DNA of 34,243 nucleotides from Planctomycetota bacterium (lineage in GTDB: Bacteria; Planctomycetota; Planctomycetia; Gemmatales; Gemmataceae). Positions 1-34,243 of the stretch are shown in pieces. Numbering within the stretch: the first letter of the stretch is position 1; every line of letters starts with the position of its first letter. The DNA is taken from positions 1-34,243 of the forward strand of contig JAKBCS010000051.1 of NCBI GenBank assembly GCA_021807595.1, given 5' to 3'. The notes under the pieces were generated by a model. The model saw only the letters and a program-made list of their open reading frames with translations. It was not told the origin of the DNA and made no database searches. The position numbers were made by a program, and so were the translations under genes.

Positions 1-46
1 GCCCCCTGAGTTCCTCGCGCCTCAGGGGGCTTACGCCCCCCGCTCG
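1..46. repeat. Family A palindromic repeat, truncated by window edge
   Basis: The window opens inside the left arm (gccccctgag) of a palindrome. A 10-nt loop (11-20) follows, then the complete 25-nt right arm at 21-45, which has the core GGGGGC-TTAC-GCCCCC and ends CGCTC. The same arm occurs at 6388-6412, in the tandem copies up to 6592, and at 25181-25205 inside a gene. The loop length matches the copy at 25146-25205, so the complete element is probably 60 bp. Confidence 0.85.
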
Positions 47-142
47 GGAGGGCTTGACCTAAGTAGACCGAAAATCATACCTCGCCGTCAACCCGAGTCC
101 GTCGCTGGTCGTCTCTTACCCACCCTGGCCGCGCCGCGACCA

Positions 143-191
143 AAGGAGTACTCCTTCTATCTCTTCCCCTGACTTCCAAATCAGCTATAAT
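143..191 (+). promoter_or_regulatory. Candidate operator and -10 box upstream of the efflux operon
   Basis: The stretch 47-356 has no convincing gene. It contains a perfect 14-bp palindrome AAGGAGTACTCCTT (143-156) and, 30 bp further on, a consensus-like TATAAT (186-191). No good -35 box lies 16-18 nt upstream of TATAAT. Both lie ahead of the metal-type RND efflux genes, so a metal-responsive regulator binding here is conceivable. That is inference; the palindrome is not in the usual MerR position between -35 and -10. Confidence 0.3.
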
Positions 192-356
192 TAACTTATC
201 CCCAGAAGCTTGCGATGCTTCCATAGGAGTTGGCACAACCCTTGCTGTATCGCTTCTCCATCCCTAACGGAACTCGAGCGGCGAACCGTGGTTTCATATC
301 ATGCGTAGCCTGAATTGAGATCCTGTGGGCGAACGATACTTCTACGTGGGACATCT

Positions 357-1814
357 ATGGCTCGGCCTTTTACCTTTGTGAGAGTTTTCTTCCGCCTCTT
401 GGTCGTCGTTTCCGTCGTCGGCGCAATCGCGGGGAGCGGCTTCTGGTGGATGAAGTATCGACCGGTCCACGCCAACGAAACGACGACAATCAATTCCGCC
501 CTGCCGCGCATCGACTGGGATCCGCGTCTGCCCGATGTGCTGCGTCTGCCCAGCGACTATGCGAAATCCCTCAAGGTGAAGACGGCATACGTCCAACCCG
601 CCCCGCCGCCGGAGCCGTTGCGACTTCGAGGCTCGTTGATGTTCGATGTCAACCGTCTAGCTCGCGTCGGCTGCCTCTTCTCCGGGCAGGTCATCTCGTT
701 GGGGAAGGCGGACAAAACCAAGCGACGACGGCTCGCCCACCTCGCTCCCGCGTCTCTCGTCGAGAAACAAACCGACGACCCCGACACCCTGCGTCCCGGC
801 GATTTCGTTCGCAAGGGGCAGCTGTTGGCCGTGGTTTGGAGCCAAACCGTCGGCGACAAAAAGAGCGACCTCGTCGATGCACTTTCGAAATTGGATACGG
901 ATAAGCGCGTCTTGGATCGATTGCTCGCGGTCGGCAACAAAGTGATTAAGGAGAACGACATCGAAAGCGCTCGCCAGGCCGTCTTTCTCGATCACAACGC
1001 CGTCGAGCGCGCCAAACGCACCCTGGAATCGTGGCATCTTTCCGCGCCGGAAATCGAAGCGGTTTACAAAGAAGCGCAGCGCATCCAAGAACGCCATCGC
1101 GACAAACGCTCGTCCCCCGATAAGCCGGTTCTCGCGCCCAGCGGCGATCCTGAAGCCCTTCATTGGGCTGAAACCGCGATTCGCGCGCCCCTCGACGGCG
1201 TTCTCCTCGAGAAAAACGTCAATATCGGCGACTTGGTCGATAGCACCACGAATCTTTTCAAGATCGTCGATCTCTCGAATCTCCAAGTGATGGCCGACGC
1301 CTATGAAGAAGACCTCGCTTCGCTGCGCCGCCTCAAGCCGGAGCAACTGCGTTGGAAAATTCATTTTACCGGCGCGAGAAACGCTAAACCCATCGCCGGC
1401 GAGATCGAACGCATCGTTCCCATCGTCGATCCAACGCAGCACACCGGCCTCGTCACCGGCTGGCTCCCCAACGATGGCGGCGACCGCCTGATCGGCGAAT
1501 TCATCGCGGCCGCGGTCGATCTCCCGCCCGACCCCACGTTAGTGGCCATCCCGGCGGCGGCGTTGATCGAAGAGGGCGACTCGGCGACGGTGTTGGCGGC
1601 GGCGGATGGTTCCCGTTTGGCCTTCGCGCCGCGCAAAGTCGCCGTCGTCCAGAGAGGCCGTGAGACCGTCCTCGTCCGCGCCCAACCCACCGAAGCCGAG
1701 CAACGCCGCGGCGCACAACCCCTGCACGAAGGCGAAGAAGTCGTCACAATCGGCAACCTCCAATTGGCCGCCGAACTGGCGAACTTCAAGGCCTCTCCTT
1801 CGGTAAGACGGTAG
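357..1814 (+). CDS. RND efflux periplasmic adaptor (HlyD/CusB-CzcB type)
   Basis: This is the membrane-fusion subunit that couples an inner-membrane RND pump to an outer-membrane channel (485 aa). The N-terminus has basic residues, then a hydrophobic segment (about residues 9-32), consistent with an uncleaved anchor or signal. Next come a barrel-sandwich half near ARVGCLFSGQVISLG, a helical hairpin rich in Lys/Glu/Ala (about 165-260), the returning half TAIRAPLDGVLLEKNVNIGD, and beta-barrel and membrane-proximal regions. The ATG at 357 is preferred to an in-frame TTG at 315, because the hydrophobic segment then starts close to the N-terminus. The permease starts 74 bp downstream, so the two probably form one operon. 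Fusion with HME-type RND pumps suggests metal export; the substrate is not determined by sequence. Confidence 0.85.
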   Translation: MARPFTFVRVFFRLLVVVSVVGAIAGSGFWWMKYRPVHANETTTINSALPRIDWDPRLPDVLRLPSDYAKSLKVKTAYVQPAPPPEPLRLRGSLMFDVNRLARVGCLFSGQVISLGKADKTKRRRLAHLAPASLVEKQTDDPDTLRPGDFVRKGQLLAVVWSQTVGDKKSDLVDALSKLDTDKRVLDRLLAVGNKVIKENDIESARQAVFLDHNAVERAKRTLESWHLSAPEIEAVYKEAQRIQERHRDKRSSPDKPVLAPSGDPEALHWAETAIRAPLDGVLLEKNVNIGDLVDSTTNLFKIVDLSNLQVMADAYEEDLASLRRLKPEQLRWKIHFTGARNAKPIAGEIERIVPIVDPTQHTGLVTGWLPNDGGDRLIGEFIAAAVDLPPDPTLVAIPAAALIEEGDSATVLAAADGSRLAFAPRKVAVVQRGRETVLVRAQPTEAEQRRGAQPLHEGEEVVTIGNLQLAAELANFKASPSVRR

Positions 1815-1888
1815 GCAGTAGCCAGAAAACGTAACGACTATCCACGATCCAGCGCCGACTCCCCACTGCTTACGAAGCGATACCGAAC

Positions 1889-4800
1889 ATGGTTAAAAAA
1901 CTCATCGCATGGGCGGTTAATACTCCCCTGATTGTGATTCTGCTGATGTTCGGGCTGGTGGGGTTCGGGGGGTACGCCTTTTTCAAGGTCAATGTCGAAG
2001 CCTATCCCGATCCGGCTCCCGCCATCGTCGAGGTCATCGCGCAGTATCCGGGGGCTTCCGCCGAGGAAGTTGAACGGCAGGTGACGATACCTCTGGAGGT
2101 AACCCTGGCTGGCATGCCCGGATTGAAATACACGCGCAGCAAATCGCTGTTCGGTCTGGCCCATCTGCGCAATCAGTTCGATTACGGCATTGACTACGAG
2201 AGAGCCAAACAGGAAGTCATCAACCGCTTGCAATTCACCGAATCGCTGCCGATCGTTGTGCTGCCGAAGCTGTCGCCGCAAAGTCCGACCGGCGAAATCC
2301 TTCGCTACACACTAACGGGGCCGAAGGATGAGTTTGGCCGCGACATTTACTCGCTCAACGACTTGAAGGCGCTGCAAGACTGGACTCTGGAGCGCATCTT
2401 CAAACGCGTGCCGCGCATCATCGACGTGTCCAGCAGCGGCGGAACCGTGAAGCGCTATGAGATTCGCCCCGACCCGGATCGCCTGCGCCGCTACGGAATA
2501 AGCCTGGCTCAGTTGCAGAACGCCTTGGCCAGCGCCAACGCCAATGTCGGCGGCGAGCACATTTCGCTGGGTTCCAATCTACTCAACGTGCGCGGCGTTG
2601 GGTTAATCGGCGGCGGACAAGATCCCATGCAAGCGCCGGAAGTCCACAGCACGCGCGATCCGCGCGTCGCCTTGGAGTATCTGCGCCGCGAAGACGAGCG
2701 CCGCATCCGTTCCATCCGCCAGATCACCATTGCCACCATCAACAACCATCCCATCCGCGTCGAGGACGTGGTAGAGGGCGGTCCCCTGAGCTACGGCAGC
2801 GAAATAGGGCGTCTCGGCGTCGTGGTCTCGCATCAGACGCGCCAAGGCCGCGTCATGTATAGCGAACCCCGAAAGGACGCCAACGGCCGATCCGTCCGCG
2901 ACGCCGAAGGGCGCGTCGTGTGGAATTATGAACCGGAGAAAGTGCAAAGCGTAATCCTTTTACGCAAGGGCGAGGACTCGCTGCCCGCTCTGCACGACGT
3001 GGATATCAAAATCAAGGAACTGAACAACGAATCCGGCCGCATGTTGCCCGGCGTCAAAATCGATACCTACTACGACCGTTCCGACCTGATTCACGTCACC
3101 ACCGAGACCGTACAGGAAAACCTGCTCCTGGGCATGGGATTGGTCACGGTCATTCTGTTCATGTTTCTCAGCAATGTCCGCAGCGCGCTGATCGTGGCCA
3201 TCAATATCCCGCTGGCGTTGTTGTTCGCTTTTTCGATGCTGTTCATGCGTGGGAAGTCGGCGAACCTCCTGTCCATCGGCGCGGTCGATTTCGGCATCAT
3301 CGTCGATTCGTCGGTCATCATGGTTGAAAACATTTATCGCCATTTAAGCTCGGGCGAGTACGCGGAGCTGCCGCTCAAGGATCGCATCATCCGCGCCAGC
3401 AGCGAGGTGCAAAAGAGTTTGTTCTTCTCGACGCTTATCATGGTGTGCGCCTTTCTGCCGTTGTTCACCATGCGCGGTCCGGAAGGACAAATCTTCGGCC
3501 CCATGGCCGACACCTACGCCTTCGCCCTCGGCGGAGCGCTGGTCCTCGCCCTCACGTTGGCCCCCGTCCTGTGTCTATTGTTCTTCAAGAAACTCGAGCC
3601 TGTGCCGGATAACTTCCTCGTTCGCGTTCTGAAATCGCGCTATTTGAACCAGCTGCGTTTGTGTCTGAAATATCGTTGGGTAACGTTGGGCGTCATGGGC
3701 AGCCTGATTGTGTTCACCGTCTTTCTCCTGCCGTTGTTGGGCCGCGAGTTTATGCCGGAGCTGGAAGAAGGCAACTTGTGGATACGCGCCACCTATCCCA
3801 TGAACGTCAATCTCGACGCTGTTTCAGAACAGACGGATCGCGCACAGCGCATCATGCAGAGATATCCGGAAACCCAAGCGATCATGGCGCAGATCGGCCG
3901 ACCCGACGACGGCACCGACCCGACCGGCTTCTACAACGTCGAGTTTTTCGTACCACTCAAGCCCCGCGGTGAGTGGCCCGCGATCAAACCGGAAAACGGT
4001 TGGATGAGCCGATTCCGCGAACAACGCCCGCGGACCAAGCCGGAGTTGGTGCGCGAGATGCGAGACGAACTGAATCAAAAGATTGTCGGCGTCGATTGGA
4101 ACTTCTCGCAGAACATCCGCGACAACGTCATGGAGTCGCTGTCCGGCGTCAAGGGCGATAACTCGGTAAAGATCATCGGCCCCGATCTCGACGAGTTGGA
4201 GAAACTGGCCGACCGCTTGCAGATTATTCTCAAAGACGTTCGCGGCGTCGAGGACGTGGGCGTGTTCCGCGTGAAAGGGCAGCCAAACTTGGAGTTTCCG
4301 ATCGACCGCGAGAAATGCCAAACCTACGGCGTCAGCGACAACGACGTACTGACGGTTATCCGCTCGGCGGTGGGCGGACAACCGGTTTCGACGATGATCG
4401 AAGGCGAGAAGATGTTCGACATCACCTTGCGTTGGCCGGAGGCGCTGCGAACCAGCGAGAAGGCGATTCTGAAAATCCCCGTGGACATTTCCAACAATCA
4501 GACGTCGGGCTTCGTTTCCGGCGTGGCTCCGACGCGGATCACCGGCGGCAGCACGGGGCTTTCAACCCTCGGCACCAGCGGAACTCTACCCTCCCTCCAC
4601 GGCAGCATGTGGAACGGCACGCTCAACTATCTCGCGTCCAATCCGCAGCGCCCTCTGCGCGATTTCGTGACGCCCCTCGATTCTCAAGGCCGACCCGATC
4701 CCTCCGGTCATTTCATTCGCGCCGGCGCTTCGACGATCTATCGCGAACAGGGCGAACGCTTGATCGCCGTCAAGTTCAGCGTCCGCAATCGCGATCTCGC

Positions 4801-5419
4801 CGGCGCGGTCGACGAAGCGCAAAGCAAGTCCGCCGATCTGTTCCAGGGCGCTTATCGCGCCGTCTGGAGCGGCGAGTTCGAGGAGATGCAAGAAGCCGAG
4901 GGAAGGCTGATGTACATCATTCCTCTGTCTCTCTTCTTGATCTTCTTACTCCTTTATTTGGCCTTCCACTCGTTTCTCGACGCCTTCGTGGTGCTGTCCA
5001 ATGTGCTGGATCTGTCGATGGGCGGCATCTGGGCGCTGCTGCTCACGGGTACGCACTTCAGCATCTCGGCGGCGGTCGGTTTCATCTCGTTGTTCGGCGT
5101 GGCCATCATGGACGGTTTATTGATGATCTCGTACTTCAATCAGCTGCGCGCCCAAGGGCTGCCGTTGGACGACGCCGTCATGCAGGGCGCTGAAAAGCGG
5201 GTGCGCCCGGTGATGATGACGGCGTTGACGGCGATTCTCGGTCTATTGCCGGCGGCGCTGTCCACGCGCATCGGCGCGCAAACACAACAACCGTTGGCCA
5301 TCGTTGTCGTCGGCGGCATGATTACCACTCTGTTTCTGACGCGCTATCTGATGCCCATTTTGTACAGCCTCTACGGCCATCGTGAACCGCCTGCCGGATC
5401 GGACAGCATGGCCCATTGA
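1889..5419 (+). CDS. Heavy-metal efflux RND permease (CusA/CzcA family)
   Basis: This is a proton-driven inner-membrane pump of 1176 aa, slightly longer than the usual 1020-1070 aa. It has the classic RND layout: TM1 at residues 6-30, a large periplasmic loop with YPGASAEEVERQVTIPLE, a six-helix block around 400-560, a second periplasmic loop, and a final helix block from about 1010. The TM4 signature DFGIIVDSSVIMVEN contains Asp467, Asp473 and Glu480, the acidic pattern of the HME (metal) subgroup rather than the drug (HAE) subgroup. An insertion rich in Gly/Ser/Thr around residues 875-925 may explain the extra length. No outer-membrane TolC-like partner gene lies in this window. The metal specificity is unknown. 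Confidence 0.92.
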   Translation: MVKKLIAWAVNTPLIVILLMFGLVGFGGYAFFKVNVEAYPDPAPAIVEVIAQYPGASAEEVERQVTIPLEVTLAGMPGLKYTRSKSLFGLAHLRNQFDYGIDYERAKQEVINRLQFTESLPIVVLPKLSPQSPTGEILRYTLTGPKDEFGRDIYSLNDLKALQDWTLERIFKRVPRIIDVSSSGGTVKRYEIRPDPDRLRRYGISLAQLQNALASANANVGGEHISLGSNLLNVRGVGLIGGGQDPMQAPEVHSTRDPRVALEYLRREDERRIRSIRQITIATINNHPIRVEDVVEGGPLSYGSEIGRLGVVVSHQTRQGRVMYSEPRKDANGRSVRDAEGRVVWNYEPEKVQSVILLRKGEDSLPALHDVDIKIKELNNESGRMLPGVKIDTYYDRSDLIHVTTETVQENLLLGMGLVTVILFMFLSNVRSALIVAINIPLALLFAFSMLFMRGKSANLLSIGAVDFGIIVDSSVIMVENIYRHLSSGEYAELPLKDRIIRASSEVQKSLFFSTLIMVCAFLPLFTMRGPEGQIFGPMADTYAFALGGALVLALTLAPVLCLLFFKKLEPVPDNFLVRVLKSRYLNQLRLCLKYRWVTLGVMGSLIVFTVFLLPLLGREFMPELEEGNLWIRATYPMNVNLDAVSEQTDRAQRIMQRYPETQAIMAQIGRPDDGTDPTGFYNVEFFVPLKPRGEWPAIKPENGWMSRFREQRPRTKPELVREMRDELNQKIVGVDWNFSQNIRDNVMESLSGVKGDNSVKIIGPDLDELEKLADRLQIILKDVRGVEDVGVFRVKGQPNLEFPIDREKCQTYGVSDNDVLTVIRSAVGGQPVSTMIEGEKMFDITLRWPEALRTSEKAILKIPVDISNNQTSGFVSGVAPTRITGGSTGLSTLGTSGTLPSLHGSMWNGTLNYLASNPQRPLRDFVTPLDSQGRPDPSGHFIRAGASTIYREQGERLIAVKFSVRNRDLAGAVDEAQSKSADLFQGAYRAVWSGEFEEMQEAEGRLMYIIPLSLFLIFLLLYLAFHSFLDAFVVLSNVLDLSMGGIWALLLTGTHFSISAAVGFISLFGVAIMDGLLMISYFNQLRAQGLPLDDAVMQGAEKRVRPVMMTALTAILGLLPAALSTRIGAQTQQPLAIVVVGGMITTLFLTRYLMPILYSLYGHREPPAGSDSMAH

Positions 5420-5441
5420 GACACCCATCCCAAAAGAACAT

Positions 5442-5454
5442 CGGTTAGCCGCGA
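5442..5454. repeat. Half copy of family B repeat
   Basis: CGGTTAGCCGCGAC matches the outer arm of the family B palindromes at 14240, 28056 and 32936, but no closing arm follows. It lies just after the RND permease stop codon and is probably a decayed or partial copy. Confidence 0.5.
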
Positions 5455-5587
5455 CCCAAAGGGGAGCGCGGGGCGGATTCCTACCGAATCGCTCGGACTC
5501 CTTGAGTGCGACCGAAAGAGAACGTAGGATATGGATGGAGGATTGATTGATACGATTCTGCATTTCATTCCGTCCGAGGCTCCTCGC

Positions 5588-6334
5588 ATGAAGGCTCTCA
5601 TCAGTGATATTCACAGCAACCTCGAAGCGTTGCAGGCCGTTCTCGCCGACATCGCTCAGCATTCGGTGGAGGCAATCTATTGTTTGGGGGACGTGATTGG
5701 CTATGGCCCCAATCCGCGCGAGTGTCTCGATCGCATCATGGAGTGCGACATCGTCCTGCTGGGCAATCACGATCAAGCCGTCTTGTTCGATCCGATGAAC
5801 TTTAATCCGGTAGCCGAGCGGGCAACGATGTGGACGCGCAGCCAGCTGGATCGGCCTCTTCCCACGCGTGCCGCCGCCGATAGCCGCTGGGAGTATCTCT
5901 CCGAAAGGCCCATGAAACACCGTGAGGGCGATATTCTGCTCGTCCACGGTTCGCCGCGCAATCCGCTCAACGAATATATCTTCCCCGAAGATATTTATCA
6001 CGAGACTAAGATGCGCTCCATCTTTGCCCAAGTGCCTCGCTATCAGTTTCAAGGACACACGCACATACCGGGGATTTTCACCGAGTCGCTAGAGTTTTTC
6101 AGCCCCGACGAAATCGAATACGAATACCAATTGGATGGCCGCAAGACACTGTGCAACGTCGGTTCGGTCGGCCAACCGCGCGACACCGACAACCGAGCCT
6201 GCTACGTCTTGCTGGACGGCAACACCATTCGCTTCCGCCGCATCGAATACGATTTGGAGACGACCGTCGCCAAAATCCGCGACATCGACGAACTCGACAA
6301 CTTTCTCGGCGAACGTCTCCGAGGCGGTCGTTAA
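5588..6334 (+). CDS. Calcineurin-like metallophosphoesterase
   Basis: This is a 248-aa phosphoesterase of the YfcE / diadenosine-tetraphosphatase-like group. All metal-ligand motifs are present in order: SDIHSN (Asp-x-His) at residues 6-11, GDVIGYGP, GNHDQA, a later HGSPRNP, and GHTHIPG. Two-metal enzymes of this family hydrolyse phosphomonoesters, phosphodiesters or dinucleoside polyphosphates; the substrate here cannot be read from sequence. An in-frame ATG at 5531 would add 19 residues. The start at 5588 is chosen because family members begin directly at MKALISDIHSN and GAGG lies 8 nt upstream. The gene stands alone, followed after 22 bp by a repeat cluster. Confidence 0.88.
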   Translation: MKALISDIHSNLEALQAVLADIAQHSVEAIYCLGDVIGYGPNPRECLDRIMECDIVLLGNHDQAVLFDPMNFNPVAERATMWTRSQLDRPLPTRAAADSRWEYLSERPMKHREGDILLVHGSPRNPLNEYIFPEDIYHETKMRSIFAQVPRYQFQGHTHIPGIFTESLEFFSPDEIEYEYQLDGRKTLCNVGSVGQPRDTDNRACYVLLDGNTIRFRRIEYDLETTVAKIRDIDELDNFLGERLRGGR

Positions 6335-6356
6335 GAACGAAGGTCTTTTCCCACCC

Positions 6357-6592
6357 GAGCGGGGGGCGTAAGCCCCCTGAGATTACACTCAGGGGGCTTA
6401 CGCCCCCCGCTCGAATGAGTACTCTCAGGGGGGCTTACGCCCCCCGCTCGAATGAGTACACTCAGGGGGCTTACGCCCCCCGCTCGAATGAGTACTCTCA
6501 GGGGGCTTACGCCCCCCGCTCGAATGAGTACACTCAGGGGGCTTACGCCCCCCGCTCGAATGAGTACACTCAGGGGGCTTACGCCCCGCTCG
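6357..6592. repeat. Family A palindrome followed by a tandem array of half-elements
   Basis: It begins with a perfect inverted pair of 25-nt arms (6357-6381 and 6388-6412, loop attaca). The right arm is then repeated in direct orientation at 6424-6450, 6461-6486, 6497-6522, 6533-6558 and 6569-6592, with a 36-bp period. The short linkers alternate between aatgagtacact and aatgagtactct. Each unit carries its own small hairpin, GGGGGC-TTAC-GCCCCC. The second unit has one extra G and the last unit lacks two C. The array separates two convergent genes and overlaps the 3' end of the minus-strand gene. Confidence 0.95.
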
Positions 6593-7553
6593 GATGGGGA
6601 AAGAGGGACCGAGGGACGCACGTGCCGTTCGCCGTTTGAAACACTTCCAGCTGCTCTTCGGCACGGCTGAGTAGCCCCTTCACCGAATGCACCTCTTCGG
6701 TGTAGCTGGCTACGCCGAAATGCACCTGAAGCGGTCCCGATCCAGCATGTCCTTCGGCGGGCTGCTCCAGGAGAGGGCGCAGACGACGACAGCATCCGGC
6801 CGCGCCGTCGGCGGGGGTCTGCGGCAACAGGAGCATGAAACCCTGCAAACCGTACTGCCCAGCCACATCGCAGCGACGCTTGAAGCAGCTGAGCCGTTCG
6901 ACGACCGACCGCGATGCCCCATTCGCTTCCTCGTCCGAACCGAGCGACGCTGCCTCTGCCTCCACCTCGCCGAGAATCACCGACAATGGTCCGCCGTAAC
7001 GCTGGGCTCGATTGACTTCCTCTTCGAGTCGTTCCAGCATGTAGCGCTGCGTGTACCAACGGGCGTGTCCTTCTCCGGGCACGGCTTCCCACAACAGGTT
7101 AACCAGTCGTCTAACTTGTCGCCGAGCCTCTTCCAAGGCTTCGCCGGTCTGTTGCCCGCGCCGTTGGACTTCGCCAAACTCGAACGCCTGCCGCAACGTC
7201 GCCGCCAACACCGGAGCGTGAGACAGGGCCAACTGGACGGGAAGCCAATAGTTCGCTCCGCCGCGCAACGCTTCGGCCACGGTTTCGGCATCGTAGGCCA
7301 CGAAGACAACGGCGGTTTGCCGTTGGACTGAGAGCCACTCCACCCCTTCGCCATCGTTGGGATACAGGCTGCCGTCCAACAGCAGAACCTCGCACGGGTC
7401 GAGTTGCAACCCGAATCGCGCCCGTTCCAGGCTGCCCGCCTCGACGACCTCCCAGTCGCGCAACCCCTCCCGCTGAAAGAGGGAACGATACTCGATCCGA
7501 GCGGATTCCGACGCCGCAATCAGGACGCGCCGGCGTTGAATGGATTCCGACAT
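6579..7553 (-). CDS. Receiver-like / degenerate GGDEF domain protein
   Basis: This is a 324-aa putative signalling protein. Residues about 8-120 resemble a response-regulator receiver fold (RRRVLIAAS..., then VLLLDGSLYPND), although the usual paired acidic residues and final Lys are not clear. A helical linker (about 130-170) follows, then a GGDEF-like fold: YTQRYMLERLEEEVNRAQRY, a CDVAGQYGLQGFMLLLP strand, and LQVHFGVASY. The catalytic GG[D/E]EF loop is replaced by YGLQG, so cyclic-di-GMP synthesis is unlikely and a binding or scaffold role is more plausible. The start at 7553 has a strong purine-rich GGGGAGG about 9 nt upstream. The stop codon TAA lies within the last copy of the 6357-6592 repeat array, so the last five residues (HPSGA) are coded at the edge of that copy. 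Confidence 0.72.
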   Translation of the reverse strand: MSESIQRRRVLIAASESARIEYRSLFQREGLRDWEVVEAGSLERARFGLQLDPCEVLLLDGSLYPNDGEGVEWLSVQRQTAVVFVAYDAETVAEALRGGANYWLPVQLALSHAPVLAATLRQAFEFGEVQRRGQQTGEALEEARRQVRRLVNLLWEAVPGEGHARWYTQRYMLERLEEEVNRAQRYGGPLSVILGEVEAEAASLGSDEEANGASRSVVERLSCFKRRCDVAGQYGLQGFMLLLPQTPADGAAGCCRRLRPLLEQPAEGHAGSGPLQVHFGVASYTEEVHSVKGLLSRAEEQLEVFQTANGTCVPRSLFPHPSGA

Positions 7554-7746
7554 GCGAAGCAGCCTCCCCTCGGTGTCGCTTTTCGGGTTGAGAGACAAAC
7601 CCAATTTAAGCGAGACGAGGGGGGTAACGAAAGATACCATGACGGCCCGTGCCGTTTTTCTATTTTTCCGAAACTGCGCAGACGGCAGATGCGGCACGAT
7701 CGTCGAAAGCAGCAATTGCGGAGCGCGTCTGGTACCGCGATGGCGA

Positions 7747-9168
7747 CTATCTCTTTTGCATCCTCTTTTCGAGCGGCGCGGCGGCGGGATCGATGTCGGA
7801 GTGCGGCAGCCGATCGGGAAGAACTCGAATCGCCGTGGTTACTTTGAGCGGTGCGACCCCGCCCACATCGTAAATCAGCTGCACGAAGAAGGCGCTCCAT
7901 CCTTCTTTCGGCGCGTCGATCTTGGCCTCGTACATCCCTTCGTCAATTCGAGTCAACGGTTTACTTTTGTATGCTTTCCCGATCGTTAGCAGGCGGAAAT
8001 CGCGTGCTTTAGGATTGGTTGCCTGCCAAAGCAACACCTGCTTCGGAGCAGTCTTCGCCCGCACGCGGATCGAACCGTCCTTCTCGAACGCCCACGAATA
8101 CTTGGGACGATTCTTGTCGGCGAGAACCATCTGGTAGAAGGCGAGAATGCTTTCCAGGGCATCGCTACCGCGCAAAGAATGATCGGCATTGGGGACGTAG
8201 CAGAGGTGCTTTTCTCGTTTGAGATCGTCGAAATAGAAGCGGGAGGAATCGGGACAGAAGTATTGGTCGCCCGCAGCGTTGACGATGAACTTGGGCATGG
8301 TCAGCCGTTCGCGGTAGGAATAGGGATCTTCGATGTCCAGAAGCTCTTTCATCCTCGGTGCGTCGCGCCGCTGCACGATGCGATGCTCGAAGTAATTGCC
8401 GACCGCTTCGGTGTAAAAGCCGTAGACCGCGGAATGATGCCGCATTGAATCGTTGACGTTCAACACGTCGATGACGATGGGGACGACGGCGGTCACACGC
8501 TTATCGACGGCGGCGGTACACCAGGTCGTCCAGCCGCGCTTCGACCCCCCGGCGACCACGAACTTATCCAACTCGATTTTACCGCCCCGTTCGCCGGCCA
8601 TTAGTTCTTGCAGGCAATCCATGGCCCTCACGGCGCTTTTTACCATCGGTAGTCGGGCCGGCCAAGTCTCGTCGCCAGTCTTGAGAAACTGGTCCCAGGT
8701 GTAGGCGATTAAATCGTCTTCGGTGCGTCGTTTCCCGTCGTTGTGAAAGATCAACGGCTGATTGGGAACCATGTGCAGCTCGGCGACGACGGTCTGCGTG
8801 GCTTGGGCGATTTTCAGCGTTCGCGCCTCGGCAGCTGCCGGAGCCTCGTTGCCGTTGCCGCCGCCGCCGATGAACAGAAAGCCTGTTTTCGACGCCGGTT
8901 TATCCGGTTTCACCGCGACCAGCCAATGCTGCCAGACCGTGCGCGAAACCTCTTTCTCCGTCCGCCACGATTGACTTTTCAGATCGACAATATATTGTGT
9001 GACGCCGTCGCCTTTCAACGTCCGAACGACTTTCCAGGTATACGCCGCATCGGGTCTGCGAACGTAGCGGTCCAGCGCCGTCTCCGCAGCGTCGCTCGAT
9101 CCGCTCCAACCGAGCAAGACCGCGACTAGCACCAAACGCGCGGTCGAGTGTTTATCTTTGTGTGTCAT
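7747..9168 (-). CDS. PhoPQ-activated pathogenicity-related (PqaA-type) protein, secreted
   Basis: This 473-aa protein begins with a signal peptide (basic start, hydrophobic RLVLVAVLLG, cleavage likely after ...SDAAE). The body matches the PhoPQ_related family, an alpha/beta-hydrolase-like group: an N-terminal segment ending FLFIGGGGNGNEAP, NQPLIFHNDGKRRTEDDLIA, a nucleophile-elbow-like VVAGGSKRGWTTW (Ser209), a strand with FIVNAAGDQYF (Asp), and PNADHSLRG (His). A Ser-Asp-His triad is therefore visible. The substrate is unknown. The reading frame stays open far upstream, but 9168 is chosen because it gives the signal peptide. A MarR regulator lies about 320 bp upstream in the same orientation and may control it. 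Confidence 0.85.
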   Translation of the reverse strand: MTHKDKHSTARLVLVAVLLGWSGSSDAAETALDRYVRRPDAAYTWKVVRTLKGDGVTQYIVDLKSQSWRTEKEVSRTVWQHWLVAVKPDKPASKTGFLFIGGGGNGNEAPAAAEARTLKIAQATQTVVAELHMVPNQPLIFHNDGKRRTEDDLIAYTWDQFLKTGDETWPARLPMVKSAVRAMDCLQELMAGERGGKIELDKFVVAGGSKRGWTTWCTAAVDKRVTAVVPIVIDVLNVNDSMRHHSAVYGFYTEAVGNYFEHRIVQRRDAPRMKELLDIEDPYSYRERLTMPKFIVNAAGDQYFCPDSSRFYFDDLKREKHLCYVPNADHSLRGSDALESILAFYQMVLADKNRPKYSWAFEKDGSIRVRAKTAPKQVLLWQATNPKARDFRLLTIGKAYKSKPLTRIDEGMYEAKIDAPKEGWSAFFVQLIYDVGGVAPLKVTTAIRVLPDRLPHSDIDPAAAPLEKRMQKR

Positions 9169-9487
9169 CGCCGTCAGTCTCGCCTGGGAAAAATGGAAAC
9201 GAAGCGCCCATCGATTCCACCGAGAGTCAAGCGATCGGTCGCGCGACTCGGATGAATGGTGGATGGCCCAAAAGTGTAGACCGATTGCCGCTCGGTTCTG
9301 CACGACCAAGCGATGCCCCCAATGAGGGGTTCGATTCACTCGGCTCGGCGTCAAATCCCAGCTGCGGCAACTTCCATCCATTGGGGGCGGCGTGGATGCG
9401 ATATTCACGCTGAGGTGAAGACTATCTGCAACCCTCGGGCTTGGCCAGACGGAACGCGAAAAGTCGTCCATCGACCCGGACGAACGC
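9169..9487. other. Gene-free stretch between hydrolase-like gene and MarR gene
   Basis: No gene with a plausible start, ribosome binding site and protein composition was found on either strand. A frame open on the minus strand is only the upstream extension of the 7747-9168 gene. Promoter elements for that gene are expected here, but no convincing -35/-10 pair was identified by eye. Confidence 0.5.
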
Positions 9488-9949
9488 TCATTCAAAGGTC
9501 GGAGGAACGACCACGTCGTGGAAACGACCGAGCAAGCGTTGCAAATCTTCGTGGTCTTCTTCCGACATTTTGCCGAGGAGATCGCAAATGCCACCGATTC
9601 GATTCGATTGATAGTCCTGAAAAGCGGAGATGCCGTCCGCCGTCAGCGCCACATCGATCTTGCGTTTGTCGTGCGGATTGATGCGGCAAGTGATGAGCGG
9701 ATGTTCGCGCGTCTCCAGCGAGCGGATGATGCGCGACATCTGCGCGGGAAGCACGCCCAGCTGGCGTTGGATGTCGCCGACGATAAGCGACTCGCGGCGC
9801 TGCAACAACGACAGGGCTAGAAACTCGATTTCCTTCAGATCGCCGCCGCGACGGCGACCGCGCGGCGACAGGAGGCAGAATTGCGCCACGAGGTCGAAAA
9901 TCTGCTGTGCTAGTTCTTGTAAGCGAATTTCGCTGCTGGTGGCGACCAT
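9488..9949 (-). CDS. MarR-family transcriptional regulator
   Basis: This is a 153-aa winged-helix DNA-binding protein. An N-terminal dimerisation helix (LQELAQQIFDLVAQF) is followed by the helix-turn-helix region (SLIVGDIQRQLGVLPAQMSRIIRSLE), the beta wing (LITCRINPHDKRKIDVALTA) and C-terminal dimer helices (LLGKMSEEDHEDLQRLLGRF). The DKRKIDVALT wing is the typical MarR DxRxxxxxLT motif with Lys in place of one Arg. The start at 9949 is favoured by GGGAGGAGA about 8 nt upstream; a GTG at 10012 would add 21 residues without such support. The likely ligand is a small hydrophobic or aromatic compound, by family only. Confidence 0.85.
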   Translation of the reverse strand: MVATSSEIRLQELAQQIFDLVAQFCLLSPRGRRRGGDLKEIEFLALSLLQRRESLIVGDIQRQLGVLPAQMSRIIRSLETREHPLITCRINPHDKRKIDVALTADGISAFQDYQSNRIGGICDLLGKMSEEDHEDLQRLLGRFHDVVVPPTFE

Positions 9950-10141
9950 AAACCCATCTCCTCCCGCTGTCGAAGCCGCGCCGTCGTAGTCAACGCATAT
10001 CAATAGGTACACATTAACGATAGCCTCAATGACAGCGGTAAGTCAACGCGAGAAGATGCGTGGTTTTGGCGGAATAAAGGGCATGCGATGCTTCGCGCCG
10101 AAACTGCGGATTGTGCCGGCTCGATCATGAAAAGATGGGGG

Positions 10142-11251
10142 TCATCGCGAAAAGAGCCGTTCCCATATCTCTTCGACATAGGTGCGCCAGAGCGCGACGT
10201 TGAGAGCCAACAGAGCCAGGAGTAGGAGCAGAATGCCGGGGCGATCGACGACGACCGACCAAACGGCTCGAAGCAAGCGTTGGCCCACGGATCGTCGGCG
10301 CATGGCTCGAAGCTCTTGGCGCAGGAAATCGCGGTGCGCCGCCAACAGTTTGACGCCGTTCTGCCAATCGCGGCTGAGTGCCTCGCGCTGTTGCGGTGAA
10401 AAGCTCTGAAAGACCTTAACGGTGTCCACCTGGGTTAGCGCCAACAAGAGGTAACCGGGTTGCCCCGCCTCGCCCAACAACGGTGGGAAGCCGCGCAACA
10501 ACAGCTTGAGTTCGTTGAGAAGGCGAATCAAATCCGGCCCATCTTGGGAACGACTGAGGCGACGCTTCGGCGAACTAACGTACTTACCGAGACCGTTCCA
10601 CAATCGCTGAAGCCGACGGGTGTGCCCGATGCGTTGATAGAGCGTCCGTTTGGTAGCGATGTTGCGACGCGCGGGGCCGGACTGAGCCGCCTCCAATACC
10701 GGATCGAGCAGCCCCGGCGGTTCGGGGTGAGCAGCGACGGAGACGACGGGCACGGCGGCAGGCGGAGGCGATTCGTACTGCGGAGGTGGCAAGGGTGGCA
10801 GCGGTGGTGGGAGCCGCGGCAGGGGCGGAGGGCCGAACGGAATCGCTAACGGCGGAGGGCCGTTCGGAATCGCCAGTGGGGGTTTCTCGTTCAGCCAATC
10901 GACGGGCGGAGGGTTGGACAACCATTGGATCGGCTCCGCCTGCGACACCGAAGCAACAGCCGACGCCGTCTCCACCTCGGCAACCACAACGCCGAGTTCG
11001 ACATCGTAGGTTTTCTTGATGGCCGGTTCGGTTAGGCACACGAATGCCTGTGCCAAGCGGTTCATCGCCTCCGTCGCCTGCTCCGGGTGCGTCATCTGAT
11101 AGCGACGAACCGTGTCCAAGCGATCGTGGACTCGCTGTTCGATCAATTCCGCGTCGTCCTCGCCGACTTGCAGGCCGAGCAAGCGGTAGTGATCGGGCGG
11201 CCACGCTCCCGGAGGTAGTCCTAACCAGGTGCAAATCTGATCGTGATCCAT
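10142..11251 (-). CDS. Membrane protein with J-like N-terminal domain (planctomycete type)
   Basis: This 369-aa protein has three parts. Residues 1-75 (DHYRLLGLQVGEDDAELIEQ, then ...AFVCLTEPAIKKTYD) have the helix pattern of a DnaJ J domain but lack the HPD tripeptide needed to stimulate Hsp70. Residues about 130-175 are a low-complexity segment of Pro with Pro-Leu repeats. The C-terminal half is helical and basic and ends in one hydrophobic segment (ILLLLLALLALNVALW) near the C-terminus, suggesting a tail anchor. The N-terminal DHDQICTWLGLPPGAWPPDHY style occurs in planctomycete proteins, often beside kinase domains. No function is assigned. The start is the ATG at 11251. Confidence 0.7.
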   Translation of the reverse strand: MDHDQICTWLGLPPGAWPPDHYRLLGLQVGEDDAELIEQRVHDRLDTVRRYQMTHPEQATEAMNRLAQAFVCLTEPAIKKTYDVELGVVVAEVETASAVASVSQAEPIQWLSNPPPVDWLNEKPPLAIPNGPPPLAIPFGPPPLPRLPPPLPPLPPPQYESPPPAAVPVVSVAAHPEPPGLLDPVLEAAQSGPARRNIATKRTLYQRIGHTRRLQRLWNGLGKYVSSPKRRLSRSQDGPDLIRLLNELKLLLRGFPPLLGEAGQPGYLLLALTQVDTVKVFQSFSPQQREALSRDWQNGVKLLAAHRDFLRQELRAMRRRSVGQRLLRAVWSVVVDRPGILLLLLALLALNVALWRTYVEEIWERLFSR

Positions 11252-11407
11252 GGCTCCTACCCGCCCCCATCGGAATCGCGGGGGTTAAGATTCATTCACA
11301 AATCGTACCGCATCTCGCCCTCATTTGCAAAGGATTCCTGTCGGCTCGATGGATTCTTCATTCTCACCCGGCATGCGAACCGAGGATTCGGCAAGGAGTA
11401 TGGCGAC

Positions 11408-12046
11408 TCAAGGCGACAGGCGTTCCAAGTGCCAATCGTTGTTTTCGGTTCGACGATAGCGAAGACGATCGTGCAAGCGATCTGGACGCCCCTGCCAGAA
11501 TTCGAGACACAAGGGACGCAACCGATAGCCGCCCCAGTGCGGCGGGCACGGCGTCTCGCCGTCGGGAAAGCGTTGCACGAGCGCCCGCACTCGTTCCTCC
11601 AAAACCTCCCGATTGGGGATGACTTCGCTTTGCCGCGATGCCCACGCGCTCAGTCGGCTGCCCAAAGGCCGACTGCGAAAATAGGCGTCCGAGTCCGCAT
11701 CGGGCATTCGTTCTACCGAGCCCTCTATGCGAATCTGTCGCTGCAATTCGGGCCAGAAGAATAGCAGAGCCGCGCGAGGATTCTCAGCGATCTCGCGGCC
11801 TTTGCGGCTGTCGTAGTTGGTGAAGAAGGTGAACCCGCTCGCGTCGAATGCCTTGAGCAACACCACGCGCGCCGACGGTTGCCCATCCGTCGCCGCGGTT
11901 GCCAAGGTCATGGCATTCGGTTCCGGCAACTGGCTCGCCAACGCTTGCTGAAACCATTTCTCGAACTGGCGGATCGGATCGGCGTGCGCGTCCACCTCCG
12001 ACAAGCCGCCCCAGGAATACTCTTTACGCATATCGGCGATCTGCAT
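11408..12046 (-). CDS. pdxH: Pyridoxamine 5'-phosphate oxidase
   Basis: This 212-aa FMN enzyme oxidises pyridoxamine or pyridoxine 5'-phosphate to pyridoxal 5'-phosphate, the last step of vitamin B6 cofactor supply. It is full length for the family (about 210-220 aa). Hallmarks run in order: PSARVVLLKAFD, FFTNYDSRKGREIAENPRAA (FMN binding), LQRQIRIEG, SRPLGSRLSAWASRQS, and the C-terminal signature PPHWGGYRLRP...EFWQGRPDRLHDR...W.LERLSP. It is transcribed away from the cobalamin-binding protein gene at 12178, with a 131-bp divergent intergenic region. PLP made here would serve the SufS and threonine synthase enzymes encoded in the same window. Confidence 0.95.
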   Translation of the reverse strand: MQIADMRKEYSWGGLSEVDAHADPIRQFEKWFQQALASQLPEPNAMTLATAATDGQPSARVVLLKAFDASGFTFFTNYDSRKGREIAENPRAALLFFWPELQRQIRIEGSVERMPDADSDAYFRSRPLGSRLSAWASRQSEVIPNREVLEERVRALVQRFPDGETPCPPHWGGYRLRPLCLEFWQGRPDRLHDRLRYRRTENNDWHLERLSP

Positions 12047-12177
12047 TGTCTCCTCACCTCCTTACCCGCCATCGCATGGACGCCCTCGTATTATGGTAGC
12101 AACGATTCGCTCGAACGGACGGCGAGGCTCCCACAAAACATCCCTAAGCCGTCCGCGCGCCAAACGGAGGACATCGC

Positions 12178-13125
12178 ATGGCTCGCATCGTCTCGCTTAT
12201 CGCCAGTGCCACGGAGATCGTATGCGCGCTGGGGTTCGAGGAGCAACTCGTCGCTCGTTCGCACGAATGCGATTATCCCGCCTCGGTCCAACGCCTGCCC
12301 GTCTGCACGCAACCGAAGTTCGATCCCGACGGCACCAGCTATGAAATCGATCAGCGCGTCAAGGCCATCGTGCAAGAAGGCTTGTCCGTTTACCGGGTGG
12401 ACGGCGAGAAACTGCGCGACCTGGAGCCGGACGTTATCGTCACGCAAGCACATTGTGAAGTGTGCGCCGTCAGCCTGCGCGAAGTGGACCGTGCCGTGTG
12501 TACTTGGCTGCGAACTTGCCCGCTCTTGGTCGCGCTGACGCCCAACGCATTGGCCGACGTGTGGTCGAGCATCGAACGAGTCGCCTCGGCTTTGCAAGCA
12601 CCCGAACGCGGCGAACGAACGATCCAGCAGTTGCGCGCGCGCATGAACGCCATTGCCGAACGGACGCGCGCTTTGGCGGACTGGCCCACCGTCGCCTTCA
12701 TCGAATGGATTGATCCGCTGATGGCCGGGGGCAATTGGATGCCCGAACTGATCGAAATGGCCGGCGGCGTGAACCTGTTCGGAGTCGCCGGCACGCATTC
12801 GCCTTGGATGACGTGGGACGAGTTATGCGAGGCCGACCCCGACGTTCTTCTCGTCGCGCCATGCGGCTTCGACCTGGCGCGCACCCGGCGCGAGATACCC
12901 GCGCTATGGACCAGGCCCGAATGGCCGAGCTTGAACGCCGTGCGCGCGGGTCGAGTCTTCCTCGCCGACGGCAATCAGTACTTCAATCGTCCAGGCCCGC
13001 GAATCGTCGAATCGTTGGAGATTCTCGCCGAGATATTGCATCCCGAAGTCTTCGCCTTCGGACACGTTGGCACGGGCTGGCAGCGAGCGCTTCAACCCGT
13101 TGCGAGTGAGGCCAGAAAGACATAG
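12178..13125 (+). CDS. BtuF-like cobalamin-binding (periplasmic-binding fold) protein
   Basis: This 315-aa protein has the two-lobed periplasmic-binding fold of the BtuF/FhuD class: RIVSLIASATEIVCALGFEE, VARSHECDYP, LEPDVIVTQAHCEVCAVS, a long linking helix (about 118-160), VAFIEWIDPLMAGGNWMPEL, AGTHSPWMTWDEL and the final strand FLADGNQYFNRPGPR. Family members bind cobalamin or related corrinoids for an ABC importer. No signal peptide is visible: the start (ATG 12178, GGAGG 7 nt upstream) leads straight into the first beta strand, so it may be cytoplasmic. No BtuC/D genes are nearby. The oxidase gene starts 64 bp downstream, so co-transcription is possible. Confidence 0.82.
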   Translation: MARIVSLIASATEIVCALGFEEQLVARSHECDYPASVQRLPVCTQPKFDPDGTSYEIDQRVKAIVQEGLSVYRVDGEKLRDLEPDVIVTQAHCEVCAVSLREVDRAVCTWLRTCPLLVALTPNALADVWSSIERVASALQAPERGERTIQQLRARMNAIAERTRALADWPTVAFIEWIDPLMAGGNWMPELIEMAGGVNLFGVAGTHSPWMTWDELCEADPDVLLVAPCGFDLARTRREIPALWTRPEWPSLNAVRAGRVFLADGNQYFNRPGPRIVESLEILAEILHPEVFAFGHVGTGWQRALQPVASEARKT

Positions 13126-13189
13126 GTTGATTCCAAGAAGCGTCGTTCGCTCCGCGCTGATTCTGAAGCCGCTCGCTTGGAGGCCGATC

Positions 13190-14236
13190 ATGCACCGTTC
13201 GTTGTTGCTGGCGCTCAACGACGTTTCGCCCCAGAACTTGTCGATCTTCGATCCCGTCTCGCCTCCCGCCGAGGCGATCCACCAATTGTCGATGCTCGTG
13301 TTGGCCATCACGGGCGGCATTTTCCTCGTCGTCGAAGGCATTTTGATTTACTCGCTGGTTCGCTTCCGCAGTCCCCACAATCCACGCAACGGAGAGCCGC
13401 CTCAGGTCTATGGCAGCCAACCCATCGAGATCGCTTGGACGGCCGCGCCGGCTCTGATCGTCTTCGTTCTCGCTCTGGTCATCGTTCGCACCGAGTGGGA
13501 GGTGCGCGGCGATCCCGAAAAATTGCAGCCCGAACTGAAGGAGAGCAAACCGCTGCGCGTCACCGCCATCGGGCATCAATGGTGGTGGGAGTACGTCTAC
13601 GAAAGTTTCGGCGACGAGAAACTCGACTTCCTCACGGCCAACGAGTTGCACGTTCCGGCCAGCAATCGCCAGGTGCCGAGCGAACGGCGTCCCGTCTATC
13701 TGACTCTGAAATCGGCAGATGTCAACCACAGCTTCTGGGTTCCGCGATTGGCCGGAAAGACCGATCTCATCCCAGGCCGCACCAATACCATGTGGTTCGA
13801 GACGGGGCAGACGGGCGTATTCGTCGGCCAATGCGCCGAATACTGCGGCACGCAACACGCCAACATGCTGCTGCGCGTCTCCGTCGATCCGCCGGAGCAA
13901 TTCGAGAAGTGGTTGGACAACGAGCGGGCCAACGCCCTCGAAAGCGACGACGCGGCAATTCGTAAGGGCAAGCAGGTATTTCTCGCGCAATCGTGCGTCA
14001 ATTGCCATCGCGTGGCTGGAACCTCGGCGCACGGCAAGGTAGGACCGGATCTGACGCATCTGATGGGCCGAGCGACCTTGGCCGGGGGCACCCTCGACAA
14101 CGACCGCAAGGGAGAGAATTTGCGTCGCTGGATCGAAGATCCGCAGACAATCAAGCCGGGATGTTTGATGCCGGCGTTCGGATTGAGCGCGAGCGATCTC
14201 GATGGCGTGGTTCGCTATTTGTCGTCGTTAGAGTAG
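13190..14236 (+). CDS. coxB: Cytochrome c oxidase subunit II with fused cytochrome c domain
   Basis: This 348-aa subunit accepts electrons and passes them to subunit I. Two transmembrane helices (about 24-52 and 76-98) are followed by WEVRG and GHQWWWEYVY, the aromatic patch used for electron entry. The CuA site is complete: His180 (VNHSFW) and Cys215, Cys219, His223 and Met226 in CAEYCGTQHANM. A class-I cytochrome c follows, with Cys269-x2-Cys272-His273 and a likely Met ligand in CLMPAFG. This makes it a caa3-type subunit II. ATG 13190 has TTGGAGG 6 nt upstream; the open frame upstream is not used. The subunit I gene follows after a family B palindrome. Confidence 0.94.
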   Translation: MHRSLLLALNDVSPQNLSIFDPVSPPAEAIHQLSMLVLAITGGIFLVVEGILIYSLVRFRSPHNPRNGEPPQVYGSQPIEIAWTAAPALIVFVLALVIVRTEWEVRGDPEKLQPELKESKPLRVTAIGHQWWWEYVYESFGDEKLDFLTANELHVPASNRQVPSERRPVYLTLKSADVNHSFWVPRLAGKTDLIPGRTNTMWFETGQTGVFVGQCAEYCGTQHANMLLRVSVDPPEQFEKWLDNERANALESDDAAIRKGKQVFLAQSCVNCHRVAGTSAHGKVGPDLTHLMGRATLAGGTLDNDRKGENLRRWIEDPQTIKPGCLMPAFGLSASDLDGVVRYLSSLE

Positions 14237-14239
14237 AAG

Positions 14240-14310
14240 GTTTTGGTTGGCCGCGGCGCGGAGCGGAGCGCGAGACGCTGCTCGCGCTCCGCGTCGCGGC
14301 CAACCAAAAC
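14240..14310. repeat. Family B palindrome between coxB and coxA
   Basis: GTTTTGGTTGGCCGCG opens an arm whose complement closes at CGCGGCCAACCAAAAC; the inner parts contain GCGGAGCGCGAG and CTCGCGCTCCGCG around a short loop. The arms pair over roughly 30 bp with a small internal bulge. It fills nearly the whole 95-bp gap between the two oxidase genes and ends 21 bp before the coxA start. Related copies lie at 28056 and 32936. Confidence 0.92.
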
Positions 14311-14331
14311 TCATTTGCGGGGAGATTACGA

Positions 14332-15972
14332 ATGTCCGTTGCCGAACAACCGCGAGTCGAAGCGCCGCCGTGGACGGCCACCTTGAACGAGTGGACGGCC
14401 ACGGTCGATCATAAAAAGATCGGGTTACTCTACATTTGCATGTCCGTCGTCTTTCTCGTCGTCGCCGGGGTCGAAGCGCTGCTGATGCGTTGGCAATTGA
14501 TCGTGCCGCGCAACACCTTTCTGTCGCCGCAAATCTTCAATCAGATGTTCACCATGCACGGAACCACGATGGTATTTTTCGTGGGCATGCCCATCTTAAT
14601 CGGCATCGGCAATTTCGTCGTCCCGCTGCAAATCGGGGCGCGCGACATGGCGTTTCCGCGCCTGAACGCGCTCGGCTTCTGGGTGACGTTGTTCGGCGGT
14701 CTGCTGGTGTATTTCAGCTTCCTCACCGGCAGCGCTCCCGATTTCGGCTGGTTCGCCTATGCGCCGTTGACGGAGAGGACGTTCGCGCGCGGCCCCGCCG
14801 CCGACTTCTGGTCCTTGGGACTAATCGTCAGCGGCATCGGTACGGTGACGGCCGCGGTCAACTTCGTCGCCACCATCCTCGGCATGCGCGCCCCCGGCAT
14901 GAGGCTCTGGAAAATCCCTTTCTTTTCCTGGACCATCCTCTGGACCTCGGTGCAAATCCTCCTGGCTCTCCCGCCCTTGACGGCGGCATTGTTCATGGTG
15001 GTGTTCGACCGCCAACTCGGCGCTCATTTCTTCGACGCGCAGACCGGAGGTTCGTCGTTTTTGTGGCAGCATCTGTTCTGGTTTTTCGGACATCCAGAGG
15101 TGTATATTCTCATTCTGCCTGGCTTCGGCATGATTGCCGAGGTCATCCCCGTGTTCTCGCGCAAGGTACTGTTCGGCTACGAGTTCATGGCGGCGGCGAC
15201 GATGGCCATTGTCTTCATTAGTATGGGCGTGTGGGCGCATCATATGTTTTGCGTCGGCATGAGTCGGACGCTCGACCTTTATTTCGCCGGCGCGAGCCTC
15301 CTGGTATCCATTCCGACCGGCATCAAAATGTTCAACTGGTTGGCCACCATGTATGGAGGCAAATTGTGGTTGGCCTCGCCCATGCTGTTTGCCTGCGGCT
15401 TTTTGTCGCTGTTCCTCATCGGCGGATTGACCGGCATCATGTTGGCGGCCGCGCCGTTCGATTTCCAACTCTCCGACAGTTATTTCGTCGTCGGACATTT
15501 TCATTGGGTGCTGATCGGCGGCACGCTGTTCGCCACCTTCGCCGGTTTGCACTATTGGTATCCCAAAGCCACAGGACGTATGCTCTCGGAGCGCATCGCG
15601 CGCTGGCAGTTTTTCTTATTGTTCGTCGGCTTCATCGTGACGTTCGGTCCCATGCACATTGCCGGTATGTTAGGAATGCCTCGCCGCATTTATACCTATG
15701 ACGCCAATCGCGGTTGGGATATTTGGAACCAATTGGCCACCGTAGGCGGGCTGATTCAAGCGCCGAGTTATTTATTGTTCGTGTACAATATTATTGTATC
15801 GTTGTGGAAGGGACGGCCGGCGGGCGATAATCCCTGGGATGCGTGGACGTTGGAATGGGCGACGACTTCACCGCCCCCCCCCTATAATTTTGAAGAAATC
15901 CCCACGGTCCACAGTCGCCGACCACTGTGGGATTTACGCCATCCCGACGATCCCGATTGGCAATACGAGTGA
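14332..15972 (+). CDS. coxA: Cytochrome c oxidase subunit I
   Basis: This 546-aa catalytic subunit reduces O2 to water and pumps protons in the cytoplasmic membrane. It has about 12 transmembrane helices. Heme and copper ligands are all present: His76 (TMHGTTM) and His391 for low-spin heme a, His389 for heme a3 (GHFHW), and His254, His303 and His304 for CuB. HPEVY supplies Tyr258, the residue cross-linked to a CuB His in A-type oxidases. The start ATG 14332 has GGGGAG about 8 nt upstream. The same frame stays open through the upstream palindrome into coxB, but that extension is not supported by the family. Confidence 0.97.
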   Translation: MSVAEQPRVEAPPWTATLNEWTATVDHKKIGLLYICMSVVFLVVAGVEALLMRWQLIVPRNTFLSPQIFNQMFTMHGTTMVFFVGMPILIGIGNFVVPLQIGARDMAFPRLNALGFWVTLFGGLLVYFSFLTGSAPDFGWFAYAPLTERTFARGPAADFWSLGLIVSGIGTVTAAVNFVATILGMRAPGMRLWKIPFFSWTILWTSVQILLALPPLTAALFMVVFDRQLGAHFFDAQTGGSSFLWQHLFWFFGHPEVYILILPGFGMIAEVIPVFSRKVLFGYEFMAAATMAIVFISMGVWAHHMFCVGMSRTLDLYFAGASLLVSIPTGIKMFNWLATMYGGKLWLASPMLFACGFLSLFLIGGLTGIMLAAAPFDFQLSDSYFVVGHFHWVLIGGTLFATFAGLHYWYPKATGRMLSERIARWQFFLLFVGFIVTFGPMHIAGMLGMPRRIYTYDANRGWDIWNQLATVGGLIQAPSYLLFVYNIIVSLWKGRPAGDNPWDAWTLEWATTSPPPPYNFEEIPTVHSRRPLWDLRHPDDPDWQYE

Positions 15973-15977
15973 GGGAT

Positions 15978-15993
15978 GAGAATCGAGATTCTC
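15978..15993 (+). other. Short perfect inverted repeat after coxA
   Basis: GAGAATC-GA-GATTCTC is an exact inverted repeat 6 bp after the coxA stop. With the loop widened it could form a 6-bp stem. No T-run follows, so it is not a clear terminator. The rest of the 172-bp gap to the subunit III gene shows no gene. Confidence 0.3.
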
Positions 15994-16144
15994 CCACAAA
16001 GGCGCAAAGAGAGATGGAAAATGAGGCGATCGGATGATTCGTATCCTCTTTAGCCGTACAGAGCAACTCTCGGATTCTCCCCTCTCTCATGAGGACAGGG
16101 GAGTAGCACTGTACTGTTAGACTATCCTCCCTGAAAGGATTGGC

Positions 16145-16756
16145 ATGAGCGGTGAACTCCTGAAACCTCCGGCGATTGTGCCCTATCGAGGACCGAGCGC
16201 GTCGCAGTGGGGCATGTTGGCTTTTCTGCTGTCGGAGGTGGCATTTTTCAGCACCCTCATCATGGTCTACCTCGTCTTCCTCGGTGCCGATTCGCAAGAC
16301 GGAGGGCGCGGCGGGCCGACTCCCGCCGGGGTTCTATCCCTTGGTCTCGTGATTGGCACCACGATTTGTCTTCTTTCCAGCAGCGCGACCATTCATCTGG
16401 CCGAGCGCGCCTTGCGCCAGGGCGAAGAGACGGCGTTTCGTCTGTGGTGGATGGCCACAATTGTCCTCGGCGTCGGCTTCCTCGCCGGCACCGCCTACGA
16501 ATGGCGCGAACTCATCGCCCACGGGTTAACGGTGCGGCGCAATCTGTTCGGCACGACGTATTACACGCTCGTCGGCTTCCACGGCGTTCACGTCACCGTC
16601 GGTGTGATCGTCATGCTAATCGTACAGGTGCTGGCGCTACGCCGGCAGATCACGGCACGGAACCCCCACGGCGTCGAACTGGTGTCATGGTATTGGCACT
16701 TCGTCGATGGCGTGTGGGTCGTGGTATTCGCTGTCGTTTATGTTGTGGGAAGATGA
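16145..16756 (+). CDS. coxC: Cytochrome c oxidase subunit III
   Basis: This 203-aa membrane subunit of heme-copper oxidase has five hydrophobic helices, the short bacterial form without the first two helices of the mitochondrial protein. Family landmarks are FLLSEVAFFSTLIMVYLVF, SSATIHLAERALRQG, TYYTLVGFHGVHVTVGVIVM and the C-terminal VSWYWHFVDGVWVVVFAVVY with the conserved Trp-His-Phe-Val-Asp. The ATG at 16145 is preceded by AAGGA. It belongs to the coxB-coxA transcription direction. No subunit IV and no assembly genes (heme A synthase, Sco, CtaG) are found in the window. Confidence 0.93.
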   Translation: MSGELLKPPAIVPYRGPSASQWGMLAFLLSEVAFFSTLIMVYLVFLGADSQDGGRGGPTPAGVLSLGLVIGTTICLLSSSATIHLAERALRQGEETAFRLWWMATIVLGVGFLAGTAYEWRELIAHGLTVRRNLFGTTYYTLVGFHGVHVTVGVIVMLIVQVLALRRQITARNPHGVELVSWYWHFVDGVWVVVFAVVYVVGR

Positions 16757-16761
16757 TGCGT

Positions 16762-16782
16762 TGGGACGAAAAGCCCGTCCCA
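16762..16782 (+). terminator. Candidate hairpin after coxC
   Basis: TGGGACG (16762-16768) and CGTCCCA (16776-16782) form a perfect 7-bp stem with a 7-nt loop, 6 bp after the coxC stop codon. There is no T-tract, so if it terminates it would be a weak or factor-assisted terminator; it might instead protect the 3' end. Confidence 0.4.
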
Positions 16783-16902
16783 GAAGCGCCTCTTCCCCCG
16801 TACCCAGGGCGAGAGGAGAAAAATGCTAGCTCGCTCGAGTCTCGGCGACTCAAGGCATGAAGTCTTCTCTCAAGGGCCTGCGTCTCGGAACGGTAATCGG
16901 AC

Positions 16903-17799
16903 GTGAGCAACGCTTCCATCCAATTCGATCCGACTTCCTTGGCTAAGTACGGCCATCTCGCCCTAATTGCGCGCAATCTCGTCGAGGGCTTCCTAACCGG
17001 CGTTCACAAAAGCCCCTATAAGGGATTCTCCGTCGAGTTTGCAGAGCATCGCCAGTATTATCCCGGCGATGAGATTCGACACATCGATTGGCGTGCCTAC
17101 GGCAAAACGGATCGCTATTATATCAAAGAATATGAGGAAGAGACAAACCTGAAGGCGCATCTCCTCGTCGATGCGTCCGGTAGCATGGGATATAAGGGGA
17201 AGCAAGCCAGTAAGTTTCAGTACGCCCAATACATCGCGGCCTCGTTGGCCTATCTGATGCTGCATCAGCGCGACGCCGTCGGCTTGACACTGCACGACAC
17301 GCGCGTGCGCAGGAGCATAGCGCCACGATCCAACTCCAAGCATTTGCTCCAGGTCTTGCACGCGCTGCAAGAAGCGCAACCGGGCGGTGAAACGGCACTG
17401 GCACCCCTATGGCATCAGAGCGCCGAACAGATCAAGCAACGCGGACTGGTCGTCATCCTGTCCGATTGCTTCGAGCAGGTCGAGCCGCTACTCCGTGCCT
17501 TGCAACACTTTCGCCATCGCCGACACGAAGTGCTGTTGTTCCACATTCTCGCCCCCGAAGAGATCGAGTTTCCCTTCCAGAAATGGACGCAGTTTCGCAA
17601 CCTGGAGACGACCGGCGATAAACTCCTCGTCGATCCGCAAAAACTTCGTAAGGATTACCTGCGCAACTTCGATCGGTTTTGCAAGGAACTGCGGGATGGA
17701 GCCGGCCGTGCGCAGGTCGATTATCACCTGATGCGGACGGATGAGCCGATCGATCGGGCATTGGGCATCTATTTGACGCGGCGTCAGACGCGCGGCTGA
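16903..17799 (+). CDS. DUF58 domain protein (von Willebrand A-like)
   Basis: This 298-aa DUF58 protein has the conserved N-terminal block FSVEFAEHRQYYPGDEIRHI then DWRAYGKTDRYYIKEYEEET. A vWA-like domain follows whose metal-site motif DASGSM is intact near residue 89. A strand with VVILSDCFEQVE and a C-terminal segment FDRFCKELRDGAGRAQVDYH complete the fold. Family members are usually encoded beside MoxR AAA+ ATPases and are thought to assist in maturation of protein complexes; no moxR gene lies next to this one here. The start is GTG 16903, with no strong ribosome binding site. The gene precedes the suf regulator by 123 bp and is probably a separate unit. Confidence 0.88.
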   Translation: MSNASIQFDPTSLAKYGHLALIARNLVEGFLTGVHKSPYKGFSVEFAEHRQYYPGDEIRHIDWRAYGKTDRYYIKEYEEETNLKAHLLVDASGSMGYKGKQASKFQYAQYIAASLAYLMLHQRDAVGLTLHDTRVRRSIAPRSNSKHLLQVLHALQEAQPGGETALAPLWHQSAEQIKQRGLVVILSDCFEQVEPLLRALQHFRHRRHEVLLFHILAPEEIEFPFQKWTQFRNLETTGDKLLVDPQKLRKDYLRNFDRFCKELRDGAGRAQVDYHLMRTDEPIDRALGIYLTRRQTRG

Positions 17800-17819
17800 G
17801 TTCTTCTCTCCGTAACTCC

Positions 17820-17840
17820 CATAACCACAAATCTGTTATG
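17820..17840. promoter_or_regulatory. Dyad CATAAC-N9-GTTATG upstream of the suf promoter
   Basis: This is an exact 6-9-6 inverted repeat centred near 17830, ending 18 nt before the -35 box of the suf promoter. Size and position fit a binding site for a dimeric regulator, but it could also be a remnant hairpin at the end of the DUF58 gene. It does not obviously match an IscR box. Confidence 0.3.
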
Positions 17841-17858
17841 TCAATCGACGTTCAATAC

Positions 17859-17886
17859 TTGACGCAAAAGTAGAGATTAGTACAAT
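17859..17886 (+). promoter_or_regulatory. Sigma70-type promoter of the Rrf2-suf operon
   Basis: TTGACG (17859-17864) and TACAAT (17881-17886) are separated by 16 nt, each one base from the consensus hexamers. The -10 box ends 36 nt before the Rrf2 start codon. The following genes run in one direction with short gaps to 25515, so this promoter could drive the whole suf operon. The Rrf2 product probably regulates it, as is common for this family. Confidence 0.65.
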
Positions 17887-17922
17887 TGAGAGTAGAGGGA
17901 GCGCACGGCGCAGGAGGTCGGC

Positions 17923-18438
17923 ATGAAGATCACGGCTCAAGAAGAATACGGTTTACGCTGTTTGTTGGGTCTGGCGCGAGCCGGCGAGGGACGGGCGTTG
18001 ACCATTCCGGAGATTGCCGAGTCCGAGAAGCTGTCGCCTCCCTATGTGGGCAAGCTGTTATCGGTGCTGCGGCAAGCGGGGTTAATTACCAGTGTGCGCG
18101 GTCGAACGGGGGGCTATCTGCTGGCCCGATTGCCTGGGGAGATACGCTTGGGCGAAGTGATGCGAGCGCTGGGCGAACCGCTGTTCGAGGATCCCTCCTA
18201 TTGCGAACGCCACGCCAGCCCCGACACCGAAGGCGCATGCGTTCACAGCGACGGCTGCACGCTGCGCGTCATTTGGCAGACTCTCGAACGATGGATGAGC
18301 CGCTTTCTCGACCGCGTAACGCTGGCCGATTTGCTCGAAAGCCAAGAGCAAATCGCCGAACGACTTCACGCCCACCTACAAACGGAAACCTTGGAAGTGT
18401 CCGGCTTGCTTACACTCGGGTCGGCCGGACGCGATTGA
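17923..18438 (+). CDS. Rrf2-family Fe-S-sensing transcriptional regulator
   Basis: This 171-aa protein has the Rrf2 layout: N-terminal [17 protein letters not shown], a winged helix-turn-helix with [20 protein letters not shown] and wing [10 protein letters not shown], then a dimerisation helix. Three cysteines, Cys94, Cys106 and Cys112, sit in the region that binds an Fe-S cluster in IscR, NsrR and similar regulators. The spacing C-x11-C-x5-C differs from the IscR C-x5-C-x5-C. The ATG at 17923 has AGGAGG 8 nt upstream. As first gene of the suf operon it most likely adjusts cluster assembly to iron or redox state, by analogy with other suf-linked Rrf2 proteins. Confidence 0.9.
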
Positions 18439-18473
18439 TTTTTCGACCTATCAAAGAGCGCACGGGAAATACG

Positions 18474-19925
18474 ATGACGACGGCGACTCAGACCATTGAG
18501 GAATTTGCCAACCGCGAGTATCAGCACGGTTTCGTGACGGACATCGAAACCGAATCGGTGCCGCCCGGACTGAACGAAGGCATCGTTCGGCTCATTTCCG
18601 CCAAGAAGCACGAACCGAATTGGCTGCTCGATTGGCGTTTGAAAGCGTTCCGCCATTGGCAAACGATGCACGAACCGCGCTGGTGGCCGAAATTGGAAAT
18701 CGCGCCCATCGACTATCAGGATATTATTTATTATTCCGCCCCCAAGGCGAAGAAAAAACTCAATAGTTTGGACGAAGTCGATCCGGAACTGCGCCGCACT
18801 TTCGAGAAGCTCGGCATTTCGCTGGACGAACAGAAACGACTCAACGGCGTGGCCGTCGATGCCGTATTCGACAGCGTGTCGGTGGCCACGACGTTCAAGG
18901 CCACTCTTGCCGAGAAGGGTATCATCTTTTGCTCGTTCTCCGAAGCGGTGCGCGAACATCCCGAATTAGTGCGCAAGTATCTCGGTTCGGTCGTTCCCTA
19001 TAACGATAATTTTTTTGCCGCCCTCAACTCGGCGGTGTTCAGCGACGGTTCGTTTTGCTACATCCCCAAGGGCGTTCGCTGCCCGATGGAATTGTCCACC
19101 TATTTCCGCATCAATTCCGCCGGCACCGGCCAATTCGAGCGCACATTGATCGTCGCCGAAGAGGGATCTTATGTCTCGTATTTGGAAGGCTGCACTGCGC
19201 CGCAGCGCGACGAAAATCAATTGCACGCCGCCGTCGTCGAATTAATTGCCGTCGGCGAACGCTCCGAGATTAAGTATTCGACGGTGCAGAATTGGTATCC
19301 CGGAGACAAAGAAGGACGCGGCGGGATTTATAATTTCGTCACCAAGCGCGGCGCATGCCGCGGTGCCGGCTCGAAAATCTCGTGGACGCAAGTGGAAACC
19401 GGCTCGGCCATCACCTGGAAGTATCCCAGCGTGATTCTGCAAGGCGATAACTCGGTCGGCGAGTTTTATTCCGTGGCGCTGACGAATAATAAGCAGCAAG
19501 CCGATACCGGCACGAAGATGATCCATATCGGCAAGAACACCAAAAGCACCATCGTTTCCAAGGGCATCTCTGCCGGCAACGGACAAAACACCTATCGCGG
19601 CCTGGTGAAAGTTCTCAAAGCGGCGACTGGGGCGCGCAATTACAGTCAATGCGATTCACTATTGCTGGGAGATCGCTGCGGAGCGCACACCTTCCCTTAT
19701 ATCGAAGTGAAAAACAGCACGGCGAAAGTGGAGCATGAAGCGTCCACCTCGAAAATTGGCGAAGATCAGATTTTTTATTGCAAACAGCGCGGCCTCTCGG
19801 CGGAGGATGCCGTTAATATGATCGTCAATGGATTTTGCAAGCAGGTGTTTTTGAATCTGCCGATGGAATTCGCCGTCGAGGCGCAGAAGCTGTTGGGAGT
19901 GAGTTTGGAAGGCAGCGTGGGGTGA
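18474..19925 (+). CDS. sufB: Fe-S cluster assembly scaffold protein SufB
   Basis: This is the 483-aa core subunit of the SufBC2D scaffold, where Fe-S clusters are built in the cytoplasm. It has the SufB signature blocks: [69 protein letters not shown] (the Cys equivalent to the sulfur-entry Cys of E. coli SufB), then [20 protein letters not shown] and [18 protein letters not shown] near the cluster site. The ATG at 18474 is 35 bp after the Rrf2 stop. The frame is open far upstream through the Rrf2 gene, but homologues start here. The next gene begins 6 bp after the stop and is not sufC, which is unusual. Confidence 0.96.
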
Positions 19926-19931
19926 GAAATC

Positions 19932-20570
19932 ATGCAGCCCATCCTGAACCCAGCGCCTTTGTGGCAACCGGATCGAAGTGAATATGTGATACTGTGGCAC
20001 GGATGCACGGAATTGGATAAAGTCAACATTGAAAAGTATCGGATCGATCCCGCACGCGGTCGAGTGGATGCGGATTTTGGTCGAGGATTTTACACAACCA
20101 CCCGAGAACAGCAGGCGAGACATTGGGCGTGGAAACGATTTGAAGAATGGAAAGCCAACCCGGCGAATGCCGGCAAATCCAATCGCCCTGTCATTCTGCG
20201 ATTTCGGACGCCTCGTTATGGATTGCAAGGTCGAGGGCGCGGATTGGACGAACTGAATTCCTTGAATTTCGTCCTGGGTAATTACGACAATGAGGATTAT
20301 TGGAGCTTGGTGCAACACTGTCGGCAAAGCGTGCCAGCCAATCCATTGTTGGGGCTGCCAGCGGTTGTGAACGATCACCGACGGTCTCCCGATGGGTGGT
20401 ACGACTTGGTCGTCGGCCCGGTGGCGGCATTTTGGAAACAACGAGCAGCCCTACAGGACGCGGATCAGTTGAGCTTTCACACGGACGCTGCGGTAACGAT
20501 CTTGAACGACCTTATCCAAAGCAGCCGACAACTCCCTTCGGAGGAGTATGGGTGGCTCGCTCTGCTTTAG
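19932..20570 (+). CDS. DUF3990-type ADP-ribosyltransferase-fold protein, candidate toxin
   Basis: This 212-aa protein matches the DUF3990 pattern: YVILWHGCT (His23, equivalent to the YHG strand), DADFGRGFYTTTREQQARHWA (Tyr54), WYDLVVGPVAAFW (156-168) and DADQLSFHT (Gln179). DUF3990 is placed in the ADP-ribosyltransferase clan, where the first His, a middle Tyr or Ser and a later Glu or Gln shape the NAD pocket. Related genes are often paired with small partner genes in toxin-antitoxin-like loci. No signal peptide. It begins 6 bp after sufB, with GGGGTGAG at the sufB end serving as ribosome binding site. Codon endings are more A/T-rich than in the suf genes, suggesting acquisition. Toxicity is inference. 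Confidence 0.75.
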   Translation: MQPILNPAPLWQPDRSEYVILWHGCTELDKVNIEKYRIDPARGRVDADFGRGFYTTTREQQARHWAWKRFEEWKANPANAGKSNRPVILRFRTPRYGLQGRGRGLDELNSLNFVLGNYDNEDYWSLVQHCRQSVPANPLLGLPAVVNDHRRSPDGWYDLVVGPVAAFWKQRAALQDADQLSFHTDAAVTILNDLIQSSRQLPSEEYGWLALL

Positions 20571-20590
20571 TGATTTGAAGGAGGTATTTC

Positions 20591-20905
20591 ATGTTGCCTG
20601 GCCGTCTTATCATCGGTTACTGGAAGGAAGTGCGAGGCTTGCTGCGAGAGCGACACGGCCTCACGGTCGTCCAGGCGCGTCGAGGCATCTCGACTTATCG
20701 CGCGCAGATGTGGAAACATGAAGTTGGCGACATCCTTTATCACGAGGATTCCGCTCGTACTGCGGAGACGATCGCGGGACTTGTGCGGCAAGGGTTGCTC
20801 GACAACCCCGAGAGGTTCGAGCCGATCCCCGTGGACGAGTCGTCTCAGGTTCAGACTAGACAATCGACCGCGCGACGTAGAAAACAAGCGCGACGCGATC
20901 CATAA
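20591..20905 (+). CDS. 104-aa protein of unknown function, candidate partner of the DUF3990 protein
   Basis: The ATG at 20591 has a near-ideal GAAGGAGGT ribosome binding site, and the gene lies 20 bp after the DUF3990 gene. The N-terminal two thirds look helical and compact (YWKEVRGLLRERHGLTVVQA, then GDILYHEDSARTAETIAGLV). The tail from about residue 82 is polar and strongly basic (RRRKQARRDP) and is probably disordered. No helix-turn-helix or known antitoxin motif is recognised. Size and position directly after a toxin-like gene fit an antitoxin or immunity protein, and the basic tail could bind nucleic acid. This is inference from context only. Confidence 0.7.
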   Translation: MLPGRLIIGYWKEVRGLLRERHGLTVVQARRGISTYRAQMWKHEVGDILYHEDSARTAETIAGLVRQGLLDNPERFEPIPVDESSQVQTRQSTARRRKQARRDP

Positions 20906-20935
20906 ACGGTGTCGGAAGGGAGTGCGCTAATCAGC

Positions 20936-21259
20936 ATGCAAGATCGACAACTACCGATTCCTGGCCTAGCAATTTCCGACGCAAAATCGGTTGAGTTAAT
21001 GCGCGCTTGGATCGCAAAACAGGGATTACACATTAGTTTAAGGATAGGTGCCTGGGATCATACACCGACCATCGACGAAAGAAATGCCTGGGGCATTGTG
21101 CTGGCAGACGCCGTCAAGCACATCGCGGACGCTCTTGTGAGAGAAGGCAAAGAACGAATCGAGACGGTTGCGGCAATTCGAGCGAGTTTTCTCGCCGAGT
21201 TGGATTGTCCCACCTCTTCCTCGGGCGGTGATTTCGTTGATGGACCTTCACGCAATTAA
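20936..21259 (+). CDS. DUF5076-like small protein
   Basis: This 107-aa protein starts RQLPIPGLAISDAKSVELMR, continues HISLRIGAWD and WGIVLADAVKHIADALVREG, and ends with RIRASFLAELD-like residues. This resembles DUF5076, small proteins of unknown function; the match is from memory. An upstream GTG at 20909 would add nine residues. ATG 20936 is preferred because GGAAGGGAG lies ahead of it and the conserved block starts there. Codon use is visibly A/T-richer at third positions (for example TTA and ATT runs near 21020) than in sufB or sufC. It ends 27 bp before the sufC start and completes the three-gene insertion in the suf operon. Confidence 0.65.
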   Translation: MQDRQLPIPGLAISDAKSVELMRAWIAKQGLHISLRIGAWDHTPTIDERNAWGIVLADAVKHIADALVREGKERIETVAAIRASFLAELDCPTSSSGGDFVDGPSRN

Positions 21260-21286
21260 TGGATGTTTTTGGAGAAAAAGCAAACG

Positions 21287-22051
21287 ATGCTTACGATCGA
21301 CAACCTACATGCCCGTGTGGACGACAAGGAAATCTTACGCGGCATCAACCTGACGGTGAAGGCCGGTGAGGTTCACGCCATCATGGGCGAGAACGGTTCC
21401 GGCAAAAGCACGCTGGCCGGTGTGTTGGCGGGACGCGATGCCTATGAGGTGACGGAGGGTGAAGTGCTATTCGAGGGCAAGGATTTACTCGAACTCGATC
21501 CAGAAGAACGGGCGCGCGAGGGCATTTTCCTCGCCTTTCAGTATCCGGTTGAGATACCCGGCGTCAGCAATACTTATTTCCTCAAAGCGGCGGTCAATGC
21601 CGTGCGCAAACATCGCGGCTTGCCGGAATACGATGCCCGCGCGTTTCTGAAGCTCGTCAAGGAGAAGACGAAGCTGCTCCACATCAGCGACGAATTATTG
21701 AAACGCCCCGTCAACGAAGGATTCTCCGGCGGCGAGAAGAAACGCAATGAGATTTTTCAGATGGCCGTTCTCAATCCGAAGCTGGCCATTCTCGATGAGA
21801 CCGATTCGGGCTTGGACATCGATGCCTTGAAGGCGGTGGCCGACGGTGTCAACGCGCTGCGCAGTCCGGAGCGTGCCGTCGTGGTCATCACACACTATCA
21901 GCGTTTGCTGAATTATATTGTACCCGACTATGTACACGTGTTGTTGCGCGGACAAATCGTCAAATCGGGCGGGAAGGAATTGGCGTTGGAGTTGGAAGAG
22001 AAGGGATACGATTGGCTGAAAGACACGGTTGCCGAACCGCAACCGGCGTAG
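21287..22051 (+). CDS. sufC: Fe-S cluster assembly ATPase SufC
   Basis: This 254-aa ABC-type ATPase is part of the SufBC2D scaffold; ATP binding drives SufB-SufD rearrangement. It has Walker A GENGSGKST (residues 34-42), a Q-loop in LAFQYPVEIPGVS, signature FSGGEKKRNEIFQ, Walker B LAILDETDSGLDID and the H-loop VVVITHYQR. The DETDSGLD in place of DEPTSGLD is characteristic of SufC. The start ATG 21287 follows GGAGAAAAAG. An upstream ATG at 21263 would add eight residues and would place the ribosome binding site inside the gene. It is separated from sufB by three non-suf genes, and sufD follows after 17 bp. Confidence 0.96.
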   Translation: MLTIDNLHARVDDKEILRGINLTVKAGEVHAIMGENGSGKSTLAGVLAGRDAYEVTEGEVLFEGKDLLELDPEERAREGIFLAFQYPVEIPGVSNTYFLKAAVNAVRKHRGLPEYDARAFLKLVKEKTKLLHISDELLKRPVNEGFSGGEKKRNEIFQMAVLNPKLAILDETDSGLDIDALKAVADGVNALRSPERAVVVITHYQRLLNYIVPDYVHVLLRGQIVKSGGKELALELEEKGYDWLKDTVAEPQPA

Positions 22052-22068
22052 TCATTGAGGGAGCAACC

Positions 22069-23319
22069 GTGACGGAAGTGATGGAACGACAGAACACTTA
22101 TCTCGCCGCTTTCGAGCGGATGGAGCGCGAACTGGCTGCCTCGGGCACGCCGGCAGTGCATCGACTTCGTAAAGCGGCGATAGCGCGATTCGTCGAGATG
22201 GGATTCCCAGGACCGAAAGACGAAGAATGGCGCTTCACCCCGACTGCGGCACTGGCGCGCATCCCATTCGATTTGGCTCCCGCCGGAGAAATCGACTTGG
22301 CGATGGAACCAGGTGCCATCGTCTGTGACTTGGCCGAGGCGATGAAAAATCATCCCGCTTCGGTTGAGCCGCATCTGGCACGATATGCCGATTGGAGAAA
22401 ACACCCCTTTATTGCTCTGAATACGGCTTTTATCCGCGGAGGCGCTTTCATCTATGTTCCGCCCAACACGAACCTTAAAGCACCTGTCGTCGTCGATTTC
22501 CAAGCGGGGTACGTTGGGACAGCATTCGTTCGCCATCGCCGCTGCCTCGTCGTGATAGGAGACAATAGCCGAGCGACAATCGTGGAGAGGTACTCCGGCC
22601 TGCCAGGGGAAATTTACCTCACCAACGCCGTCACGGAAATCATCGTTGGCCCCGGCGCGCACGTCGATCACTATAAGGTACAGCGCGAGGGCGACAAAGC
22701 GTTTCATCAGGCGACCATGCAAGTACAACTCGGTCGCGCTTCACGCTTTTCGTCTCACGCCGTTACTCAGGGCGGACAGTGGGTGCGCAACGAGATTAAC
22801 GCCGTCTTCGAGGGAGAGGGTGGCGAGTGTATCCTCAACGGCATGTATCGAGCGAGCGGCGAACAAGTGGTCGATAATCACACCTTTATCGATCACGCTT
22901 ATCCGCATTGCGCCAGTCACGAATTGTATAAGGGTATCCTCGACGGCAAAGCGCGCGGCGTTTTCAACGGCAAAATCTACGTCCGCCAAGACGCCCAGAA
23001 GACCGACGCCAAGCAGACGAATCAAACGCTGCTGTTATCCGACGACGCCACGATTAACACGAAGCCGCAATTGGAAATTTACGCCGACGATGTGAAATGC
23101 ACGCACGGCGCAACGGTTGGCCAACTCGACGCCGAGTCGATTTTTTATTTGCGTTCGCGCGGCATCGGTTTGGCCGAGGCGCGCAGCTTGCTCACTTATG
23201 CTTTTGCCAACGACATCGTCAACCGCATCCAGGTAGCGAAGGTACGAGAAGAACTGGAAAGCAGCCTGTTGGAAGCCCATCATCTGCCGGCGTCCGAGTC
23301 CGGTAAGGAGGAGGCATGA
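22069..23319 (+). CDS. sufD: Fe-S cluster assembly protein SufD
   Basis: This is the 416-aa SufB paralogue in the SufBC2D complex. The N-terminal helical part includes GFPGPKDEEWRFTP. A beta-helix core has ALNTAFIRGGAFIYVPPNT and LVVIGDNSRATIVERYSG. The C-terminal part has DNHTFIDHAYPHCASHELYK, FNGKIYVRQDAQKTDAKQTN, KCTHGATVGQLD (His equivalent to the functional His of E. coli SufD) and AESIFYLRSRGI. The start is taken as GTG 22069, because GAGGGAG lies 6 nt upstream and it clears the sufC stop; ATG 22081 is the alternative. Its stop overlaps the start of the next gene by ATGA. Confidence 0.94.
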   Translation: MTEVMERQNTYLAAFERMERELAASGTPAVHRLRKAAIARFVEMGFPGPKDEEWRFTPTAALARIPFDLAPAGEIDLAMEPGAIVCDLAEAMKNHPASVEPHLARYADWRKHPFIALNTAFIRGGAFIYVPPNTNLKAPVVVDFQAGYVGTAFVRHRRCLVVIGDNSRATIVERYSGLPGEIYLTNAVTEIIVGPGAHVDHYKVQREGDKAFHQATMQVQLGRASRFSSHAVTQGGQWVRNEINAVFEGEGGECILNGMYRASGEQVVDNHTFIDHAYPHCASHELYKGILDGKARGVFNGKIYVRQDAQKTDAKQTNQTLLLSDDATINTKPQLEIYADDVKCTHGATVGQLDAESIFYLRSRGIGLAEARSLLTYAFANDIVNRIQVAKVREELESSLLEAHHLPASESGKEEA

Positions 23320-25097
23320 GCATTCATCCCATGCCCGCTGCACTTGCCATTTCTCGAAGTGGGAACTCAACTCCCTTCGACTTGGACGTTTCGCGCATTC
23401 GAGAAGATTTTCCCATCCTCCGGCGCGAGATTCACGGGCAGCCACTCATCTATTTCGATAACGCGGCTACCACTCAGAAGCCACAAGCCGTTCTCGATGC
23501 GCTGTTGCATTATTACGATTGCGACAACGCCAACATTCATCGCGCCGTACATCTCCTCAGCGAACGGGCCACGCGCGCTTATGAGGAGGCGCGGCGCAAA
23601 GTAGGCGTTTTTCTCCATGCCGCCGAGCCGCGCGAAATCATTTTCGTGCGCGGAGCCACCGAGGGAATCAATCTCGTCGCCCAAAGCTGGGGGCGAAGTA
23701 ATCTTCATCCCGGCGATGAGATTCTCGTCTCGGAGATGGAACATCACTCGAACATCGTGCCGTGGCAAATGCTATGCGAACAGACCGGCGCGGTGCTGCG
23801 CGTCGTGCCCATTGGGGACGACGGCGATTTTCTCCTCGAAGAGTATGAAAAGCGGTTGAACGAACGCACGCGCTTGGTCTCCGTAGTGCATGTGTCGAAC
23901 GCGCTGGGGACGATTGCTCCGGTGGGTCGCATTGTCGAATTGGCTCATGCCTGGGGCGCATTGGTCTTGATCGACGGCGCGCAATCCGCTCCGCACATGC
24001 CGATCGATGTGCAAGCGTTGGATTGCGATTTCTTCGTCTTGTCCGGGCACAAGGTCTATGGCCCGACCGGCATCGGCGTCCTTTACGGCAAGGCGCGTCT
24101 GTTGGAAAAAATGCCGCCGTATCAAGGGGGCGGCGATATGATTCGATCCGTCACCTTTGCCAAAACGACGTATGCCGACTTGCCCAATAAGTTCGAGGCC
24201 GGCACGCCGCACATCGCTGGAGTCATCGGTTTGGGGGCGGCTGTCGATTACATCGAGTCGGTCGGACGAGAACACATTGCCGCCCACGAAGCATCTCTGT
24301 TGCGCTATGCCACGGAGGGGATGCGCGAAATCCCCGGCGTCCGGCTGATCGGCACCGCGCCCCATAAGGCCGCCGTGATCTCGTTTCTCGTCGACGAGCC
24401 GCCTCTTTCGTCGCTGGACATCGGCATCAAGCTCGACTTGGAGGGCATCGCCGTCCGCACCGGCCACCACTGCTGCCAGCCGGTCATGGATCGCTTCAAC
24501 ATCCCCGGTACGACGCGCATCTCGTTCGCGTTGTACAACACCCTCGCCGAGATCGATGTATTTCTTGACGCGCTGCGCCAGTTGATCGCCGATGCCGCCG
24601 CGAAGTCACAACCCGAATCGCCGGCGCGGGACAGCGAACCCGCCTACCCGCGCGCCGCCGCCGACAGTCCACAAGCCGCCGCCGTCGAATTGGCCGAGGA
24701 GTTCGATCTGTTCGACGATTGGCTGGATCGCTATCAGTATCTCATCGAGAGGGGCGAGGAACTGCCGACTTTGCCCGACATCGATCGCACCGAGGCAAAC
24801 CGTGTGCGCGGCTGCCAGAGTACCGTTTATCTGTGCGCGCGCAAACGTCCGGGAACGACCGAGGCGGTGGAGTTCCTCGCCGACAGTGATGCCGACATCG
24901 TGCGCGGTCTGATCGCCGTTCTGCAACGTCTCTTCTCGGGTCAGCGTGCAGCGGATATTTTAGCCTTCGATATCGAAGGATTTTTTGCTCGTTTGGGATT
25001 GGACCAACATCTGACCCTCGGTCGTCGCAATGGCTTGGCCGCGATGGTGCAGCGCATCCGCCAATTCGCGGCCACCCTCTCCGACGGCGAGAAATGA
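23316..25097 (+). CDS. sufS: Cysteine desulfurase SufS fused to sulfur acceptor SufE
   Basis: This is a two-domain 593-aa protein. Residues about 20-425 are a class-II PLP cysteine desulfurase: YFDNAATTQKP, GATEGINLVAQSW, EMEHHSNIVPW, IDGAQSAPH, PLP lysine Lys246 in SGHKVYGPTG, and catalytic Cys386 in RTGHHCCQP. A Pro/Ala-rich linker (about 430-455) leads to a SufE domain (about 456-593) with LFDDWLDRYQYLIERGEELP and the acceptor Cys500 in NRVRGCQSTVYL. The enzyme takes sulfur from cysteine and passes the persulfide to SufE, here on the same chain, for delivery to SufB. The start overlaps the sufD stop (ATGA) and has AAGGAGGAGG upstream, indicating translational coupling. Confidence 0.94.
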   Translation: MSIHPMPAALAISRSGNSTPFDLDVSRIREDFPILRREIHGQPLIYFDNAATTQKPQAVLDALLHYYDCDNANIHRAVHLLSERATRAYEEARRKVGVFLHAAEPREIIFVRGATEGINLVAQSWGRSNLHPGDEILVSEMEHHSNIVPWQMLCEQTGAVLRVVPIGDDGDFLLEEYEKRLNERTRLVSVVHVSNALGTIAPVGRIVELAHAWGALVLIDGAQSAPHMPIDVQALDCDFFVLSGHKVYGPTGIGVLYGKARLLEKMPPYQGGGDMIRSVTFAKTTYADLPNKFEAGTPHIAGVIGLGAAVDYIESVGREHIAAHEASLLRYATEGMREIPGVRLIGTAPHKAAVISFLVDEPPLSSLDIGIKLDLEGIAVRTGHHCCQPVMDRFNIPGTTRISFALYNTLAEIDVFLDALRQLIADAAAKSQPESPARDSEPAYPRAAADSPQAAAVELAEEFDLFDDWLDRYQYLIERGEELPTLPDIDRTEANRVRGCQSTVYLCARKRPGTTEAVEFLADSDADIVRGLIAVLQRLFSGQRAADILAFDIEGFFARLGLDQHLTLGRRNGLAAMVQRIRQFAATLSDGEK

Positions 25098-25107
25098 GAT
25101 TGCTTCG

Positions 25108-25515
25108 ATGGACGACAAACTTCCGCAACGCTTCTCGCTGTCCCTGAGCGGGGGGCGTCAGCCCCCTGAGATTCCCGCAACTCAGGGGGCTTACGACCCC
25201 CGCTCGGATGCGCCTCTCGAAGAGCGCGTCGTGGCCGCGCTGCAAAGCGTGTTTGATCCGGAAATCCCCGTCAATATCTACGAATTGGGTCTGATATACG
25301 ATCTGAAGGTCGATCCGTCCGGCGCGGTGTCGATCCGCATGACGTTGACCAGCCCCGCTTGTCCGGTAGCCGGCGCGCTGCCCGGCGAGGTACAATCCAA
25401 AGTACAAGCCGTCCCCGGCGTCGCCTCGGCCAAAGTCGAATTGGTCTGGGAGCCACCCTGGGAAATGAGCCGCATGTCCGACGAGGCGCGATTGCAATTG
25501 GGCTTATTCGATTGA
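25108..25515 (+). CDS. SufT/MIP18-like DUF59 protein with a repeat-derived N-terminal insert
   Basis: This 135-aa protein is the last gene of the suf operon, 10 bp after sufS-E. Residues about 34-135 form a DUF59 domain: ERVVAALQSVFDPEIPVNIY, ELGLIYDLKVD, MTLTSPACPVAG with the conserved Cys85, then VELVWEPPWEMSRMS. DUF59 proteins of the SufT group help in Fe-S cluster maturation. Residues about 13-33 (LSGGRQPPEIPATQGAYDPR) are coded by a complete 60-bp copy of the family A palindrome and are not part of the domain. Without them the protein would be about 115 aa. The ATG at 25108 has only a weak GAGAT upstream, so coupling to the preceding gene is likely. Confidence 0.87.
   Translation: MDDKLPQRFSLSLSGGRQPPEIPATQGAYDPRSDAPLEERVVAALQSVFDPEIPVNIYELGLIYDLKVDPSGAVSIRMTLTSPACPVAGALPGEVQSKVQAVPGVASAKVELVWEPPWEMSRMSDEARLQLGLFD
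25146..25205. repeat. Family A palindrome inside the DUF59 gene
   Basis: The left arm 25146-25170 and right arm 25181-25205 flank a 10-nt loop (attcccgcaa). Each 25-nt arm differs by one base from the perfect copy at 6357-6412. Total length is 60 bp, exactly 20 codons, so the insertion keeps the reading frame. The element reads without stops in this frame and gives the peptide fragments SGGRQPPE and QGAYDPRS. Confidence 0.95.
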
Positions 25516-25763
25516 GGAAGGTCGAAAAACGGCGGCAGCGGAAGCGACAGAATTGATGCCAACCGAACAAATGCTCGCTCTGCCGGGATAATGGCCTGGA
25601 AGGTTGCCCGATTCGCGGTCGGTTGCGGTAGAAAGCGGCGACAGCACGCAATCGTTGGCACAGTCGCAATTGTTCCATGTTGGCCAAGAGCTAACCGGTA
25701 CCCCGCATCTCCCCGGCTTCCGCGTCGCCGTCGCCGACTTGTTCGTCCGACCCATTTCTCGTC

Positions 25764-26498
25764 CTACACATACATTGCATTGGCGGGGGTGATGACCAGT
25801 TCGGGGATGCTGGCGCGCGGAGGGAGGGTTGCAAGGAAGAGGATGGCCTCGGCCACATCTTCCGGTTGCAGCATGGCTCGGCGTCGTTCTTCGCCGACCG
25901 GAGAGGGGCGGGCCTCTAGGATGGGCGTATTCACTTCGCCGGGATAGATGTTGCACACGCGGATGCCGTTGTCCTTTTCCTCTGCAGCCAGGCCCATCGC
26001 CAAGCCGCGCAAGCCGAACTTAGCCGCGTTGTAGCCGAGGCCACCCAGCGGGTTCGAGCGTTTGCCGGAGATGGAATTGACGTTGATAATCAGTCCGTCG
26101 CGCCGTTCGCGCATCGACGGCAGCACCGCGCGGATGCAGTAGAACGCGCCGTGCAGATTCGCGCCGAGCAGCAGGTGCCAATTCTCCGGCGTCAAATCGC
26201 GGAACGTGCGCTGCTTGATGTTTAGCCCGGCGTTGTTGACCAGAATGTCGATTTGTCCGAAACGGCGTAGAACTTCTTCCGCGAGGGCATCGACTTGCGC
26301 TCGGTCGGCGACATCGGCGGCGCGATAGAAGAGGCGTTCGCCGGCGTTCAGCTCCTCGGCGGCACGGCGGAGCTTGTTTTCGTCTCGTCCGGTGATGGCC
26401 ACGCGCGCGCCTTCGGCCAACAGCATTTTCGCTGCTGCCAGGCCGATGCCGCTGCCGCCTCCGGTCACCAAAATGTTCTTTCCCGCTAGTTTACTCAT
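25764..26498 (-). CDS. Short-chain dehydrogenase/reductase
   Basis: This 244-aa classical SDR with a Rossmann fold has cofactor motif VTGGGSGIGLAAAK near the N-terminus, NNAG around residue 88, catalytic Ser in NSISGKRSNP, and YNAAK (Tyr and Lys). AITGRDENKLRR after the second strand suggests an NADP preference because of the Arg, but this is uncertain. The C-terminal ICNIYPGEVNTPILE is usual for the family. The substrate is unknown. The start ATG 26498 has AAGGA 7 nt upstream. The longer open frame upstream is not used. The cardiolipin synthase gene lies 31 bp upstream on the same strand, so the two may be co-transcribed. Confidence 0.9.
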   Translation of the reverse strand: MSKLAGKNILVTGGGSGIGLAAAKMLLAEGARVAITGRDENKLRRAAEELNAGERLFYRAADVADRAQVDALAEEVLRRFGQIDILVNNAGLNIKQRTFRDLTPENWHLLLGANLHGAFYCIRAVLPSMRERRDGLIINVNSISGKRSNPLGGLGYNAAKFGLRGLAMGLAAEEKDNGIRVCNIYPGEVNTPILEARPSPVGEERRRAMLQPEDVAEAILFLATLPPRASIPELVITPANAMYV

Positions 26499-26529
26499 CG
26501 GTTGTCCTTCGCGTTTGGGTTTGGGGATG

Positions 26530-28017
26530 TTATAGGGTCGGCGTGAACAAGCGGCTTGCGTTCGACAAGGCATGAGAGGCCAGAGAACGGTTTCCCAACA
26601 TTTCGGGATCGAGAATGTCGGCGTCATTCAGATCGTTTCGATACGCCGCCTCCAGATCGGCGATCTGTTGGGCGTCGTGCAACATGCAACCGATCTCGAA
26701 GTTCAAATGCAGACTACGATTGTCCAAATTGGCCGAGCCGACCATGCCCCAGGCGTCGTCGGCCAACACGATCTTGGAATGCATCATCCCCTTGCGATAG
26801 AGATAAATCTTCACGCCGTAGCCGAGTAGCTCCTCGGCGTAATACAGGCCGGCATAGTAGGAAATATAGTGATCCGGCCTCAGCAGGGTGAGAATGCGCA
26901 CATCCACGCTGCGATACCGAGCCGCTCGCAGCGCGTCGAGCAAGCCGCCGTCGGGTATCAGATACGGACTAGCGATCCACAGTCGCCGCCGCGCGCTGAC
27001 GATGGCCATAAAGTAGATTTCGCGTATCGTGTTGATCTCTTGATCCGGCCCGGAATCGGCGATCTGGGCGCATACGTCGCCGGCCGGAGGGCGTTCGGGG
27101 GCATACTTGGCTTCGTCGAGAACCTCGCGGCGGACGAATTGCCAATCTTCGCCGAAGACGCGCTGCAAATCGGCGACGACGGGGCCTTCCAAGCGTACGA
27201 ACGAATCGCGCCAGTAACCCATCGCGGCACTTTTGCCGAGATATTCGTCGCCGATGTTCATGCCGCCGGTGAAGCCGACGCGGCCATCGACGACGGTGAT
27301 CTTGCGATGGTTGCGGAGATTGACGCGGATCAAGGAATGCAAGGGATTGAGCGGTAAGAAGGCGGCGATATGTCCTCCGGCCTCGCGCAGCGGACGCAGC
27401 GAACGACCCTTTAAGTACAGGCATCCCATCGCATCGTACAGCAACCGCACTTCGACGCCTTCCTTGGCCTTGCGCGCAAGCAAATCGAAGAGACGTTGTC
27501 CCGTGGCATCGGATCGAAGAATAAAATACTCTAAATGTATGTAATGTTGCGCCGATTCGATGGCTTCCAAAAGCGCGGCATAGGCCGATTCGGTTTCTTG
27601 ATAGACGACGACGGAGTTGCCGGGCCGCATGGGGTAGGAACCCAGACGCTCGGCCAGTTCGCCCAGATGATGCTCGTGCCGATCTGCTTCGGGATTCAGC
27701 GGCGGACGGGGCGGATGATGGCGGCGGCGCGTGCCGTGGGCATCGCGACGATGGCGCACTCGGCGCAGCAAATAATTGTAGCCAAACATCCAGAACAACA
27801 GCGCGCCGAACAGCGGCATCAACAGAACGACGAGACACCACGCCATCGTCGAGTTGGCGTCTTTCTTGCTCAGCAACACCCAAGGAATAAAGATGCCTAT
27901 AACGACGAAATCGAGGATCGTCGCCGCCACTGTGATGTGCGGCCAATAGTGGGAGAGTTCGGAAAACACTTTGCACCCTTGTATGCGCATGCACCCGGAC
28001 GAATCGACTGCTTGCAT
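26530..28017 (-). CDS. cls: Cardiolipin synthase (phospholipase D family)
   Basis: This 495-aa membrane enzyme joins two phosphatidylglycerol molecules to form cardiolipin. Two N-terminal transmembrane helices (about 30-50 and 57-80, PLDc_N type) and a His/Arg-rich linker precede two PLD domains. Both HKD motifs are intact: His237-x-Lys239-x4-Asp244 (NHRKITVVDG) and His413-x-Lys415-x4-Asp420 (MHSKIVLADD), followed by GSANLDNRS. The length fits ClsA-type synthases (about 480-510 aa). The ATG at 28017 is used; 27990 would remove nine residues, and neither has a clear ribosome binding site. Upstream is a family B palindrome. Confidence 0.9.
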   Translation of the reverse strand: MQAVDSSGCMRIQGCKVFSELSHYWPHITVAATILDFVVIGIFIPWVLLSKKDANSTMAWCLVVLLMPLFGALLFWMFGYNYLLRRVRHRRDAHGTRRRHHPPRPPLNPEADRHEHHLGELAERLGSYPMRPGNSVVVYQETESAYAALLEAIESAQHYIHLEYFILRSDATGQRLFDLLARKAKEGVEVRLLYDAMGCLYLKGRSLRPLREAGGHIAAFLPLNPLHSLIRVNLRNHRKITVVDGRVGFTGGMNIGDEYLGKSAAMGYWRDSFVRLEGPVVADLQRVFGEDWQFVRREVLDEAKYAPERPPAGDVCAQIADSGPDQEINTIREIYFMAIVSARRRLWIASPYLIPDGGLLDALRAARYRSVDVRILTLLRPDHYISYYAGLYYAEELLGYGVKIYLYRKGMMHSKIVLADDAWGMVGSANLDNRSLHLNFEIGCMLHDAQQIADLEAAYRNDLNDADILDPEMLGNRSLASHALSNASRLFTPTL

Positions 28018-28055
28018 GTCGTTCGAGCAGAGGGCGCGTCACCGAATGTCTTCCG

Positions 28056-28120
28056 CGGTTAGCCGCGTCGCGCGGCGAAGCGCGTCGCCCTCTCGCTCTG
28101 CTGTGCGTCGCGGCTAACCG
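28056..28120. repeat. Family B palindrome between ispD and cls
   Basis: CGGTTAGCCGCG opens and CGCGGCTAACCG closes the element, a perfect outer stem. The inner part (GTCGCGCGGCGAAGCGCG and the following CTCGCTCTGCTGTGCGTCG) pairs less perfectly than in the copy at 32936. It occupies the intergenic space between two minus-strand genes. Confidence 0.9.
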
Positions 28121-28140
28121 AAATAATACTCACCCCGCCC

Positions 28141-28881
28141 CTACCACTTGTACTCGTCGTCGAACGGATGAATCGACCGCGCCGCTTTCGGTTTGGGACG
28201 CGATTTCAGAATCGCCTCGGCCAACGCTAAATCTTCCTTGGCGGTGATCTTGATATTCCCAGACGATCCTTGCAAGAGATATACCGGATGGCCCAGTGCC
28301 TCGATCAATTGGGCGTCGTCGGTGATGTCGCCGCCAATTTGAGAACGTTTGGCATAGGCTTCGATCAACCAATCGCGGCGGAACACTTGCGGCGTTTGCG
28401 CCAGCCACAACCCTTGACGCGGCACCGTCTCCCGGATGCGGCCTTTGTCGTCGCTGCGTTTGATGGTATCCGCCACCGGCACGGCCAGCATCGCTGCTCC
28501 CGTCTTCACCGCGCTCTGAAAGACGGTATCGATGAGTTCCGCCGTCACGCACGGACGGGCGGCATCGTGAATGGCGACAAACTCCACCTCCGGTTTGAGG
28601 AGCGCCAGCGCGTTGGCGACGGAATCGAAGCGCTCCTTGCCGCCGTCGGCGATCTGCACATTCATAAAGGCGAGATTGGCCTGATAGCGGCGGCGAAAAG
28701 TCTCCTGATCTTCCGGCGCGACGACGATGAGAGACTGAACGACATCATCGCGAGTGATGAACAACTCGGCGCAGCGGAGCCAAACGGCGCGGCCGTCGAG
28801 GTTGACGAACGGCTTCTTTTCGCGATCGCGGAAGCGAGACGACTTACCGGCCGCGGGCAGAATGACGGCGAATCGAGACAT
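28141..28881 (-). CDS. ispD: 2-C-methyl-D-erythritol 4-phosphate cytidylyltransferase
   Basis: This 246-aa enzyme transfers CMP from CTP to methylerythritol phosphate, the third step of the MEP route to isoprenoids. Its motifs are ILPAAGKSSRFRDREKKPF (nucleotide-binding loop), IADGGKERFDSVANAL, IHDAARPCVTAELID, VPVADTIKR, LAQTPQVFRRD, GGDITDDAQLIEALGHPV and GNIKITAKEDLALAEAIL. All regions expected for IspD are present, and the length is usual with a short extra C-terminal tail (PKPKAARSIHPFDDEYKW). The start is ATG 28881. No ispF fusion or neighbour is seen. Confidence 0.94.
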   Translation of the reverse strand: MSRFAVILPAAGKSSRFRDREKKPFVNLDGRAVWLRCAELFITRDDVVQSLIVVAPEDQETFRRRYQANLAFMNVQIADGGKERFDSVANALALLKPEVEFVAIHDAARPCVTAELIDTVFQSAVKTGAAMLAVPVADTIKRSDDKGRIRETVPRQGLWLAQTPQVFRRDWLIEAYAKRSQIGGDITDDAQLIEALGHPVYLLQGSSGNIKITAKEDLALAEAILKSRPKPKAARSIHPFDDEYKW

Positions 28882-28976
28882 TGCGAACCCCTCGGCAAAG
28901 AAGACGAAGTTATGCCGTCATCATACTCCGAAAGCGAGAGGCGTCATCGGAAAGAACCTATCTGTACCACGTTATT

Positions 28977-29006
28977 CCCCTCTCCCCTCTTCTCGGGGGA
29001 GAGGGG
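28977..29006. repeat. CCCCTCTCCCC/GGGGAGAGGGG hairpin
   Basis: An exact 11-bp stem (28977-28987 with 28996-29006) has an 8-nt loop. It lies after the 3' end of the flippase-like gene on the minus strand and before ispD. There is no T-run on the minus strand after the stem, so it is listed as a repeat-like hairpin and not as an intrinsic terminator. A related G-rich half (gggggtgagggg) follows directly at 29009. Confidence 0.7.
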
Positions 29007-29051
29007 CCGGGGGTGAGGGGTTTGCTGAAAAAGGTGCCGGAAGAAAACGAC

Positions 29052-30125
29052 TCACGGCTCGTCTGAAATCCTCGTTTTGTCCGTCGTGCCGCCCCGTCCC
29101 TTTTCGGCCGTCAAACGGCAGACGAGGGCAGCGAAGAGTTCGGCAGCCGTCCATACCAATCGCAAGACTAGCACGGCCAAGACGACCGTGGCGCGCGCAT
29201 CCTCGACGCCCATGCCGCCCACGCCGAGAAACTCCGGCGTTAACAGAAGCGTCAACACGAATTCGCGCACTCCAAGACCGCCCGGCGCGATGAGAACGAC
29301 GAAGCCGATGACGTAAGCCAAGCCCATGATGGCCGGTAGCCGGGCCGTCCGCGCGTCGAGCAGCGGCCAATCCGCGCCGACGATGCCGCGCAGCGCGGCG
29401 GCGAAGCTGATCCCCAACAACAACCAACCGAACGACGTAAACCCCAAACCTTCGAGCAGATAGACGAAGCGAATGCGAGGGAGTTTCTCGGCGTCGCGCT
29501 CGCGAAACGGCAGCGACATGCGATGCGCCAAACGGTTGAAGATCGGCGGATGGAGCGGCACGAGAAAGGCAACGAACAACAGCGCCGACAACAACACGAC
29601 CACCGACCGCTGCACGCCGCCCTCGCCCGGTTGTTCCATCCAAAGCAGATGCCGCAGCGTCTCGGCGTTCAACCCCGCGCCTTCATCGATCCCCAAAACG
29701 GCGAAGAGCAACGCGGCCACCAACGCGCCGCCCGCCATCGTCGTCAACACTTCGTAGAACGCGGTCAGAGTTGCCAGGCCCGTAGGGATGCCCTGACTGC
29801 GCGCCAGGTTCGTTCGTAGCAGCAACGCCCACGCCTTGCCGGGTAGATATTTTCCGAGATGACCCAGATAGTATGCCCGCAGAGATGCCGCCAGGGGCGG
29901 GGTTTTATCGAGATGTCCTAGCAAACGCCGCCAATACAATGCCGACAGGGACAGCCCCACGAGATACAGCAGCCCCGACAACAGCAGCCAGCCGGGATGC
30001 AACGGACGCCGCCACAGTTCTGGCCGCTGCAGATCGCGCGCAAACTGCCGGCCAATGAGATAGAGAACCGTCAACCACAAGATTGCCTTAAGGATCGGCC
30101 AGGCTCGCCGCAGTTTGCCGGACAT
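29052..30125 (-). CDS. Flippase-like / lysylphosphatidylglycerol synthase TM-region family protein
   Basis: This 357-aa polytopic membrane protein has about eight hydrophobic helices. It carries the two signatures of the UPF0104 / LPG_synthase_TM family: YYLGHLGKYLPGKAW (about residues 85-99) and LIAPGGLGVREFVLTLLL (about 280-297). It lacks the soluble C-terminal synthetase domain of MprF, so it is the membrane part alone. Such proteins are thought to move lipids or lipid-linked compounds across the membrane; the substrate is unknown. The tail from about residue 338 is polar (TAEKGRGGTTDKTRISDEP). The start ATG 30125 has no clear ribosome binding site. Confidence 0.83.
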   Translation of the reverse strand: MSGKLRRAWPILKAILWLTVLYLIGRQFARDLQRPELWRRPLHPGWLLLSGLLYLVGLSLSALYWRRLLGHLDKTPPLAASLRAYYLGHLGKYLPGKAWALLLRTNLARSQGIPTGLATLTAFYEVLTTMAGGALVAALLFAVLGIDEGAGLNAETLRHLLWMEQPGEGGVQRSVVVLLSALLFVAFLVPLHPPIFNRLAHRMSLPFRERDAEKLPRIRFVYLLEGLGFTSFGWLLLGISFAAALRGIVGADWPLLDARTARLPAIMGLAYVIGFVVLIAPGGLGVREFVLTLLLTPEFLGVGGMGVEDARATVVLAVLVLRLVWTAAELFAALVCRLTAEKGRGGTTDKTRISDEP

Positions 30126-30603
30126 GCGGCGATTGTAGCAGCACGACGCTCATTCGTCTTGTGCGCGCGTCAGTTGCGTTGTGAGGCGGTGCCATGGTCG
30201 TGAGAGCCGTTCGTCGATGTGCGAACGATGTGAGGTGCTGTTTCTCCGGCTTCATCGCGATGCGATGGCCGAGGACGCTATGGTTCGCGGCGTGGTCGAA
30301 AAAGTGGAAAAACAGTCAAAATGGGCTGACAAAAGCCGTACTTCTCAGCGACAATTGGCGTAAGACGTTTTTCGGCTGCTCAAATAGAACGAGAAAAGAA
30401 GCGATTTGCGAACAACGCAACAGGCTCATGCCTTTCCCGTTGCACTATCCGTGCGTCGAGCTTCTCGATACCTTGATAGGGATTCGTCGAAAACCCCGCG
30501 CCAGGCCGAAACGCCATCGAGGTGCTTTCATCGCGCCGCGTTTCGGATCGACGCGGGTTGTGGCAAACGTATCGGACACCATTTGGATGCAAGGAATCTC
30601 GCC
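30126..30603. other. Gene-free divergent intergenic region
   Basis: This 478-bp region lies between the flippase-like gene (minus) and the ABC ATPase gene (plus). Open frames here overlap each other and lack family-like sequence. A frame beginning at 30406 runs in phase into the ABC gene, but its first 66 residues are Arg-rich and unlike any ABC protein, so they are treated as untranslated. Promoters for both flanking genes are expected. On the minus strand TACAAT lies 6 nt before the flippase start, which would give a nearly leaderless transcript; this is a weak observation. Confidence 0.5.
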
Positions 30604-31554
30604 GTGCCCGTCATTCAAACCGACAATCTCACCAAACATTACGGTAGCATCGAAGCGCTGCGCGAGGTGTCGCTGAGCGTGCAGCACGGCGAGATCTTCG
30701 GTTTGCTCGGCCAAAACGGGGCGGGAAAAACCACGCTCATCAAAATCCTTCTGGGCATCACCAAGCTGACGGACGGCAGCGCTCGATTGCTCGATCGTCC
30801 GGTCGGAACGGCCGCCATCCGCAGCCGCGTCGGCTATCTGCCCGAAGACCATCGTTTCCCCGAATATCACACGGGGGCCAGCCTGCTCGATTTTTACGGC
30901 GCGCTGCTCGACGTTCCTCGAAGCGTGCGCCGCAAACGCATTCCCGAGACTTTGGAAATGGTCGGTCTCAAAGGGCGCATGAATTATAAGATCGGTACCT
31001 ATTCCAAGGGCATGAAACAGCGCGTCGGCTTGGCTCAGGCGATGTTTCACGATCCCGACGTGATCTTTCTCGACGAACCGACCGACGGCGTCGATCCGGT
31101 GGGACGGCGCGAGATTCGCGCCATCATGCAACATCTGAAGTCGGAAGGCAAAACCATCTTCCTCAACTCCCATTTGTTGGGCGAGGTCGAGTTGATCTGC
31201 GACCGGGTGGCGATTCTCCAACGGGGCGAAGTGATCCGCGAAGGAGCCGTCTCCGAGTTGACGCTGCAACACAATCAGTATCTCGTCGGGATCGCGCCGG
31301 AAGGCCGGTTTCCGCGCGAGGACGTGCAAAGAATCGGCTTCTCGGTCGCTCCCCAAGGCGACTTGTGGGAGATCGGGCTGCGCGATGGACAATCGATCGA
31401 TCCGGTAGTCGATTTGCTGCGCGGTCGCGGTTTGGGCATCCGGCATCTGATCGAGAAACGGCAAACTCTGGAAGATTTATTCGTCGAAACCGTCGAGGCA
31501 GCGGAGCCTGGCGTCGATCGACCCGCCCACCGCGCGCGGCGTCCCCTTTCTTGA
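30604..31554 (+). CDS. ABC transporter ATP-binding protein
   Basis: This 316-aa ATPase is of the CcmA/NatA/GldA-like export class. It has Walker A GLLGQNGAGKTTLIK (about 33-47), a Q-loop region VGYLPEDHRFPEYHTG, the signature variant YSKGMKQRVGLAQAM (SKGMKQR is common in this class), Walker B VIFLDEPTDGVDPVGRRE and H-loop TIFLNSHLLGEVE. A C-terminal extension of about 90 residues ends with LEDLFVETVE, typical of the class. The start GTG 30604 has AAGGA 8 nt upstream and begins at PVIQTDNLTKHYG, where homologues start. The permease gene follows 18 bp downstream, forming a two-gene exporter operon. The substrate is unknown. Confidence 0.92.
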   Translation: MPVIQTDNLTKHYGSIEALREVSLSVQHGEIFGLLGQNGAGKTTLIKILLGITKLTDGSARLLDRPVGTAAIRSRVGYLPEDHRFPEYHTGASLLDFYGALLDVPRSVRRKRIPETLEMVGLKGRMNYKIGTYSKGMKQRVGLAQAMFHDPDVIFLDEPTDGVDPVGRREIRAIMQHLKSEGKTIFLNSHLLGEVELICDRVAILQRGEVIREGAVSELTLQHNQYLVGIAPEGRFPREDVQRIGFSVAPQGDLWEIGLRDGQSIDPVVDLLRGRGLGIRHLIEKRQTLEDLFVETVEAAEPGVDRPAHRARRPLS

Positions 31555-31572
31555 ACCAGCGAGTCGGCAAGC

Positions 31573-32913
31573 ATGAAATTCCTAGCCATTCTCAAAGATT
31601 CACTGCGCGAAGCCCTGGACACTAAAGTCTTTTACGTCATGGTAGGCTTCTCGCTGTTGGTGGTCTTGCTCGTCGGCAGCATCGGCTATCGGCCGGTGTC
31701 GGTTGAGGAAGACGCCCAGCGGTTGACCGATCGCGCCACATGGTTACTCCAGAATTTTGCCGATCGGCAGAACCTGAAAGTCGTGCCGCTGTGGAGCATC
31801 AAGGATTTCGAGAAGACTCAACCCAACGCCGAGCCTTGGAACACGGGCTATCGCTTCGCCTTAACGCTCGAGTTTCAGCAAGAAGAGGAAGCCAAGCAAG
31901 CCCGCGCCGTTCAGGGACTGTCCGTCAAGCAGATTCAAGACATGATGCGAGGCCAATTCTCTTACCTCAAGGATTTGAAGGTTTCCACCCTTCCGCCGCT
32001 CGATCCGAAGGAGATTCGCTTTCTCGTCGCCGCCGAGGGGGCCAAAACCTCCCGCGCGCGCGATTGGCCGCATCATCCCGTATTGTTCTTCGTCGTGCCC
32101 CTCACTCTGTGGCGGCTGCCCATCCAGTCCTATGTGCTATTCTGGGAATCGTGGATTATCAATTGGGTCGGAGCGGCGGTGGCGCTCCTCATTAGTTCCA
32201 TCATAACCGCGTTTTTCATTCCCAATATGCTCCGCAAGGGAACCGTCGATCTGCTCGTGGTCAAACCCATCGCTCGGCCGGTGCTGCTGTTGTATAAGTA
32301 CGTTGGCGGACTGACGTTTATGTTTTTGAACACGGTGGTGGCCGTCGTCGGCATTTGGTTGGTCTTGGGTCTGCGCACCAACATCTGGGGTATGGGGTTC
32401 TTGCTCGGCATCTTCTCTTTGACGTTTCAGTTCGCCTTATACTATGCCGTCTCCACCCTATTCGCCGTATTGAGCCGCAGCCCCATCGTCGCCATTTTGA
32501 TGACCTGTCTCTTTTGGTTCGTCTTCGCGCTGCTGTTCGGCTACGGCTATCGTTTCGTGGATTCGACGCGAAAGCTGCGCGGCATGTTCGAGGCGGAGAT
32601 GGCCGAGGCTCAACTCGAAAAAGACGACGAAAGAAGAGCGATCAAGGACAAAGTACCCGAAAAATTACTGCCCGACTCGGTTTATACTGTTGCCGACGCC
32701 ATCCATCTCGTCACGCCGCGGTTGAAAGATCTGGACGTGGTGACGGACAAATGGATTCTCGACGATCTCACCGAGCCGGATAGCCCGCAGAGGAAAGGGG
32801 CCGATACCGCCTACGCCGGCTTCAGCTGGACCGAGGCGATTTCAGTTACTTCCATCTACATTGTGGTATTATTGGCTTTGTCGTGTTGGTGGTTCGCCCG
32901 CAAGGATTATTAA
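31573..32913 (+). CDS. ABC transporter permease
   Basis: This 446-aa ABC-2-type membrane subunit pairs with the ATPase just upstream. The first helix ([19 protein letters not shown], about 19-37) is followed by a large extracytoplasmic loop of about 135 residues with mixed charge. Five further helices cover about 175-330 ([39 protein letters not shown] and others). A charged loop ([20 protein letters not shown]) precedes a final helix near the C-terminus ([16 protein letters not shown]). [19 protein letters not shown] is the typical inner segment of these permeases. ATG 31573 is chosen by homologue-like [15 protein letters not shown]. The substrate is not known. Confidence 0.85.
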
Positions 32914-32935
32914 GGGCGCATTCGGAAAAAAGTTC

Positions 32936-32999
32936 GGTTGGCCGCGACGCGCAGCGGAGCGCGAGGTTGCCCGCGCTCCGCTGCGCGTCGCGGCTAACC
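32936..32999. repeat. Family B palindrome before threonine synthase gene
   Basis: GGTTGGCCGCGACGCGCAGC pairs with GCTGCGCGTCGCGGCTAACC across 28 bp (a single G-T type difference), with loop aggttgcc. It is the cleanest copy of family B. It sits between the ABC permease stop (32913) and the threonine synthase start (33038), where it might act as a bidirectional hairpin or mRNA 3'-end barrier. Confidence 0.94.
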
Positions 33000-33037
33000 A
33001 CCGTAGTTGTTCCTCGCCGCGTGAGATCATCGACGTT

Positions 33038-34243
33038 ATGACCGAAGCCGTTTTTCAGCGTTGTATTCATCCCCATTGCGGTGCCACTCTCGGCGTGGAC
33101 GAGACGGCGTTTGCCTGTCCGCGCTGTGGGGGATTGCTCGACGTGGCCTACGATTGGGCGCGGCTGACGCCCCCGCGCTCGCTGCGCGATTTCGAGGACA
33201 AATGGTCGCAGCGCACCGACCCGCTCAGCTTTAGCGGCGTGTGGCGCTTCCGCGAGTTGCTGCCGTTCGCAGCGCCGGAACAGATCCTCACCATCGGCGA
33301 AGGCCAAACGATTCTGCAACGGGCCGACATCGTAGCCGGCTATGTCGGCGTGCAACCCGGTAAGCTCTTTCTCCAATACGAAGGGCAAAATCCGTCCGGC
33401 AGTTTCAAGGACAACGGCATGACGGCGGCGTTCACCCATGCCCGCATGGTCGGCGCGCGCCGGGCCGCCTGCGCCAGTACCGGCAACACCAGCGCTTCGC
33501 TCGCCGTCTTCTGCTCGGCCACCGGCCTCATGCGGGCTATTATCTTTATCGGGAGTGGTAAAATCTCCTATGGCAAACTGGCACAGGCGCTCGATCACGG
33601 CGCGTTGACCGTGCAAATTGCCGGCGACTTCGACGACGCCATGCAGCGCGTGCAGCAAGTCAGTCGTCGCCTCGGTATTTATCTGGTCAACAGCATCAAC
33701 CCCTTTCGTCTGGAAGGACAAAAGACGGTCATGTACCGCGTGCTGGAAGCGCTGCGCTGGGAGTCGCCGGACTGGATCGTCGTACCGGGCGGCAATCTCG
33801 GCAACGTCAGCGCCTTCGGCAAAGCGTTTATCGAGTTGGCCGAACTCGGGTTATTGAAACGCTTACCGCGCCTGGCCGTCATCAACGCCGCGGGAGCCGA
33901 TACGTTCTTCAAACTGTTCGGCCAAGCGAATCTCCGTTGGGAAGGCGGCAAGCCGGCCAAGCAGACCATTGAACAGTATTATCGCCATTTGGACGCCGAG
34001 AAGATCCGCGCTTCGACCATCGCCAGCGCCATCGAGATCAACCGGCCGGTGAATCTGCCCAAAGCGCTCCGGGCTTTGGATCGCTGCGGCGGCGTGGTGC
34101 GCGAGGCGAGCGATCAAGACATTCTCGACGCCAAGGCCAAGGTGGGCGCGGGCGGTCTGGGCTGCGAACCCGCCTCCGCCGCCAGCGTCGCCGGTGCCCG
34201 CAAACTGCGGCAAGAGGGCATCATCGCACCCGACGACCGCGTC
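33038..34243 (+). CDS. thrC: Threonine synthase (3' end outside window)
   Basis: The first 402 codons of a PLP enzyme that converts O-phosphohomoserine to threonine; the frame is open to the last base and no stop is reached. An N-terminal zinc-ribbon-like segment (CIHPHCGA, then FACPRCGG) is followed by [13 protein letters not shown], the PLP lysine motif [25 protein letters not shown] (phosphate/PLP loop), [18 protein letters not shown] (glycine-rich PLP phosphate cup), [13 protein letters not shown] and [15 protein letters not shown]. These fit threonine synthase of the shorter, bacterial/archaeal type. The start is ATG 33038; no clear ribosome binding site. It is missing a few C-terminal residues only, judging by family length. 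Confidence 0.9.

Follow-up and report, generated by a model that had tools for sequence, protein, structure and literature searches.

Among the described systems, the REPINs of P. fluorescens SBW25 share several traits with the palindromes of the planctomycete genome G000 studied here. According to the excerpts of PMC3116915, they consist of two inverted REP units in a hairpin, with a preferred spacing and an extragenic position. Likewise, they adopt 'hairpin' and 'clover' folds, leave singlets as remnants and are linked to a Y1 transposase. On the other hand, the G000 palindromes present a TTAG/TTGG foot, a doublet of mostly 58-67 bp and arms that are almost fully paired, which differs from the SBW25 elements as these excerpts describe them. 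Also unlike them, the cognate transposase was not found in the G000 draft.

The GTAG REPs of the E. coli type, with their TnpA-REP transposase (REPtron), have in common with our elements a foot tetranucleotide 5' of an internally mismatched stem, a transposase gene bordered by REPs, and the class 2 Y...NP signature (excerpts of PMC8266576 and PMC6006769). However, the first base of the foot is here mostly T, not G, and the protein found in relatives scores below the NF047646 cut-off. GT[AG]G is also missing in subclass 2.6 and class 3, according to the excerpt of PMC6006769. We rejected the assignment to GTAG REPs, the feet being TTAG/TTGG instead of GTAG/GTGG.

Within the same phylum, an excerpt of PMC3733652 describes GTAG REPs and many tyrosine (Y1) transposase genes in the planctomycete R. 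baltica. This comparison is by description, and the feet are GTAG there. The CGTC REPs of the same excerpt also form head-to-head dimers that are mostly intergenic. However, their 8-9 bp stems almost always start with AT and their loops are of 4-5; these arms present neither. That excerpt gives no dedicated transposase as known for CGTC REPs, whereas the arms studied here flank a transposase in relatives. The CGTC-REP assignment was rejected on arm anatomy (no CGTC-tagged 8-9 bp stem beginning with AT). The TIRYT, or TIRtron, of the same excerpt has a Y1 gene between long inverted repeats that can be dispersed too, as is the case here. In contrast to it, many of our flanking repeats are built as doublets, the unit being a footed hairpin.

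For E. coli, the excerpt of PMC8049555 records REPINs in genomes that have no RAYT gene. Together with PMC3733652, this means that neither REPs in the phylum nor orphan populations are unprecedented, as far as these excerpts go. Among the best matches listed from open-licence papers, none concerned REPIN or RAYT in Gemmata or Gemmataceae. We consider it very probable that the palindromes are a REPIN population with a TTAG foot, moved by a RAYT-type enzyme.

Palindromes of the window and their spread

The window is the whole stretch of 34,243 nucleotides that was analysed. It corresponds to contig C5 of G000, a draft of 5.67 Mb in 282 contigs (95.5% complete). The initial annotation had described three palindromes and a half copy in it. 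They are the following:

32936..32999, no strand: complete REPIN-like element, two REP-like units with the feet outside
28056..28120, no strand: complete but decayed element, with a - strand ORF on either side (28141-28881 and 26530-28017)
14240..14310, no strand: complete element with core 14245-14305, between coxB-like and coxA-like ORFs
5443..5470, + strand: half copy, one REP-like unit (CCC-loop-GGG subtype) with GGTTAG as foot

The coordinates of the three palindromes were borne out. The half copy is present, although its start is 5443 instead of 5442. The stems had been called near-perfect, which holds for 32936 and 14240 (one mismatch each) and fails for 28056 (five mismatches).

The 32936-32999 element has 28-bp arms and an 8-nt loop, with the foot GGTTGG on the left and GGTTAG on the right. 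Its DNA fold reaches -44.7 kcal/mol (z -11.2), and the + strand ORF upstream of it (31573-32913) stops 22 bp before the element. The 14240-14310 element has 26-bp arms and a 19-nt loop (fold z -10.2). It begins 3 bp past the stop of the coxB-like ORF, which ends at 14236, and lies ahead of the coxA-like ORF; both labels were given by eye, with no search. The 28056-28120 element has 27-bp arms (fold z -4.4), and the - strand ORF 28141-28881 ends 20 bp from it. At the matching place, the sister genome G003 holds a near-perfect copy. Finally, the half copy 5443-5470 lies 23 bp past the end of an ORF that looks RND-type by eye (1889-5419), and the fold of its arm (-7.2 kcal/mol, z -2.3) is the one expected from the unit model.

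The palindrome scores are 25 for 32936, 23 for 14240 and 12 for 28056. Three first-order resamplings of the window gave, respectively, no palindrome of at least 11, one of 11 and one of 12. Since resampled windows reach 11-12, the palindrome score does not by itself place the 28056 copy beyond chance. It is set apart by its shared arms, not by its palindrome score.

All window copies show the common outer arm GGTTRGCCGCG with the A/G exchange between arms, as the initial annotation had read it. This foot pattern has seven occurrences in the window, every one at the four named places. The family is not confined to this region: the whole-genome count gives 288 feet in the G000 draft (139 +, 149 -) against 32 for the reversed pattern, which served as control. 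With the full-palindrome pattern (GGTTRGCCGCG-N20..45-CGCGGCYAACC), we counted 72 elements in G000, 54 in G003, 10 in G002, 4 in G001, and 0 in G023 and G035; the six controls gave 0. G003 is the sister genome to G000 (identity about 90%, completeness 93%), G001 and G002 (completeness 91%) belong to the same genus, and G023 represents another genus of the same family. The zero of G023 arises because the pattern limits the loop, and the 90-bp copies of this genome have longer loops.

The family survey comprised 95 genomes, G000 among them. The 26-base arm pattern GTTAGCCGCGACGCGNAGCGGAGCGC is present in 10 of them, from several genera, with controls at 0. Copies are numerous in G023 (123), G003 (90) and G000 (79), followed by G012 and G094 (9 each), G002 (4), G018 (3), G102 (2), and G085 and G016 (1 each). 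The other 85 genomes have no match to this pattern. An exact scan of the GTDB collection for the arm returned 27 stretches, from BP6.bin110 (24), Centralia_MAG_388 (2) and Gemmataceae bacterium Baikal-deep-G160 (1).

The GKTTAGCCGCGA feet number 232 in G002 and 509 in G102, the highest value in the family. Yet only two matches to the 26-base arm occur in G102, and its transposase homologue is weak. This genome probably carries another subtype with its own enzyme.

Arm anatomy and doublets

The unit consists of a foot (T)TAG, a stem CCGCG/CGCGG with an A.GAG internal loop, a variable 3-bp stem and a short loop (often GNA). The arms beside transposase genes were parsed as foot (mostly xxTTAG)+CCGCG+A+triplet+loop+complementary triplet+GAG+CGCGG. 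This set comprises 42 arms from 20 loci, several of them from one locus, and the loop length was fitted. A score of 7 or more out of 10 is reached by 34 arms, with the triplets CGC/GCG (14), GCC/GGC (13), GGC/GCC (3), CCC/GGG (1) and GAC/GTC (1), and two that are incompletely paired. The remaining eight arms misfit; L257 and L261 are plain perfect hairpins, and L239 and L248 would need another register. When a single arm per locus was taken and the register was fixed by the first GAG (17 of the 20 loci were usable), 11 of 17 were fully paired, against a mean of 4.2 and a maximum of 10 in 2000 shuffles. The inner stem is compensated across the transposase lineages.

Likewise, we examined 148 arms from 74 complete elements of G000 and G003. 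In the fixed register, 123 had all three inner pairs, against a mean of 93.9 and a maximum of 105 in shuffles that ignore the kinship of copies. With fitted loops the paired arms were 126 (shuffles: mean 94, maximum 103). Two paired classes, CGC/GCG and CCC/GGG, account for this covariation within the genus. Among the 17 distinct triplet combinations, 15 are unpaired, which is decay. The two arms differ in triplet or loop in 27 of the 74 elements, and in triplet in 19. Both arms are paired inside in three of these 19 and not in the other 16; L043:845 and L050:8405 are clear, and L039:583 is so with a fitted loop alone. The CGC-type arm of the 32936 element, folded by itself as free DNA, did no better than shuffles (z 0.25, other register), and single-arm folding energies gave no support to the arm model for CGC-type arms.

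Doublets and sites were studied on stretches covering 878 kb of G000 and 863 kb of G003. The 104 strict arms of G000 form 33 feet-outside pairs, 0 feet-inside and 4 tandem, with 33 singles; 26 of the 33 feet-outside pairs are spaced 60-69 bp. The 67 strict arms of G003 give 21 feet-outside pairs, 0 feet-inside, 0 tandem and 25 singles. The most frequent two bases ahead of the foot in G000 are T (68/104) and C (59/104). It is possible that they are part of the element or of the cutting site.

Other arrangements are also present. At L050:8405-8573 there is a small array whose arms repeat at 53 bp, with CGC and CCC subtypes mixed. In G023, the arms of L219:2368-2612 and L220:2098-2337 stand ~240 bp apart foot to foot. 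They enclose another imperfect inverted repeat, and so these are composite elements.

Transposase genes in related genomes

The initial annotation viewed the palindromes as REP/MITE-type elements whose enzyme would be encoded elsewhere, and proposed to look for a Y1 (RAYT) gene with the same palindrome on its flanks. The relatives G023 and G002 do have a gene of this kind, which supports this view, and none was detected in G000. More precisely, contig C117 of G023 carries a Y1 gene (P0001) whose stop lies 1 bp from an arm. This arm equals the window's right arm over 28 bases, and the contig end cuts it. A second, slightly different doublet lies upstream of the gene. The G002 homologue (P0002; L101, L118 and L240 are this same gene) is 61% identical to the G023 protein and has a compensated arm variant on both sides. 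Its borders are GTTTAG-CCGCG-A-GCC-GYA-GGC-GAG-CGCGG units, in which the loop contains either C or T. Their GCC/GGC inner subtype is also dispersed in G002 with a GGTT foot (C17, C227).

Homologues of the G023 protein (E <=1e-3) occur in 47 of the 95 family genomes, and close homologues (best E <=1.2e-39) in 26. Of the 55 windows that could be tested, 38 have strong palindromes within 200 bp of the homologue gene; the control windows from the same loci have them in 2 of 260 cases. Counted by locus, 26 of 30 have at least one, and 12 have them on both sides. Footed arms of the type seen in G000:C5 stand beside the gene at 20 of the 30 loci; other gene-side palindromes differ in sequence (e.g. 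L253, L258, L260, L262, L264-L267). The four loci that have no palindrome are L239 and L245, with single arms on both sides, and L249 and L259, with none. At L244 (from G067) the two sides of the gene differ, one having CGC-type units and the other CCC-type; G000 contains both of these subtypes. This transposase locus also carries a GTAG foot.

The residues H104 and H106 (HUH) and Y173, N177 and P178 (Y...NP) are invariant in 10 aligned proteins. The best NCBIfam match is RAYT, NF047646, with 37.6 bits where the cut-off is 80. The Pfam family Y1_Tnp (PF01797) gives 21.8 against 23, and a similarly weak match to XRCC4 gives 21.1 against 26.2. A PDB profile search yields weak matches to Y1 transposases, among them 2xm3 (ISDra2 TnpA) at 9e-5 and TnpA-REP 4er8 at 0.023. 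The PDB search with the single protein had no match at 0.01. Judged from its sequence, the relatives' protein is a divergent Y1 (RAYT-like) transposase.

At least 20 feet are present in 16 of the 26 genomes with the close transposase, versus 9 of the 69 without it (Fisher 5.9e-6, phylogeny ignored). These nine are G000, G001, G003, G014 and five genomes with weaker homologues, including G102. Conversely, the number of feet of this sequence stays below 10 in 9 of the 26 genomes with the close transposase. Since one divergent Y1 occurs in 26 of 95 genomes, with most examined loci bordered by palindromes and a compensated inner stem, the family offers a natural experiment on hairpin reading. It covers the foot, the internal loop and the stem identity as read by a Y1 enzyme. 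Besides, the copy-rich genomes with and without the gene allow a comparative test of why REPINs persist.

Several searches were made for the gene in G000. The G023 protein as query found no homologue in G000, G001 or G003, and NF047646 had no match in G000 at E up to 1. A ten-member profile gives 335 bits in G023 and 317 in G002; with this profile the best score of G000 is 15 bits (E 0.05), and G001 and G003 have weak matches of 34 and 21 bits. With a narrow arm pattern, no arm was found at the Y1 loci L052-L080, L096-L109 and L111-L130, a locus set that excluded G023:C117. This pattern missed the G002 gene because it omitted GTTTAG feet and other inner variants. The cognate gene of G000 was either lost or left unassembled.

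PF01797 matches a single gene in G000, L031, which looks unrelated. It is a lone Y1-like gene of 131 aa (L031:1510-1905, in G000:C104), located beside an argH-like ORF. It reads PMHLLVRL at the HUH position (by eye) and is possibly inactive. Two arms stand ~1.5 and ~2.2 kb off. We rejected this gene as the mobiliser, with no arm within 1.5 kb and no intact HUH by eye.

Site occupancy and competing explanations

Occupancy differs between the sister genomes. The G003 contig C154 aligns to most of the window, up to 30177, at 86-92%. At this place, the 14240 element is absent, and the 28056 element and the 5443 half copy are shared; the 32936 site falls outside the match. Over the stretches studied, 14 of 56 sites in G000 and 12 of 38 in G003 could be placed in the other genome. 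They make 18 distinct comparable sites: nine are shared in some form, eight are filled in one genome only (five in G000, three in G003), and one is a remnant. The whole gap is replaced at two of the eight (L043:845 and L281:18878). The remnant, L035:10622, sits inside a called gene with a net difference of 57 bases, a multiple of three. No clean empty junction was seen among the compared G000/G003 sites, and gain versus loss is unpolarised.

The elements lie mostly behind genes, with gene positions taken from a simple home-made gene caller. In G000, 37 of the 56 sites are between co-directional genes, 8 between convergent and 5 between divergent ones. One site falls in a gene, and the 5 located at stretch edges are unclassed. 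The 38 sites of G003 comprise 23 co-directional, 12 convergent, 1 divergent, 0 in a gene and 2 at edges. The statement of the initial annotation that all copies are intergenic is right for the window; genome-wide, one of 56 sites (L035:10622-10686) falls in a called gene. The orientation relative to genes, which it had proposed to check, favours co-directional neighbours in the 878 kb of G000. The median distance from the last base of the upstream stop to the element start is 22 in G000 and 33 in G003. This place behind genes agrees with the REP pattern reported in the excerpt of PMC3733652.

A possible cycle would begin at replication, when the DNA is single-stranded and each arm could fold by itself. 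The RAYT-type Y1 transposase (HUH + Tyr) is predicted to recognise the foot plus the hairpin and to cut beside the feet. The whole doublet would then be copied or joined elsewhere. New copies would survive mostly right behind stop codons, where as RNA they would form a strong 3' hairpin. We infer the binding, the cutting, the joining, the single-strand step and the movement of the window copies by the enzyme of this clade. The analysis itself showed the copy numbers, the anatomy of the arms, the compensation across transposase lineages, the bordered gene in relatives, the occupancy differences and the place behind genes.

Terminal inverted repeats, small size and dispersed copies could also describe a MITE, that is, a non-autonomous derivative of a DDE insertion sequence read as double-stranded terminal inverted repeats. 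The two G023 copies with much longer inserts (~240 bp foot to foot) would fit too, as in a deleted element. However, the arms border a Y1 gene in relatives, and the compensation of the inner stem across Y1 lineages has no obvious role in the recognition of double-stranded ends; we regard this origin as very unlikely. Another reading takes the palindromes as fixed host elements, functional and immobile, such as RNA 3' hairpins, terminators or protein-binding sites. Their position close behind stop codons and their very stable hairpin speak for it, as do the 9 of 18 comparable sites common to G003, plus the remnant. Nevertheless, 8 of the 18 sites are filled in only one of two genomes that are ~90% identical, the distribution is patchy (85 of 95 genomes without the 26-base arm), and the elements flank a transposase gene in relatives. 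In addition, terminator-like calls overlap neither 28056 nor 32936. That they are immobile host elements is very unlikely, and a host role may exist as a secondary use. The intrinsic terminator in particular was rejected: the scan that gave no call over these two elements accepts only loops of 3-8, and by eye T tends to precede the stem and A to follow it, which is the wrong order for a terminator. Rfam gave no match in the window at gathering scores.

Several points stand against the REPIN reading. No cognate gene was detected in G000 or G003, both among the richer genomes, and G102, with the most feet of all (509), has only a weak homologue. Likewise, the feet are not GT[AG]G, the protein stays below the curated cut-offs, the within-genus covariation involves two paired classes, few elements with differing triplets have both arms paired inside, the free CGC-type arm folds no better than shuffles, and the occupancy differences come without clean empty junctions. 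One refinement is that the gene is present in G000 and absent from the draft only, so that the orphan population would be an artefact. Assemblies break easily at a gene enclosed by long palindromes: the G023 contig begins within the palindrome beside the gene, and at least two G000 contigs (C16, C39) end in or at an arm. On the other hand, the gene is undetected in G003 too (93% complete), though the same search detects the G002 gene at 317 bits in a genome that is 91% complete. We give this refinement an even chance. Alternatively, the G000/G003 lineage would have lost the transposase and kept a large REPIN population whose sites still differ. Either a benefit to the host would maintain such a population, or an unrelated Y1 enzyme would move it in trans, reading the arm fold and tolerating different stem sequences. 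We hold this scenario as rather doubtful.

The comparison with G003 also revealed other differences. At the G000 sites L033:6496 and L051:9272, the G003 gaps (L306, L341) hold a third family, AGCCCGAAGCGC...GCGCTTCGGGCT, instead. These gaps look as if they were shared landing places. The window contains another palindrome family at 6356-6481 and 25146-25205, with GGGGGCGTAAGCCCCC units forming small hairpins in inverted pairs. The stretch 6336-6589, which holds the first GGGGGCGTAAGCCCCC array, is missing at the matching place in G003. Likewise, G003 lacks 7735-9466, which holds most of a 615-aa - strand ORF (7747-9594), and the short gap left there contains a family B doublet of the type seen in the window. 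Finally, at ~25661-25665 of the window G003 is longer by ~350 bp. The extra sequence reads by eye like part of a Uma2-type gene, and with this resemblance the G000 version may be a deleted copy.
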